Made by a program: the position numbers and the translations under genes
The notes under the pieces: generated by a model
What the model was told of the DNA's origin: nothing
Database searches by the model: none
The model's input: only the letters and a program-made list of their open reading frames with translations
In this document: positions 1 through 64,000 of the stretch, one piece after another
How positions within the stretch are numbered: position 1 is the first letter of the stretch
Layout of the letters: each line of letters opens with the position of its first letter
NCBI GenBank assembly: GCA_026168605.1
Contig: JAPFDX010000016.1
Location: forward strand, 62,001-126,000
Direction of reading: 5' to 3'
Source of the DNA: Roseburia sp.
GTDB lineage: Bacteria > Bacillota > Clostridia > Lachnospirales > Lachnospiraceae
DNA: 64,000 nt

Positions 1-2
1 TT

Positions 3-1496
3 CTGATCCTCGGTATTTTACTGACAAACACGGCGATCACTGAAAAATTAACCTTTTTACAGGCTGCGCCCTTCCAGTTGGTCGGAAAGCTGATCTACAA
101 CACACTGATGTTTCTGATCAACAACCTGAGCATTATTTTCTGCGTGGGAATTGCAGGCGCTATGGCAAAAAAGAACAAAGGACACGCCTCCCTGATCGGA
201 CTGATGTCGTTCTTTATGTTCTTAAACGCCAACAACATCACGCTGGATTTTTACAATAAACTTGCAGAACCGGGTGCGCTTGGTCTCTATGGTACGGGAC
301 AGACGACCGTAATGGGGATCCAGGTGTTGGATACCGGTGTGTTCGGCGGTATTTTAATCGGATGCCTCACCGGATTCCTGTTCAATAAATTCAGCGGAAA
401 ACAGTTTAAGGGGTATTTCTCCATGTTTTCCGGTGTGCGTTTTCCGTTTCTGCTCATGATCCCGACCGTCCTTGGCATCGGTTTTGCACTGACATTTCTG
501 TGGCCGGTGGTACAGTCAGGGATCAATTCCCTTGCAGGAATGATCGCAGACAGCGGCAACATTGGGCTGTTTTTCTATGGACTGTTAAACAAGCTTTTGG
601 TTCCGACCGGACTTCACCATCTTGTCTATGCGCCGTTCCAGTTTACGGACGTGGGCGGAACGCTTGCACTGGGTGAGACGATCGTTGCGGGCGCTTACCC
701 GATCCGTGTAGCGGAGATGAATATGCCGGGAGCATTTTCGGATTCTACCTATTTTAACAGCTATACATTTAACAATCTGTTCCCGTACATCGGCATCGGT
801 TTTGCATTTATTACCACTGCATTCAAGAAAAACAAGGAAGCGACAAAATCACTCATTCTGCCGCTGATGATGACGGCAGTGTTATCTGCCATTACGGAAC
901 CGATCGACTTCCTGTTTGTATTTACAGCACCTGCCCTGTTTCTGATCCACTCCGTATTGAGCGGTGTCAGCCTGGTGCTTTTGAAGGTTCTCAGCATTCC
1001 GGCATCCACCAGTGGAGGAATCATCAACATTATGATCTCCAACCTGGTGCTCGGCGTTGAAAAGACCAACTGGCCGATGCTCCTTCTGATGGGAGCCATT
1101 GTCAGCGTTGTCTATTACTTCTTGTTCACTTTCCTGATCAGGAAGTTTGACATGAAAACCCCGGGACGTGAACCGGAAACCGCTGTGGAGACAGCAGCCC
1201 CGGCAGCAGAGACTCCGGCAGCAGCAACTGTATCGTCTGCAACTGCATCCCAGTCGCCGGAAGACATTGTCAGCCTTATCAACGGGCTTGGAGGCAAAGA
1301 AAACATTGACGCGCTGGAAAACTGTTTTACCCGTCTGCGGGTTGTCGTAAAAGATGAAACGCTGGTGAATGAAGATCTGATCAACTGTGTAAAGAACAGC
1401 GGTATCAAGCGCAACGGCAAGGATCTACAGATCATCCTCGGGATGCAGGTGGCGGCTGTCCGCAGTCAGGTAGAGGACGCGCTGGAAAAAATGTAA
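3..1496 (+). CDS. PTS transporter, EIIC-EIIB, alpha-glucoside/maltose type (5' end outside window)
   Basis: ORF frame is open from the window edge (LILGILLTNTAITEKLTFLQAAPFQLVGKL...) ahead of the listed start at 78. EIIC membrane domain with GLHHLVYAPFQF; C-terminal EIIB domain with NCFTRLRVVVKD phospho-Cys motif. Followed by a GH4 gene. Confidence 0.85.
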   Translation: MILGILLTNTAITEKLTFLQAAPFQLVGKLIYNTLMFLINNLSIIFCVGIAGAMAKKNKGHASLIGLMSFFMFLNANNITLDFYNKLAEPGALGLYGTGQTTVMGIQVLDTGVFGGILIGCLTGFLFNKFSGKQFKGYFSMFSGVRFPFLLMIPTVLGIGFALTFLWPVVQSGINSLAGMIADSGNIGLFFYGLLNKLLVPTGLHHLVYAPFQFTDVGGTLALGETIVAGAYPIRVAEMNMPGAFSDSTYFNSYTFNNLFPYIGIGFAFITTAFKKNKEATKSLILPLMMTAVLSAITEPIDFLFVFTAPALFLIHSVLSGVSLVLLKVLSIPASTSGGIINIMISNLVLGVEKTNWPMLLLMGAIVSVVYYFLFTFLIRKFDMKTPGREPETAVETAAPAAETPAAATVSSATASQSPEDIVSLINGLGGKENIDALENCFTRLRVVVKDETLVNEDLINCVKNSGIKRNGKDLQIILGMQVAAVRSQVEDALEKM

Positions 1497-1523
1497 CATG
1501 ATTTTTACAAGGAGGAACACTTT

Positions 1524-2891
1524 ATGATTATTACAATTGTTGGCGGAGGCAGTACCTTTACACCGGGTATTGTGAAATCGATCGCACTGCGCAAAGAGGA
1601 GCTTGAGGTACAGGAGATCCGTCTCTTTGATATTGACAGGGAGCGTCAGGATAAGGTTGGCACGCTGGTGCGCTGGATCCTCGAAGAGGATTTGAAGTGC
1701 GGCATCAAACTTACAGTGACTTATGATGTGGAGGAAGCATACCGGGACGCCGATTTCATTTTTGCCCAGATGCGCGTGGGAAAATATGCGATGCGCGAGC
1801 TGGATGAGAAAATTCCGCTTCGCCACGGCTGCGTTGGTCAGGAAACCTGCGGCTGCGGCGGTCTTGCTTACGGCATGAGAACGATCTTCCCGATGATCCG
1901 GGTGATCGACGACGCGGAAAAATATGCAAAGCCGACCCACTGGATCTTAAACTATTCCAATCCGGCTTCCATCGTGTCCGAAGCGTGCAGAAAGCTTCGC
2001 CCGGACGCCCGTATCATCAATATCTGTGATATGCCGATCGCGATCATCGACGTGGCAGCCGCAGCTTTAAATATCAAAGACAAGGAGAACATCGTTTACG
2101 ATTACTACGGACTGAATCACTTCGGCTGGTTTACCGGGATTGAATATAAGGGCGAGGATGTGCTGCCGAAACTCCGCGATTATATCATGGAACATGAGAT
2201 CCTTCTTCCGGAAGCTTACTTAAAGGACAAGGCGGCTCTGGCAGGGAAGAGCAATGACAACAAGACAAACCGTCATGCAAAAGGAAGCTGGTATTATGTC
2301 TGGAAAGGCGTCTATGAAATCATGCAGAACTTCCCGGACACCTTGCCAAACACTTACCTGAACTACTATTTGCAGCAGAAGGAATTTGTGGAACATTCCG
2401 ACCCTGACCATACGCGCGCAAATGAGGTCATGGAAACCCGTGAGAAAAATCTTTTTGACGGTATTGAAACATATCTTGCCACGGGAGAAATCGACGAGAC
2501 TGTTTTCTATGCGGGAAGTCATGGTGACTGGATCGCAGACCTTGCGATCGCCCTGAAAAACGATACCAGGGCGCGTTTCCTCGTCATCACGGAAAACAAA
2601 GGCGCGATCCCGAATATGCCGTATGACGCTATGGTGGAGGTTCCCGCCTATATCGGCAGAAAAGGACCGGAGGTCATCGCGCAGGATCATATTCCGCTGT
2701 TCCAGCAGGGCATGATGATGCAGCAGTTAAACTGCGAAAAGCTGCTTGTCGAGGGCTGTATCGAGGGCTCTTACCAGAAAGTTTTGGAGGCGTTCACACT
2801 GAACAAAACGGTTCCGAGCATGAAGGTTGCCAAAGAGGTACTGGATGATATGATCGAGGCAAATAAAGAGTACTGGCCAGAATTAAATTAA
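1524..2891 (+). CDS. GH4 family 6-phospho-alpha-glucosidase
   Basis: N-terminal IVGGGSTFTPG NAD-binding motif; LNYSNPASIV; NICDMP (the CDMP motif is associated with 6-phospho-alpha-glucosidases of GH4); GLNHFGW. Confidence 0.88.
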   Translation: MIITIVGGGSTFTPGIVKSIALRKEELEVQEIRLFDIDRERQDKVGTLVRWILEEDLKCGIKLTVTYDVEEAYRDADFIFAQMRVGKYAMRELDEKIPLRHGCVGQETCGCGGLAYGMRTIFPMIRVIDDAEKYAKPTHWILNYSNPASIVSEACRKLRPDARIINICDMPIAIIDVAAAALNIKDKENIVYDYYGLNHFGWFTGIEYKGEDVLPKLRDYIMEHEILLPEAYLKDKAALAGKSNDNKTNRHAKGSWYYVWKGVYEIMQNFPDTLPNTYLNYYLQQKEFVEHSDPDHTRANEVMETREKNLFDGIETYLATGEIDETVFYAGSHGDWIADLAIALKNDTRARFLVITENKGAIPNMPYDAMVEVPAYIGRKGPEVIAQDHIPLFQQGMMMQQLNCEKLLVEGCIEGSYQKVLEAFTLNKTVPSMKVAKEVLDDMIEANKEYWPELN

Positions 2892-2902
2892 GGAAGCCAA
2901 AA

Positions 2903-2955
2903 GGGGCTGTTGCGAAACGGATGTGAAATCATCTGTGGAGCAACGCTCCTTTTTT
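2903..2955 (+). terminator. Probable rho-independent terminator after the GH4 gene
   Basis: GGGCTGTTGC...GCAACGCTCC imperfect stem followed by TTTTTT; a second perfect hairpin CTGCCGG-ATTT-CCGGCAG follows at 2956-2973. Confidence 0.5.
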
Positions 2956-2996
2956 CTGCCGGATTTCCGGCAGTCCGCAGAAATGGCGCTTGCGTG

Positions 2997-3025
2997 TTGC
3001 ATTTTATTAGGAAATAAAATATAAT
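2997..3025 (+). promoter_or_regulatory. Sigma-A-type promoter for rel
   Basis: TTGCAT - 17 bp - TATAAT, about 25 bp upstream of the rel start. Confidence 0.65.
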
Positions 3026-3050
3026 AGTAAAATACAAAAAATTAAGATGG

Positions 3051-5423
3051 ATGAAGTGGGTGATGTACATGGCAGATATTTCATCAGAGGTAAAAAATAT
3101 CGAAGAACTGGAATTAAAGACGTGGGAAGAAGAGGGCGCAGTGATACCGACGAAGGACTTTGTGAGTCCGGAGCAGTTGTATCAGAAGCTCGTTGCCAGT
3201 GTGCACAAATATCATCCGTCTACCGATATTTCGCTGATCGAGAAGGCATACCGGATCGCGGAGAAGGCACACGAGGGACAGGTGCGCAAGTCCGGCGAGC
3301 CTTATATCATACATCCGCTCTGCGTGTCGATCATCCTTGCAGATCTGGAGATGGATAAGGAGACGATCGTCGCGGGGCTTCTGCACGATGTCTTAGAGGA
3401 CACGATCTTAACGGAACAGCAGCTTGCGGAGGAGTTCGGGGAGGACGTCCTGCTGCTCGTGGACGGCGTGACGAAGCTGCAGCATCTGCATCTGACCGAC
3501 AACAAGAACAATGAAAAGGAAAAGTCGGCGGAGCGGCTGGAGATGCAGGCGGAGAATCTGCGCAAGATGTTTCTCGCGATGGCGAAGGACATCCGTGTCA
3601 TCATGATCAAGCTGGCAGACCGCCTGCACAATATGCGTACCCTAAAGTACCAGCCGAGAGAGAGCCAGATCCGGATCGCAAGGGAGACGCAGGAGATTTA
3701 CTGTCCGCTGGCACAGCGACTTGGTATCTCCCGGATCAAGATCGAGCTTGACGACCTCTCGCTCAAGTATCTGGAGCCGGAGGCGTACTATGATCTGGTG
3801 CGTCAGATCAACCAGCGCAAGAGCGTGCGTGAGGAGTACATTCAGGGACTTGTGGAGGAAGTGGGGGCGCACATCCGCGAGGCGGGCATCCGCGCGCAGA
3901 TCGAGGGACGTGCGAAGCACTTTTTCAGCATTTACAAAAAGATGGTCAATCAGGATAAGACACTCGACCAGATCTATGACTTGTTTGCGATCCGCATTAT
4001 CGTGGAATCGCTCAAGGACTGCTATGCGGCGCTTGGCGTGATCCACGAGATGTACAAACCGATCCCGGGACGTTTCAAGGATTACATCGCGATGCCAAAG
4101 CCGAATATGTACCAGTCGCTCCACACGACGCTGATCGGGCCGACCGGGCAGCCGTTTGAGATCCAGATCCGCACCTACGAGATGCACCGGACGGCGGAAT
4201 ACGGTATCGCCGCGCACTGGAAATACAAGGAGACGAGCAACAACGGCGGCGTGTCTGCACCGATGACTGTGACCGAGGAGGAGAAGCTGAGCTGGCTGCG
4301 CCAGATTCTGGAGTGGCAGCGGGATATGTCCGATAACCGTGAATTTATGAGCCTGTTAAAGAGCGATCTCGATCTGTTTTCCGACACGGTGTTCTGCTTT
4401 ACGCCGACCGGGGACGTCAAGAACCTGCCAAACGGCTCGACGCCGATCGATTTTGCCTATGCGATCCATTCCGCTGTGGGCAATAAGATGGTCGGGGCGA
4501 AGGTGAACGGCAAGCTGGTGCCGATCGACTACGTGATACAAAACGGCGACCGGATTGAGATCGTGACCTCGCAGAATTCCAAGGGGCCGAGCCGCGACTG
4601 GCTGAATATCGTCAAGAGCACGCAGGCGAAGAACAAGATCAACCAGTGGTTCCGCAGTGAACTCAAGGAAGAAAACATTTTAAAGGGAAAAGAGCTTCTG
4701 ATCGCCTCGTGCAAGGCAAAGGGCATCCATTTCCCGGATATCAACAAGACGGAGTATCAGAATAAGATTTTAAATAAATACGGTTTCCACGACTGGAATT
4801 CCTGTCTGGCGACGATCGGGCACGGAGGATTAAAGGAAGGGCAGATCGTCAACCGTATGTACGAGGAGTATAAGAAAGACCATCCGGCGCAGATCACCGA
4901 CGAGGAGGTGCTTGCGGCGGTTTCCTCGGAGAACAGACCGAAAATACCGGAGAAGCGCTCCAAGAGCGGCATTATCGTCAAAGGGCTTTACGATGTGGCA
5001 GTCCATTTTTCCAAGTGCTGCAGTCCTGTCCCGGGAGACGAGATCGTCGGGTTTGTCACGAGAGGGCGCGGGGTGTCGATCCACCGCACAGACTGTATCA
5101 ATGTGATCAACCTCTCGGAGATGGAGCGGGAGAGACTGATCGACGCCGAGTGGCAGCAGGATGCCGACGCGCAGAGCAAGGGGCTTTACCGTGCGGAGAT
5201 CAAGATTTTTGGAAATAACCGCACCGGGCTTCTGGTGGATATCACGCGTGTATTTACGGAGCGTGAGATCGATATTGAGACGATCCACTCCAAGACGAGC
5301 AAGCAGGGTGTGGCGACGATCGATATTGCTTTTTCCACCAAGGGAAGGGCAGAGTTAAACAGTCTGATCGACAAGCTGCGCCAGATTGAGAGTGTGATCG
5401 ATATCGAGCGGACGACGGGCTGA
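3051..5423 (+). CDS. relA: Bifunctional (p)ppGpp synthetase/hydrolase, RelA/SpoT family
   Basis: HD hydrolase (GLLHDVLEDT), synthetase (RVKDYIAMPKPNMYQSLHTT region), TGS and ACT domains. Alternative start at 3069. Confidence 0.95.
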   Translation: MKWVMYMADISSEVKNIEELELKTWEEEGAVIPTKDFVSPEQLYQKLVASVHKYHPSTDISLIEKAYRIAEKAHEGQVRKSGEPYIIHPLCVSIILADLEMDKETIVAGLLHDVLEDTILTEQQLAEEFGEDVLLLVDGVTKLQHLHLTDNKNNEKEKSAERLEMQAENLRKMFLAMAKDIRVIMIKLADRLHNMRTLKYQPRESQIRIARETQEIYCPLAQRLGISRIKIELDDLSLKYLEPEAYYDLVRQINQRKSVREEYIQGLVEEVGAHIREAGIRAQIEGRAKHFFSIYKKMVNQDKTLDQIYDLFAIRIIVESLKDCYAALGVIHEMYKPIPGRFKDYIAMPKPNMYQSLHTTLIGPTGQPFEIQIRTYEMHRTAEYGIAAHWKYKETSNNGGVSAPMTVTEEEKLSWLRQILEWQRDMSDNREFMSLLKSDLDLFSDTVFCFTPTGDVKNLPNGSTPIDFAYAIHSAVGNKMVGAKVNGKLVPIDYVIQNGDRIEIVTSQNSKGPSRDWLNIVKSTQAKNKINQWFRSELKEENILKGKELLIASCKAKGIHFPDINKTEYQNKILNKYGFHDWNSCLATIGHGGLKEGQIVNRMYEEYKKDHPAQITDEEVLAAVSSENRPKIPEKRSKSGIIVKGLYDVAVHFSKCCSPVPGDEIVGFVTRGRGVSIHRTDCINVINLSEMERERLIDAEWQQDADAQSKGLYRAEIKIFGNNRTGLLVDITRVFTEREIDIETIHSKTSKQGVATIDIAFSTKGRAELNSLIDKLRQIESVIDIERTTG

Positions 5424-5448
5424 TGAGACAGATAAGAGGGAGGCATCT

Positions 5449-6078
5449 ATGGCGCTATTAAAGGTAGAGCAGTATGTGGTGGGAATGGTTCAGACCAACT
5501 GCTATTTTGCAATCAATGAGGACACGAAGGAAACGCTTGTGATCGATCCGGGGGCAAATGCTATGCAGCTTGCAGAGCGGCTCGATGGGGCAGAACTGCA
5601 TCCGGTTGCGATCCTGCTGACGCACGGGCATTTTGACCACGCGGGCGGTGCGGCGGAGCTGGCGGAGAGATACGGCATCCCGGTGTACGCGCACGAGGCA
5701 GAGTGCGAGACACTCCAAAATCCGGCTGTGAACTTAAGCGGCTGGGAGGGCGCAGAGTGTGCGTATCACGCGGACTGTCTGGTGAAGGATGAGCAGGAAC
5801 TGAAGCTTGCGGGATTTCTGATCCGCGTGCTCTATACGCCGGGGCATACGGCGGGCGGCTGTTGTTATTTGCTGCCGTACCAGAATGTGCTGTTTTCCGG
5901 CGACACGCTGTTTGCGCAGTCGGTTGGAAGAACCGATTTTCCGGGAGGCAGCGCGTCCACGCTGATCCGCAGTATCAAAGAAAAGCTGATGACGCTCCCG
6001 GAGGAGATCACGGTCTATCCGGGACACAACGATAGTACGACGATCGGCACGGAGCGTATGTACAATCCGTACTTGTAG
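5449..6078 (+). CDS. MBL-fold metallo-hydrolase (glyoxalase II-like)
   Basis: LTHGHFDHAGG (THxHxDH), YTPGHTAGG, FSGDTLF, YPGHNDSTTIG. Confidence 0.88.
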   Translation: MALLKVEQYVVGMVQTNCYFAINEDTKETLVIDPGANAMQLAERLDGAELHPVAILLTHGHFDHAGGAAELAERYGIPVYAHEAECETLQNPAVNLSGWEGAECAYHADCLVKDEQELKLAGFLIRVLYTPGHTAGGCCYLLPYQNVLFSGDTLFAQSVGRTDFPGGSASTLIRSIKEKLMTLPEEITVYPGHNDSTTIGTERMYNPYL

Positions 6079-6121
6079 CTGCCGTGCCAAAGATGAGAGA
6101 GATATTGGGAACAAAGAAGAT

Positions 6122-7588
6122 ATGATAATAGTCAGGTTAAACAGACCGGAGTTTGAGTACGATATTCATTCTCTGGTAAAAGCATTCTATCCGAAGCAGG
6201 ACGTTTCGGTGACGGCGGAAGAAAAGACCTATGAGGAGCCGGCAGTCTGGGAGATGCAGCTTTCCTATCTGGACAACAGCATCCGGATCGCGTGGTGGGA
6301 GAATGGAGAGGAAGCGGCGCACGAGCTACCGGGAAGGGAATTTAGCGTTGACTTTTCCGACCGGTCAGCGGTGAAAAACACTTTAAAACAGAATCTGTAC
6401 GAAATGCTTTCCGGGTACACGGGGGAGAGCCTCCCGTGGGGAACGCTCACCGGCATCCGTCCGACGAAGATCCCGATGAAGCTTCTGGAGGAGAGGGCGG
6501 ATCGGGATGCGATCGCTTCCTATATGAAAGAGACCTATTTTGCATCGGACGAGAAGATCAGGCTCTCGATCGACATTGCGGAGCGTGAGCTGAAGCTTTT
6601 GTCAAAAATTGATTATGAGAACGGATACAGTCTGTATATCGGCATCCCGTTTTGTCCGACCACCTGTCTGTACTGTTCGTTTACCTCCTATCCGTTGTCC
6701 GCGTGGGCGAAGCGGGTGGATGCTTATCTGGATGCGCTGGAGCATGAGATCGATTACGTGGCGGTGAAGTTTGCAGGGAAGCGTCTTAACGCCATCTATA
6801 TCGGCGGCGGTACGCCGACGACGCTTGAACCCTACCAGCTTGACAGACTGATCCGCAAGATCAAGTGCAGTTTTGACTTGTCGGATTGTCTGGAATTTAC
6901 GGTGGAGGCAGGCAGACCGGACAGCATCACGAGGGAGAAGCTTCTTGTGTTGCGCCGTCACGGCATTTCGCGCATTTCAATCAACCCGCAGACGATGAAG
7001 GACGAGACGCTGCGGCTGATCGGGCGGCATCACACGGTGGAGCAGACGAGAGAGAGTTTTCTGCTTGCGCGGGAGCTTGGGTTTGACAACATCAATATGG
7101 ATCTGATCTTAGGGCTTCCGGGGGAAGATCTTACCGACGTCCGGCGCACGATGGAGCAGATCAGAGAGTTAAAACCGGATAACATCACCGTTCATTCGCT
7201 CGCCCTAAAGCGCGCGGCGAGACTGAATATGTTTAAGGAAAATTATAAGGATTACCGGATGGTCAATACGCAGGAGCACATGGAGCTTGTGGCGTCCTGC
7301 GCGAGGGAGATGGGGCTGTCGCCGTACTATCTGTACCGCCAGAAGAGTATGGCGGGCAATCTGGAGAACGTCGGTTATGCAGCGCACGGCAAAGCAGGTG
7401 TCTACAATATCCTCATCATGGAGGAGAAACAGACGATCGTCGCCTGCGGAGCAGGAAGCATCACAAAAAGGGTATCTTCCGACGGACGCATTGAACGGTG
7501 TGAGAATGTCAAGGATGTGGCTCTCTATATCGAAAAAATCGATGAAATGATTGACAGAAAGCGGCGGCTTCTGGGAGGGAAATATTAG
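6122..7588 (+). CDS. hemZ: Coproporphyrinogen dehydrogenase-like radical SAM protein HemZ
   Basis: IPFCPTTCLYCSFTSYP radical-SAM cysteine motif; IYIGGGTPTTL; position in the rel-hemZ-hisS-aspS neighbourhood. Confidence 0.88.
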   Translation: MIIVRLNRPEFEYDIHSLVKAFYPKQDVSVTAEEKTYEEPAVWEMQLSYLDNSIRIAWWENGEEAAHELPGREFSVDFSDRSAVKNTLKQNLYEMLSGYTGESLPWGTLTGIRPTKIPMKLLEERADRDAIASYMKETYFASDEKIRLSIDIAERELKLLSKIDYENGYSLYIGIPFCPTTCLYCSFTSYPLSAWAKRVDAYLDALEHEIDYVAVKFAGKRLNAIYIGGGTPTTLEPYQLDRLIRKIKCSFDLSDCLEFTVEAGRPDSITREKLLVLRRHGISRISINPQTMKDETLRLIGRHHTVEQTRESFLLARELGFDNINMDLILGLPGEDLTDVRRTMEQIRELKPDNITVHSLALKRAARLNMFKENYKDYRMVNTQEHMELVASCAREMGLSPYYLYRQKSMAGNLENVGYAAHGKAGVYNILIMEEKQTIVACGAGSITKRVSSDGRIERCENVKDVALYIEKIDEMIDRKRRLLGGKY

Positions 7589-7589
7589 A

Positions 7590-8519
7590 TTGAATACAGA
7601 AATAACGGATGCAGTGATAGCAGCAGACGATAAAGCCCAATATGATGAAAGAGCAAAACGTATTTTAGGAAATAAAATCATTCTCGCTCATATCCTTGTA
7701 AATACGGTAGATGAGTTTAGGGGAATGAATCCCAAAGAGGTTGTGTCTTTTATTGAGGGCGAACCGTTTATCAGCGTGGTTCCGCTGGAACCGGGGCTGA
7801 CCAATTTTTCTAAAAAGGAAACCGGGGATCGGGTGGTAGGTTTTAATTCGGAGAACGCTGAAATCAATGAGGGACTCGTAAGATTTGATATTGTATTTTA
7901 TGTGCGTATGAAAGATGGACTGTCACAGATGATTATCAACGTGGAGGCTCAGAAAGATGCACCTGCGGAATACAGTATCCTTAACCGGGCAATCTTTTAT
8001 GTATGCAGGCTTGTTTCTTCACAGAAGGAACGTGATTTTGCGGGGATGGACTATGATGACATAAAGCGTGTCGTCTCAATATGGATTTGTATGAATATGC
8101 CGGAGAACAGTCTGGATTATTATTATCTGGAGAATAAAAAGTCTCTGGGCTCTTACCAGTGGAAAGGAAAGCAGGATATGCTTAATATCGTATTGGTTGG
8201 GCTTTCAAAGGATTTGCCGGAGCAGGATGATGAAAAATGTGAGCTGCATCGTCTGCTTGGAGCATTGCTTTCCAAAGAGCTTACGAAGGATGAGAAGCTG
8301 GCGATTATTGAGCAGGAATATGACATTCCATTAGAGGATAATTTAAGAAAGGATGTGGGCGTTATGTGTAATCTTAGTCAGGGGATTGTAGATGATACAA
8401 AGGAAGAAATTATCATGAATATGCACCGAAAGGGTTATAAGCCCGATCAGATAGCAGAAGTTGTCGAAAAGAGCATTGAGGAAGTAAAAGCTATCATCGT
8501 GCAGCAAACCCGCAAATGA
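7590..8519 (+). CDS. Rpn family / PD-(D/E)XK nuclease-transposase-like protein
   Basis: Sequence resembles Rpn/YhgA-type proteins (LNTEITDAVIAADDKAQYDERAKRILGNKIILAHIL; FDIVFYV...IINVEAQKD). Likely TTG start at 7590, 2 nt after the hemZ stop, preceded by GGGAGGGA at 7573-7580; the tracked ATG at 7551 lies inside hemZ. Confidence 0.8.
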   Translation: MNTEITDAVIAADDKAQYDERAKRILGNKIILAHILVNTVDEFRGMNPKEVVSFIEGEPFISVVPLEPGLTNFSKKETGDRVVGFNSENAEINEGLVRFDIVFYVRMKDGLSQMIINVEAQKDAPAEYSILNRAIFYVCRLVSSQKERDFAGMDYDDIKRVVSIWICMNMPENSLDYYYLENKKSLGSYQWKGKQDMLNIVLVGLSKDLPEQDDEKCELHRLLGALLSKELTKDEKLAIIEQEYDIPLEDNLRKDVGVMCNLSQGIVDDTKEEIIMNMHRKGYKPDQIAEVVEKSIEEVKAIIVQQTRK

Positions 8520-8583
8520 GACGAGGGATTTCTGATACACCAGAGGATATCGCTCGCAAGAGAAAGAAGATGGAGGAGATTTC

Positions 8584-9834
8584 ATGGCATTGAGCAAAAA
8601 GCCGGTCAACGGCATGAAGGATATTTTACCGGAGGAGATGCAGATCCGGGATTATGTGCAGCAGGTGATCAAGGAGACGTACCGCAGTTTTGGATTTACG
8701 CCGATCGAGACGCCGTGCATGGAGAACATCGCGAACCTGAGCAACAAGCAGGGCGGCGAGAATGAAAAGCTGATCTTTAAGGTGATGAAGCGCGGTGAAA
8801 AGTTAAAGATTGATACGGCAAAGGAGGAGGCGGATCTCGTGGATTTCGGGATGCGCTACGACCTGACCGTGCCGCTGGTGCGCTTTTATGCGAACAACGC
8901 CAACGATCTGCCGACGCCGTTTAAGGCGCTCCAGATCGGAAACGTATGGCGTGCCGACCGTCCGCAGAGAGGGCGCTACCGCCAGTTTATGCAGTGTGAC
9001 ATCGACATTATCGGCGAGCCGAGCAATCTGGCGGAGATCGAGCTGATCCTTGCGACGACGACGACGATCGGGCGTCTGGGCTTTAAGAATTTTGAGATCC
9101 GCATCAACGAGCGCAGGATCTTAAAGGCGATGGCGGCATACAGCGGATTTCCGGAGGACGAGTTTGACACTGTCTTTATCATACTGGACAAGATGGATAA
9201 GATCGGACCAGACGGTGTGGCGGAGGAGCTTTTGAGAGAGGGCTATGCGAAAGAGTCCGTGGAGAAGTATCTGGAGCTGTTCCGCGGCGTGGAGAGCGCG
9301 GAGAACGGGATCGAGTATCTGGCGACTGTCCTCGAGGGCTTTTTGGAGCCGGAGGTGAAGCAGAATCTGCTGGAGATCATACAGAGTGTCGAGGCGGCAA
9401 AGACCGCGGATTTTAAACTCGTCTTTGACCCGACGCTGGTGCGCGGCATGAGCTATTACACGGGGACGATTTTTGAGATTTCGATGCCGGAGTTTGGCGC
9501 AGCCTGCGGCGGCGGCGGACGCTACGATAAGATGGTAGGCAAGTTTACCGGAAAGGATGTTCCGGCGTGCGGCTTTTCGATTGGTTTTGAGCGGATCATC
9601 CTGCTGCTAATGGAAAACGGATTTACCGTTCCGATGCAGCGTCCGAAGATCGCCTTTCTCGTGGAGAAAAACTATCCGGCGGACAAGATGGCGGAGGTCA
9701 TCGCAAAGGCGCAGGAGGAGCGCGTGGCGGGCAGGCAGGTGCTGGTCGTGCGCATGAACAAGAACAAGAAGTTCCAGAAGGAAAAGCTGGCGGCAGAGGG
9801 CTACAAGGACATTGTGGAGTTTTTCAACGATTAG
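8584..9834 (+). CDS. hisS: Histidyl-tRNA synthetase
   Basis: Class II aaRS; GMKDILPEE; RADRPQRGRYRQFMQCDIDIIG; GGGGRYDKM. Confidence 0.96.
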   Translation: MALSKKPVNGMKDILPEEMQIRDYVQQVIKETYRSFGFTPIETPCMENIANLSNKQGGENEKLIFKVMKRGEKLKIDTAKEEADLVDFGMRYDLTVPLVRFYANNANDLPTPFKALQIGNVWRADRPQRGRYRQFMQCDIDIIGEPSNLAEIELILATTTTIGRLGFKNFEIRINERRILKAMAAYSGFPEDEFDTVFIILDKMDKIGPDGVAEELLREGYAKESVEKYLELFRGVESAENGIEYLATVLEGFLEPEVKQNLLEIIQSVEAAKTADFKLVFDPTLVRGMSYYTGTIFEISMPEFGAACGGGGRYDKMVGKFTGKDVPACGFSIGFERIILLLMENGFTVPMQRPKIAFLVEKNYPADKMAEVIAKAQEERVAGRQVLVVRMNKNKKFQKEKLAAEGYKDIVEFFND

Positions 9835-9910
9835 GGAATTGCAATCGGATGTCCTGTGGTGTAAGATAAAACAGTCAAAAATTTACGAATAAGAATAGGG
9901 GAGTATCAAG

Positions 9911-11686
9911 ATGATTCAGTCAAGAACTCATAACTGCGGCGAGCTGCGTCTTGCAGATGCAGGAAAACAGGTGACGGTCGTAGGATGGTATGAAAATATC
10001 CGCAAGGTGAGCAAAAATTTAGGTTTCCTTATTTTAAGGGATTTTTACGGGACGACACAGATCGTGATCGAGACCGAGGAGATGATGGAGCAGATCGACG
10101 GCGTGAACAAGGAGTCCACGCTTTCCATCTCGGGAACAGTCAGAGAGCGTTCCAGCAAGAACATGGAGCTTTCGACCGGAGAGATCGAGGTTGTGCCGGA
10201 GAAGATCGAGATCCTCGGCAAGTGTATCTACAATGCGCTTCCGTTTGAGATCAGCCAGTCGAAGGACGCTGATGAGAACACCAGATTGAAATACCGCTAT
10301 CTGGATCTGCGCAATCCGGAGGTCAAGAGCAAGATCGTGCTGCGCAGCAGGATTGTCGCTGAGCTTCGCCAGAAAATGAACGAGCTTGGCTTTATGGAGA
10401 TCACGACGCCGATCCTGACGTGTTCATCCCCGGAGGGGGCAAGGGATTACCTTGTGCCGGCGAGAAACCACCCTGGAAAGTTCTACGCCCTGCCGCAGGC
10501 ACCGCAGCAGTTTAAGCAGATCCTGATGGCGTCCGGTTTTGACCGTTACTTCCAGATCGCACCGTGTTTCCGCGACGAGGACGCGAGAGCAGACCGCTCT
10601 CCGGGTGAGTTTTACCAGCTCGACATGGAGATGGCGTTCGCTTCGCAGGAGGATGTGTTTGCAGTGATTGAGGAGGTGCTTCCTCCGGTCTTTGAAAAAT
10701 ACGGCGTGTACCAGACAGCATCCAAGGCTCCGTTTGTGCGCATTCCGTACCTTGAGGCGATGGACAGGTACGGCAGCGACAAACCGGATCTGCGCATCGA
10801 TCTGGTGTTGACCGACGCGACAGAAGTGATGGCGGACTGTGGTTTTGGTCCGTTCGAGGGACAGACGGTAAAGGCGATTGTCGTGGACGGATTTACCGCG
10901 ACCAGAAAAGTGATCGACGCGATCTGTGCGGAGGTTGAGGTGACGACAGCGAACAAGGCGTTCTGGTTTAAGCTGGACGAGAACGGCGAGCTTGTCGGCG
11001 GAATTTCCAAGTTTTTGCAGGACAGAAAAGAGGCGGTCATCGCGGCTCTCGGCTTAAAGCCGGGTGATTTTGTCGGACTGACCGCAGGCAAAAAGCTTGC
11101 GGCACAGAAGACCGCGGGCGTGTTGCGCAGGCTTCTCGGCGCGGCGAGCGAGAAACACATGAAGAAAGACTGCTATGAGTTCTGCTGGATCGTGGACTTC
11201 CCGATGTATGAGATCGGTGAGGAGTCCGGCGAGCTTGAGTTCTGTCATAATCCATTTTCGATGCCACAGGGAGGCATGGACGCGCTGCTGAACGAAGAAC
11301 CGCTGTCAATTCTCGCTTACCAGTATGATTTGGTGTGCAACGGGGTAGAATTATCCTCAGGAGCAGTCCGTAACCACAATCCGGAGATCATGATCAAGGC
11401 GTTTGAGCTCGCGGGTCTCGGCGAGGAGGATGTGAAGGCGAAGTTCCCGGCGATGTACAACGCATTTTGCTATGGAGCGCCGCCACACGCGGGGATCGCA
11501 CCGGGCGTTGACCGCATGATCATGCTGATCTGCGGAGAGGAGAGCATCCGTGAGATCATTCCGTTCCCGATGAATAAGAACGCGATGGACGTGATGATGG
11601 GAGCGCCTGCCACGGTAGAGCCAAGACAGCTTGAGGATGTGCATATCAGCTTAAAGCTGCCGGAGAAAAAAGAGGAAAACGAATAA
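9911..11686 (+). CDS. aspS: Aspartyl-tRNA synthetase
   Basis: N-terminal OB fold; FYALPQAPQQFKQILMASGFDRYFQIAPCFRDEDARADRSPGEFYQLDMEM; bacterial GAD insertion. Confidence 0.96.
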   Translation: MIQSRTHNCGELRLADAGKQVTVVGWYENIRKVSKNLGFLILRDFYGTTQIVIETEEMMEQIDGVNKESTLSISGTVRERSSKNMELSTGEIEVVPEKIEILGKCIYNALPFEISQSKDADENTRLKYRYLDLRNPEVKSKIVLRSRIVAELRQKMNELGFMEITTPILTCSSPEGARDYLVPARNHPGKFYALPQAPQQFKQILMASGFDRYFQIAPCFRDEDARADRSPGEFYQLDMEMAFASQEDVFAVIEEVLPPVFEKYGVYQTASKAPFVRIPYLEAMDRYGSDKPDLRIDLVLTDATEVMADCGFGPFEGQTVKAIVVDGFTATRKVIDAICAEVEVTTANKAFWFKLDENGELVGGISKFLQDRKEAVIAALGLKPGDFVGLTAGKKLAAQKTAGVLRRLLGAASEKHMKKDCYEFCWIVDFPMYEIGEESGELEFCHNPFSMPQGGMDALLNEEPLSILAYQYDLVCNGVELSSGAVRNHNPEIMIKAFELAGLGEEDVKAKFPAMYNAFCYGAPPHAGIAPGVDRMIMLICGEESIREIIPFPMNKNAMDVMMGAPATVEPRQLEDVHISLKLPEKKEENE

Positions 11687-11710
11687 TTAAGTGGATAGGG
11701 GGATTTTGAA

Positions 11711-12202
11711 ATGAAAAAAAGAATGATGGCGTGCTGCCTTACACTGGTGCTGGCACTGGCAGTCTTTGCGGGCTGTGGAAAGGAGCAGCAGGCGGTAAAT
11801 CTGGAGGGAAGCTGCGAGGAGATCCTGACAAAGGTCTATGAGAATGCAAAGCTGGATGACGAGACGCGCGAGGCGATGGAGTATTACCAGACGACGCCGA
11901 TCGATGAGACGACGGCGGAGTATCTGCTCGGAACGGCGGATGTGAAGTATGCGGAGGCGGTTGTCTCCGCGCCGATGATGAATGCGGTTGCGTATCAGTG
12001 TGTGATCTTAAGAGTTGCCGAGGGCGAGGACGTCGAGGCGGCAAAGAAGCTGCTCGTGGATAACGCCGACCCGAGAAAATGGGTGTGCGTGGAAGCGGAG
12101 AGCGTTGTTGTGGAAAATGTCGGCGATGTGATCCTCTATATTATGGCAGACCAGACAACGGCAGATGCAGTAAAAACTTCATTTCTTGCACTTGGTGAGT
12201 AA
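11711..12202 (+). CDS. DUF4358-like lipoprotein
   Basis: Lipobox LALAVFAGCG; ADPRKWVCVEAE...VGDVILYIM resembles DUF4358 proteins. Confidence 0.6.
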   Translation: MKKRMMACCLTLVLALAVFAGCGKEQQAVNLEGSCEEILTKVYENAKLDDETREAMEYYQTTPIDETTAEYLLGTADVKYAEAVVSAPMMNAVAYQCVILRVAEGEDVEAAKKLLVDNADPRKWVCVEAESVVVENVGDVILYIMADQTTADAVKTSFLALGE

Positions 12203-12265
12203 TGTGGATGCAAAACAGTGACAACTTCACATAGGGACTTGAAAAGTTAGAAAATTCCAGCAGGG

Positions 12266-12304
12266 CAGACCGTGTAACGAGAAAAGTTGCGCGGTCTGTT
12301 TTGC
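12266..12304 (+). terminator. Rho-independent terminator
   Basis: CAGACCGTGTAAC-gagaaaa-GTTGCGCGGTCTG (13-bp stem with G-U pairs) then TTTT. Confidence 0.65.
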
Positions 12305-12357
12305 TGACATAAGAGTGACTCGCGAAGCGAGTGGCTCGTTGTTTGAAGTGAGGAGAA

Positions 12358-12930
12358 ATGCGAATGAAATATGAACCGGAGAAGTTAAAGGAAAAGAGGA
12401 TCGCATATAGAAAGAGAGCCATATGCATTGGAATGGTCGTGGCTTTGGCATGGATGCCTATCGTGGCAGTCTGTGCGTGGCATTTCCGTTTTTATTTCAC
12501 CAGTGCAAACAGACTGATTGGCGCTGTGGCGATTCTGGTTGCCATAAGTGTCGTCTGTTTTTTTCTGGCGCTGCTGGTGGAGGAGCGGCGGAGCCGTCCG
12601 TTTTTGGCGGAGCTGCATAGCCTTGCGGAGGAATATTGTGCGGATAGGGACGTTGCGCGTTATAGGGAAAAATTGCTTTGCATGAAAGAAGAGCCTAAAA
12701 ATATGACTTCTGAAGAACTGTGGTATATGACTTTGGCGGGGCTGCTTGTAAAAGAAGAGAGATACGAGGAAGCGATCGCATTGTTTGAACGGTTGGAGGA
12801 TGGCGCTTTTGGTGAAGCGAAAGAGGAGGCGCAGGAGGGGAAAGAGTTTGTCCGGGATCTGATAGAGAAAAAAGCCGGGAGACTGTACTGGGACCCGGCG
12901 ACGCTGCAACATTTGCGCGATCTGTTATAG
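12358..12930 (+). CDS. Hypothetical membrane protein, 2 TM segments plus helical cytosolic tail
   Basis: Two hydrophobic segments (AICIGMVVALAWMPIVAVCAW; LIGAVAILVAISVVCFFLALLV); TPR-like ERYEEAIALFERLEDG. Confidence 0.55.
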   Translation: MRMKYEPEKLKEKRIAYRKRAICIGMVVALAWMPIVAVCAWHFRFYFTSANRLIGAVAILVAISVVCFFLALLVEERRSRPFLAELHSLAEEYCADRDVARYREKLLCMKEEPKNMTSEELWYMTLAGLLVKEERYEEAIALFERLEDGAFGEAKEEAQEGKEFVRDLIEKKAGRLYWDPATLQHLRDLL

Positions 12931-12954
12931 GCACGGAAATAAATGTGGTCCAGA

Positions 12955-13368
12955 CTATGAAAGCTGCCTCAAAAGCTCCGCAGGGGTAAGAACCGGAACG
13001 CCAAATTCTTCAAAATCCTTTTTGTTCCGGGTAACGATGTAATCACACCGGATGGATTTGGCGCAGGTGGCTACAAGGCAGTCCTCAAAGTCTTTTGCTT
13101 TTTGCTGGAATGCAGTGAGCACATCATTGTTGGTACCGTTGCAGACCTTGACGATTTCCAACAGTTTTCCGACTGCCTTATATGCGAGGTCAGTACTGTG
13201 TGTGTACTTTCTCACCAGATAGTAGATATCTGTGACAGAGGAGGCGGAGACAAAGCCGTCAATCCGGTGATCTTCACAAAGGCTTAAGACTTTACAGGAA
13301 TCTTCGACAAAGGGCTCCCGTTCCAAAAGTACGTCAATGATAATGTTGGTATCACACATGATCTTCAT
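12955..13368 (-). CDS. PIN-domain ribonuclease toxin (VapC-like)
   Basis: CDTNIIIDVLLER; DFEDCLVATCAK; DYIVTRNKKDF; pairs with the upstream Phd-like gene (17-nt overlap). Confidence 0.85.
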   Translation of the reverse strand: MKIMCDTNIIIDVLLEREPFVEDSCKVLSLCEDHRIDGFVSASSVTDIYYLVRKYTHSTDLAYKAVGKLLEIVKVCNGTNNDVLTAFQQKAKDFEDCLVATCAKSIRCDYIVTRNKKDFEEFGVPVLTPAELLRQLS

Positions 13369-13579
13369 ATTTTGACAATCGCTCCTCTCTCAAAGAATCA
13401 GGATCAATATCCGAAGGAACGCCTTTTAACATTCCGCGAAGGGAATCCACAGCGGAAATCTGGGGATTGATCACCTTTGCAATGGTCTTTCCGTTGCGGG
13501 TGATGAAAATATCCTCTTTGGCGATCATCTCAAGGTATTTGCCAAAATTGGTTTTAAATTCTGTCGCAGTAACAATCAT
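13352..13579 (-). CDS. Phd/YefM family antitoxin
   Basis: MIVTATEFKTNFGKYLEMIAKEDIFITRNGKTIAKVI. Start trimmed to 13579 from the tracked 13729. Confidence 0.82.
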   Translation of the reverse strand: MIVTATEFKTNFGKYLEMIAKEDIFITRNGKTIAKVINPQISAVDSLRGMLKGVPSDIDPDSLREERLSKYEDHV

Positions 13580-13743
13580 GAATATCCCATCCTTTCTTTT
13601 GTTGCTTTTATTATATGCGATTTTGATAAAAAAAACAATAAAATCGCACGAAATAAAAGAAGTGATAAAAAGCATTGTTCGATATATGAGCGGCTGTGCG
13701 TTGCGGACATTTGAAATCACACTCCCCATAAAAATTCAAAATA

Positions 13744-13790
13744 AACAGCATATAACAGTTGACAACAGTTATATGCTGTTATATACTGTT
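13744..13790 (+). promoter_or_regulatory. Promoter with overlapping 17-bp inverted repeat (putative GntR operator)
   Basis: AACAGCATATAACAGTT (13744-13760) / gac / AACAGTTATATGCTGTT (13764-13780), 16/17 symmetric; -35 TTGACA 13759-13764, 17-bp spacer, -10 TATACT 13782-13787. Confidence 0.8.
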
Positions 13791-13832
13791 TGTAAAAAGA
13801 AATCTACATCATGCGCAAATGTGGAGGAAAAT

Positions 13833-14204
13833 ATGAAAGTAATGATCAACAACGCATCCATGCAGCCCATCTATGAGCAGATCGTGGAGCAGATAAAGAG
13901 CCAGATCGCGCAGCAGGAGCTGACGGAGGGAACGCCTCTGCCGAGCGTGCGCGGGCTGGCGAAGGATTTAAAGATCAGCGCCCTGACGGTGAAGAAGGCA
14001 TATGACTTTCTGGAGCAGGAAGGGCTGATCGCAACGGTGCATGGCAAGGGAAGCTTTGTGTTGGGCGTAAGCCCCCAGTTGATGGAGGAGGCGCAGCGCA
14101 GGGAAGTGGAAGCCTGCATGGAGCAGGCGGTCGCAAAGGGCAGAGGATGCGGAATGAGCGACGCACAGCTTCGGGAGATACTCGAGCTGGTGCTGGAGCC
14201 GTAG
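13833..14204 (+). CDS. GntR family transcriptional regulator (YtrA-like)
   Basis: PIYEQIVEQIKSQIAQQELTEGTPLPSVRGLAKDLKISALTVKKAYDFLEQEGLIATVHGKGSFV. Start trimmed to 13833 with GGAGGAAA SD. Confidence 0.88.
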   Translation: MKVMINNASMQPIYEQIVEQIKSQIAQQELTEGTPLPSVRGLAKDLKISALTVKKAYDFLEQEGLIATVHGKGSFVLGVSPQLMEEAQRREVEACMEQAVAKGRGCGMSDAQLREILELVLEP

Positions 14205-14224
14205 GGCAGAGGAAGGGAGAGACT

Positions 14225-15076
14225 ATGCTGAAGTTTGCAGGAGTGAAAAAACAGTACGGTACATTTGTGCTGGATGTGAGTATGGAGGTAAAGCCGGGGA
14301 TGGTCACCGGGCTGATCGGGGCGAATGGCGCCGGAAAGAGCACGACGTTTAAGGCGGCGCTGAATCTGATCCCGACAGACGGCGGAGAGATCCGCCTCTT
14401 TGGAAAAAATGTGGAAACGCTGACGCCGCAGGATAAGGAAAAGCTTGGCGTGGTGCTGTCGGATTCCGGCTTTAGCGATTGGCTGACGGTAAATGACGTG
14501 GCGGTGGTTCTCGACGCCATGTACCGGGATTTTTCAAAAGAAGAGTTCCTGCGGCGGTGCGGGGAGTTCGGTCTGCCGTTCAAGAAGAAAATCCGGGATT
14601 TTTCCACGGGAATGAAGGCGAAGCTAAAGCTTCTTGTGGCGATCTCGCACGAAGCGAAGCTTCTGATCCTGGATGAGCCGACCGCCGGGCTGGACGTTGT
14701 GGGGAGGGAGGAGCTGCTGGCGCTGCTTCAGGATTATCTGGGTGAGCAGGAGGAGCGCTCCGTGCTCATCAGCTCGCATATTGCCAGCGATCTGGAAAAG
14801 TTTTGTGACGACATTTACATGATACACGACGGAAAGATCATTCTGCACGAGGAGACGGACGTCCTTCTGGGGTCTTACGGGATCTTAAAGGTGGATGGAT
14901 CACAGTATGAAAAGATGGATAAGAGCGCCATCCTGTGCCGGAAAAAGGAAGAATTCGGCTACTGCCTGCTGACGGACAGTCGTCAGTTTTATCAGGAGAA
15001 TGAGCCGGGGCTGATCGTGGAGAAGTGCGGGATTGACGATGTGATTCTGCTGATGACGAAAGGAGAGAGAGTATGA
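14225..15076 (+). CDS. ABC transporter ATP-binding protein
   Basis: Walker A GANGAGKST; FSTGMKAKLKLL signature; LLILDEPTAGLD. ATG at 14225. Confidence 0.92.
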   Translation: MLKFAGVKKQYGTFVLDVSMEVKPGMVTGLIGANGAGKSTTFKAALNLIPTDGGEIRLFGKNVETLTPQDKEKLGVVLSDSGFSDWLTVNDVAVVLDAMYRDFSKEEFLRRCGEFGLPFKKKIRDFSTGMKAKLKLLVAISHEAKLLILDEPTAGLDVVGREELLALLQDYLGEQEERSVLISSHIASDLEKFCDDIYMIHDGKIILHEETDVLLGSYGILKVDGSQYEKMDKSAILCRKKEEFGYCLLTDSRQFYQENEPGLIVEKCGIDDVILLMTKGERV

Positions 15077-15729
15077 GAGGATTACTGGTGAAGGATCTGC
15101 GGCTTTTGGCAGGGCAGAAACGATTTTTTGTGGTGGTGGTTGCGATCGGACTCTTTTTTATGCTGAGCGGTCAGGATCCGATCTTTACGGTGAGCTACTG
15201 CACCCTGCTGCTGTCGTTTTTCACGGCGAGCACGATCAGCTACGACGAGTTTAACCATGGATTTTTCTATCTGTTCTCGCTCCCGGTGAGCCGGAAGGGG
15301 TATGTGGCGGAGAAATACCTGTTTGGACTTTTGACGGGCGGCGCCGCATGGGTGGCAACAACCGTGATCGGCGGGCTTTACGGCAGCATGGCGCAGGAGG
15401 ATTTTCTTCTGTTAGAGTGGATTGCCGGCGCCGTCGGGATCCTTGTGGTGCTTGTTATTTTTCTGTGCCTGACGCTTCCGGTACAGTTTAAATTCGGTTC
15501 GGAAAAAGGAAGGATCGTGATCTCTGTTGGGATGATCGCATTGTTTCTCGGTCTGATGGCGTTTCTTAAAATGGATGGCGTGCTGGAGGTGGTTGCGGGG
15601 GTAGCCGAAAGGATCGCATCCCTGGGCACGGTGGCTGTGCTTGGCGTTGGAGTCCTGTTCTTTGCCATCGTGGTGGCAGTGTCAGTGGCGGCAAGCGTGC
15701 ATATCATGGAAAAGAAGCAGTTGTCATAA
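15073..15729 (+). CDS. ABC-2 type transporter permease
   Basis: Multi-TM protein; overlaps the ATPase by 4 nt; FSLPVSRKGYVAEKYLFGL. Confidence 0.8.
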   Translation: MRGLLVKDLRLLAGQKRFFVVVVAIGLFFMLSGQDPIFTVSYCTLLLSFFTASTISYDEFNHGFFYLFSLPVSRKGYVAEKYLFGLLTGGAAWVATTVIGGLYGSMAQEDFLLLEWIAGAVGILVVLVIFLCLTLPVQFKFGSEKGRIVISVGMIALFLGLMAFLKMDGVLEVVAGVAERIASLGTVAVLGVGVLFFAIVVAVSVAASVHIMEKKQLS

Positions 15730-15772
15730 CCTACTTTACAAATAGCGCGAAACATAGGATAATAACATTGAA

Positions 15773-16441
15773 ATGGAGATACCTATGGAAATAAGACGGA
15801 TTGGGGAAAATAAATTCCGCTGTGCACTGACAGAGGACGAAATCCGCGCGCTGGGCTTTTGTATTGACGATATTATCGGGGACAGCGAGACGACGCAGAG
15901 ATTCGTTCAGACTGTGATGCATCTGGTGGAGGAACACGAACAGATAAATATCAATGATTTTTCGCCGATGGTGCAGGCGGAGATCCTGCAGAACCACACT
16001 GTCGCCGTCACATTCGGCACGGATAAAGAGCTTTCCTTCCGCGAGATCATGGAGGCGGTGAACCACATTATGAGCCAGTTGTCCCCGGAACAGCTTGCGG
16101 AGTGGAAGCGGGCAAGGCAGGCGGAGCAGGAGCAGGAAGAACAGCAGACAGAGCCGATGGTCTGCGCATTCCGCTTTGCCGCGATCGAGGAGATCCGGCG
16201 GATGTGCCTGGTCTGTTTTCCGGCAGCTCTGCCAAAGAGCGGACTTTACAAGCTGGCGGGAATGTACTATCTCATCCTGGATTTTTCAGGGTTCACGAAG
16301 GAGCAGATGCGCCCGTTTGCCTTTGGCGCGGTGGAGTATGACCGCGGTCATTCTTTCAATCCGGGGCAGATTGCCCATATCATGGAGCAGGGAAAATGTA
16401 TCATGAAAAGTGAGGCTCTGGAAATGCTGATGCAGTTGTAA
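15773..16441 (+). CDS. MecA-like adaptor protein
   Basis: MEIRRIGENKFRCALTEDEIRALGFCIDDIIGDSETTQRFVQTVM and C-terminal MecA-like EYDRGHSFNPGQIAHIMEQGKCIM. Start may be 15785. Confidence 0.7.
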   Translation: MEIPMEIRRIGENKFRCALTEDEIRALGFCIDDIIGDSETTQRFVQTVMHLVEEHEQININDFSPMVQAEILQNHTVAVTFGTDKELSFREIMEAVNHIMSQLSPEQLAEWKRARQAEQEQEEQQTEPMVCAFRFAAIEEIRRMCLVCFPAALPKSGLYKLAGMYYLILDFSGFTKEQMRPFAFGAVEYDRGHSFNPGQIAHIMEQGKCIMKSEALEMLMQL

Positions 16442-16640
16442 AAAATAGATAAAAGTGATTTTGTAAATAGACAAATCTCTCAAAAGCAGGATGAATTTTT
16501 GTGGAAAGTGCCGATAAAGTTTTCTGCCCATTTTCTACTATATATGCTATGATAGTAGAGGTTCTGATACAAGATATGTGCATCAGGAAAAACAGGGGAC
16601 ATACGGACCGCAGCGCGTCCGTGTGCAGAATGGAGAGGTT

Positions 16641-16829
16641 ATGAGCAGAGAACAGATATGGGAACTAGAGGAGAGCAAGCTGAGTTTGCTGAAGCAGGCG
16701 TACCGGATGAAGCAGGAAAATCCGCATATGTCACCGGTCGGACTGGAGCATGAGATGTACGCGGCGATCATGAATGAGGTTCGCGAGATCACGAACAGAC
16801 TGCAGAGAAGTACAGAAGCATATGTATAG
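16641..16829 (+). CDS. Small hypothetical protein, 62 aa
   Basis: MSREQIWELEESKLSLLKQAYRMKQENP...; ATG at 16641 with GGAGAGG SD; followed by a terminator. Confidence 0.5.
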   Translation: MSREQIWELEESKLSLLKQAYRMKQENPHMSPVGLEHEMYAAIMNEVREITNRLQRSTEAYV

Positions 16830-16836
16830 AAACAGG

Positions 16837-16870
16837 CGGTGTAATCCCGAAATGGGGTTACACCGTTTTT
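16837..16870 (+). terminator. Rho-independent terminator
   Basis: CGGTGTAATCCC-gaaat-GGGGTTACACCG-TTTTT. Confidence 0.75.
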
Positions 16871-16939
16871 GGATCTACAGAGTGTGATTGGCAAAATGCA
16901 CACATGGTATTCTGCCGGCAGCAATCTATAAAAACTTCA

Positions 16940-17014
16940 AAAGGTGCAAATAATAATATTAAAAACGCTGTTAAAGGTGCAAATAATAATCCATATAACT
17001 TGGAAAAAGGTGCA
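16940..17014. repeat. Three direct repeats AAAGGTGCA(AATAATAAT) at an exact 33-bp period
   Basis: AAAGGTGCAAATAATAAT at 16940-16957 and 16973-16990 (identical 18-mers); AAAGGTGCA at 17006-17014; intervals 33 and 33 bp. Confidence 0.92.
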
Positions 17015-17028
17015 GGTTATGCTATGAT
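17000..17028 (+). promoter_or_regulatory. Putative promoter of the DUF4143 ATPase gene
   Basis: TTGGAA (17000-17005), 17-bp spacer, TATGAT (17023-17028); the spacer begins with the third direct repeat. Confidence 0.6.
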
Positions 17029-17057
17029 ATCTTTATGAAATGCACGGAGGTTTGCGT

Positions 17058-18419
17058 ATGGAACGAATTGCATTGGAAAAACTGACAGACTGGAACAACA
17101 GTGAGCGCAGAAAACCGCTGATCGTCTGGGGAGCGAGGCAGGTTGGAAAAACGTATCTTGTGCAGGAACTCTTTGCAAAGACTTATTATAAGGACAACTA
17201 CATCTATGTGGACTGTAAAAAAGAAGATGAAATCCGCACATTTTGTTCGGAAACTGCAAATGCCGAGAAGATCATTGAGTATATCTCTTTGCGCAAAGGA
17301 AAGCAGATCAGTGAAAAAACTTTGCTGATTTTTGATGAGATACAGGAATGTCCGAACATTATTTCGTCCCTGAAATACTTTTGTCAGGATTTCAGGGAAG
17401 TTCCTGTGATTGCAACCGGATCAATGGTGCGCATTAAGCTGCAGCGAGAGACGCATAAAAAGGGTTCCCGGGAAAGCGACAAATTTCTTTTTCCGGTAGG
17501 AAAAATCAATCAGATCACAGTTTACCCGATGACCTTTGATGAATTTTTGATGAATCGCAATAAAATGCTCTATCAAGCAGTGAAAAAAGCGTATGAGAAC
17601 AGACAGCCGCTGGATGGTCAGATTCACGGGCTGGTCATGGAGGAGGTATATAAATATCTGTTGGTAGGCGGTATGCCGGAAGCCGTGGAAGCTTATATTG
17701 AGGGGGAGGATCTCCTCGAATCGAGAGAAATCTTAAAAGCGTTGTACGATAACTATCTTGCCGATATGGAGCTGTATCAGGCAAGTCCGGAAGCGCTGTT
17801 ACGTTCCCGGGCATTGTTCCAAAATATTTACAGGGAATTAAACAAAGAATCTAAAAACTTTTCGCCGGGACTGATCGAAGAAAAAAGAAAAACAAGAGAT
17901 TTTGCGACAGCGATCCAATGGCTTACGATGGCGCACGTTGTCAACCAGTCGTTCCAGTTGAAAGAGCATATCACAATGCCGCTGATGCCGGAGGGCGAAA
18001 GTAAGTTCCGGCTATTTCTGGGCGATATTGGTATGTTTTCGTACCAGAGCGGTATCAATGCCGCATCGTTCCTGTCAAGTGAAAGAGAAAATACTTTGTC
18101 AGGGATTTTCTTTGAAAACTTTGTTGCCAACGAGCTGATCGCAAAAGGACACAAACTGTTTTACTGGCGGGGGAGGGTATCCGCCGAGCTTGAATTTATC
18201 GTTGAGTCGGACAATAAACTCTACCCGATTGATGTCAAGAAAGGCAGGGGAACCCTCAACTCTCTCGCAAAATTCTCAAACCATAACAAGTTTGAATGTG
18301 CGATCAAAGTTTCAAAAAATAATTACGGCTATAGCCCTGAGCAAAAACTGCTCACGATCCCGTTTTACTTTATCCCGTTTGTGGCAAGGGAGCTTGCGGA
18401 CGGAACAATGACCATATGA
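17058..18419 (+). CDS. ATP-binding protein with AAA_14 and DUF4143 domains
   Basis: WGARQVGKTYL Walker A; LLIFDEIQECP Walker B; IATGSMV; YKYLLVGGMPEAVEAYI; C-terminal ELEFIVESDNKLYPIDVKKG. ATG 17058 with CGGAGG SD. Confidence 0.88.
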   Translation: MERIALEKLTDWNNSERRKPLIVWGARQVGKTYLVQELFAKTYYKDNYIYVDCKKEDEIRTFCSETANAEKIIEYISLRKGKQISEKTLLIFDEIQECPNIISSLKYFCQDFREVPVIATGSMVRIKLQRETHKKGSRESDKFLFPVGKINQITVYPMTFDEFLMNRNKMLYQAVKKAYENRQPLDGQIHGLVMEEVYKYLLVGGMPEAVEAYIEGEDLLESREILKALYDNYLADMELYQASPEALLRSRALFQNIYRELNKESKNFSPGLIEEKRKTRDFATAIQWLTMAHVVNQSFQLKEHITMPLMPEGESKFRLFLGDIGMFSYQSGINAASFLSSERENTLSGIFFENFVANELIAKGHKLFYWRGRVSAELEFIVESDNKLYPIDVKKGRGTLNSLAKFSNHNKFECAIKVSKNNYGYSPEQKLLTIPFYFIPFVARELADGTMTI

Positions 18420-18426
18420 TGCAGAC

Positions 18427-18464
18427 AAAAAAGGTATCAACCCCTCGCGGCTGATACCTTTTTT
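18427..18464. terminator. Bidirectional rho-independent terminator shared by the ATPase gene and degV-like gene
   Basis: AAAAAAGGTATCA - 12 nt - TGATACCTTTTTT perfect stem with A/T tracts on both sides. Confidence 0.88.
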
Positions 18465-18468
18465 CTGT

Positions 18469-19377
18469 CTATTTTTCTTCCGCATCCGCGCGCCGGATCA
18501 GACCGACACCGATCGGATACGGACCGGTGTGCACGCCGATCGTTGCACCGATCTGGCAGATTGGTGGATTTTCAATGCCGAGGCGCTCCCGGACCACATC
18601 TGCGAGCATATCGCGGAAATGGCAGGCTTCCTCGTAGTCGTAGCCATAGCCGATCGCAAAGCTGTACTCTCCCGGTTTTATGCTGCGCTCATCCAGATAA
18701 GCCACAAACAGCTCGATGACCTTCTGCATGGATTTCTCGCGGTTCCTGCAGATGCCGGAGCTCTGGATCTCACCGGACTGCAGCGTGATGAGGGGCTTGA
18801 GCTTTAGGGCGCTTCCGGCAAGTCCGGCAAGCTTGCCGATCCTCCCGCCGTGCTTTAAGTAGTCGATGCTTCCGATCGTGAAAAAGATCCTGCCGCTCTC
18901 GCGGATGGCAAGCAGGCGTTCCACCATCCTGTCGTAGTCCCAGCAAAGATCGCGCAGATGGCACGCCTCCTGCACATACAAGCCCTGCAGTACGGTGTTG
19001 ATCGTCGAATCGATCACGGTAATGCGGGCATCCGGGTACTGCTCTAAGATCATCTCACGCGCGGTCATGGCGGACTGCATCGAACCGCTGAATTTGGTCG
19101 TGATACAGATGCAGATGGCGGGAATGTCCTCCTTTGCCAGAGGCTCAAAGACCTGATAATAGTCGTCTACGGACGGCATGGAGGTCTTTGGAAACGTGTC
19201 CGGGTGGCTGACCATCTTCTGGTAAAATTCGCGGACGTCAATATCGACGCCCTCCCGGAGGTAGGTTTCACTGTCAAAAGAGACATAAAAGGGCACGAGC
19301 AAAACGTCCAGTTCCTTTGCGGCTTCCAGTGAGAGATCACAGGAACCGTCACTGATAATCTGTACTTTTTTATTCAT
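18469..19377 (-). CDS. DegV family fatty-acid-binding protein
   Basis: VQIISDGSCDLSLEAAKELDVLLVPFYVSFD; TSMPSVDDYYQVFEPL; TIGSIDYLKHGGRIG; C-terminal GATIGVHTGPYPIGVGLIRR. Start trimmed to 19377. Confidence 0.92.
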   Translation of the reverse strand: MNKKVQIISDGSCDLSLEAAKELDVLLVPFYVSFDSETYLREGVDIDVREFYQKMVSHPDTFPKTSMPSVDDYYQVFEPLAKEDIPAICICITTKFSGSMQSAMTAREMILEQYPDARITVIDSTINTVLQGLYVQEACHLRDLCWDYDRMVERLLAIRESGRIFFTIGSIDYLKHGGRIGKLAGLAGSALKLKPLITLQSGEIQSSGICRNREKSMQKVIELFVAYLDERSIKPGEYSFAIGYGYDYEEACHFRDMLADVVRERLGIENPPICQIGATIGVHTGPYPIGVGLIRRADAEEK

Positions 19378-19557
19378 CTGGTAACTCCACTTCTTTCTGC
19401 AAATAGCAATTAAACCATATAATATAGTTTTTAAAACCACTTTATATATAATAAGACAGGAGAAGGCGCTTGTCAAGAAGCTTTCGGATGTAGACATCCA
19501 CTTTAAAAAGGAATATAATAGACAAAAAGGCGGACTTTTTGGGGAGAGGTTTTTGCG

Positions 19558-19878
19558 ATGAATGAAATTCTTATCAGGCTAAGCGAGATCGAGGAGAAGG
19601 CGGATGCGATCCTGCGCGACGCCATGGAACAGAAGGATGCGGGGAATGTGAGACTAGAGCGCGCCATGCGGGAGCTGGACGGGGAATATGACCGCAGGGA
19701 GGCGGAGGCAGTCGGAGGGCTTAGAGAGCGGCTTGCCGCAGAGATGGAGCAGAGGCTCACACAGATGCGGGGCCAGAATGAGCGTGCCGCGCAGGAGTTT
19801 GTGGAGCGCTTTGCGCGCGAGAAGGAAGCGCTGGCGGACGGGATCGTGCGCCGTGTGACCAGCGGGAATGGAAGGTGA
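19558..19878 (+). CDS. V-type ATPase peripheral-stalk subunit (G/H-like)
   Basis: Highly charged coiled coil at the head of the V-ATPase operon. Confidence 0.65.
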   Translation: MNEILIRLSEIEEKADAILRDAMEQKDAGNVRLERAMRELDGEYDRREAEAVGGLRERLAAEMEQRLTQMRGQNERAAQEFVERFAREKEALADGIVRRVTSGNGR

Positions 19879-19882
19879 CGGG

Positions 19883-20920
19883 ATGGCGGGGGGATTGTTG
19901 GAGTACAGCGGTCTTGTGACGAAAACGCGCGCCATGCACGGCGGACTTCTGTCGCAGCAGACGCTTGCCGGTCTGGCAGAGTGCGAGAAGGTGGAGGAGA
20001 TCCTGGGATTCCTGCGGGAGTACGGCAGCTATGCGCCGATTTTCCAGAGCCATGAGGAGATCGCGCACCGCGCGCAGGTCGAGGCGGTGATCGGCGATTC
20101 GCTGTATTCGGATTATGGGAAGCTGTACCGCTTTGCGGGGAGCGCACAGCGTCAGGGGCTGGAAATTATTTTCATGCGCTACGAGGTGAACGTCCTCAAG
20201 AAATGTATGGAGCATATCGGCAGGAGGATCCGGGAGAAAAATCTGGACTACCTGAATCTGTTTTTCGGGCAGCACGCGGATTTTGACGTGGCGGCGGTGA
20301 CGGAAGCCATGGATATGGCCGGATTTCTGGCGGGGCTTTCCGGTTCGCGCTATGAGGCGCCGCTGCGGCGCATGGTCGAGAATCCAGCGATGTCGCAGAC
20401 CGACTATGTGATCCAGATGGACGTATTTTATTACAAGACAGCGTGGAAATATAAGGACAGGCTGAAGGATGCCAGGATGCGGGAGATTTATACGCAGCTT
20501 CTGGGCACGGAGATCGACTGGCAGAATATCATGTGGATCTACCGGTCGAAACGTTTTTACGACCGCAGACCGGAGGAGATCGCGGCAGATATGATCCCGG
20601 TCTCTTACCGCCTGAAAAAGCAGGAGCTTGCGGCGCTGCTTGAGAGCGGAACGACGGAGGCGTTTGTGGAGGTGCTCGGGCGGACATCCTATTTCCGGGG
20701 AAAGGATGCGCTCGCGGCAGTTGGGGACGAGGTGACTTTTGCGCGGATGATCGAGAAAACATATCGTCTGCTCTGCAGAAAGTATCCAATGTCGCTTGCC
20801 CCGGTCTTAAAATATCTGTACGACAAGGAGAATGAGATCGATAAGCTGACGACGATCCTGGAGGGCGTGCGGTACCGGATTCCGGCGCCGGAGATCCGGG
20901 AGCTGGTGCTTGCCACATGA
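19883..20920 (+). CDS. ntpC: V-type ATPase subunit C
   Basis: Subunit C (d-type)-like helical protein in conserved operon position; likely ATG at 19883. Confidence 0.8.
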   Translation: MAGGLLEYSGLVTKTRAMHGGLLSQQTLAGLAECEKVEEILGFLREYGSYAPIFQSHEEIAHRAQVEAVIGDSLYSDYGKLYRFAGSAQRQGLEIIFMRYEVNVLKKCMEHIGRRIREKNLDYLNLFFGQHADFDVAAVTEAMDMAGFLAGLSGSRYEAPLRRMVENPAMSQTDYVIQMDVFYYKTAWKYKDRLKDARMREIYTQLLGTEIDWQNIMWIYRSKRFYDRRPEEIAADMIPVSYRLKKQELAALLESGTTEAFVEVLGRTSYFRGKDALAAVGDEVTFARMIEKTYRLLCRKYPMSLAPVLKYLYDKENEIDKLTTILEGVRYRIPAPEIRELVLAT

Positions 20921-20959
20921 GAGTGGACGTGATCGTACGGGGAAACGGAGGTTTTTACT

Positions 20960-22894
20960 TTGGTTGAGAAGATGGAGCTTTTACACATCACGGGTCCGAA
21001 AAGTGATATTGACCGGGTGATGGATGTGTATCTGAGCAATTATGATATTCATTTTGAAAATGCGGCGGCGAGCCTTGGCAGCCTTTCGAATGTGCGGCCG
21101 TTTGTGGAGACGAACCTCTACAAGGATGCATACCGGAAGGCGGGCGTTTTGTGGGAGCAGATGGGAGAGACGCCGCAGGCTGACGGGGAGCGGATGAAGC
21201 CGGATGAGGCAGAGCGTCTGACGGAGACGGTGTGGACGCTTCTTGAGGAGGTGCGCGTGCAGCGGGAGGAGCTTCGGACGGAGCGTCTGGATCTGGAAGA
21301 GCTGATGCAGCAGATCGCGCCGTTTCGGGAGCTGGATTACGAGTTCCGCAGGCTTTTGGATTTCCGGTTTATCGCGTTTCGGTTCGGGCGGATTTCCAGG
21401 GATTATTATCAGAGACTGGAGCGCTATATTCACGAGACGGATCACGCGCTGTTTTACGAGTGTCACAGCGATGAGGATTATGTGTGGGGCGTCTATTTCG
21501 TGCCGGAGATGTACAAGAGCGAGGTGGACGCGGTGTGTATGTCGTTCCATTTTGAGCGGATCTATGTGCCGGACTCCTTTGAGGGAACGCCGGACTTTGC
21601 GTACCGGAAGGCGGAGCAGAAGCTCTCGGAGAACCGGAAGGCGGATGCGGGACTTGCGGAGCGGATGCGGGAGACGCTGGAACATCACAGAAAAGAGCTT
21701 GCCGCTGCGTATCTTTCGCTGGAGAGCTACTGTGCGAATTTTGACATCCGCAAGCTTGCGGTGTGCACAAAGCCCCGCGACCAGGGCGCGGGGGGAGATA
21801 TGGAGCACTATATCCTCTACGGCTGGATGAGTGAGCGGGACGCTGTCCGCTTCTTAAAGGAGGTGGAGGACGATCCCAAGATACACGTTCTTTTGGAGGA
21901 CGCGTCGGAGAGCATCAATGCGACGCCGCCGACGAAGCTGCGGAATCCGAAGATTTTTGCGCCGTTCCAGATGTTTGTGGAGATGTACGGGCTTCCGGCA
22001 TACAACGAGATGGACCCGACAATTTTTATTGCGCTGACGTATACGTTTATGTTCGGCGCGATGTTCGGGGACGTCGGACAGGGGCTGTGTCTGGTCGCGG
22101 GCGGGTTTGCGCTGTATGCGCTCAAAAAGGTAAACCTCGCGGCGATCATCGCGCTGGCGGGCGTGTGGTCCACGTTTTTTGGATTTATGTACGGCAGTAT
22201 TTTCGGATTCGAGGAGCTGCTTCCGGCGGTGTGGATGCGCCCGATGGACAATATCATGACGACGCTTCTGATCGCGATCGGCTTTGGCATGGGACTGATC
22301 CTTTTCGCGATGATCTTAAATATCGTAAATGCCATCCGCGCGAAGGATCTCGGGCGCGTGCTCTTTAGCCAGAGCGGCATTTCCGGTATCATCTGCTATG
22401 GCGGAGCCGTCGCCTGCATCGCGTTGTTTGCGACGGGACACACGCTTCCGGCGGCGGGCGTGCTCGGTGTGCTGATCGGTCTGCCGCTCGTGGCGATCCT
22501 TTTGAAGGAGCCGCTGTCGAATCTGGTGGAGAAAAAGGCGCACATCTTTCCGGAGGGCAGCAAGGTGATGTTTTTTGTCGAGGCGCTGGTCGAGCTGTTT
22601 GATGTGGTGTTAAGCTACGCGACCAACAGCATCTCGTTTGTCCGCGTGGGGGCGTTCGCCCTGAGCCATGCAGGTATGATGGGCGTGGTGCTCACGCTGG
22701 CGGGCTACGAGAGCGGTTCGCCGAACTGGCTGATCGTCGTCCTGGGCAATATTTTAGTGACGGGGCTCGAGGGTCTGGTCGTCGGCATACAGGTGCTGCG
22801 TCTGGAATATTACGAGATGTTCAGCCGGTTTTATCAGGGAACGGGCAAGCCGTTCGTGACATTTTTTAAGAAAAAAGAAATGGGAGGTAAATAA
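20960..22894 (+). CDS. ntpI: V-type ATPase subunit I
   Basis: Long soluble N-terminus, then membrane domain with FMFGAMFGDVGQGL, GFMYGSIFG and SFVRVGAFALSHAGMM motifs. TTG start with CGGAGG SD. Confidence 0.92.
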   Translation: MVEKMELLHITGPKSDIDRVMDVYLSNYDIHFENAAASLGSLSNVRPFVETNLYKDAYRKAGVLWEQMGETPQADGERMKPDEAERLTETVWTLLEEVRVQREELRTERLDLEELMQQIAPFRELDYEFRRLLDFRFIAFRFGRISRDYYQRLERYIHETDHALFYECHSDEDYVWGVYFVPEMYKSEVDAVCMSFHFERIYVPDSFEGTPDFAYRKAEQKLSENRKADAGLAERMRETLEHHRKELAAAYLSLESYCANFDIRKLAVCTKPRDQGAGGDMEHYILYGWMSERDAVRFLKEVEDDPKIHVLLEDASESINATPPTKLRNPKIFAPFQMFVEMYGLPAYNEMDPTIFIALTYTFMFGAMFGDVGQGLCLVAGGFALYALKKVNLAAIIALAGVWSTFFGFMYGSIFGFEELLPAVWMRPMDNIMTTLLIAIGFGMGLILFAMILNIVNAIRAKDLGRVLFSQSGISGIICYGGAVACIALFATGHTLPAAGVLGVLIGLPLVAILLKEPLSNLVEKKAHIFPEGSKVMFFVEALVELFDVVLSYATNSISFVRVGAFALSHAGMMGVVLTLAGYESGSPNWLIVVLGNILVTGLEGLVVGIQVLRLEYYEMFSRFYQGTGKPFVTFFKKKEMGGK

Positions 22895-22896
22895 AC

Positions 22897-23322
22897 ATGG
22901 GGGCAAAAGTGATTCTGGTAGCGATTCTGGTCATCAGTATGGGGATTCCGTACGGCGGGTATCTTCTGGGAAAGAAGAAGGAGGGGAGCACGAAGGCTTC
23001 CCTGGCGCTCGGCATCCTGCTGTTTTTCGGGACGATGGTCGTGGCGGATATGATGCTTTTTAGCGGTCATATCTATGCGGCGGAGACGCCGGACGCGGCG
23101 GCGGCAGCGGCTTCCGTGGAGGGTTGGCGCTATCTGGCGGCTGCTCTTTCCACCGGGCTTTCCTGCATCGGTGCGGGCGTTGCGGTCGCGAGCGCAGCGA
23201 GTGCGGCGATCGGCGCGCTGAGCGAGGATTCCAGTATTATGGGTAAGGCGCTGATCTTCGTTGCACTGGCGGAGTCCATCGCCCTTTACGGTCTGCTGAT
23301 CTCGTTCTCGATTCTCGGATAA
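22897..23322 (+). CDS. ntpK: V-type ATPase subunit K (c-type rotor subunit)
   Basis: C-terminal hairpin LSCIGAGVAVASAASAAIGALSEDSSIMGKALIFVALAESIALYGLLI with one conserved Glu; two extra N-terminal TM segments. Confidence 0.9.
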   Translation: MGAKVILVAILVISMGIPYGGYLLGKKKEGSTKASLALGILLFFGTMVVADMMLFSGHIYAAETPDAAAAAASVEGWRYLAAALSTGLSCIGAGVAVASAASAAIGALSEDSSIMGKALIFVALAESIALYGLLISFSILG

Positions 23323-23328
23323 GAGGGC

Positions 23329-23643
23329 GTGCGCATGAAGATGTTTTTGATCAGTGACAATGTGGATACCTATACCGGTATGCGTCTGGCAGGGGTCGAG
23401 GGCGTGGTCGTTCATGAGGAAGAGGAGTTAAAAGCGGAGCTTGAGCGCGTGGTAAATGACGGTGAGACGGGCATCGTGCTGCTCACGGAGAAGTTCGGAC
23501 GGGATTATCCCGAGGTGGTCAACCGCGTCAAACTGGAGCGCAGGACGCCGCTGTTTGTGGAAATCCCGGACCGGCACGGCACGGGGAGGTCAAAAAACTT
23601 CATTACGGACTATGTCAGTCAGGCGATCGGGCTGAAGCTGTAA
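23329..23643 (+). CDS. V-type ATPase subunit F
   Basis: MFLISDNVDTYTGMRLAGVEGVVV...GIVLLTEKFGR...PLFVEIPDRHG. Confidence 0.88.
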   Translation: MRMKMFLISDNVDTYTGMRLAGVEGVVVHEEEELKAELERVVNDGETGIVLLTEKFGRDYPEVVNRVKLERRTPLFVEIPDRHGTGRSKNFITDYVSQAIGLKL

Positions 23644-23665
23644 TGGCTGTGGGAAGGATAGGCAT

Positions 23666-24232
23666 ATGGAGATTAAGGAAAAGCTGGACGGCTTTTACCG
23701 GGCGGCGATCGGCGCTGCGAATGAGCAGAGTGCGGCGATACTGGAGAAAAGCCGTCTGAACTATGAGGAGAGGATCGGGGAATACCGGCAGGCAAAGGAG
23801 CGCGAGCAGCAGACGAGGGAGCGCATCGCGGGCGAGCGCGTGCGCAAGGAGATCAACCGCACCCTGTCGGAGGAGATGGTCCTTCTGAAAAAGGAATACC
23901 ATAAGGTGCAGGAGGAGAAGAAGGAAGAACTTTTTGCACTGGCAGAGGAGAAGCTTGCGGCGTACCGGGCGACGGAGGCGTACAGGGAGCTGCTCGCCGG
24001 ACAGATCAGGGAGGCGGTCCGTTTTGCAGGCACAGACGAACTGCGGATTTATATAGACCCTGCGGATGCACAATTTAAGGAGGAGCTGGCGCGCGGCTGC
24101 GGCTGTGAGGTTCTGGTGAGCGCCTACTCCTTCGGCGGCGGGATGCGCGCAGTCATTCCGTCAAAAAATGTGCTGATCGACGAGTCGTTTGATGGCAGGC
24201 TCGCGGAGGAGAGGGAGAAATTTTCCTTCTAG
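23666..24232 (+). CDS. ntpE: V-type ATPase subunit E
   Basis: Charged helical N-terminus; C-terminal GGMRAVIPSKNVLIDESFDGRLAEEREK. Confidence 0.85.
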   Translation: MEIKEKLDGFYRAAIGAANEQSAAILEKSRLNYEERIGEYRQAKEREQQTRERIAGERVRKEINRTLSEEMVLLKKEYHKVQEEKKEELFALAEEKLAAYRATEAYRELLAGQIREAVRFAGTDELRIYIDPADAQFKEELARGCGCEVLVSAYSFGGGMRAVIPSKNVLIDESFDGRLAEEREKFSF

Positions 24233-24251
24233 GACGGCGGAAAGAAAGGAA

Positions 24252-26030
24252 ATGAAAGCGATTATGGGGATCACAGGAACGATTTACGGAGTCAACGGAC
24301 CGATCATTCTGGTGCGTGGAAATCTCGGCTATAAAATGAACGAGATGGTTTATGTCGGGGAGAAGCATCTGGTCGGCGAGGTCATAGGGCTTACGCGGGA
24401 GGAGACAACCATTCAGGTGTATGAGGAGACCTCCGGCTTAAAGCCGGGGGAACCCGTTCTGGGAACGGGGAGCCCGATCAGCGTGACGCTTGCGCCGGGC
24501 ATCCTCTGCAATATTTTTGACGGCATCGAGCGGCCGCTCGAGGTAATCGCGGAGATAGGCGGCGCTTTTATCCCGACGGGGGCGCGTGTGGACGCGCTCG
24601 ATAAAGAGCGGCTCTGGGAGACACATATCACGGTCGCACCGGGTGATCCGGTCGGTGAGGGGAGCGTCATCGCAGAGGTGCAGGAGACGCGCTCCATTCT
24701 GCACAGGGTCATGCTGCCGCCCGGAGTTTCCGGGGAGGTGGTGTCGGTGCATCCGGACGGGGCGTACACGATCGCGCAGGAGCTTGTGCGCATCCGGACG
24801 GCGGACGGAGGTGAGCAGGCGCTTACCATGACGCAGAAGTGGCCGATCCGTGTGCCGCGTCCGGTGGGGAGGCGCTACCCCGCAGACCGTCCGCTTGTCA
24901 CGGGACAGCGCATTTTAGACACGCTGTTCCCGATCGCAAAGGGAGGCACGGCGGCGCTTCCGGGAGGCTTTGGAACGGGAAAGACCATGACACAGCACCA
25001 GCTCGCAAAGTGGTGTGACGCTGACATTATCATTTATATCGGCTGCGGGGAGCGCGGCAATGAGATGACCAATGTGCTGGAGGAGTTCGGGGAGCTGGAA
25101 GACCCGAAAACGGGAAATCTTCTGATGGACAGGACGACGCTGATCGCCAACACCTCGAATATGCCGGTGGCGGCGCGCGAGGCGAGTATCTACACGGGCA
25201 TCACGCTGGCGGAGTACTACCGCGACATGGGGTATCATGTGGCGATCATGGCGGATTCCACTTCGCGCTGGGCGGAGGCGCTCAGGGAGCTTTCCGGGCG
25301 TCTGGAGGAGATGCCTGCGGAGGAGGGATTCCCGGCATATCTTGCGTCCCGTCTCTCTGCCTTTTACGAGCGGGCGGGCTATGTGGAGAATCTAAACGGC
25401 ACGGAGGGGAGCGTGACGATCATCGGGGCGGTCTCCCCGCAGGGAGGCGATTTCTCGGAGCCGGTGACGCAGAACACGAAGCGGTTTGTGCGCTGTTTTC
25501 TGGCGCTTGACAAGTCGCTCGCCTATGCGAGACACTACCCGGCGATCAACTGGCTGACGAGCTATTCCGAGTATATCGGCGATCTGGCGGGTTGGTACAA
25601 TGACAACGCGGGCAGCAATTTTGTCTATTGCAGAAACCAGCTTCTGCACATTCTGACGACGGAAAACCGTCTGAATGAGATCGTCAAGCTGATCGGAAGC
25701 GATGTGCTGCCCGACGACCAGAAGCTCGTGCTTGAGATCGCGCGCGTGATTCGTCTCGGCTTTTTGCAGCAGAATGCGTTTCACGCGGAGGATACCTATG
25801 TGCCGATGGAGAAGCAACTGCGGATGATGGAGGTCATTTTGCACTTGTATGAGCGCTGTAAAGAGCTGATCGGCCGTGATATGCCCATGGCGCTGCTGCG
25901 GGAGAGCGACGTCTTTGAGAAGATCATCGCGATGAAATATGACGTGCCGAACCGTGAACCGGAGCGGTTTTCCTCCTATGACGATATGATCGAGGAGTTT
26001 TACCAGCATCTGCTGGCGACGAACGCATAG
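24252..26030 (+). CDS. ntpA: V-type ATPase catalytic subunit A
   Basis: [18 protein letters not shown]-loop; [55 protein letters not shown] at 24252. Confidence 0.97.
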
Positions 26031-26116
26031 GCATCATTATATGATTTGGGTGTCAAAAGGGGCTTTTCAAAAAGGGGATTGGCAAAATCTGAAAAGTTCC
26101 AGGGAAGGGGAGAAGT

Positions 26117-27493
26117 ATGGCGATTGAATATTTAGGGCTGAGTGAGATCAACGGTCCCCTGATCGCGATCGAGGGCGTGAAGGGGGCGTTTTATGATGAG
26201 ATTGTAGAATTTTCCGTGGCGGAGGGTGCGGGGAAGAAGCTCGGGCGCATCGTGGAGATCGACGAGGACCGGGCGGTCATCCAGGTGTTTGAGAGCACGG
26301 CGGATATGTCGCTTTTGAACACGCACACGAAGCTGACGGGGCGACCGATGGAGATCGGTCTGTCGGAGGAGATACTGGGGCGCACCTTTAACGGACTTGG
26401 GATGCCGATCGACGGGCTGGGTCCCATACGCGCCGAGGAGTACCGCAATGTGAACGGACAGCCGATGAATCCGTGCAGCAGGGAATATCCGAGAAATTAT
26501 ATCCGCACGGGCATCTCCGCCATCGACGCCCTGACGACGCTGATCCGCGGGCAGAAGCTTCCGATCTTTTCCGGAAACGGACTGCCGCACGATACGCTTG
26601 CCGCGCAGATCGTGGAGCAGGCGAGCCTCGGCGGAGACAGCGACGAGGAGTTTGGGATCGTGTTTGCGGCGATGGGCGTCAAATACGATGTGGCGGAATA
26701 TTTTAAGCGCACCTTTGAGGAGTGCGGCGCGAGCGCCCATGTGGCGATGTTTTTAAATCTGTCAAACGATCCGGTCGTGGAGCGTCTGATCACGCCGAAG
26801 GTGGCGCTGACGGCGGCGGAATATCTGGCGTTTGAGAAAAATATGCACATTCTGGTCATCCTCACGGACATGACGTCCTTTGCGGAGGCGATGCGCGAGG
26901 TGTCCTCGCTCAAGGGGGAGATCCCGAGCCGTAAGGGTTATCCGGGCTATCTGTACAGCGAGCTTGCATCGCTCTATGAGCGTGCGGGGATCGTGAAGGG
27001 CTCGTCCGGTTCGGTGACGCAGATCCCGATCCTCACGATGCCAAACGACGACATCACGCACCCGATCCCCGACCTAACCGGATATATCACGGAGGGACAG
27101 ATCGTCCTGGAGCGCTCGCTGCACCAGAAGAACATCTACCCGCCGATCAATGTGCTCCCGTCGCTCTCGCGTCTGATGAAGGACGGGATCGGCGCGAAGT
27201 ACACGCGGGAGGATCATCAGGATGTGGCGAACCAGCTTTTTTCCTCCTACGCGCGCGTGGGCGAGGCGAGGGATCTCGCGAGCGTGATCGGAGAGGACGA
27301 ACTCTCCCCGGTGGACAAGAAATATCTTGCGTTTGGCATGGCGTTTGAGCAGGAGTTTGTCGGGCAGGGGAGAAATGAAAACCGCACGATCGAGGAGACG
27401 CTCGACATCGGATGGAGGCTTTTGCACATCCTGCCGCGTGAGGAGCTGGACCGCATTGACACGAAGATCCTGGAGAAATACTGGAGAGAATAG
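26117..27493 (+). CDS. ntpB: V-type ATPase subunit B
   Basis: [60 protein letters not shown]; no canonical P-loop. Confidence 0.97.
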
Positions 27494-27504
27494 GGGGCGT
27501 CTGT

Positions 27505-28131
27505 ATGGATCCGAATACATTTCCGACGAAGGGCAACCTGATACTGGCGAAAAATTCACTGGCATTGTCGCGTCAGGGCTACGAGCTGATGGACAAAAAA
27601 CGAAATATCCTGATTCGGGAGCTGATGGATCTGATCGCGGAGGCGTCCGATCTTCAGGAGAAGATAGACACGACGTTTGCGAATGCGTACCGCGCCCTGC
27701 AAAAGGCGAATATCCAGATGGGGATCCACGAGGTGGAGCAGATCGCGCTCGGCGTGCCCGTGGAGGATTCCATCCGCATCAAAAGGCGGAGTGTGATGGG
27801 CACGGAGATCCCGAAGGTGGAATACGAGAGAAAAGAGCGAAAGCCGGCATACTCCTTTTACCATACCAGAATGTCGCTGGACGAGGCGTGCCAGCAGTTT
27901 GAGCAGGTGAAGGAACTGACGATACGGCTGGCGGAGGTCGAGAATTCGGCATACCGCCTTGCCTACAATATTAAAAAGACACAGAAGCGTGCAAACGCAC
28001 TCTCAAACATTACGATCCCAAAGTACGAGCGTCTGGAGAAGGAGATACAGGAGTATTTGGAGGAGAAGGAGCGCGAGGAATTTACGAGATTAAAAGTAAT
28101 TAAGAAAAAGGAAACGAAAGGGAAATCATGA
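27505..28131 (+). CDS. ntpD: V-type ATPase subunit D
   Basis: PTKGNLILAKNSLALSRQGYELMDKKRNILIREL; KTQKRANALSNITIPKYERLEKEIQEYLEEKEREEFTRLKVIKK. Confidence 0.96.
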   Translation: MDPNTFPTKGNLILAKNSLALSRQGYELMDKKRNILIRELMDLIAEASDLQEKIDTTFANAYRALQKANIQMGIHEVEQIALGVPVEDSIRIKRRSVMGTEIPKVEYERKERKPAYSFYHTRMSLDEACQQFEQVKELTIRLAEVENSAYRLAYNIKKTQKRANALSNITIPKYERLEKEIQEYLEEKEREEFTRLKVIKKKETKGKS

Positions 28132-28553
28132 ATATACTGTTTTTTTTGACACCGAAGGATGAGGTTGCGCACGTGGACGACGCGGATACCATGCGCCAGG
28201 TTCTCGAGAAGATGGAGCATCACGGGTACACGGCGATCCCGCTGCTCGGCGGCGACGGGAGATATATCGGGACGATCACGGAGGGCGACCTCCTCTGGTT
28301 TTTAAAGGACCGCAATTTCCCGAATCTGCATCTGCTGGAGGATATGCCGATCACATCCATCACGCGCCGCCGGGACAATCAGGCGGTGAAAATTGACGAA
28401 TCGATGGAGAATCTGTTTGACAAGGTGATGAACCAGAACTTCGTCCCGGTGGTGGACGACAAGAACGTGTTTATCGGGATCGTGACAAGAAAAGATATCC
28501 TGGCATATCTCGGGAAAAAAGCTGCCGAGAATGTGGCGGGCATATCGCAATAA
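28128..28553 (+). CDS. CBS-domain pair protein
   Basis: HHGYTAIPLLGGDGRYIGTITEGDLLWFL; NFVPVVDDKNVFIGIVTRKDILAYL; 4-nt overlap with ntpD. Confidence 0.88.
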   Translation: MNILFFLTPKDEVAHVDDADTMRQVLEKMEHHGYTAIPLLGGDGRYIGTITEGDLLWFLKDRNFPNLHLLEDMPITSITRRRDNQAVKIDESMENLFDKVMNQNFVPVVDDKNVFIGIVTRKDILAYLGKKAAENVAGISQ

Positions 28554-28647
28554 AATACAAATTATGCCATACCTGACAATTCCTTTCATTTTGCCCTGAA
28601 TCTATAATGTTCGTAGAAAGAGAAAATGCAAAGGGGAAGGTTGGTAT

Positions 28648-31050
28648 ATGCAATACGGACATTTTGATAATGGGAAAAGAGAATACGTGATTGACCGTGT
28701 GGATCTGCCGGTATCATGGACGAATTATCTTGGCGTTGAGGATATGTGTGTGGTGGTCAACCATACCGCGGGTGGCTATATGTTTTACCAGTCGCCGGAG
28801 TATCACAGAGTGACACGCTTCCGCGCCAATGCAGTTCCGATGGACCGTCCGGGTCACTATGTGTATCTGCGGGATGCAGAGGACGGGGATTACTGGAGTA
28901 TTTCATGGCAGCCGGTCGGCAAGCCGCTTGATGAGGCGAAATATACCTGCCGTCACGGTATGAGCTACACGACCTACGAGTGCGACTACAAGGGGATCCT
29001 TGCGAGCCAGACGTTGTCTGTGCCGATGGGGGATGCGGTCGAGCTCTGGGATGTCAGGCTGAAAAATAATACGGATAAAGAGAGGCGTTTATCCGTATTT
29101 TCTTATGTGGAATTTTCGTTCCATCACATCATGATCGACAACCAGAATTTCCAGATGAGCCTCTACTGTGCGGGTTCCTCCTGCGAGGATGGCATCATCG
29201 AGCACGATTTATTTTATGAAGAGTTTGGCTACCAGTATTTTACCGGAAGCTTTGAGCCGGACGGATTTGACTGTCTGCGCGATAAATTTCTGGGAAGCTA
29301 CCGCACCGAGGACAATCCGGTTGCAGTCGAGCGCGGAAAATGCAGCGGTTCCCATGAGCTCGGCAACAACCACTGCGGAAGCTTGCAGAAGGATCTGGTG
29401 CTCGCCCCGGGTGAGGAGGTGCGCCTGGTGTTTATGCTCGGCGAGGGAAACCGCGCCGAGGGCGCGAAAATGCGCAGGAAATACTCCGATTTTTCCAATG
29501 TGGACGCGGCTTATGAGAAACTGGCAGCATACTGGGAGGATAAGTTTTCGCGGCTGCAGATCCGGACGCCGAACGAGGGCATGGATACCATGATCAATAC
29601 CTGGAATCTCTACCAGGCGGAGGTCAACGTCATGTTTTCGCGGTTTGCCTCCTTTATCGAGGTGGGGGGAAGAACCGGACTTGGCTACCGCGATACGGCG
29701 CAGGACGCGATGACGATCCCGCACTCCAATCCGGCGAAATGCAGACAGAGGATCGTGGAACTGTTACGCGGGCTGACGACGATGGGGTACGGACTTCATC
29801 TATTCCAGCCGGAGTGGTTTGATCCGGATCAGGAAAAGGAGAAGAAAAAACCGTTCAAATCGCCGACCGTCATTCCGACCGTCAACAATGCGGATATCGT
29901 GCACGGGATTGAGGACGCCTGCTCGGATGATGCGCTGTGGCTGGTGCCTTCCATCGTGGAATACATAAAGGAGACCGGGGAATACGGTTTTGCAGATCTT
30001 GTAGTGACTTACGCGGACGGCGGAGAGGGAACGGTATACGAGCACATGATGCACATTCTGGACTTTTCCGCCGAGCAGGTCGGGGCAACGGGAATCTGTA
30101 AGGGTCTGCGCGCGGACTGGAACGACTGTCTGAATCTGGGCGGCGGCGAGAGTGCGATGGTCTCCTTCCTGCACTACTGGGCGATCTGTAATTTCCTCGA
30201 GCTGGCGAGGTACTTAAAGCGCGACGCCGATGTGGAGAAATACACGGCGATGCGCGACCGTGTATACAAGGTGTGCAACACCGAGCTGTGGGATGAGGAG
30301 TGGTTTATCCGCGGCGTGACGAAGAACGGCAAAAAGATCGGAACTTCTGCGGATGCGGAGGGGAAAGTGCATCTTGAGTCCAACGCGTGGGCGGTACTAT
30401 CCGGCGCGGCGGATGTGGAAAAAGGGCGCGTGGCGATGGACAGCGTGGATAAATATCTGTTCACGGAGTACGGGATCATGTTAAATGCGCCGTCCTACAC
30501 GGTGCCGGATGACGACATCGGATTTATCACCCGCGTCTACCCGGGACTAAAAGAGAACGGTTCGATTTTCTCCCACCCGAATCCGTGGGCGTGGGCGGCA
30601 GAGTGCGTGCTCGGCAGAGGCGACCGCGCGATGAAATTTTATAATGCGCTCTGTCCGTATTACCAGAACGACAAGATTGAAGTCCGCGAGTCAGAGCCGT
30701 ACTCCTACTGCCAGTTTATTATGGGAAAAGACCATACGGCGTTCGGGCGCGCCAGACATCCGTTTATGACAGGCAGCGGCGGCTGGGCATATTTCTCGGC
30801 GACACGCTATATGCTCGGTGTTCGTCCGGATTTTGACGAGCTGCGCATTGACCCTTGTATTCCGGCAGAATGGAGCGGGTTTGAGGTGACGCGCAGATGG
30901 AGAGACGCCGTGTTTGACATCCGTGTGGAGAATCCGGACGGGGTGATGAAGGGCGTGAAGGAAATCAGGCTGGACGGGGAGAAGGTTTCCTGTATTCCGG
31001 TGCAGCAGGCGGGAACAAAGCACGATGTGACGGTTGTCATGGGCGAGTAG
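28648..31050 (+). CDS. GH94 cellobiose phosphorylase
   Basis: QYGHFDNGKREYVIDRVDLPVSWTNYLGVEDMCVVVNHTAGGYMFYQSPEYHRVTRFRAN; GGRTGLGYRDTAQDAM; LRADWNDCLNLG catalytic region; C-terminal TGSGGWAYFSATRYMLG. Confidence 0.92.
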   Translation: MQYGHFDNGKREYVIDRVDLPVSWTNYLGVEDMCVVVNHTAGGYMFYQSPEYHRVTRFRANAVPMDRPGHYVYLRDAEDGDYWSISWQPVGKPLDEAKYTCRHGMSYTTYECDYKGILASQTLSVPMGDAVELWDVRLKNNTDKERRLSVFSYVEFSFHHIMIDNQNFQMSLYCAGSSCEDGIIEHDLFYEEFGYQYFTGSFEPDGFDCLRDKFLGSYRTEDNPVAVERGKCSGSHELGNNHCGSLQKDLVLAPGEEVRLVFMLGEGNRAEGAKMRRKYSDFSNVDAAYEKLAAYWEDKFSRLQIRTPNEGMDTMINTWNLYQAEVNVMFSRFASFIEVGGRTGLGYRDTAQDAMTIPHSNPAKCRQRIVELLRGLTTMGYGLHLFQPEWFDPDQEKEKKKPFKSPTVIPTVNNADIVHGIEDACSDDALWLVPSIVEYIKETGEYGFADLVVTYADGGEGTVYEHMMHILDFSAEQVGATGICKGLRADWNDCLNLGGGESAMVSFLHYWAICNFLELARYLKRDADVEKYTAMRDRVYKVCNTELWDEEWFIRGVTKNGKKIGTSADAEGKVHLESNAWAVLSGAADVEKGRVAMDSVDKYLFTEYGIMLNAPSYTVPDDDIGFITRVYPGLKENGSIFSHPNPWAWAAECVLGRGDRAMKFYNALCPYYQNDKIEVRESEPYSYCQFIMGKDHTAFGRARHPFMTGSGGWAYFSATRYMLGVRPDFDELRIDPCIPAEWSGFEVTRRWRDAVFDIRVENPDGVMKGVKEIRLDGEKVSCIPVQQAGTKHDVTVVMGE

Positions 31051-31065
31051 AGGAGGAATGGTATC

Positions 31066-32484
31066 ATGATAAAATTTGGAACGGGCGGATGGAGAGCAGT
31101 GATCGGTGAGGATTTCACCAAGGCAAACATACAGCTTTTGGCGCAGGGACTTGTCAATAAAATGAAGAGCGAGGGCGTGACCGAAAAGGGGATCGTGATG
31201 GGCTATGACCGAAGATTCCTCTCGAAGGAGGCGATGCAGTGGGCGGCGGAGGTCTTTGCTGCGGCACAGATCAAGGCATGGCTGATCAACAAGTCCTCGC
31301 CGACGCCGCTGATCATGTACTATGTGATGAAACACGATTTTCCGTATGGAATGATGATCACAGCGAGCCATAACCCTGCGATATACAATGGCATCAAGGT
31401 ATTTACCGCAGGCGGCAGGGATGCGGATGAGATCCAGACGAAGGATATTGAGGACTATATCTCCGATATCCGGCCGGGTGAGGTTGCGGCGGTCGATTAT
31501 GAGCAGGGAAAGCGGGATGGCTATATCGAGGAGATCTATCCGCTCAACGAGTATCTGGATGCCATCATCGCGGCGGTGGATATCGAGGCTGTCCGCAACG
31601 CGGGTTTAAAGGTTGCCCTCGACCCGATGTACGGGGTCAGCGAGACCTCCTTAAAGACGATATTGATGACGGCGCGCTGCGAGGTCGCGACGATCCACGA
31701 CCGCCACGACACCCTGTTTGGCGGCAAGCTTCCGGCTCCGTCCGCGGCGACACTCCACTCCCTGCAGAATTATGTGGTCGAGAAAAAGTTTGACATCGGT
31801 ATTGCGACGGACGGCGACGCGGACCGCATCGGGGTGATCGACGACAAGGGAAATTTCCTGCACCCGAACGACATTCTCGTGCTGCTCTATTACTACCTTG
31901 TGAAGTTTAAGGGATGGAGCGGTCCGGTGGTCAGAAATATCGCGACGACCCATATGTTAGACAAGGTGGCAAAAAAGTTTGGTGAAACCTGCTACGAGGT
32001 TCCGGTCGGATTTAAGTATATTTCCGCAAAGATGCAGGAGACCGGCGCGATCATCGGCGGGGAGTCCTCCGGCGGTCTGACGGTGCACGGTCATATCAAT
32101 GGCAAGGACGGCATCTATGCGGCGGCGCTTTTGATCGAGATGCTTGCGGTGACCGGAAAGAAACTCTCACAGATCATGGAGGATATTCACGCGGAGTGCG
32201 GGGAGATCCACATGGAGGAGCGCGACTACAAATTCACGCAGGAAAAGAAGGATGCGATGTACCGGATGCTTATGGTGGAAAAACAGCTTCCGGAGCTTTC
32301 CGACGAGATCGACCATGTCTCCTATCTCGACGGCAGCAAAGTGTATTTTCAGAACGGCGGCTGGGTGATCGCCCGCTTCTCCGGCACGGAGCCATTGCTC
32401 CGGATTTTCTGCGAGATGCCGGATGCGGCGCGCGCGGCAGAGATCTGCGATACCTATGAGAAATTTCTGGGCTTAAACGGGTAG
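31066..32484 (+). CDS. Phosphoglucomutase/phosphomannomutase family protein
   Basis: ITASHNPAIYNGIKVFT active-site serine loop; IATDGDADRIGVID metal site; GGESSGGLTVHGHINGKDGI; FSGTEPLLRIFCE. Confidence 0.94.
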   Translation: MIKFGTGGWRAVIGEDFTKANIQLLAQGLVNKMKSEGVTEKGIVMGYDRRFLSKEAMQWAAEVFAAAQIKAWLINKSSPTPLIMYYVMKHDFPYGMMITASHNPAIYNGIKVFTAGGRDADEIQTKDIEDYISDIRPGEVAAVDYEQGKRDGYIEEIYPLNEYLDAIIAAVDIEAVRNAGLKVALDPMYGVSETSLKTILMTARCEVATIHDRHDTLFGGKLPAPSAATLHSLQNYVVEKKFDIGIATDGDADRIGVIDDKGNFLHPNDILVLLYYYLVKFKGWSGPVVRNIATTHMLDKVAKKFGETCYEVPVGFKYISAKMQETGAIIGGESSGGLTVHGHINGKDGIYAAALLIEMLAVTGKKLSQIMEDIHAECGEIHMEERDYKFTQEKKDAMYRMLMVEKQLPELSDEIDHVSYLDGSKVYFQNGGWVIARFSGTEPLLRIFCEMPDAARAAEICDTYEKFLGLNG

Positions 32485-32502
32485 ACGGACAGCGGCTATG
32501 AC

Positions 32503-32585
32503 GGGCTGCTGCACTGGGATTTTTTGGATGTGCATAAAAATATGCATAAATTCCCGAAAATTTCAGTGCGGCAGCCCATTTTTTG
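32503..32585 (+). terminator. Long-stem terminator after phosphoglucomutase gene
   Basis: GGGCTGCTGCACTGG ... CAGTGCGGCAGCCC followed by ATTTTTT; the long loop carries a second hairpin TGCATA-aaaa-TATGCA. Confidence 0.7.
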
Positions 32586-32621
32586 GAAAATTCCGTTATA
32601 ATAAAAAAAAAGGGGGCGGCT

Positions 32622-34475
32622 ATGGAAAGAAGAGAACAACCGAAATCGTTAAATAAACTGATACTGTTATTTATGCTTATCTGCTGGGCAGTACCGATGA
32701 TCGTCTTTTTTGTTTTTACGACGGTAACCTACCACAAGGGGATCATTGAGAAGGCAGAGAAGCTGATGGCGGATGAGCTAGACAACATCGCGTCGTTTGC
32801 GGCTATCCGGCTTGAGAATATCATTACACTCTGCCAGCGCCCGTCCTATGAGAAGACGTGGGAGAATTCATGGAAGAGCTACGCGCGGGGAGAGTTGTCG
32901 GAGACCGAGTATCTGCAGGAGATAAACACGAGTCTCAAGGGGAAGTTTTATCTGGATGACCGCTTCAATATGTCGACGTATTACCAGTATGGCTCGGACA
33001 AGGCACAGTGCTTTTCCTCCCGGACGGGAGTTTCCTATAAGAGCTATGTCGAAGATATTGAGCCGCGGCTGCTGGATCTGATCGAGGCGGATTCCTCCTA
33101 CACGGCGGTGCGCGTGGTGGACGGGCGCATTTTTATCGTGCGAAACCTCTACACCACCTCCGATTACCAGCGCTATGGCACACTGGTCGTCGAGCTGAAC
33201 AAGTACAGTCTGTTTCAGGATGTGCCGCCGGATATACGGGGTAATATGGTGGTCTGCTTTGGCAGCAGTGAAGATTTCCTCGATTTTGCGCATATTGCGG
33301 ACGGGGAGGAAGCGGACAAGCAGGAACTTTTGGATGCAGTTTTGGCGCAATATGACGGCAGAAGCGACGGGAGATTAGACCGCGTTTGCAGCCGTGTGTA
33401 CAACACCTATCTCTATCAGGAGCGCAATGATGATTACCACATCGGCGTGGTGCTTTTTGCAAAAAGAGCGGAGATGTACTCGAGCTTATATGAATTTTAT
33501 ACGATTCTGGCGGTCATGATGCTGTTGTTTATTCCGCTGTTTGTCTATGGGGCTTATTTTTTGCATAGGCATATTCAGATTCCAGTCGACCGGATGATGG
33601 CGGCTTACAAGCGGATGGAGACGGGGGAGATGGGCATCGAGGTGGACGGCGGGCTTATGCCGAACCGGGAATTTCAGTATATGAAGGAAAGTTTCGACAG
33701 TATGTCGGCGCAGGTGAAGTATCTGTTTGAGTACGCTTACGATGAGAAGCTTGCGAGAAAGGATGCGCAGATCCAGACGCTTCAGGCGCAGATCAACCCG
33801 CATTTTCTGAACAACACGCTGGAGATGATGAACTGGCAGGCGCGGATGTCCGGCGATATGGTGGTCTCAAAGATGATCGAATCGCTGGGAACGGTGCTCG
33901 ACTACCGCATGAACCGTGCAAATGTTAGGGAGATCCACCTCGCGGAGGAGCTTCGGTGCATTGACGCTTATTTTTATATCATGTCGATGCGCTTTGGAAG
34001 CCGCCTTTCCATTGAACGTGAGATTGATGAGAATCTTCTTTATATCATGGTGCCGCCGCTCATATTGCAGCCCCTTGTGGAAAATGCGATCGTGCACGGC
34101 GTTGAGACGGTGAAAAACGGTGTGATCCGCCTTAAGGTTTCACATGATGACGATCATGTTTATCTTGAAGTCCGCAACACGGGCAGAGAGATGACAAAGG
34201 AGGACAAAGAGCGCATCGCCGCGATACTTGAGGGCGACGCCTCGCAGATCCCAAAGAAGCCCGGCAGACATACGTCCATCGGTATCCAGAATGTCAACCG
34301 CCGTATCCGTCTGGTGTATGGCGAGGAGTACGGACTTACGATCACGCAGGAGGCAGATCTAGAGACGGTTTCAAGGATCACGTTGCCGTACAGGGAGAGA
34401 AAAGAGGACAAGTCGTTAAAAGAACGAAACGAGGTGGAAAGTGAATTAAAGAACATAGCAAGATTGAACAAATAA
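32622..34475 (+). CDS. YesM-type sensor histidine kinase
   Basis: N-terminal TM plus extracytoplasmic domain; HAMP-like region; LQAQINPHFLNNTLEMMNWQARM (His_kinase); HATPase region PLILQPLVENAIVHGVE; SIGIQNVNRRIRLVYG. ATG 32622. Confidence 0.92.
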   Translation: MERREQPKSLNKLILLFMLICWAVPMIVFFVFTTVTYHKGIIEKAEKLMADELDNIASFAAIRLENIITLCQRPSYEKTWENSWKSYARGELSETEYLQEINTSLKGKFYLDDRFNMSTYYQYGSDKAQCFSSRTGVSYKSYVEDIEPRLLDLIEADSSYTAVRVVDGRIFIVRNLYTTSDYQRYGTLVVELNKYSLFQDVPPDIRGNMVVCFGSSEDFLDFAHIADGEEADKQELLDAVLAQYDGRSDGRLDRVCSRVYNTYLYQERNDDYHIGVVLFAKRAEMYSSLYEFYTILAVMMLLFIPLFVYGAYFLHRHIQIPVDRMMAAYKRMETGEMGIEVDGGLMPNREFQYMKESFDSMSAQVKYLFEYAYDEKLARKDAQIQTLQAQINPHFLNNTLEMMNWQARMSGDMVVSKMIESLGTVLDYRMNRANVREIHLAEELRCIDAYFYIMSMRFGSRLSIEREIDENLLYIMVPPLILQPLVENAIVHGVETVKNGVIRLKVSHDDDHVYLEVRNTGREMTKEDKERIAAILEGDASQIPKKPGRHTSIGIQNVNRRIRLVYGEEYGLTITQEADLETVSRITLPYRERKEDKSLKERNEVESELKNIARLNK

Positions 34476-34590
34476 TGTCAAGTCAGTCTAATGCCTTTTG
34501 TGTGTTCTGCCTCTATAATATGAGTATAGTAAATGAGACATCTACAAAACGTAGAGGAAGTTTACAAATTATATGAAGGAGGATTTTACT

Positions 34591-35934
34591 ATGAAGAAAA
34601 AAGTTTTGTCTGTGTTACTGGTCGGAGCCATGACTGCGTCCATGTTTGCCGGTTGTGGAAACGACGGAGACAAGGCAGCAGGGGCTGACGGAGCGAACGG
34701 GGGAGACGCAGCGCCGGTAACGGAGGAGAGCGGCGATGCGGCAGATGCCGAAGCGGCTGGCAATCCGGTCACACTTAAGACAGTTTCCATGTTCGGAGGA
34801 ACAGATCCGAATGCAGAGGTATATGCGGCGATCAATGACGAGTTTATGGCGGAGAACAGCCATGTGACGATCGAGGATAATTCGCAGACGTCGGACGAGG
34901 AGTGGAAGGCAGCAGTCAATGCGGACTTTTCCGTCGGAAATGAGCCGGACGTTATCCAGTTCTTTACGGACGCAACCGCAGACACCATCATCGCAACGGA
35001 TAAGCTGGTTTCCGTCGAGGAGATCCGCGCAGAGTATCCGGATTATGCAAAGGACACGCTTGATTCCGCGCTTGCAGCGGCAGCCAATACAGACGGTGTG
35101 CAGAGAGCGGTTCCGACGACGGGTTACTGGGAGGGACTGTTCTGCAACAAGGATTTATTTGACCAGTATGATTTAGAGCTCCCGACCGACTGGGCTTCAC
35201 TGGAGAAGGCGATCACAACCTTTAAAGAGAACGACATCATTCCGATCGCGTGTTCTTTGAATAACGTACCTCATTACTGGATCGAGTTTCTGATGCTCTA
35301 TGCGGCAGGACCGGAGGAGTACACCACAGTTCCGGAAACTGCTCCGGAAGGCTGGATCAAGGGACTTGAGATGTTCAAAACGCTCAGGGATATGGGTGCA
35401 TTCCCGGCGGATACGGATACCGTGGACGACGCTTACGTCGGACAGTTATTCCGTGACAAGAAGGCAGCGATGCAGCTTGACGGTTCCTGGTATGCAGGAA
35501 ATATCGAGGATACAGAAAACACAGTCGTGATCCCGTTCCCGGGCGTTCCGGATCAGAAAGCGGAGGCCGGCTCACTCGTAGGCGGTATCTCCTCCGGATT
35601 CTATATCACAAGAAAAGCATGGGAAGATCCGGACAAGAGGGACGCAGCAGTGAAATTCGTTATGGCTCACACAAGCCAGGAGGGCGTTCAGAGATACTGG
35701 GAGACCACAGGCGCCGTTTCACAGGCGGCAGTTGCAGTGACTCCGGTGGATGGTGCGACACCGTTTGCACAGTCGATCGCAGAGTATACGAGCAACGCGA
35801 GCGTGATCGTAGCGCCTACGGACTCGAGGATCGGCGACGCATACAAGACGCTGGTTGCCCAGATCGTGAAGGTATCTACCGGGGCGACGACGGCGGAGGA
35901 CGCCATCAATGAGGCGCTTGGCGTCATGCAGTAA
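34591..35934 (+). CDS. Sugar ABC transporter substrate-binding lipoprotein
   Basis: Lipobox GAMTASMFAGCGN; SBP_bac family; followed by two MalF/MalG-type permeases. Confidence 0.9.
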   Translation: MKKKVLSVLLVGAMTASMFAGCGNDGDKAAGADGANGGDAAPVTEESGDAADAEAAGNPVTLKTVSMFGGTDPNAEVYAAINDEFMAENSHVTIEDNSQTSDEEWKAAVNADFSVGNEPDVIQFFTDATADTIIATDKLVSVEEIRAEYPDYAKDTLDSALAAAANTDGVQRAVPTTGYWEGLFCNKDLFDQYDLELPTDWASLEKAITTFKENDIIPIACSLNNVPHYWIEFLMLYAAGPEEYTTVPETAPEGWIKGLEMFKTLRDMGAFPADTDTVDDAYVGQLFRDKKAAMQLDGSWYAGNIEDTENTVVIPFPGVPDQKAEAGSLVGGISSGFYITRKAWEDPDKRDAAVKFVMAHTSQEGVQRYWETTGAVSQAAVAVTPVDGATPFAQSIAEYTSNASVIVAPTDSRIGDAYKTLVAQIVKVSTGATTAEDAINEALGVMQ

Positions 35935-35971
35935 TCTGCACACAAAATATAGCAGTACATAGCAAAAGAAG

Positions 35972-36012
35972 ACGGAGGGGCATTGCCCAGATTGCGGCCT
36001 CTCCGTTTTTTG
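35972..36012 (+). terminator. Intercistronic terminator/attenuator between SBP and permease genes
   Basis: ACGGAGGGGC...GCCTCTCCGT-TTTTTT. Confidence 0.7.
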
Positions 36013-36078
36013 TACCCTTTTATGAAAAATTGTACCCCGAAACCATGTGTTTTTTGAAAAAAGAAAGGTGGAAGAAAG

Positions 36079-37002
36079 ATGTTATATAAGAAAAAATGGC
36101 CATTGTTTTTGTTCTTAGTGCCGGGGCTTTTATTTTTGCTAGTCTTTCTTTACATACCGTTTGTTGAAAATATTAAGAACAGTTTTTACGAGATGGCGTC
36201 TGTCGTAAAGATGCCGGGGCAGGAATTTGAGTTTATTGGGATTGATAATTACAAGAGATTATTCACAGACCCGGATATTCGAGTGGCGATGGCAAACACC
36301 TTAAAAATGATGGTTCTGACCGTGATCTTTGAGGTCGGGATCGCCTTTGTGCTTGCAGTCATGGTGTCGCAGATCAAAAAGCTTCAGCAACTGTTTCGTA
36401 CCGTATATTTTTTTCCGGTAGTTATCTCAGCAACGGCAATCGGTCTGCTGTTCAAATTGTTCTATAACTATAATGGCGGTATGCTAAACCAGATCCTGGA
36501 AGCGCTGGGCAAAGAGCCCGTCCTCTGGCTCGGACCGGAGCTGGCATTTGCGATGATCTGTGTGCCGACGCTCTGGAGCTACATCGGATTTTACTTCGTC
36601 ATTCTGCTCACGGGTCTCAGTGATATTCCTGATGACATATATGAGGCGGCGTCCATTGACGGATGCAGTAAATTCAAACAGGTGTTTTATATTACGCTGC
36701 CAAGCTTAAAGCCGGTATTTTTCACATCGGTGACGCTGGCGGTGACCGGTGCGCTAAAGGTATTCGACCTTCCGTGGGTGCTCGCGCCAAACGGAGCTCC
36801 GCAGGGACTGACACATTTCCTCGGAACCTATATGTACCAGACGGCGTACGGGCTGAACAATTATGATTATGCATCGACACAGGCGCTTCTGATCGTCGTA
36901 CTCGGCGTTGTCGTGTCAAAGGGAGTCGGTATGCTGACGGCGGATAAGGATGAGAAGGTGGCGGCAAAAGCGAAACGTGCCAGAGCAAAGGGGGTGGCGT
37001 AG
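36079..37002 (+). CDS. Sugar ABC transporter permease (MalF-like)
   Basis: Binding-protein-dependent permease; EAA loop EAASIDGCSKFKQVFYITLPSLKP. Confidence 0.93.
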   Translation: MLYKKKWPLFLFLVPGLLFLLVFLYIPFVENIKNSFYEMASVVKMPGQEFEFIGIDNYKRLFTDPDIRVAMANTLKMMVLTVIFEVGIAFVLAVMVSQIKKLQQLFRTVYFFPVVISATAIGLLFKLFYNYNGGMLNQILEALGKEPVLWLGPELAFAMICVPTLWSYIGFYFVILLTGLSDIPDDIYEAASIDGCSKFKQVFYITLPSLKPVFFTSVTLAVTGALKVFDLPWVLAPNGAPQGLTHFLGTYMYQTAYGLNNYDYASTQALLIVVLGVVVSKGVGMLTADKDEKVAAKAKRARAKGVA

Positions 37003-37872
37003 ATGGATGTGACATTGCAGCTTGAGAAAGTGCACAGGAGAAAAAAGAAGATCAGCGCAGGTATGATCGCAATCTATGCGGTATTGATCTTTTGGGCGGT
37101 GCTGACGATCTTTCCGTTTGTGTGGGTGGTGATCAACTCCTTTAAGCCGTCTGCGGAGGTGCTCCGCTCGTCGTTTGCACTGCCGCAGGAGTTTACGCTG
37201 GCGAATTACCAGAACGCATTTGGAAAATTAAATGTGTTAAACGCCTACAAGAACAGCTTTATCATTTCTGGAACGGTGACCATCGGCGTGATGGTGCTCG
37301 CTTCCCTCATGTCGTTCGGGCTGACGCGTTACCGTTTCCGCGGCAAGGAGTTCATCCGCAGCATGATCGTGGCGAGCCTGATGTTTCCCGCATTTGCGAC
37401 GATCATCCCGGTTTACAAGATGATCATCCAGTGGGAGATGCTCGGAACGCCGATCGCAGTCATTCTCCCGCAGATTGCAGGAAATTTAAGCTTTGCGACG
37501 ATCGTGATGACGGGATTTATGCAGAGTATCCCGCTTGAGATGGAGGAGGCGGCGTACATGGAGGGCGCGAACGTCTTTCAGGTATTTGCCAAAATCATCG
37601 TGCCGCTGTGCCGGCCGTCACTGGCAACCGTGGCAATCTTTAGTTTCCTCTGGTCGTACAACGATCTGTTTGTCCAGAAAATCATGATTGCGGGACACAA
37701 GCAGTACTATCCGGTGTGTACGCTGCTGGAGGAGATCAGCTCGCAGTACGGAACAGACTTTGGACTGATGGCGGCGTCCGTCACCATCATTGTCATTCCG
37801 GTGATGATCGTCTATATCCTGCTCCAGAAGAATATCATCAAGGGATTGACAGCGGGAGCGGTGAAGGGTTAA
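37003..37872 (+). CDS. Sugar ABC transporter permease (MalG-like)
   Basis: EAA loop EAAYMEGANVFQVFAKIIVPLCRPSLATVAIF. Confidence 0.93.
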   Translation: MDVTLQLEKVHRRKKKISAGMIAIYAVLIFWAVLTIFPFVWVVINSFKPSAEVLRSSFALPQEFTLANYQNAFGKLNVLNAYKNSFIISGTVTIGVMVLASLMSFGLTRYRFRGKEFIRSMIVASLMFPAFATIIPVYKMIIQWEMLGTPIAVILPQIAGNLSFATIVMTGFMQSIPLEMEEAAYMEGANVFQVFAKIIVPLCRPSLATVAIFSFLWSYNDLFVQKIMIAGHKQYYPVCTLLEEISSQYGTDFGLMAASVTIIVIPVMIVYILLQKNIIKGLTAGAVKG

Positions 37873-37911
37873 ACTGATTACAAAAGACGATGAGCAGCGC
37901 CAGTGAGTGAC

Positions 37912-37950
37912 AGGCAAATATCCGTGCTTTCTTAGGATATTTGCCTTCCT
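37912..37950 (+). terminator. Terminator-like hairpin after permease genes
   Basis: AGGCAAATATCC - 11 nt - GGATATTTGCCT perfect 12-bp stem, then TCCTTT. Confidence 0.6.
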
Positions 37951-38043
37951 TTGTGTCCTGCCATATGGGAAAAATTTCCCAGAGTGTGAGGGCGGAGGCT
38001 GTGTGCCGGGTCGTAAAATTTGCGAATGAAACGGGGTAGAACG

Positions 38044-38829
38044 ATGTATAAGGTAATGCTTGTGGATGACGAACCGATTATTGTGGAGGGACTTTCCCGC
38101 AGTATTGCGTGGGAAAAGTGGAACTGCGAGGTCGTGGCGACAGCACATGACGGGCTTGAGGGGAAAGAGCTGATCGAGACGAAGAAGCCGGATATTGTCT
38201 TGATGGACATCTGTATGCCGGAGATGGACGGGCTTCAGATGATCGCGGCGATCAAGTCGCAGTTTCCCGATCTGGAGGTGTCCGTGCTGACGGGATACCG
38301 CGACTTTGAGTACGCGCAGACGGCGATCCGTCTGGGCGTCACGCGCTTTCTGCTAAAGCCGTCCAATATGGAGGAGCTGGAGGAGGCGATCGGCACCATG
38401 TGCGCGAATCTGGCGCGCAAGGGGATCACCGGGGAGAGTGCGCCGGCGCAGAGCGGGGAGCAGGAAGCCGGAACGGAGGCGACGAAGCACGAGAGCGTCT
38501 CAAGCAGCTTTATCGTCAAAAACGCACTGACCTACATAGAAGAAAATTACACGCAGAAACTGACGCTCTGTGAGGTTGCAGAAAAGACCTATGTCAGCCA
38601 GTGGCATTTGAGCAAGCTGTTAAACCGCTACGCGGGACAGAGCTTTTCGGAGATCTTAAATCATGTCCGCATCGAGCACGCCAAGAAGCTGCTGGAGGAT
38701 CCGTCCCTGCGCATCGGCGATATTTCCGAGCAGGTCGGGTTCCTCGATCTCGCGCATTTCTCCCGCGTCTTTAAGAAGCAGGAGGGGGTTTCGGCGAATG
38801 AGTACAGGAATCAGGTGTTGGGAAGATAG
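38044..38829 (+). CDS. Response regulator with AraC-type DNA-binding domain (YesN-like)
   Basis: MYKVMLVDDEPIIVEGL; DIVLMDICMPEMDG; C-terminal HTH SFSEILNHVRIEHAKKLLEDPSLRIGDISEQVGFLDLAHFSRVFKKQEGVSANEYR. Confidence 0.93.
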   Translation: MYKVMLVDDEPIIVEGLSRSIAWEKWNCEVVATAHDGLEGKELIETKKPDIVLMDICMPEMDGLQMIAAIKSQFPDLEVSVLTGYRDFEYAQTAIRLGVTRFLLKPSNMEELEEAIGTMCANLARKGITGESAPAQSGEQEAGTEATKHESVSSSFIVKNALTYIEENYTQKLTLCEVAEKTYVSQWHLSKLLNRYAGQSFSEILNHVRIEHAKKLLEDPSLRIGDISEQVGFLDLAHFSRVFKKQEGVSANEYRNQVLGR

Positions 38830-38835
38830 GAGCCG

Positions 38836-39330
38836 CTATATCCAGTAATATCCGAAGATGCCGCAGGCGATGCCGAGAAGCGCTCCGGCGATGACGTCGC
38901 GTGGCTCGTGGACGCCGCCGACCACGCGGATCACTGCGAGCACTGTGCCGCACGCAAGGAGCACGCAGCCGGCAGCCGGGTAGAGATAGAGCACGGTCAT
39001 GGCGATGACAAACGCGGAGAACACATGGCGGCTTGGAAAGGATTTGCCGGGCGTGTCCTTTTTTAGCACGGGCGGAAGATCGAATTTCTCATAGGGGCGC
39101 GGAGCATTTAAAATGTTCCGAAACAGCGATACCCCGAGGAACGAGACCGCGGGGACGAGCACAGCGCGCACGAGAAACGGGTGTCCGGTGAGCAGCAGCG
39201 CCAGCAAAAACAACGGGTAGACGAGGTAGGAAAGCCCGGTAATCATCCGGTTTAAAACCGTGACAAAACGGATGCGCCCGGGGTGACTGCGGATGACTCC
39301 GGTGAGACGGATATAGGAATCTCTTGTCAT
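38836..39330 (-). CDS. PAP2-family phosphatase
   Basis: KKDTPGKSFPSRHVFSAFVIAM and VVGGVHEPRDVIAGALLGI PAP2 signature blocks. Start trimmed to 39330. Confidence 0.88.
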   Translation of the reverse strand: MTRDSYIRLTGVIRSHPGRIRFVTVLNRMITGLSYLVYPLFLLALLLTGHPFLVRAVLVPAVSFLGVSLFRNILNAPRPYEKFDLPPVLKKDTPGKSFPSRHVFSAFVIAMTVLYLYPAAGCVLLACGTVLAVIRVVGGVHEPRDVIAGALLGIACGIFGYYWI

Positions 39331-39331
39331 G

Positions 39332-39796
39332 TCAGCCCTCCTTTCCGATGGCATCGGAACCGCACACACAGAGCAGTGCACCGGTAAAGATACAGAAATC
39401 GGAAATATTAAAAATAATGCGCTTAAGCCACTTCGGACCGATATTGATCCGGAAATAGTCGACGACATAGCCCTTGGTATAGCGGTCATAAAGGTTGCTA
39501 AACCCGCCGCCGAGCAAAAGCGACCCGCCCAGCTTGGCGGGGATGTGCCCGCCTCGGCGGAGAACAAAATAATAACATACCCCGATTGCAAAAAGTACGG
39601 CGGTATGGAGCACTTTTAGAAAATTTGGTCTTTTTGAGAGTAGATTTAATGCTGCGCCTCTGTTATAATATTTCTCGAGAATGATCTTTCCGCCAAGACG
39701 GGGGTGTCTGGCTTTTTGTTCGTATTTTTTTTCGATATGCGATTTTAACAGGAAATCAGTCAGGAACACGCCTGCGCCAATGATCAGATAAAACAT
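39332..39796 (-). CDS. Signal peptidase II (LspA)-like protein
   Basis: YYNRGAALNLL; GGGFSNLYDRYTKGYVVDYFRINIG; FNISDFCIFTGALL resemble LspA motifs with the two Asp retained. Confidence 0.78.
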   Translation of the reverse strand: MFYLIIGAGVFLTDFLLKSHIEKKYEQKARHPRLGGKIILEKYYNRGAALNLLSKRPNFLKVLHTAVLFAIGVCYYFVLRRGGHIPAKLGGSLLLGGGFSNLYDRYTKGYVVDYFRINIGPKWLKRIIFNISDFCIFTGALLCVCGSDAIGKEG

Positions 39797-40008
39797 AGGT
39801 CTCCTTTGATATATGGTATATTTTCATCTATTATACTTGGTATTGCCGGAAATGAAAAGTTTTTTCCGGGACAACGGTTGCCTTTTTTTATCCTGATTTG
39901 TGCATTTTTCCGGAAAGGGTTGCAGGGGACGGCAGCTCCTGCTAAGGTTTAGGTGTCAGCCGCAGACAAGCGGTACACATAGAATATCTTTCACAGGGGG
40001 ATAAGAAA

Positions 40009-40740
40009 ATGAACATTATAAAAGCGAAGGACTATCAGGACATGAGCAGAAAGGCTGCAAATATCATTTCAGCCCAGATCATCATGAAGCCGGAGTGTGT
40101 GTTAGGTCTTGCGACAGGTTCCACACCGGTCGGCGCATACGAGCAGCTTGTGGACTGGTACAAAAAGGGAGATCTCGATTTCTCAAAGGTGTCCAGCGTG
40201 AATCTGGACGAGTACCGCGGACTCAAGAGAACCGACCCGCAGAGTTATTACTATTTCATGCACGAGCATCTGTTCGGTCATGTCAATATCCGCGAGGAGG
40301 CGACGCACGTGCCGGACGGAACAAACCCGGACGCTGCGGCTGCGTGTGAGGAGCACGAGAGGATTATCCGCGAGCTCGGCGGGATTGATTTACAGCTTCT
40401 CGGACTTGGAAATAACGGACATATCGGCTTTAACGAGCCGTGCGACTGCTTTGAGAAGGTGACGCACTGTGTGGATCTGACACAGAGCACCATCGAGGCA
40501 AACTCCAGATTTTTCCAGTCGATCGACGAGGTTCCGACACAGGCGTACACGATGGGGATCGGCACGATCATGGCGGCAAAGAAGATCCTTGTCGTGGTAA
40601 ACGGTGAGGGCAAGGCTGACATCGTAGCACGCGCATTCTGGGGTCCGGTGACACCGGAGGTTCCGGCTTCTATTTTGCAGATGCACCCGGATGTGACAGT
40701 TGTGGCAGATGAGGCGGCATTGTCGAAATCTCCGCTGTAA
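40009..40740 (+). CDS. nagB: Glucosamine-6-phosphate deaminase
   Basis: LGLATGSTPVGAYEQL; VNLDEYRGL; LLGLGNNGHIGFNEP. Confidence 0.96.
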   Translation: MNIIKAKDYQDMSRKAANIISAQIIMKPECVLGLATGSTPVGAYEQLVDWYKKGDLDFSKVSSVNLDEYRGLKRTDPQSYYYFMHEHLFGHVNIREEATHVPDGTNPDAAAACEEHERIIRELGGIDLQLLGLGNNGHIGFNEPCDCFEKVTHCVDLTQSTIEANSRFFQSIDEVPTQAYTMGIGTIMAAKKILVVVNGEGKADIVARAFWGPVTPEVPASILQMHPDVTVVADEAALSKSPL

Positions 40741-40778
40741 ATCCGGCGGTGAGGTCTACATAAGAAAACATATATGCT

Positions 40779-40817
40779 AACAGCCGTCACTACTGCGAAT
40801 AGTGGCGGCTGTTTTTT
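40779..40817 (+). terminator. Rho-independent terminator after nagB
   Basis: AACAGCCGTCACTACT-gcga-ATAGTGGCGGCTGTT-TTTT. Confidence 0.85.
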
Positions 40818-40876
40818 CTCTAAAAATCTGATGAAGCAGGCGGATAGGGATTGCCGCTTTTGGCTCGGCGCATCGT

Positions 40877-41761
40877 TTATGCGCCTCCTCCGTTTTTGCG
40901 GTATTCCCGTGGCGTCATTTGAAATTTTTTCTTGAATGCGCGGTTAAAGTAGGACAGATTCTCGTATCCGGTCTCATTTGCGATCGCGAGGATGGAGGAG
41001 TCGGAGGAGAGCAGCAGCCTGGAAGCCATCGTAAGGCGGTAATCGTTCAGATAGCAGGTGAAGGATGTCCCCATCATGTTTTTAAAATATTTCATGAAAT
41101 GGGACGGGCTGATGCCCGTTTCCTTTGCGACCATTGCGATCGTGAGCTTGTCCATGTAATGATTTTCCACATATTTTAAAATCTGTTTGAGTTTCTCCAG
41201 AGATCTTGTGTTTTTTTTCGGAGGGCTTGTGAGCGCGCATTTTCCGGTCAGGGTAAAAAAGAGCATGAAAAGCTGGCTCTTTAAAAAGAGCTCGTAGCCC
41301 GTTGGCATAGTGCGGCAGATGTTGTCGTTGGCGTCCAGACAGGCGGCAATATCTGCATAGTGCGGCGCGTCCGGCGGGTAGAGCGGCGGCACGGCGAGCG
41401 CGCCGGAGAACAGCGGGGCGAGGAAATCCGTGCTGCACGCATCCGCTTTTCGGGAAATGAGGATATCCGGATGGAAGATGATATTTTCGTATTCCATGGA
41501 CTCCTGCTCATACTGCCCGATGGAGTGAAGCTGCCCCGGAAGGATCAGCGCGATCGCCCCTGCTGCCACCGGATAAAAGTGGAAGTCGATCGTGACCGTG
41601 CCGCGTCCCTTTTTGATGTAGATAAATTCCAGCTCGTCGTGCCAGTGGAGCGGCACCTGCGGAAAGTCGAGCGGGATCGAGCAGGGGTAGGTATTGTAGG
41701 GAAAATGGGGATTCCCGTGTGATTTTTTTTCCTGATAGTTTTCGTATTCTAAAATGTTCAT
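40877..41761 (-). CDS. AraC family transcriptional regulator with cupin sensor domain
   Basis: N-terminal cupin (PLHWHDELEFIYIKKGRG); C-terminal AraC HTH (LAIANETGYENLSYFNRAFKKKFQMTPREYRKN). Confidence 0.92.
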   Translation of the reverse strand: MNILEYENYQEKKSHGNPHFPYNTYPCSIPLDFPQVPLHWHDELEFIYIKKGRGTVTIDFHFYPVAAGAIALILPGQLHSIGQYEQESMEYENIIFHPDILISRKADACSTDFLAPLFSGALAVPPLYPPDAPHYADIAACLDANDNICRTMPTGYELFLKSQLFMLFFTLTGKCALTSPPKKNTRSLEKLKQILKYVENHYMDKLTIAMVAKETGISPSHFMKYFKNMMGTSFTCYLNDYRLTMASRLLLSSDSSILAIANETGYENLSYFNRAFKKKFQMTPREYRKNGGGA

Positions 41762-41776
41762 GAGCGTTCCTATCAG

Positions 41777-41974
41777 TTACTTCAGTTTCTCCACATCATC
41801 CACATACATGGAAACCTCGCCGCATTCCGGGCAGATGGCAACCTTAGGTCTTCCGAGCCTTCCCCGAAGCATCTTATCCTCGTCTTTTGACAGCACGATC
41901 CCATAGATAGAAAATTCACTCATAATCTGGCATCCCTCTTTCATTTCTGGGCCGCACCGGATACACGTTCTCAC
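41777..41974 (-). CDS. Small zinc-ribbon-like protein, 65 aa
   Basis: Two Cys pairs (CIRCG...CPECGEV). Confidence 0.5.
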   Translation of the reverse strand: MRTCIRCGPEMKEGCQIMSEFSIYGIVLSKDEDKMLRGRLGRPKVAICPECGEVSMYVDDVEKLK

Positions 41975-42060
41975 ATTGCTTCCCCCTCTCTCAAATTACA
42001 TGAAATAATTATAACATAACCCCCGGGTACTGTACATAAATTTTCAGAATATAACGGTCA

Positions 42061-42939
42061 TTACTCATTGATCGGCTGTCCATTTTCCAGTACGATCGGG
42101 GGCAATTCACTCTCATCCCCATACAAATCTGGGCGGGCTAACAGATAGTCTGTAAGCTCACCGCGATTTTTAAATTTTGTTGCCTGAAACGGTGCTCGCG
42201 GACCGTACTTTTCTACGAACAGCAGTCCATTCTCTGTCTCCAGCAAGACACCGGTATGCCCAACAAAACGGACGTTATCAAACGTGGAGTGCAGATATAC
42301 CTCGATCAAAGACATTCCTGCATTGCTGTCAATCCCGATGTCCCACGCATCCCATGCCGCCTGAATTTTTGCGATATGTTCCTCCTGCGTGTCTGCCCCG
42401 TCGACGGAAACGGCGTGAAACAGTGTGATGAAATTGGCGCGATCCTCTGCATCCATCTGATATTCTGGTATCGTATCAATCGCTTCAATGTCAAACATCA
42501 GATAGGTGTCGCTCTCGTCGGCAGAGCCGTTTGTACTGATTGCATTTTTCATCAGAAGAAAAGCGGTCAGACGGCAGTTTGCTTCCGGGAAAATTGTTCC
42601 GTCCGGTAATTCCTTATAATCAAAAAGCAGCGTGCTATAATCGACATAATCATCCGGCATAGAGACAAATCCCTCCGGCAGTGCCGGCTCTGTTACACGG
42701 CTGTTGAAATCGTCTGTCCATGCCAGCAGGGTATCGGTCTGCGCCTGCGATACGCCATGAGACTGAAGTGCAGATACAACCTCGTCTCTGGAAGACTGGT
42801 CGGTCAGATTGGAGTATAAAACTTCCGTCTGCTCTGATTCTGTGGTGTTGCCGGAGGGAGGTGTGTCAGATGTGCCGCAACCGGAGACAGAAACTGCCCA
42901 AAATGTAATAAAAAGTGTGGTAAAAATTTTTTTTCGCAT
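42061..42939 (-). CDS. DUF4300-like lipoprotein
   Basis: Lipobox FWAVSVSGCGTS; YSNLTDQSSRDEVVSALQSHGV resembles DUF4300 proteins. Start trimmed to 42939. Confidence 0.65.
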   Translation of the reverse strand: MRKKIFTTLFITFWAVSVSGCGTSDTPPSGNTTESEQTEVLYSNLTDQSSRDEVVSALQSHGVSQAQTDTLLAWTDDFNSRVTEPALPEGFVSMPDDYVDYSTLLFDYKELPDGTIFPEANCRLTAFLLMKNAISTNGSADESDTYLMFDIEAIDTIPEYQMDAEDRANFITLFHAVSVDGADTQEEHIAKIQAAWDAWDIGIDSNAGMSLIEVYLHSTFDNVRFVGHTGVLLETENGLLFVEKYGPRAPFQATKFKNRGELTDYLLARPDLYGDESELPPIVLENGQPINE

Positions 42940-43100
42940 ACGAAATATCCTCATTTCTATTTTATGATAGTATTGTACCATTTTTAGACGGAATATCACA
43001 AGAAAAATAATGGCAGGATACCTATAATAAAATCATACGATCACTGTCTTGGGAAAATGGCAAAAGCGCGGAACACAGATTCCGGGAAAGGAGGGAAATC

Positions 43101-45353
43101 ATGAATTTAGAACGGGTGACTACGAAAAAATACGGAAGACCGATTGCACAGTGCACGAACGAGGAGCTTTACTACTCTCTCCTTGCGATGACAAAGGACA
43201 TGGCGAAGGAGCGGGAGAGCCACGAGGGAAAGAAGAAGCTGTATTATATCTCGGCAGAGTTTCTGATCGGAAAGCTTCTCTCCAACAATCTGATCAACCT
43301 CGGCATCTACGAGGAGGTGAAGCAGCTTTTGGAAAAAAACGGCAAGAGCCTTGCAGAAATCGAGGAGGTTGAGCCGGAGCCGTCTCTGGGAAACGGCGGG
43401 CTGGGACGTCTGGCAGCCTGCTTTCTCGACTCGATCGCAAGTCTCGGCTTAAACGGAGACGGCATTGGATTAAACTATCATTACGGATTGTTCCGGCAGG
43501 TATTTGAGAACCATTTGCAGCAGGAGACGCCGAATCCGTGGATGGAAAAGGAGAGCTGGCTAAAAAAGACGGATGTGACCTATCCGATTTCATTTGGCGG
43601 CTTCACCCTGCAGTCGCGGCTCTATGACATCGACGTGATCGGCTACAACAACCGCACGACAAAGCTTCATTTATTTGATGTGGAGACGGTGGACGAGAGC
43701 CTTGTCGGAGAGGGGATTGATTTTGACAAGGAGAATATCGCAAAGAACCTGACGCTGTTTTTGTACCCGGATGATTCGGACGACGCCGGACGAATCCTCC
43801 GCGTTTACCAGCAGTATTTTATGGTCAGCAATGCCGCAAGACTGATCATCGACGAGACGCTTGCAAGAGGCGGCGATTTACACAGGCTCTATGAATATGC
43901 GGTGATCCAGATCAACGACACGCACCCGAGCATGGTGATCCCGGAGCTGATCCGTCTTTTGATGGAGCGCGGCATTCTGATGGACGAGGCGATCGCGATC
44001 GTCTCCAAGACCTGCGCTTACACGAACCACACGATTCTGGCGGAGGCGCTGGAAAAATGGCCGATCCATTTTCTGGAGAAGGCAGTGCCGCAGCTTGTTC
44101 CGGTGATCTATGAATTAAACAGCCGCGTGCAGCAGAAATATGCGGACAAATCTGTTGCGATCATCGACGATGAGAAGCGCGTGCATATGGCGCATATGGA
44201 TATTCATTATGGTTTCAGCGTCAACGGCGTTGCTCATCTGCACACGGAGATTTTGAAAAATGCGGAGCTGAACAATTTTTATAAAATCTATCCGGAGAAA
44301 TTCAATAACAAGACGAACGGTATCACCTTCCGTCGCTGGCTGCTGCACTGCAACCACGAGCTGACAGAGCTGATCCGTTCGTTGATCGGACCGGGCTTTC
44401 AGACGGATGCCACAGAGCTTGAGAAGCTGGGCGCATATGTGCAGGATGAAGCAGTCCTTCGGCAGCTTTTGGCGATCAAAGCAGCGCGCAAGGCAGAATT
44501 GAAGGATTATCTCGCAAGGACACAGGGTATCACACTCGATGAAAATTCTGTTTTTGACATCCAGATCAAGCGTCTGCACGAGTACAAGAGACAGCAGATG
44601 AATGCGCTTTATGTGATCCACAAATATTTTGAGATCAAGGCGGGAAAGAAGCCGGCGCGTCCGATCACGGTGATCTTTGGGGCGAAGGCAGCGCCGGCTT
44701 ATGTGATCGCGAAGGATATTATTCATCTGATCCTCTGTCTGCAGGAATTTATTGCAAATGATCCTGAGGTTGCGCCGTACTTAAAGGTCGTTATGGTGGA
44801 AAATTATAACGTGACACTGGCGGAAAAGCTGATCCCGGCGGCGGATATCCATGAGCAGATCTCCCTTGCGTCAAAGGAGGCTTCCGGCACCTCCAACATG
44901 AAGTTTATGTTAAACGGTGCGGTTGCCATCGGAACGATGGACGGCGCGAATGTCGAGATGCATGAGTTTGTCGGCGACGACAATATCTATATCTTCGGAG
45001 AATCCTCCGAGGAGGTCATCGCGCACTATGCGAAGGCGGACTATGTGTCGAGGGACTACTACGAGAAGGATGCAGACATCCGGCGTGCCGTGGACTTTAT
45101 CGTAAGCGACGAGCTGCTGGCGATCGGCTGCAGGGAAAATCTCGAGCGTCTGTACCGCGAGCTTTTGAACAAGGACTGGTTTATGACGTTGCCTGATTTT
45201 AAGGACTATGTGGCGACGAAGGAGCGCATCTACGCCGATTACGAGGATCGTATGGCGTGGGCAAAGAAAATGCTTGTCAACATCAGCAAGGCGGGCTTCT
45301 TCTCCTCCGACCGCACGATCGCACAGTATAATGAGGACATCTGGCATCTGTAA
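43101..45353 (+). CDS. glgP: Glycogen/starch (maltodextrin) phosphorylase
   Basis: [43 protein letters not shown]-site region [28 protein letters not shown]. Confidence 0.96.
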
Positions 45354-45489
45354 AAAGGAGCCGGAGATATAAGATACGCCGGACGTTTGCGGGAGAGAGA
45401 ATCCCACAAGCGTCCAGCGTGTTGTATTTCCGCTTGTGTTAGAATATGATATTGATATTAGGAAGAAATCGGATCAAGGAGCGGGGGAT

Positions 45490-46482
45490 ATGGAGTACAG
45501 TTATATTGATCTTCACTGTGACACACTGGCGGAGGCGCTGATGAAAAGCAGCAGTACGGCGGAGGTGTTGTCCGGCACGATGGCGGATGTGCGGCGGCTG
45601 CGGGAAGCCGGTGCGGCAGCACAGTTTTTTGCGATGTTTCTTCCGCAAAATAGGACTGCGGGATGGTTTGAGGGAGAGGAACAGCCGGCGCCGGAGGAAT
45701 TGCTGCACGGGATGTATCAGATCTACTGCCGCACGATGGAAGAGTGCAGCGACATGATCGCGCCCGCGCGAAACGATAGAGAGCTTGCCGCAAACCGCAG
45801 GCAGGGAAAGATATCGGCATTTCTCACGATCGAGAACGGTTTTTTAGTGCGTGGGAGCATGGAGAAGATCCGGGAGTTTTACGACATGGGCGTGCGGCTT
45901 GTGACGCTGACATGGAACGATCCGAACTGCTTTGGCTTCTGCCATTCCAATGATCCGGAGGAGATGGCGCGCGGACTGACAGACTTTGGAAAGGAGGCGG
46001 TGTCCTATATGCAGGAACTCGGGATGCTGGTGGACGTATCGCACCTGTCCGACGGGGGCTTTTGGGATGTGGCGGGGATCGCGGGGCGCACCGGAAAGCC
46101 GTTTGTGGCGTCCCACTCCAACTGCCGCGCGCTTGCCCCGGCAACGCGCAATCTCACGGACGAGATGATTCGTGCGCTCGCAGAGCGCGGGGGTGTGGCG
46201 GGACTTAATTTTGAGCCGACTTTTTTAAATGCAGACCAAAGCGATCGGTTCAGCCGCGTGGACCGAATGTGTGACCATGTGATGCACCTGATCGACAAGG
46301 GTGGGATCGAGTGTGCCGCGATCGGCACGGATTTTGACGGGATTAGCGGAACGTTTGAGATCAAAGACTGTACCGGGATGCCGCTTTTGTTTGCGGCGCT
46401 TCGCCGGAGGGGGCTTTCGGAGGATGCGGTTTGGAAAATCGCATATGGGAATGCGGCGCGGGTGATCCGTGAGACAATGTAG
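45490..46482 (+). CDS. Membrane dipeptidase-like, peptidase family M19
   Basis: IDLHCDTLAEAL; VDVSHLSDGGFWDV; PFVASHSNCRALAPATRNLTDEMIRALAERGGVAGLNF; IGTDFDGI. Confidence 0.93.
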   Translation: MEYSYIDLHCDTLAEALMKSSSTAEVLSGTMADVRRLREAGAAAQFFAMFLPQNRTAGWFEGEEQPAPEELLHGMYQIYCRTMEECSDMIAPARNDRELAANRRQGKISAFLTIENGFLVRGSMEKIREFYDMGVRLVTLTWNDPNCFGFCHSNDPEEMARGLTDFGKEAVSYMQELGMLVDVSHLSDGGFWDVAGIAGRTGKPFVASHSNCRALAPATRNLTDEMIRALAERGGVAGLNFEPTFLNADQSDRFSRVDRMCDHVMHLIDKGGIECAAIGTDFDGISGTFEIKDCTGMPLLFAALRRRGLSEDAVWKIAYGNAARVIRETM

Positions 46483-46586
46483 AAAAACCTTTCTTCCCAT
46501 GCCTTGCCAGAAAAACAAATTTCGTATATACTTTTTGGTGAATCAGGAAAAATGACATTGCCGGGAAAGCGGAATGGGGTAGATAG

Positions 46587-47666
46587 ATGGGAATCAATAA
46601 GGAAAAAACCGGAAAGAGATGTGCGTCGGTGCTTGCGGCGCTTCTTGCGGCAGCGTGCCTTGCCGGATGTACCAGTGACCGGGCTGCGCAGCAGATGGCT
46701 TACCGCCAGACGGGGCTTGACGCCATGCGGAGCGGTGATTATGCGGGAGCGGTCGCGGCGTTTGATACGGCGCTATCCTATGCGCCGGGAACGGTCGGCG
46801 AGGTGGAGCTTGACATCTGTTACTATAAGGCGGCGGCACAGTTTGCCGCCGGGGATCAGGAGGGAGCGCTTGCGACCTACGACGCCCTGATCGCCTACGA
46901 CGACAAGGATGCGGATGCGTACTATACGCGCGGCTGTCTGCATTTGCAGAGATACGAGGGCGATCAGGCGTTTGCGGATTTTGACGCGGCGATTTCCAAC
47001 GATGCGGACAATTATGAACTCTACATGAATATCTACAGGAATCTTGCCGCTTATAATCTGATCGCGGAGGGGGAAGAATATTTAAACAAGGCGTTTGCGA
47101 TCAAGGGAGACGATGCGGAGCAGCTTACCTCCCGCGGCGAGATCTATCTGCTGCTGGGCGAGTATGAGAATGCGATCACAGAGCTCACAGCGGCGCTTGA
47201 GAAAAAGAGTGTCCGGGCGAATCTGATTCTGGCGGAGGTCTACGAGGCGTCGGGCGACGCGGAGAACGCAGAGAAATATTACAAGGCATACGTGGAGAGC
47301 GGTGCGGCGGATTCCGAGACGATGAATGCCCTCGCGGAGATCGAAATGGCAAAGCTGGATTATACGGCGGCGCTCGACTATGTGAACCAGGGACTTGCGA
47401 TGGAGCAGGTGACGAACCGCAGGGAACTGATGCAGAACCAGATCATCTGCATGGAGTACACGGCGGATTTCAAGGGCGCATGGCAGGTGGCGCAGGAATA
47501 TATCGCATTATATCCGAATGATGCGGCTGTGCAGAGAGAATACGTTTTCCTGAAAAACAGGCAGACGGAGACGGCGGGAAACGAGACGGAAACGGAGATT
47601 GAAGCGGAGATCACACCGGCAGAAGGCGGGGAGTCCGTGACAGATACGGAGGCAGGAGCGCAGTAG
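46587..47666 (+). CDS. TPR-repeat lipoprotein
   Basis: AALLAAACLAGCTSD lipobox; several TPR motifs. Confidence 0.78.
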   Translation: MGINKEKTGKRCASVLAALLAAACLAGCTSDRAAQQMAYRQTGLDAMRSGDYAGAVAAFDTALSYAPGTVGEVELDICYYKAAAQFAAGDQEGALATYDALIAYDDKDADAYYTRGCLHLQRYEGDQAFADFDAAISNDADNYELYMNIYRNLAAYNLIAEGEEYLNKAFAIKGDDAEQLTSRGEIYLLLGEYENAITELTAALEKKSVRANLILAEVYEASGDAENAEKYYKAYVESGAADSETMNALAEIEMAKLDYTAALDYVNQGLAMEQVTNRRELMQNQIICMEYTADFKGAWQVAQEYIALYPNDAAVQREYVFLKNRQTETAGNETETEIEAEITPAEGGESVTDTEAGAQ

Positions 47667-47676
47667 AAGGAGGGCT

Positions 47677-48921
47677 ATGGCAGAGGTTTTTAAGATCGAA
47701 GAAGTTGAGGAAAAGGTGATACTGGTCGGCGTCAGCGAACAGGACGGCGACGACGCGGAGGATTCCGTTGCGGAGCTTGCCGAGCTGGTAAAGACGGCGG
47801 GCGCATCGGTGGCAGGCGTGCTGGTACAGAAACGTGAGCGGATCCATCCGGCATTTTACATCGGAACCGGAAAAGTGGGGGAACTTGCAGAACTGGTCGC
47901 AGAGACCGGGGCGACGGGCATTGTCTGTGACGACGAGCTCTCTCCGGCACAGATCAAGAATCTGGAGGAGGCGATCGACACAAAGGTGATGGACCGGACG
48001 CTGGTGATCCTCGACATTTTTGCGGCGCGCGCGACGACGAGCGAGGGGAAGATCCAGGTGGAGCTTGCACAGCTTCGGTACCGCCTGAGCCGCCTTGCGG
48101 GACTGGGACGCTCGATGTCCCGTCTGGGAGGCGGTATCGGCACGAGAGGACCGGGTGAGAAAAAGCTGGAGATGGACCGCCGCCTTATCAAGGACAGGAT
48201 CTCGCAGTTGAAGGGTGAGCTAAAGGAGGTGCAGCAGCACCGCGACGTGATGCGGGCAAGGCGCCAGAGAAACCGGATTCCGGTCGCGGCGATCGTCGGC
48301 TACACCAACGCCGGAAAGTCCACGCTCTTAAACAGACTGACAGACGCGGGCGTTTTGGAGGAGGACAAGCTGTTTGCAACCCTGGATCCGACCACGCGCG
48401 TACTGGAACTTCCGGGAAGGCAGGAGATTCTGCTGACGGACACGGTCGGCTTTATCCGCAAGCTGCCCCACCATCTGATTGAGGCGTTTAAGAGTACGCT
48501 CGAGGAGGCAAAGTATGCGGACTACATCCTGCACGTTGTGGATGCGTCCAATCCCCAGCGCGAGAAACAGATGCACATCGTCTACGAGACACTGTACCAT
48601 CTGGATATCCGGGACAAGACGGTGATCACACTTTTTAACAAGCAGGATGCCGTGACAGACACAGATCCGCTGCGGGACTTTAAGGCAGACCAGACACTGT
48701 GCATTTCGGCGCGCAGCGGAGACGGACTGGAGGAGCTAAAGGAGCTTTTGTCGGAGTTGCTGCGGGAGGACAAGGTGCTCGTGGAGCGTGTGATCTCCTA
48801 TGACAATGCGGGGATTCTCCAGCAGATCCGCAGGCAGGGCGAGCTGCTCGCCGAGGAATACCAGCCGGAAGGCATCTATATCAGGGCATATGTACCGATG
48901 GAACTCTACGGGAAATTATAA
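47677..48921 (+). CDS. hflX: GTPase HflX
   Basis: GIGTRGPGEKKLEMDRRLIKDRI; GYTNAGKSTLLNRLT; DTVGFIRKLPHHLIEAFKSTLEE. Confidence 0.95.
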   Translation: MAEVFKIEEVEEKVILVGVSEQDGDDAEDSVAELAELVKTAGASVAGVLVQKRERIHPAFYIGTGKVGELAELVAETGATGIVCDDELSPAQIKNLEEAIDTKVMDRTLVILDIFAARATTSEGKIQVELAQLRYRLSRLAGLGRSMSRLGGGIGTRGPGEKKLEMDRRLIKDRISQLKGELKEVQQHRDVMRARRQRNRIPVAAIVGYTNAGKSTLLNRLTDAGVLEEDKLFATLDPTTRVLELPGRQEILLTDTVGFIRKLPHHLIEAFKSTLEEAKYADYILHVVDASNPQREKQMHIVYETLYHLDIRDKTVITLFNKQDAVTDTDPLRDFKADQTLCISARSGDGLEELKELLSELLREDKVLVERVISYDNAGILQQIRRQGELLAEEYQPEGIYIRAYVPMELYGKL

Positions 48922-48930
48922 GGAGGACAA

Positions 48931-50259
48931 ATGAAAATCATCATTAAGAACGGACGGGTGTTAAATCCGGCGACGAATACGGACGAGGTTTGTGATGTTC
49001 TGATCGAGAACGGAACAGTGGTAAAAATGGAAAAGAAAATAGAGGAGACGGCGGACCGCGAGGTCGACGCGGCAGGCTGCTTTGTCATGCCGGGATTTAT
49101 CGATCTGCACGTGCATCTGCGCGATCCGGGCTTTGAGCAGAAGGAGACGATCGAGACGGGATGCCGTGCGGCGGCGCACGGCGGATTTACGACCATCCTT
49201 GCGATGCCGAACACCAAGCCGGTCGTGGACAATGCGGACGTCGTGAATTATGTCCACAATAAGGCGAGAACGGTCGGCATCGTCAATGTGCTCCAGGTCG
49301 GGGCGATCACGAAGGGGCAGCAGGGAAAAGAACTTGCGGACATTGACGGAATGGTCGCAGCGGGGATCCCTGCCATCAGTGAGGACGGTAAATCCGTGAT
49401 GAACGCGGAGCTTTACCGCGAGGCGATGATCCGGGCGGCAGAGCATGGGATTGCAGTGCTTGCCCACTGTGAGGACATCAATCTGGTCAACGGCGGCGTG
49501 ATGAATGAGGACGCGCACGCGAAGGAGCTGGGGCTCAAGGGGATCACGAACTCCGTCGAGGATGTGATCGTGGCGCGCGATATTATGCTGTGCCGTGAGA
49601 CGGGAGTGAAGCTGCATTTATGTCACTGTTCCACAAAAAATTCCGTCAAGATGGTAGAGCACGCAAAGATGGAGGGCATCACCGTGACAGCGGAGGTTTG
49701 CCCGCATCATTTTACGCTGACCTCGGACGATATACATAAGATCGAGCCGACGATCGATCCGGAGAAAAAAGTGGCGATCGAGGCGGACGCGGATACGAAT
49801 TTTAAGATGAACCCGCCGCTCAGAGCCAAGGAGGATGTACAGGCGCTGAAGGAGGGGCTGCGCGACGACATTATGGATGTGATCGCGACAGACCACGCGC
49901 CGCATACCTTTGAGGACAAGAATACATCCATGAAGAACGCACCGTTTGGTATCGTCGGACTTGAGACGGCGGCAAGCCTTACCTACACGGAGCTGGTAGC
50001 ACAGAACTATCTGACGCCGATGCAGATGGCGGAGAAGATGAGCTACAATCCGGCGAAGGTCATCGGGCTGGACAAGGGCGACATTGCGCCGGGGAAGATT
50101 GCGGATCTTGTCATCTTTGACCCGGAAAAAACATATACCATCGACAAGTACAGCTTTGCGGGAAAGAGTAAAAACACGCCGTTCCACGGCAGAAAAGTGA
50201 CCGGAAAAGTGCGCATGACCATCGTGGGCGGTCATGTGGTCTATGAGGAGAAAGCATAA
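48931..50259 (+). CDS. pyrC: Dihydroorotase
   Basis: PGFIDLHVHLRDPGFEQKETIETGCRAAAHGGFTTILAMPNTKP; ATDHAPHTFEDK. Confidence 0.96.
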   Translation: MKIIIKNGRVLNPATNTDEVCDVLIENGTVVKMEKKIEETADREVDAAGCFVMPGFIDLHVHLRDPGFEQKETIETGCRAAAHGGFTTILAMPNTKPVVDNADVVNYVHNKARTVGIVNVLQVGAITKGQQGKELADIDGMVAAGIPAISEDGKSVMNAELYREAMIRAAEHGIAVLAHCEDINLVNGGVMNEDAHAKELGLKGITNSVEDVIVARDIMLCRETGVKLHLCHCSTKNSVKMVEHAKMEGITVTAEVCPHHFTLTSDDIHKIEPTIDPEKKVAIEADADTNFKMNPPLRAKEDVQALKEGLRDDIMDVIATDHAPHTFEDKNTSMKNAPFGIVGLETAASLTYTELVAQNYLTPMQMAEKMSYNPAKVIGLDKGDIAPGKIADLVIFDPEKTYTIDKYSFAGKSKNTPFHGRKVTGKVRMTIVGGHVVYEEKA

Positions 50260-50279
50260 GATTCAGAAAGGATTTCACT

Positions 50280-51050
50280 ATGGCAGAAAAGTTCGAGGAA
50301 CTGGCGCGCGTCGTTCGCCAGGAGGAGATTGCGACGGATATTTACAGTCTGTGGATTGCGACGGAGCAGATCGCTGCGCACGCAAAGCCGGGACAATTTG
50401 TGTCACTGTATTGTAATGAGGGGAGCAGACTGCTCCCGCGCCCGATCAGTATCTGTGAGATCGATAGGGAAAATGGAGGTCTGCGGCTTGTATACCGCAT
50501 TGCAGGAGAGGGGACGAGAGAGTTTTCGAACCTCTGTGCGGGTGCGCAGGTGAAGGTGGTCGGACCGCTCGGCAACGGATTTGTTTTGCAGAAGAAAAGG
50601 GCGTTTTTGATCGGCGGAGGCATTGGGATTCCCCCGATGCTTGAGCTGGCAAAGCAGCTTGACTGTGAAAAGCAGATCGTCCTGGGCTACCGTGACAGGG
50701 AGCTTTTTCTGGAGGAAGAGTTTGAAGCGTACGGGGACGTCTTTGTGGCGACCGAGGACGGTAGTGAGGGGACAAAGGGAAATGTTCTCGACGCGATCCG
50801 CGCGCATGGTCTCCATGCCGATGTGATCTATGCCTGCGGTCCTGCGCCGATGCTTAGAGCTTTAAAGGAATATGCCGCAGAGAATGGCATCGAGTGCTGG
50901 ATTTCGATGGAGGAGCGCATGGCGTGCGGAATTGGCGCCTGCCTTGCCTGCGTGTGCAGATCAAAGGAGAAGGACGCGCACTCCAATGTAAAAAATAAGA
51001 GGGTCTGCAAAGAGGGCCCGGTATTTCGTGCCGAGGAGGTGGAGTTCTGA
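50280..51050 (+). CDS. pyrK: Dihydroorotate dehydrogenase electron transfer subunit
   Basis: FAD/NAD domains; C-terminal 2Fe-2S cysteines CGIGACLACVC...C. Confidence 0.94.
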   Translation: MAEKFEELARVVRQEEIATDIYSLWIATEQIAAHAKPGQFVSLYCNEGSRLLPRPISICEIDRENGGLRLVYRIAGEGTREFSNLCAGAQVKVVGPLGNGFVLQKKRAFLIGGGIGIPPMLELAKQLDCEKQIVLGYRDRELFLEEEFEAYGDVFVATEDGSEGTKGNVLDAIRAHGLHADVIYACGPAPMLRALKEYAAENGIECWISMEERMACGIGACLACVCRSKEKDAHSNVKNKRVCKEGPVFRAEEVEF

Positions 51051-51958
51051 TGGATATGAGCGTTGATCTGTGCGGAGTGAAACTGAAAAATCCGGTGATG
51101 ACAGCCTCGGGAACCTTTGGCTCCGGGGAGGAATATTCGGAGTTTGTGGATTTAAACAGACTTGGCGCAGTTGTGACCAAGGGCGTTGCAAACGTGCCGT
51201 GGGAGGGCAATCCGACACCGCGTGTGGCGGAGGTGTACGGAGGTATGCTAAACGCGATCGGTCTCCAGAATCCGGGTATTGATCTGTTTATCGAGCGGGA
51301 CATTCCGTTTTTAAAGAAGTTTGACACGAAAATCATCGTCAATGTCTGTGGACATACGACGGAGGAATATGTGGAGGTTGTGGAGCACCTTTCGGATCAG
51401 CCCGTGGATCTGCTGGAGATCAATATCTCCTGTCCGAATGTGAAGGAGGGCGGGATCGCATTTGGTCAGAATCCGCAGATGGTGGAGGAGATCACAAGAG
51501 AGATCAGGCGCCACGCGAAACAGCCGGTCATCATGAAACTGTCGCCGAATGTGACCGACATTACAGAGATGGCGCGCGCGGCGGAGGCCGGAGGCGCGGA
51601 CGCACTCTCGATGATCAATACGATCACGGGGATGAAGATCGATATCCACAGAAGGTGCTTTGCGCTTGCAAACCGCACCGGAGGGATGTCTGGACCTGCG
51701 GTTCATCCGGTGGCGGTGCGCATGGTGTACCAGTCCGCGCAGGCTGTCTCGATCCCGATTATCGGCATGGGTGGGATCATGACGGCGGAGGATGCGATCG
51801 AGATGATCCTCGCAGGCGCGACAGCAGTTTCGGTCGGAACGGCAAACTTTACAAACCCGCGCGTCACAGAGGAGATCATCGACGGTATCAAGAGCTATAT
51901 GGAGCGTTACCGGGTGGAGAGCCTGAAGGAACTGGTGGGCGCGGTGCATGAGAGGTAG
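51050..51958 (+). CDS. pyrD: Dihydroorotate dehydrogenase catalytic subunit (class 1B)
   Basis: LKNPVMTASGTFGSGEEY; INISCPNVKEGG; KLSPNVTDITEMARAAEAGGADALSMINTI; GMGGIMTAEDAIEMILAGATAVSVGTA. Confidence 0.96.
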   Translation: MDMSVDLCGVKLKNPVMTASGTFGSGEEYSEFVDLNRLGAVVTKGVANVPWEGNPTPRVAEVYGGMLNAIGLQNPGIDLFIERDIPFLKKFDTKIIVNVCGHTTEEYVEVVEHLSDQPVDLLEINISCPNVKEGGIAFGQNPQMVEEITREIRRHAKQPVIMKLSPNVTDITEMARAAEAGGADALSMINTITGMKIDIHRRCFALANRTGGMSGPAVHPVAVRMVYQSAQAVSIPIIGMGGIMTAEDAIEMILAGATAVSVGTANFTNPRVTEEIIDGIKSYMERYRVESLKELVGAVHER

Positions 51959-52003
51959 TACGGCTATGACCCGTCAAAAATATTGTGGCAAAAAGAAGAC
52001 CGC

Positions 52004-52032
52004 TTGATTTCTCAGGCGGTCTGGTGTATAAT
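52004..52032 (+). promoter_or_regulatory. Promoter for a putative antisense RNA convergent with the small toxin ORF
   Basis: TTGATT (52004-52009), 17-bp spacer, TATAAT (52027-52032). Confidence 0.65.
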
Positions 52033-52038
52033 CTACTC

Positions 52039-52137
52039 AGAAAGGTTATCGGAATTGATTTCCGATTGCCCTCAGTAAGATACAAACATAAAGAATAGCA
52101 TCTAACTTTGGTCGGTTGGGATGCTATTTCTTTTTAT
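52039..52137 (+). ncRNA. Putative type I antitoxin RNA (about 100 nt)
   Basis: Starts about 7 nt after a TATAAT box; internal hairpin ATCGGAA-ttga-TTTCCGAT; ends in stem AATAGCATC (52094-52102)/GATGCTATT (52120-52128) followed by TCTTTTT. Overlaps the 3' end of the minus-strand toxin ORF. Confidence 0.6.
52094..52135. terminator. Hairpin terminator shared by the toxin mRNA and antisense RNA
   Basis: 9-bp stem AATAGCATC/GATGCTATT with T-rich flank on + strand and CTTTATGTTT flank on - strand. Confidence 0.65.
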
Positions 52138-52210
52138 TATTATGACTATCTATGTAAGACAGAGCCGCAAAAACTACTAGCAATAAAGTGAGAACTTCCA
52201 TTGTGTTCAT
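52124..52210 (-). CDS. Small hydrophobic holin-like type I toxin, 28 aa (not in ORF track)
   Basis: Hand translation MNTMEVLTLLLVVFAALSYIDSHNNKKK*; single TM plus Lys-rich tail; AAGGAGGG SD; promoter TTGAAC-17-TATAAT upstream. Confidence 0.75.
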   Translation of the reverse strand: MNTMEVLTLLLVVFAALSYIDSHNNKKK

Positions 52211-52292
52211 AGGGCATCACCCTCCTTGTGTACTAGAGGGCATCTAATAATCGGAAAATCACATCCTATTTTCTTTTCAATTATACAAGATA

Positions 52293-52321
52293 ATTATATC
52301 ACACAGAGAACTAATGTTCAA
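52293..52321 (-). promoter_or_regulatory. Promoter of the small toxin gene
   Basis: Minus strand TTGAAC (52321-52316), 17-bp spacer, TATAAT (52298-52293). Confidence 0.65.
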
Positions 52322-52366
52322 ATAAAAAGATAAGTCTGCCCTATGATGATCAGACGATTTCCGGAA

Positions 52367-52395
52367 TTGAAAATATGTATGGGGTATGATAAGAT
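52367..52395 (+). promoter_or_regulatory. Putative pyrE promoter
   Basis: TTGAAA (52367-52372), 17-bp spacer, TAAGAT (52390-52395). Confidence 0.5.
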
Positions 52396-52465
52396 TGAAA
52401 AGATAGTAAATGTTTTCAAAATTTTGCAAGGAAAAAAGTCTGTAAATTAAGGAGGATTTATCAGG

Positions 52466-53146
52466 ATGGAATCATACAAGCAGGAATTTATTGAATTTAT
52501 GGTAGAGAGCGACGTGCTCAAGTTTGGGGAGTTTACCTTAAAAAGCGGCAGAAAGTCACCATTTTTCATGAACGCGGGGGCATATGTGACGGGCAGTCAG
52601 CTCATGCGTCTCGGCGAATACTATGCGAAGGCGATCCATGAGACCTACGGCGATGATTTTGACGTGCTATTTGGACCGGCGTACAAGGGGATCCCAATCA
52701 GTGTTGTGACCGCGGTGGCTTACAGCAAATTATACGGGAAAGAGATCCGCTACTGCTCGGACCGCAAGGAGGAGAAAGATCACGGCGCGGACAAGGGAAG
52801 CTTTCTCGGCAGCAGCTTAAAGGACGGCGACAGAGTCGTTATGATCGAGGACGTGACGACCTCCGGCAAGTCGATGGAGGAGACTGTTCCGAAGGTGAAG
52901 GGAGCGGCAGACGTTCGGATCATAGGTCTGATGGTTTCCTTAAACCGCATGGAAAAAGGTCTCAGCGGCGAGAAGAGCGCGCTTGAGGAGATCCGGGAAA
53001 ATTACGGATTCCCGGCAAATGCCATCGTGACGATGGAGGAGGTGACAGAGCATCTGTACAACCGCCCGTGTCACGGCAGGGTAGTTATTGACGACGGGAT
53101 CAAGGCAGCGATCGACGAATACTACAAGCAGTATGGCTGTAAATAA
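52466..53146 (+). CDS. pyrE: Orotate phosphoribosyltransferase
   Basis: LKSGRKSPFFMNAG; FGPAYKGIPISV; VVMIEDVTTSGKSMEETV. Confidence 0.96.
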   Translation: MESYKQEFIEFMVESDVLKFGEFTLKSGRKSPFFMNAGAYVTGSQLMRLGEYYAKAIHETYGDDFDVLFGPAYKGIPISVVTAVAYSKLYGKEIRYCSDRKEEKDHGADKGSFLGSSLKDGDRVVMIEDVTTSGKSMEETVPKVKGAADVRIIGLMVSLNRMEKGLSGEKSALEEIRENYGFPANAIVTMEEVTEHLYNRPCHGRVVIDDGIKAAIDEYYKQYGCK

Positions 53147-53603
53147 GAAAAGGCGCCGCTTGATCGCGGGGATATTATTTGTGCTGTATTTTGCAGTTCT
53201 GTTTTATTTCCTCTTTTTTTCGGAGGAGATGGGGCGTACCTACAGTGAGCGCACCTATCACTATAATCTGGTTCCGTTTAAAGAAATCGGCAGGTTTATC
53301 CGGTATCACAGAACGCTTGGAACGGGAACGGTGCTTTTAAATATCGTGGGAAATGTGGCGGCATTTGTTCCGTTCGGCATATTTTTGCCGGTCTTTTCCG
53401 CGCGCTGCCGGAAAGTCTGGTTCACTGTCTTTTACAGCTTTGAACTAAGCCTTCTGGTGGAGCTGCTCCAACTGGTGACAAAGGTGGGCAGCTTTGATGT
53501 GGACGATCTGATCTTAAATACGATCGGCGGACTGGTGGGATTTTTGATTTATCTATTGGGAAAGAGGATATTGCGAGGTGACGGGTGTGAGAAGACGCCA
53601 TAG
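53133..53603 (+). CDS. VanZ family membrane protein
   Basis: YNLVPFKEIGRFI; NIVGNVAAFVPFGIFLPV; VDDLILNTIGGLVGFLIY. Likely start 53133, overlapping the pyrE end by 14 nt. Confidence 0.85.
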   Translation: MAVNKKRRRLIAGILFVLYFAVLFYFLFFSEEMGRTYSERTYHYNLVPFKEIGRFIRYHRTLGTGTVLLNIVGNVAAFVPFGIFLPVFSARCRKVWFTVFYSFELSLLVELLQLVTKVGSFDVDDLILNTIGGLVGFLIYLLGKRILRGDGCEKTP

Positions 53604-53913
53604 AAGAGGCTACAAATTTACAGAAAAGACACAGTCAAAGCGCGGGATGGCGGCGTTGGCGCTCGCAGTGATCTCCATCGGCGTGCTTGTGGCGGTGATC
53701 ATGAACTCATTTTGGAACCAGGGAAAAGGCAGTATGTATCTGGGAAGCGCAGGCGTGGCGGCGATGCTGCTTGGGATCGTCGCATTTGTGACCGCACTTG
53801 GAAGCCTGCGCGAGGAAAATTCCTTTAAACTGTTTCCCTATCTATCGACACTGGTATCCTTTCTTGCAGTCGGCGTGTGGATCGCGCTCTATGTGGTGGG
53901 TGCGGCAGGTTAG
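53578..53913 (+). CDS. Small membrane protein (possibly DUF6142-like)
   Basis: Basic N-terminus with three hydrophobic segments; overlaps vanZ-like gene. Confidence 0.55.
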   Translation: MTGVRRRHRRGYKFTEKTQSKRGMAALALAVISIGVLVAVIMNSFWNQGKGSMYLGSAGVAAMLLGIVAFVTALGSLREENSFKLFPYLSTLVSFLAVGVWIALYVVGAAG

Positions 53914-53948
53914 CGCGCCGGGCGGAAAGGAGTGGAAAAGAGGACGAC

Positions 53949-54536
53949 ATGACGGATTTTGAAAAACAGATGGCTTTTATCATGGAGCTGGACAAGATCA
54001 AAAAGATCGGCAGACAGACATATCTGGCGGATGGAAGCCGCAAGGAAAACGACGCGGAACATTCGTGGCATTTGGCGTTGATGGCGTTTGTGCTGGCGGA
54101 TTACGCGAATGAGAAAGTGGACGTGCTAAAGACGATGAAGATGGTGCTCCTGCACGACGTCATTGAGATTGACGCCGGGGACACCTACGCGTATGACACG
54201 GAGGGGAATAAGGCCAAGCGGGAGCGCGAGTTAAAGGCGGCACACCGCATTTTCGGACTGCTTCCGGACGGGCAGGCGGCAGAGTACCGCAGTCTCTGGG
54301 ATGAATTTGAGGAGATGGAGACGGCGGAGGCGAAATTTGCCAATATGCTGGACAAGGTGCAGCCGCTTTTGTTAAACGACGCCTCGGGCGGCAGGTCATG
54401 GGCGGAGCACGGGGTGAAGAAGTCGCAGGTGATGGCGCGCAACGAGCGCACGCACGAGGGCTCGGAGACTTTGTGGGATTATGCAAAAAGTCTGATTGAA
54501 AAAAATGTGGCAGACGGAAAACTGCTGGATGAATAG
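53949..54536 (+). CDS. HD-domain hydrolase (YfbR/HDDC2-like)
   Basis: RKENDAEHSWHLALMAFVLADY; VLLHDVIEIDAGD; ANMLDKVQPLLL. Start trimmed to 53949. Confidence 0.88.
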   Translation: MTDFEKQMAFIMELDKIKKIGRQTYLADGSRKENDAEHSWHLALMAFVLADYANEKVDVLKTMKMVLLHDVIEIDAGDTYAYDTEGNKAKRERELKAAHRIFGLLPDGQAAEYRSLWDEFEEMETAEAKFANMLDKVQPLLLNDASGGRSWAEHGVKKSQVMARNERTHEGSETLWDYAKSLIEKNVADGKLLDE

Positions 54537-54553
54537 GAGGAACGGAAAAGCAG

Positions 54554-56611
54554 GTGGGTTACAGTGAAATTTATCGGGAATTAAACAGTCAGGCAGAGGA
54601 GCGCTTTGCACTGATGGAGGAGCGGATCGCGCAGATTCGCGAAAAGGCGGAGACGGAGGAACAGTTTTCCGGATATTTCGAGAAAAATACAGACTTTCTG
54701 CTGACGCTTGCGCAGATTTACCGCAAAAAACAGAGCGGGGAATTGCAGGGGGAGAGTCTGGCAGAGCTGCAGGCACAGAATGTGCGGCTTTACGGAGATA
54801 TTGTTCCGGAGGCATACGGGGAGAGCTTTGCAAACCCGGCATATGCCGTGGAGGCGTTTGGCAGGGAGCTCGGAGAGCCGTTATCTCTGATGGCGGCACA
54901 TCTGCGGGAGAGCATCCGCGAAGTGTTCCGCGGCAATCTGCTGCGGCTTACGATCGCAATGGAACTCTTTGTGGAGGTCTACAATGCGTTTGAGAGCTGG
55001 GCGCGCGAAGCGGTGGAGACCGGAGAGCGCACAAAGGAGCTTTCACAGATCATCTACTGGTATTTTCATGATTACAGTGAGATTTTCCTGGAGGAGAGCA
55101 TCCGCAGGCTGATCAACCCGGCGGAGGATTTTGAGACGGAGCTTGTCCTCGGGGCGGATCTTGCGGATCTCCGCTATCTGTACGGATACGGCGCTTATAT
55201 CGGGGAGAATGAGCTGCGCATGGCAGAGTTTTTAAACCGTCTGCCCAAGGAGCAGATCCAGGCGATGGCGGATACCTATACCGAGGGCTACCGCATCGGA
55301 TTTGAGGTGACGGGCAAGGATCTTGCAAAGAAAAAGGTCGTTCAGGTGCGTTATCCGATCGGATTTGAGCGGATTGTGCGCGCAGCCATCCACAATTTTG
55401 AAAAGATGGGCTTAAAGCCTACGATGCTTGCGACCGGAACGGCGGCGAACCGCCAGTTTGACTATGACCATAGGGAAGACCGTGCATACTACATGGACAA
55501 GGCATATGTGGAGCGGTGCTTAGAGGTCAGAAAGACATATTTTGAGGAAGAAAAGCAGCTTGCGGCAGGAATGGCAGGTCCAGCGGTGATCGAGGTGTTC
55601 GGCGAAGAGCCGTTTTCACCGGAGACGAAGAAGGAGGCGCTGCACTACGACAAGAAACAGCAGCAGCTCTGCGTCTACGAGATGGGGCAGGCGGGACAGA
55701 TTACCAACAGGTATATCAGGGGCGAGGAGAGAAGCTTTACGATCATCGCCTACCCCGTGCCGTCGATCGGAGCGCAGTTCGAGGAGATTTTTGCGGAGAC
55801 GGTGAAGATCAACACGCTGGACTATATGCTTTACCGTAAGATGCAGCAGAAGATCATCGATGTTCTGGATCGGGCGGATAAAGTACACATCACCGGACGG
55901 GGCGCGAACAAGACGGATCTATATGTGAATATCTGGAAACTGCAGAACCCAGAGAGGGAGACGGCATTTGAAAACTGTGTGGCGGACGTCAATATTCCGG
56001 TCGGCGAGGTGTTCACCTCCCCGGTACTTGAGGGGACGAACGGCAAGCTGTTTGTCAGCCAGGTGTACCTGAATGAGTTAAAATATGAGAATTTGGAAAT
56101 TGATTTTGCGGACGGTATGATCTCCTCCTACACCTGCACGAATTTTGCGGAGGAGGAAGAAAACAAAAAATACATCCGTGACAATGTCCTAAAGCATCAT
56201 GAGACGCTGCCGATGGGCGAATTTGCGATCGGCACAAACACGACGGCGTACCGCATGGCGAGAGATTTTGACATTGCGGACAAGCTTCCGATCCTGATTG
56301 CAGAAAAGACGGGACCGCATTTTGCAGTGGGCGACACCTGCTACAGCCACGAGGAGGACAATGTTTCCTACAATCCGGATGGCAAGGAGATCGTGGCGCG
56401 TGAAAATGCAGTGTCTGCACTGCGAAGCGCGAAGGATCCTGCCGAGGCGCAGAAGGCGTATCTGAACTGTCATACCGACATTACGATCCCGTATGATGAG
56501 CTTGACAGGATTACGGCAATCTGCAAAGACGGAACAGAGATTGACATCATTGCAGGCGGCAAATTTGTGCTGGAGGGCACGGAACCGTTGAACGAGCCGC
56601 TGGAGCGGTAA
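54554..56611 (+). CDS. M29-type aminopeptidase with N-terminal extension
   Basis: ADKVHITGRGANKTDLYVNIW; NIPVGEVFTSPVLEGTNGKLF; GEFAIGTNT; EKTGPHFAVGDTCYSHEED metal-ligand region. Confidence 0.8.
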   Translation: MGYSEIYRELNSQAEERFALMEERIAQIREKAETEEQFSGYFEKNTDFLLTLAQIYRKKQSGELQGESLAELQAQNVRLYGDIVPEAYGESFANPAYAVEAFGRELGEPLSLMAAHLRESIREVFRGNLLRLTIAMELFVEVYNAFESWAREAVETGERTKELSQIIYWYFHDYSEIFLEESIRRLINPAEDFETELVLGADLADLRYLYGYGAYIGENELRMAEFLNRLPKEQIQAMADTYTEGYRIGFEVTGKDLAKKKVVQVRYPIGFERIVRAAIHNFEKMGLKPTMLATGTAANRQFDYDHREDRAYYMDKAYVERCLEVRKTYFEEEKQLAAGMAGPAVIEVFGEEPFSPETKKEALHYDKKQQQLCVYEMGQAGQITNRYIRGEERSFTIIAYPVPSIGAQFEEIFAETVKINTLDYMLYRKMQQKIIDVLDRADKVHITGRGANKTDLYVNIWKLQNPERETAFENCVADVNIPVGEVFTSPVLEGTNGKLFVSQVYLNELKYENLEIDFADGMISSYTCTNFAEEEENKKYIRDNVLKHHETLPMGEFAIGTNTTAYRMARDFDIADKLPILIAEKTGPHFAVGDTCYSHEEDNVSYNPDGKEIVARENAVSALRSAKDPAEAQKAYLNCHTDITIPYDELDRITAICKDGTEIDIIAGGKFVLEGTEPLNEPLER

Positions 56612-56651
56612 ACTTACAAAAAATGGAACAGATGAGAAAAGGAGCATGATT

Positions 56652-57152
56652 ATGGCAAAAGTTGGTATTGTGATGGGAAGCGATTCGGATATGCCGGTAA
56701 TGGCAAAGGCAGCGGACATTTTGGAAAAGCTTGGGATCAGCTATGAGATGAAGATTATTTCCGCACACCGTGAGCCGGATGTGTTTTTTGAGTATGCAAA
56801 GAGCGCCGAGGAGCGTGGCTTTAAGGTGATCATCGCGGGCGCCGGCATGGCGGCGCATCTGCCGGGAATGTGCGCGGCGATCTTCCCGATGCCGGTCATC
56901 GGAATCCCGATGCACACGACGTCGCTCGGCGGACGCGATTCCTTGTACTCGATCGTACAGATGCCGTCCGGGATTCCGGTGGCGACCGTAGCCATCAATG
57001 GCGGTGCAAATGCAGGATTACTTGCAGCGAAAATTCTTGCGACATCAGACGATGCAATTTTGCGAAAATTAAAAGAATATTCTGAAGAATTAAAGGGGCA
57101 GGTTGTGGCAAAGGACGCCAGACTGCAGGAAGTGGGATATCAGAATTACTAA
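56652..57152 (+). CDS. purE: 5-(carboxyamino)imidazole ribonucleotide mutase
   Basis: MGSDSDMPVM; SAHREPD; AGAGMAAHLPGMCAA; GRDSLYSIVQMPSGIPVATVAINGGANAGLLA. Confidence 0.97.
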   Translation: MAKVGIVMGSDSDMPVMAKAADILEKLGISYEMKIISAHREPDVFFEYAKSAEERGFKVIIAGAGMAAHLPGMCAAIFPMPVIGIPMHTTSLGGRDSLYSIVQMPSGIPVATVAINGGANAGLLAAKILATSDDAILRKLKEYSEELKGQVVAKDARLQEVGYQNY

Positions 57153-57199
57153 AAGAGATAGATCAGAGATATTTTTTCTGTAGGCGGAGCAGACGAGAA

Positions 57200-57240
57200 G
57201 GTGGTTGTTGTAATTTTTGCAGCAACCACCTCTTTCTTTA
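57200..57240 (+). terminator. Rho-independent terminator after purE
   Basis: GGTGGTTGTTG-taattttt-GCAGCAACCACC-TCTTTCTTT. Confidence 0.75.
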
Positions 57241-57311
57241 AGAATATGCTATATGATAATTTTTATACATTTTTCCATGAAATATTTTTGAAAATATGAT
57301 TTACGTTTTTA

Positions 57312-57373
57312 TTGACAGCGCGGTCTATCGATAGTAGACTCAAATGAAAAGGGAGGTCTATTTTTTATAGACC
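57312..57373 (+). promoter_or_regulatory. Promoter with two BlaI-type operator palindromes
   Basis: TTGACA (57312-57317)-17-TAGACT (57335-57340); palindrome GTCTATCGATAGTAGAC 57323-57339 over the -10; second palindrome GGTCTAT-ttttt-ATAGACC 57355-57373. Confidence 0.75.
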
Positions 57374-57419
57374 CATATCGTTGCACAAAAGCAAGACTGA
57401 CAGAGGAGGGGGAGAGAGG

Positions 57420-57788
57420 ATGGCAGAATACCGTCTTGCGGAGACAGAAGCCAGATTTGCAGATATTATCTGGGAGCGGGAGCCGGTCGGCTCGACGGAG
57501 CTGGTAAAAATATGCGGGGAGAGGCTGGGATGGAAGAAATCGACGACTTACACGGTGTTGAAAAAGCTGTGTGAGCGCGGGATTTTTCAGAATGAGCGCG
57601 CGGTGGTGACTTCAAAGCTTTCGAGGGAGGAGTTTTACGGGGGCAAGAGCAGGCAGTTTGTGGAGGAGACGTTTGGCGGTTCGCTTCCGCGTTTTCTGAC
57701 AGCATTTATCGGGAAAAGGAAGCTGACGGAAGACCAGATCGAGGAGATGAAGGCGCTGATCGAGAGCTATCGGGAGGAAAACGGATGA
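57420..57788 (+). CDS. BlaI/MecI family transcriptional repressor
   Basis: ADIIWEREPVGSTELVKICGERLGWKKSTTYTVLKKLCERGIFQNE winged helix; adjacent M56 gene. Start trimmed to 57420. Confidence 0.9.
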   Translation: MAEYRLAETEARFADIIWEREPVGSTELVKICGERLGWKKSTTYTVLKKLCERGIFQNERAVVTSKLSREEFYGGKSRQFVEETFGGSLPRFLTAFIGKRKLTEDQIEEMKALIESYREENG

Positions 57789-60124
57789 TAAAGGCGTGGG
57801 AGCAGGTGTTTTTACAAGTGTTGAATATGAGTATCACCGCCGGGTACTGCGTTCTTGTGGTGATGCTGTTGCGGGTGTTTTTGCGGAGAGCGCCAAAGAT
57901 CTATTCCTATGTGTTATGGGCGGTGGTCTGGTTCCGGCTGGTGTGCCCGGTATCCATAGAGAGTGTGCTAAGTCTTGTGAGAGTTCCGGCGCAGGTGATC
58001 CCAATGGACATCGGCGTGCAGGAAGTGCCGGAGATTTCCAGCGGATCGGCGCGTGTGGACGCCGTCATAAACAGTGGCATCCGGCAGGTGCTGCCGGATG
58101 CGGCAGTGGGAGACAGTGTAAATCCCATGCAGGTGGTCCTGGCAGTGGCAGGCGTGATCTGGATTCTGGTGGCGGTATTTTTAATCGCATACAATGGATA
58201 CGCGCTTTTGCGGCTGAAACGGCAGCTCGCGGAGGCAAGGCAGGTGGAAGCCAATATTTATGAGGCGGAAAATTTGCAGACGCCTTTCGTTCTGGGGTTT
58301 TTTGTCCCGCGCATTTATCTGCCGTCGGATCTGTGCGGAGCGGAGAGGGAATATGTGCTCCTCCATGAAAAAACGCACATCAAAAGACGTGACTATCTGG
58401 TAAAACAGCTTGCGTTTGCGGTGACCTGCCTGTACTGGTTTCATCCGCTGATATGGCTCGCTTTTTTCCGGATGTGCAGAGATATGGAAATGTCCTGCGA
58501 TGAGAGCGTGATACGAAAGCTGGGCGGCGCGGTCAAAAAAGATTATTCGGCGTCGCTGCTTGCACTGGCATCCGGCAGGCAGATCGTTGGCGGCAGCCCG
58601 CTGGCGTTTGGGGAGAGCGGTATCAGACAGCGGATCAAAAACATCCTCCGGTATCGGCGCCCCACGTTCCTGGCAAGTCTGTTTTTTGTGACCGTGCTTG
58701 CGCTGGTTCTGGCAGGTCTGACCTTCAGTCCAAAGACGGTGGAGGAAGACAGCCTGACGGATACAGAGACGGTGGATGCGGGCAGCTTTGCGGATGCCGT
58801 CGCGTATCAGGGGTATCTGGATGAAAGTGCTGCCTGGGATAATGCCTGGAGTGACTGCGATTTTGACGGGGACGGGGCGCGGGATCGTGTGTACCGGGGT
58901 GTTACCGAGGACACGGTCTCGTACCGGATTGATTTTGGCGCAGGCGGCACGCTGGAAATCGGGGAGTTTGAGGATCCTTTTATCGGTCTGAAGCTGGCGT
59001 CTGCCGACGTCACGGGGGACGGGACGAATGAAATCCTGTTTGTGGGATCGCATGGGGCGAGCACGGATCCCTTTGCGATGAGCGAGATCGCTCTGTTTGA
59101 AAAGGTGGACGACCGCTATGTCAGGGCGCTTCTGCCTTGTCCCGAGTCCATCGCACAATCGGGGAATACCGGTGGATATGAGGTGGGATTTGACATTTAT
59201 GCGAAGAGAGAAAGTGGTCAGACATTCCACCTTACGAGCGGGGAGATCGGGCTGGATGCCGTCATCACACTGGAGGAGGAAGTGGACGAATTTTATCTGG
59301 ACGGCTTTCGGGACGGTGGCACAGTGCTTTGGGGAAGTCTGGCGTATGACGCAGATTTTATACAATATCAGGGGAAGGAATGTCTGATGCTCTATCAGAA
59401 TCTGGGGGACAAATGGGTGGATGAATCCGTCGGTATTGTGCTGGAAATGCGGATGTCGGAGGATTCACGCGCACCCCATAAAGCGGTGGCGGTTGCTGCG
59501 GGGGTATTGTCGGAAAGCGGAGAGTTGGAAAGCGGGGAACCGGAGACCGGAAGCCTGGAGAGCAGGCTATTCCTGCACGTACCGGATTACATGGCAGATT
59601 CGGAATACATCGATACAAAGATGCTGCCGGAGGAGACGGCGGAGGCGCTCGCCCAGAGAGCGCTCACAGAGCTCTATGAACTGACCGGAACAAGGGTAGA
59701 GGAATGTTTCTACTATTACGATGACATGGGTGGATTTTCGTTTGCCATGACAAAAGAGGATATGGATGCGGGCAGGATTTTTTACAGCAGAACCTTCGGC
59801 GAGGAGCATCCGGCGTTTGTGTCGATACCGTCCATGTTTGTATCGAATGCAAGACGTGTCTGGTATTCGCCCGTGTACCAGTATGATCTCCCCGCAGATT
59901 TCGCGGATTATGAGGGCAGCCGGAGGGCAGAGTGGTTTTTAAAACAGAGCGCTCTCTATAACGGGCAGGAGGTTGCAGAGTGTGTGCAGCCTTATTCCGC
60001 CATGCCGGAGACCTGGCAGATCATTATGGAGGATGGCACTGCCTATGAGGTTTCGCTGGACAATGAAATTGACAGCGTACATGACGTGACGGGTCCATAT
60101 CCGGACAGGTATATCAGCCATTAG
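57785..60124 (+). CDS. BlaR1-like M56 family metallopeptidase with large C-terminal extracytoplasmic region
   Basis: VLLHEKTHIKRRDYLVKQ (HExxH); FFRMCRDMEMSCDESVIRKLG; C-terminal repeat-like domain with CDFDGDGARDRVYRG. Confidence 0.88.
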   Translation: MIKAWEQVFLQVLNMSITAGYCVLVVMLLRVFLRRAPKIYSYVLWAVVWFRLVCPVSIESVLSLVRVPAQVIPMDIGVQEVPEISSGSARVDAVINSGIRQVLPDAAVGDSVNPMQVVLAVAGVIWILVAVFLIAYNGYALLRLKRQLAEARQVEANIYEAENLQTPFVLGFFVPRIYLPSDLCGAEREYVLLHEKTHIKRRDYLVKQLAFAVTCLYWFHPLIWLAFFRMCRDMEMSCDESVIRKLGGAVKKDYSASLLALASGRQIVGGSPLAFGESGIRQRIKNILRYRRPTFLASLFFVTVLALVLAGLTFSPKTVEEDSLTDTETVDAGSFADAVAYQGYLDESAAWDNAWSDCDFDGDGARDRVYRGVTEDTVSYRIDFGAGGTLEIGEFEDPFIGLKLASADVTGDGTNEILFVGSHGASTDPFAMSEIALFEKVDDRYVRALLPCPESIAQSGNTGGYEVGFDIYAKRESGQTFHLTSGEIGLDAVITLEEEVDEFYLDGFRDGGTVLWGSLAYDADFIQYQGKECLMLYQNLGDKWVDESVGIVLEMRMSEDSRAPHKAVAVAAGVLSESGELESGEPETGSLESRLFLHVPDYMADSEYIDTKMLPEETAEALAQRALTELYELTGTRVEECFYYYDDMGGFSFAMTKEDMDAGRIFYSRTFGEEHPAFVSIPSMFVSNARRVWYSPVYQYDLPADFADYEGSRRAEWFLKQSALYNGQEVAECVQPYSAMPETWQIIMEDGTAYEVSLDNEIDSVHDVTGPYPDRYISH

Positions 60125-60144
60125 AGGAAGCGGAGGAAAACAGG

Positions 60145-61803
60145 ATGAAAAAAGAGAACAGAAAGAAATGGATGTGTTTTGGCGTGATGCTGCTTTTGTG
60201 TGTGGCGCTGGCAGCGTGCGGGAATGAGACGGGAAGTGAAGCAGGAGAGCCGGAGACAGATTCCGCAGGTGCAGCCGGGGAGGCTGCGGATAACGGGGCA
60301 GCGTCGTCCGAGGCAGAAAAACTTTTGGCGGAGGAGCGACAGATCGCGGAGCAGACGTTTCAGGTGGAATGGAGTCCGTTCGGCAGTGTGACATTCACAT
60401 CCTACGCACCGGATGTCACGGAACATGAGAAGATGGACGTCGTTTTTGCGGTTTGGCGCGGGGATGAGGTTCTTCAGGTGCTGGATGGCATGGAGGCAGA
60501 TCACATCCGGACCGACCGCACATTTGCCGGAGTGGAGGCGGTTTCTTTTCCGGACTACAACGGGGACGGAGTGAATGACGTCATCACGATCAGCAGCTAT
60601 TTGATGGATGAGGGTTCCGGCGTGGACACCGACGCGGAGGGAAAGGCGAGCGAGGTGCGCATTTACCGCGGAGACGCGGATGGCAGGCTGGTGTTGGAGA
60701 AGGAGCTGTCGCAGACGGCGGATTCGGCTTTGGCGGTCAAGACGGTAAGCAGTGTGCTCGGATTTCTGGGGGCAGACAGGATTCCGCAGGAAACGTCGGG
60801 GGACAGTGCGAACAAAAATGAGAGAAACTTATCGCCGGAGGAACAGCAGGCATTTGCGGATTATGTCAATGAGCGGGAGAACTACGGCTTTCTGCTGTCC
60901 GTCTATGATACGCCCGCAGACATTGACCTTGGCGAAGTATTTTACAACGGGGCAGGAATCGGCAGAGCGCCAAGTGAGGAGGAGAAGGCGGAATATCTGG
61001 CTGTCACCGGAGCGGAGGAGATCTACACGGATATTTTTGCAATCAAGCCGGAAACGATCAATACATTTCTGATGGAAAAGACCGGACTTCCCTATGAAAA
61101 AATGAACCGTCCGCTGGAGTGGTCATATCTGGAAAAGTCAGGCGTTTACTGTGTGGAGCATGGAGATACGAATTACAAAGAATTTATCTGTACTGCGGGA
61201 ACCACGGCGGATGAGAAAACATTTACGCTGCGGTTTGAGGAGGACATGAGCTACATGGGGGAGACTGAGATTGCAGCCTACCGCAGACCGGACTATGAGC
61301 TGGTGGTGGAAAAGAGCGGGGGCGGCTACCGTTTTCTCTCAAACCGCCGGGTGACAGAGGAGGGGCAGATCGCGGAGCAGACGTTTCCCGTGACGGTCGC
61401 AGGGCTGGGCGATGTGGTCTTTGCTGCCTATGAGCCGGACTATGACCGGAATATGCAGGCGGATGTGACATTTTTGCTGCTCAGTAAAAAGGGCGAGGTG
61501 CTGCAGACGCTGTCCGGGGTTCGTGAGAATAATATCCGTGCGGTCGTCGAGAGCTATGCAGGAGTGGATGCGGTGTCATTTCCCGACTACAATGACGACG
61601 GTCGGACGGACATCATCACGATCACAAACTATTCCTATATCACGGGACCGGATATCGGGGAAGGTTTTGCGGAGGTAAGGGTTTACAGTGGCAGTGAACA
61701 TGGATATTTCCGTTATGAGGAGGATATTTCAGAAATGATCAATACGGAAATCAAGACGCCGACAATTCAGAATGTGCGCGATTTTCTGGGGGACACGAAC
61801 TGA
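60145..61803 (+). CDS. Lipoprotein with duplicated Asp-rich (VCBS/EF-hand-like) repeat domain
   Basis: Lipobox LLCVALAACGN; two homologous halves, each with SFPDYNGDGVNDVITI / SFPDYNDDGRTDIITI. Confidence 0.7.
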   Translation: MKKENRKKWMCFGVMLLLCVALAACGNETGSEAGEPETDSAGAAGEAADNGAASSEAEKLLAEERQIAEQTFQVEWSPFGSVTFTSYAPDVTEHEKMDVVFAVWRGDEVLQVLDGMEADHIRTDRTFAGVEAVSFPDYNGDGVNDVITISSYLMDEGSGVDTDAEGKASEVRIYRGDADGRLVLEKELSQTADSALAVKTVSSVLGFLGADRIPQETSGDSANKNERNLSPEEQQAFADYVNERENYGFLLSVYDTPADIDLGEVFYNGAGIGRAPSEEEKAEYLAVTGAEEIYTDIFAIKPETINTFLMEKTGLPYEKMNRPLEWSYLEKSGVYCVEHGDTNYKEFICTAGTTADEKTFTLRFEEDMSYMGETEIAAYRRPDYELVVEKSGGGYRFLSNRRVTEEGQIAEQTFPVTVAGLGDVVFAAYEPDYDRNMQADVTFLLLSKKGEVLQTLSGVRENNIRAVVESYAGVDAVSFPDYNDDGRTDIITITNYSYITGPDIGEGFAEVRVYSGSEHGYFRYEEDISEMINTEIKTPTIQNVRDFLGDTN

Positions 61804-62002
61804 GGTCACCGGAGCGTGCGGCATCAGACAAGCGGAATTTCTATAAGAATATAAGAAAATAAATAGCGTATATATTAGTAAAACTAATGATATGAATTAT
61901 AATATATAATTGGAAAACAAGAGTCTTTCCATATATACTGTAAATAGGTAAATGATGTCTGGGAACAGAAAATGAGATGCTGAATCGAATGGAGGAAAAG
62001 CG

Positions 62003-63028
62003 ATGGATTACAAGAATTCCGGTGTTGATATTGAGGCGGGTTACAAGTCAGTGGAGCTGATGAAGGAGTATGTAAAAAAGACGATGAGACCGGAAGTGCT
62101 CGGCGGACTGGGCGGTTTTTCGGGGGCATTTTCGCTGGAGAAGATCAAAGAAATGGAAGAACCGACGCTCGTATCAGGAACGGACGGATGCGGCACGAAG
62201 GTAAAGCTTGCATTTCTTTTGGACAAGCATGATACCATCGGTATCGACTGCGTGGCAATGTGCGTCAACGATATTGCGTGCGCCGGAGGCGAGCCATTAT
62301 TTTTCCTTGATTATATCGCGTGCGGCAAAAATTATCCTGAGAAGATCGCCACGATCGTTGGCGGCGTCGCAGAGGGCTGCGTGCAGTCCGGCTGTGCGCT
62401 GATCGGCGGAGAGACGGCGGAGCATCCGGGACTTATGCCGGAGGATGAGTATGATCTGGCAGGCTTTGCGGTCGGCGTGGTGGACAAAAAGGATATTATC
62501 ACCGGAGAGCATTTAAAGGATGGCGATGTGATCATCGGCATGGCGTCCTCTGGTGTTCATTCCAACGGTTTTTCGTTGGTGCGCAAAATTTTCCGCATGG
62601 ATGCAGAGACATTGAATACATACCACGAGGAGCTTGGAAAGACGCTCGGAGAGACGCTTTTGGCGCCGACGAGAATCTATGTAAAAGCGCTCCGCTCCAT
62701 CAAGGAGGCGGGCGTTACCGTCAAGGCTTGCAGCCACATTACCGGTGGCGGTTTTTATGAGAATATTCCGCGTATGCTCCCGGAGGGCAAGCACGCGGTC
62801 ATTGAGAAGAACAGCTATGAGATCCCTCCGATCTTTTCCATGATGGCGCGTGAGGGGAACGTCTCGGAGGAAGTGATGTACAACACCTACAATATGGGGA
62901 TCGGCATGATGGTCGCTGTGGATCCGGCAGACGTGGAGGCGGCAATGGAAGCGATCCGCGCAGCGGGTGACACGCCGTATGTGATCGGAAAGATCACGGA
63001 CGGAGAAAAAGGGGTGACCTTATGCTAA
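62003..63028 (+). CDS. purM: Phosphoribosylformylglycinamidine cyclo-ligase
   Basis: [55 protein letters not shown]. Confidence 0.97.
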
Positions 63029-63651
63029 AGCTTGCGGTCTTAGTGTCAGGCGGCGGCACGAACTTACAAGCGATTTTCGATGCAATCGATTCCGGAAAAA
63101 TTCAAAATGCAGAGGTTTCCGTTGTCATCAGCAACAACCAGAATGCGTATGCGCTTGCGCGTGCCAAGAAACATGGCGTTGAGGCAGTCTGCATCTCGCC
63201 GAAGGATTTTGCGGACCGGGCGGCGTTCAATCAGGCATTCCTCAAGAAGCTGGACTCCTATCAGGCGGATCTGGTCGTGCTCGCTGGATTTCTGGTCGTG
63301 CTTCCGCAGAAAATGATACAGCGGTATCAAAACCGTATCATCAATATTCATCCGTCCCTGATCCCGTCGTTCTGCGGGAAGGGATATTACGGACTGAAGG
63401 TGCATGAAGGCGCGCTTGCGCGCGGTGTGAAGCTTACAGGGGCAACCGTGCATTTTGTGGATGAGGGAACGGATACCGGACCGATCATTTTGCAGAAGGC
63501 GGTAGCGGTAGAGCCGGAGGATACGCCGGAAACCCTGCAGCGCCGTGTGATGGAGCAGGCGGAGTGGGTGATCCTTCCGCAGGCGATCAATCTGATCGCA
63601 GCCGGCAGGGTAGCGGTGTGCGACGGACGTGTGCAGATAAAAGCAGAGTAG
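63022..63651 (+). CDS. purN: Phosphoribosylglycinamide formyltransferase
   Basis: [60 protein letters not shown]. Confidence 0.97.

Positions 63652-64000
<349 letters not shown>

Follow-up and report, generated by a model that had tools for sequence, protein, structure and literature searches.

A promoter-overlapping 33-bp repeat array before a PDC-S01 ATPase gene of Roseburia sp.: a candidate operator of a mobile one-gene module

Repeat array, promoter and ATPase gene

The stretch analysed here (64,000 nucleotides of a Roseburia sp. contig, called the window throughout) carries the following features around the repeats:

16837..16870, + strand: terminator-like hairpin (inverted repeat) that belongs to the preceding gene and borders the module on its left, outside it
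16927..18427, + strand: array-plus-gene module, delimited by DNA similarity common to relatives at other genomic sites
16940..16972, + strand: repeat unit 1, core AAAGGTGCAAATAATAAT at 16940-16957
16973..17005, + strand: repeat unit 2, core at 16973-16990
17000..17028, + strand: sigma-70-type promoter TTGGAA-17-TATGAT with extended TG, geometry kept in homologues
17006..17019, + strand: repeat unit 3, AAAGGTGCA at 17006-17014 and then GGTTA, within the promoter spacer
17046..17050, + strand: ribosome-binding site GGAGG, by sequence inspection
17058..18419, + strand: gene of the PDC-S01 protein (453 aa), AAA+ ATPase (Pfam AAA_14) plus DUF4143 (predicted PD-(D/E)XK nuclease), from Pfam, PADLOC, AF2, Foldseek and conserved residues

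A small ORF at 16644-16829 (+, ~61 aa), which has no Pfam match and has its own terminator, lies between mecA and the module, and a PIN-domain gene preceded by a small partner (12955-13729, -) resembles a toxin-antitoxin pair.

The original prediction placed three direct repeats at exact 33-bp steps before the ATPase gene, the third opening the 17-bp promoter spacer, and coordinates and sequence were confirmed on both points. The 18-mer AAAGGTGCAAATAATAAT is exact at 16940-16957 and 16973-16990 and AAAGGTGCA lies at 17006-17014 (spacing 33 and 33 bp), the third repeat starting at base 1 of the spacer between TTGGAA (17000-17005) and TATGAT (17023-17028; extended TG). Chance is ruled out for these repeats: dinucleotide shuffles of the window gave an expectation of 0.02 copies of AAAGGTGCAAATAATAAT with up to 3 mismatches against the two exact copies observed, and the lag-33 self-similarity score of the 220 bp upstream of the gene was 23, whereas shuffles reached at most 12. 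Exact copies of AAAGGTGCAAATAATAAT occur in this array alone in the 2.73-Mb genome. An RNA element was rejected as a reading of the array, as Rfam had no match in 16400-18600 and units 1 and 2 stand upstream of the promoter, outside the gene's own transcript; this position of the two units points to control at the DNA level and not through a leader RNA.

The likely start codon of the ATPase gene is the ATG at 17058, behind GGAGG (stop codon 18417-18419), and the longest ORF opens at the in-frame ATG 17040. Both Pfam domains that had been claimed for the downstream ATPase were detected in the protein (AAA_14, E 3.2e-25; DUF4143, E 2.8e-19). Among 42 homologues, GxRQxGK (Walker A) and FDExQ (Walker B) were invariant and E353, E377, D/E392 and K394 were kept in 42/42. 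The AlphaFold2 model, with the 42 aligned homologues as input, had a pLDDT of 90.3, and its top Foldseek matches were the archaeal AAA+ ATPases 2qen and 2fna, followed by initiators of the ORC/Cdc6/DnaA type and by STAND/NLR proteins. The C-terminal half modelled alone (pLDDT 85) matched VC1899, Can2, the McrBC complex, HindIII and similar nucleases at modest scores, and these matches together with the conserved residues make it likely that the C-terminal domain is a PD-(D/E)XK nuclease. When a dedicated DNA-binding domain was sought in the model, only weak winged-helix-type Foldseek matches appeared, far down the list, and a direct sequence search of the PDB with the window protein found no relative.

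Against PADLOC-DB the window protein matched the PDC-S01 model (E 3.3e-125), and PDC-S01 models (E 1e-98 or better) also matched the proteins of L009, the L161 phage copy, the canonical-clade L173 and L052. By this sequence comparison the window protein is a member of PDC-S01, a candidate defence family, which passages of PMC12988326 describe as ATPase plus PD-(D/E)XK, with experimental validation still pending for most PDCs.

Conservation and clade limits of the array

Repeats are present upstream of the homologues. Self-similarity of 220 bp peaked at a lag of 32-34 bp in 63/70 homologues (100-32% identity), which came from Lachnospiraceae, other Clostridia, Erysipelotrichaceae, other Bacilli, Chlamydiae, Gammaproteobacteria, Riflebacteria and one contig labelled Methanomassiliicoccaceae; in a wider set that included plasmid and viral copies (viral contigs contributing 10 loci only) the lag was 31-34 bp in 81/98. 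The arrays have mostly 3-4 copies by a simple chain count, with conserved cores and diverged spacers. The last core, GTG[CTA]A, falls within the -35/-10 spacer in 35 of the 43 nearer homologues (47-100% identity), at offset 4 in 34 of them, and this retained promoter-overlapping layout supports the earlier suggestion that the array may control the downstream ATPase gene.

The motif itself varies with clade (GGTGCAAATAAT; GGTGCAATTAAT; AAAAATGTGATAA; AAAAACGTG; CATAAAAGTGT; and, in another clade, the AAAAATGTGA type), the clade-specific cores mostly having in common an A-rich run followed by GTG, and the homologue comparison indicated that the period stays at 32-34 bp while the motif shifts with the protein. 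Motif distance followed protein distance with a Mantel r of 0.50, which 0/5000 permutations reached; the value includes shared descent of array and gene, is compatible with it, and so is no proof of protein-DNA contact. An orphan array was observed at ~1385-1440 of L240 (G299:C4): two copies of GCCGGAAAAATGTGA (the motif of another clade), at a distance of ~32 bp from each other, immediately precede a GGTGCAATTAAT array, and no second ATPase gene accompanies them.

The proposal that the 18-mer might mark other DUF4143 genes failed, the 18-mer being unique to the window gene. The two intact paralogues of the same genome own different repeats: L009 has four copies of TGCGTATAATC, spaced by 34, 30 and 34 bp, one of which contains the -35, and L010 has two TTTTSGACTTTC cores 40 bp apart just upstream of TTGGAA-16-TATAAT, whose spacer contains a look-alike of the TTTTSGACTTTC core. 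A fourth DUF4143 gene (L011, G000:C12:60014-60421) is broken, with an in-frame TAG and the ATPase part gone. No significant 32-34-bp array was found in ~27 genes of the canonical DUF4143 clade (GPRQVGKTT), nor in this clade in a further sample, where members of the RKPL...GARQVGKTY/W clade often had one. A general DUF4143 trait is thereby ruled out; the 32-34-bp array is a clade trait, and binding such arrays is not general to the whole fold.

A travelling unit and its flanking duplications

DNA similarity of the window copy to ~25 relatives at other sites starts at 16927-16944, in the first repeat, and most of these alignments end at 18397-18427, within ~20 bases of the stop codon. Since the similarity is bounded by first repeat and stop codon, array and gene appear to move as a single unit, and on these alignments we regard them as a one-gene horizontally moving module, a unit with the array at its left edge that the original prediction did not contain. 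A close orthologue (at least 80%) was present in only 2/97 other relatives searched, with differing neighbours, and on its 128.9-kb contig the window copy stands between unrelated genes, the shared unit being array and ATPase gene alone. COG1373, the type to which AAA_14-DUF4143 proteins such as this one are assigned, has been listed among gut genes shared horizontally (PMC10782964). A test for replicon iterons gave no replication origin or replicon association at the window copy; its empty site was not found, no relative having a mecA homologue within 1.5 kb of degV, and no clean empty site was found for Bacteroides or Acinetobacter plasmids. Two other loci show further repetition: in L032 (2737-2950 and 4362-4980) terminator plus array is repeated downstream of the gene, with extra terminator copies and no second gene, and in L047 (1955-2811) the module is directly preceded by four copies of a host segment of 38-119 bp.

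When all genes were put through the same test, long direct duplications were found around 16/152 ATPase genes versus 2/187 neighbour genes (odds ratio 10.9, p 1e-4). In this comparison every ATPase gene has intergenic DNA on its borders, whereas some control genes lie in operons, and in one of the 16 cases (L050) the duplicated DNA is a repeat copy from the array. Around the paralogue L009 (G000:C3, ~36.9-38.7 kb) an exact 93-bp duplication (L009:525-617 and 2220-2312) consists of the spoVT promoter and first codons, and relatives, some with the same HAD gene upstream, have at spoVT one unbroken copy of this segment with no ATPase gene between, an empty site. Other duplications measure 77 bp in L016 (91%), 43 bp in L045, 149 bp in L052 (gene end plus terminator), 118 bp in L161 (terminase gene end), 119 bp in L173, 47 bp in L213, 61 bp in L226 and 106 bp in L230, and that of L105 is 46 bp of tRNA-like sequence. 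Overall they vary from 23 to ~149 bp, and elements with exact junctions are 1.4-1.8 kb in size. We conclude that the PDC-S01 family is mobile, a claim that covers mobility and not mechanism.

On the viral contig L161 (1190-3001) two PDC-S01 genes of different clades stand in tandem behind the terminase gene, the first flanked precisely by the 118-bp terminase-gene-end duplication. A different species of the genus (L151, G047:C68) carries a degraded PDC-S01 remnant of the canonical clade at this spoVT promoter too, on the reverse strand and between spoVT and the promoter hairpin; the extra DNA totals ~4.8 kb, and the spoVT promoter is a possible insertion hotspot.

Transposases bind the ends of their own elements, with autoregulation as a by-product, and the array might likewise serve chiefly as the terminus of a mobile element, a DNA site that the ATPase-nuclease would bind to excise or insert the module. 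The array as left boundary of the transferred unit, the excess of duplications, the exact junctions of some elements, the empty site of the paralogue and a repeat copy just past the stop codon in some members (L048, L050) all speak for this reading, which we nevertheless judge unlikely: inspection of the junctions revealed no shared terminal sequence, duplication length is variable, duplications also surround members of clades without the 33-bp array (L173, L205, L213), and none was detected around the window copy. Moreover, the codon differences between the duplicate copies of L161 are mostly synonymous, a pattern that fits homologous recombination, or a gene end brought in with the element, better than a simple staggered cut. 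PDC-S01 genes may constitute a new class of single-gene mobile element, whose AAA+/PD-(D/E)XK protein would recognise its own 32-34-bp array and insert it together with the gene at the ends of host genes, long target duplications (~20-150 bp) making the interrupted gene whole again; this we put forward tentatively, as a possibility that we do not at present expect to hold.

Candidate autoregulation and comparison with known systems

Our preferred reading, which we consider reasonably probable from sequence comparison, is that the array serves as a three-site operator of the mobile PDC-S01 module, bound cooperatively by the module's own ATPase, which would thus repress its own promoter. The most likely ligand is this ATPase as a DnaA/ORC/STAND-like AAA+ oligomer, which would contact DNA probably through a winged-helix-like region, and bind the 32-34-bp-spaced sites cooperatively on one DNA face. 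An occupied last site between -35 and -10 would repress the promoter, and engagement of the ATPase elsewhere, for example by an invader, would ease repression so that more protein is produced. The array, its conservation, the fixed promoter geometry, its exclusivity to the gene, its co-variation with the protein and its joint transfer are the observations from which we infer the ATPase as binder, repression as sign and the release signal. Because the array is spread across phyla with the ATPase gene as its only companion, and because its motif varies in step with the ATPase, autorepression is the simplest account; protein bound upstream of a promoter could just as well activate it. A precedent is IniR, a protein with an Sso1545-like AAA+ domain that controls transcription (PMC5760070).

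The repeats look like an ordinary multi-site operator, and they could be bound by a host regulator instead of the ATPase. Host regulators often control acquired genes, as would be the case here. We regard this as quite improbable, since the unit occurs across phyla and on the archaeal contig with no second gene, the same plan being found in Clostridia, Bacilli, Chlamydiae and Gammaproteobacteria with a motif that tracks the ATPase sequence. Furthermore, a search of 391 genomes of the class for GTGCAAWTAAY-N22/23-GTGCAAWTAAY gave 4 matches at 3 loci, each directly before a clade member; the motif is absent elsewhere in its own genome and in the 391 genomes, which rules out a regulon. Still less probable is a defence sensor or decoy, in which the ATPase-nuclease would be parked on self DNA until a phage factor frees it. 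The nuclease residues kept in 42/42 homologues and the standing of PDC-S01 as a PADLOC defence candidate, ranked fourth in frequency among prokaryotic defence-type systems in passages of PMC12988326 (validation pending), agree with such a role, but the same passages leave PDC-S01 only a candidate as to antiviral activity, and a fixed site inside the promoter is better accounted for by transcription control. These three alternatives (element end, host regulator, defence sensor) are not mutually exclusive. That the repeats are functionless AT-rich tandem repeats is scarcely credible, for although the region is AT-rich, cores are conserved with diverged spacers, the promoter offset is fixed and the canonical clade has no array.

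PDC-S01 is an already known candidate, and passages of PMC13356809 name it as the single locus found most often in the rumen. The literature passages on PDC-S01 that were available, a partial coverage, make no mention of the array, the promoter geometry or the flanking duplications; within that coverage, array and duplications appear new. Relative to PDC-S01 as defined in PADLOC-DB, the array belongs to some clades only. If autorepression by the ATPase is correct, the conserved operator array offers a direct handle on what the PDC-S01 protein binds and how it is controlled, and a widespread ATPase-nuclease gene gains a concrete, testable candidate switch. Given the flanking duplications, one may ask whether defence or movement maintains the family in genomes. 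If it is kept because it is mobile, counts derived from embedding in defence loci need rethinking, and if the mobile-element reading is true, many "embedded defence genes" counted in genomes would be elements that move by themselves, each equipped with its own switch.

Insertion and integrative elements at tRNA or gene ends are bordered by direct repeats through which the target gene is made whole again, and the PDC-S01 family resembles them in occurring at different sites with such repeats; unlike them, the module has no transposase or integrase, variable duplications (23 to ~149 bp) and no conserved ends. Iteron-autoregulated initiators (plasmid Rep, DnaA-type) have direct repeats of fixed helical period (~20-22 bp) upstream of and overlapping the promoter. 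The module likewise has period-fixed direct repeats overlapping its promoter and a DnaA/ORC-like AAA+ fold, but it differs from them in its period of 32-34 bp, the lack of a replication origin and its C-terminal nuclease domain. The archaeal AAA+ ATPases Sso1545 and PAB2304 (2fna, 2qen), compared by structure, are the best structural matches at only 14-16% identity. IniR of mycobacteria, which has a MalT-like domain, a separate C-terminal DNA-binding domain and no reported DUF4143 and regulates another operon, differs in these respects from the module protein, but shares with it the Sso1545-like AAA+ domain, there within a transcription regulator (PMC5760070).
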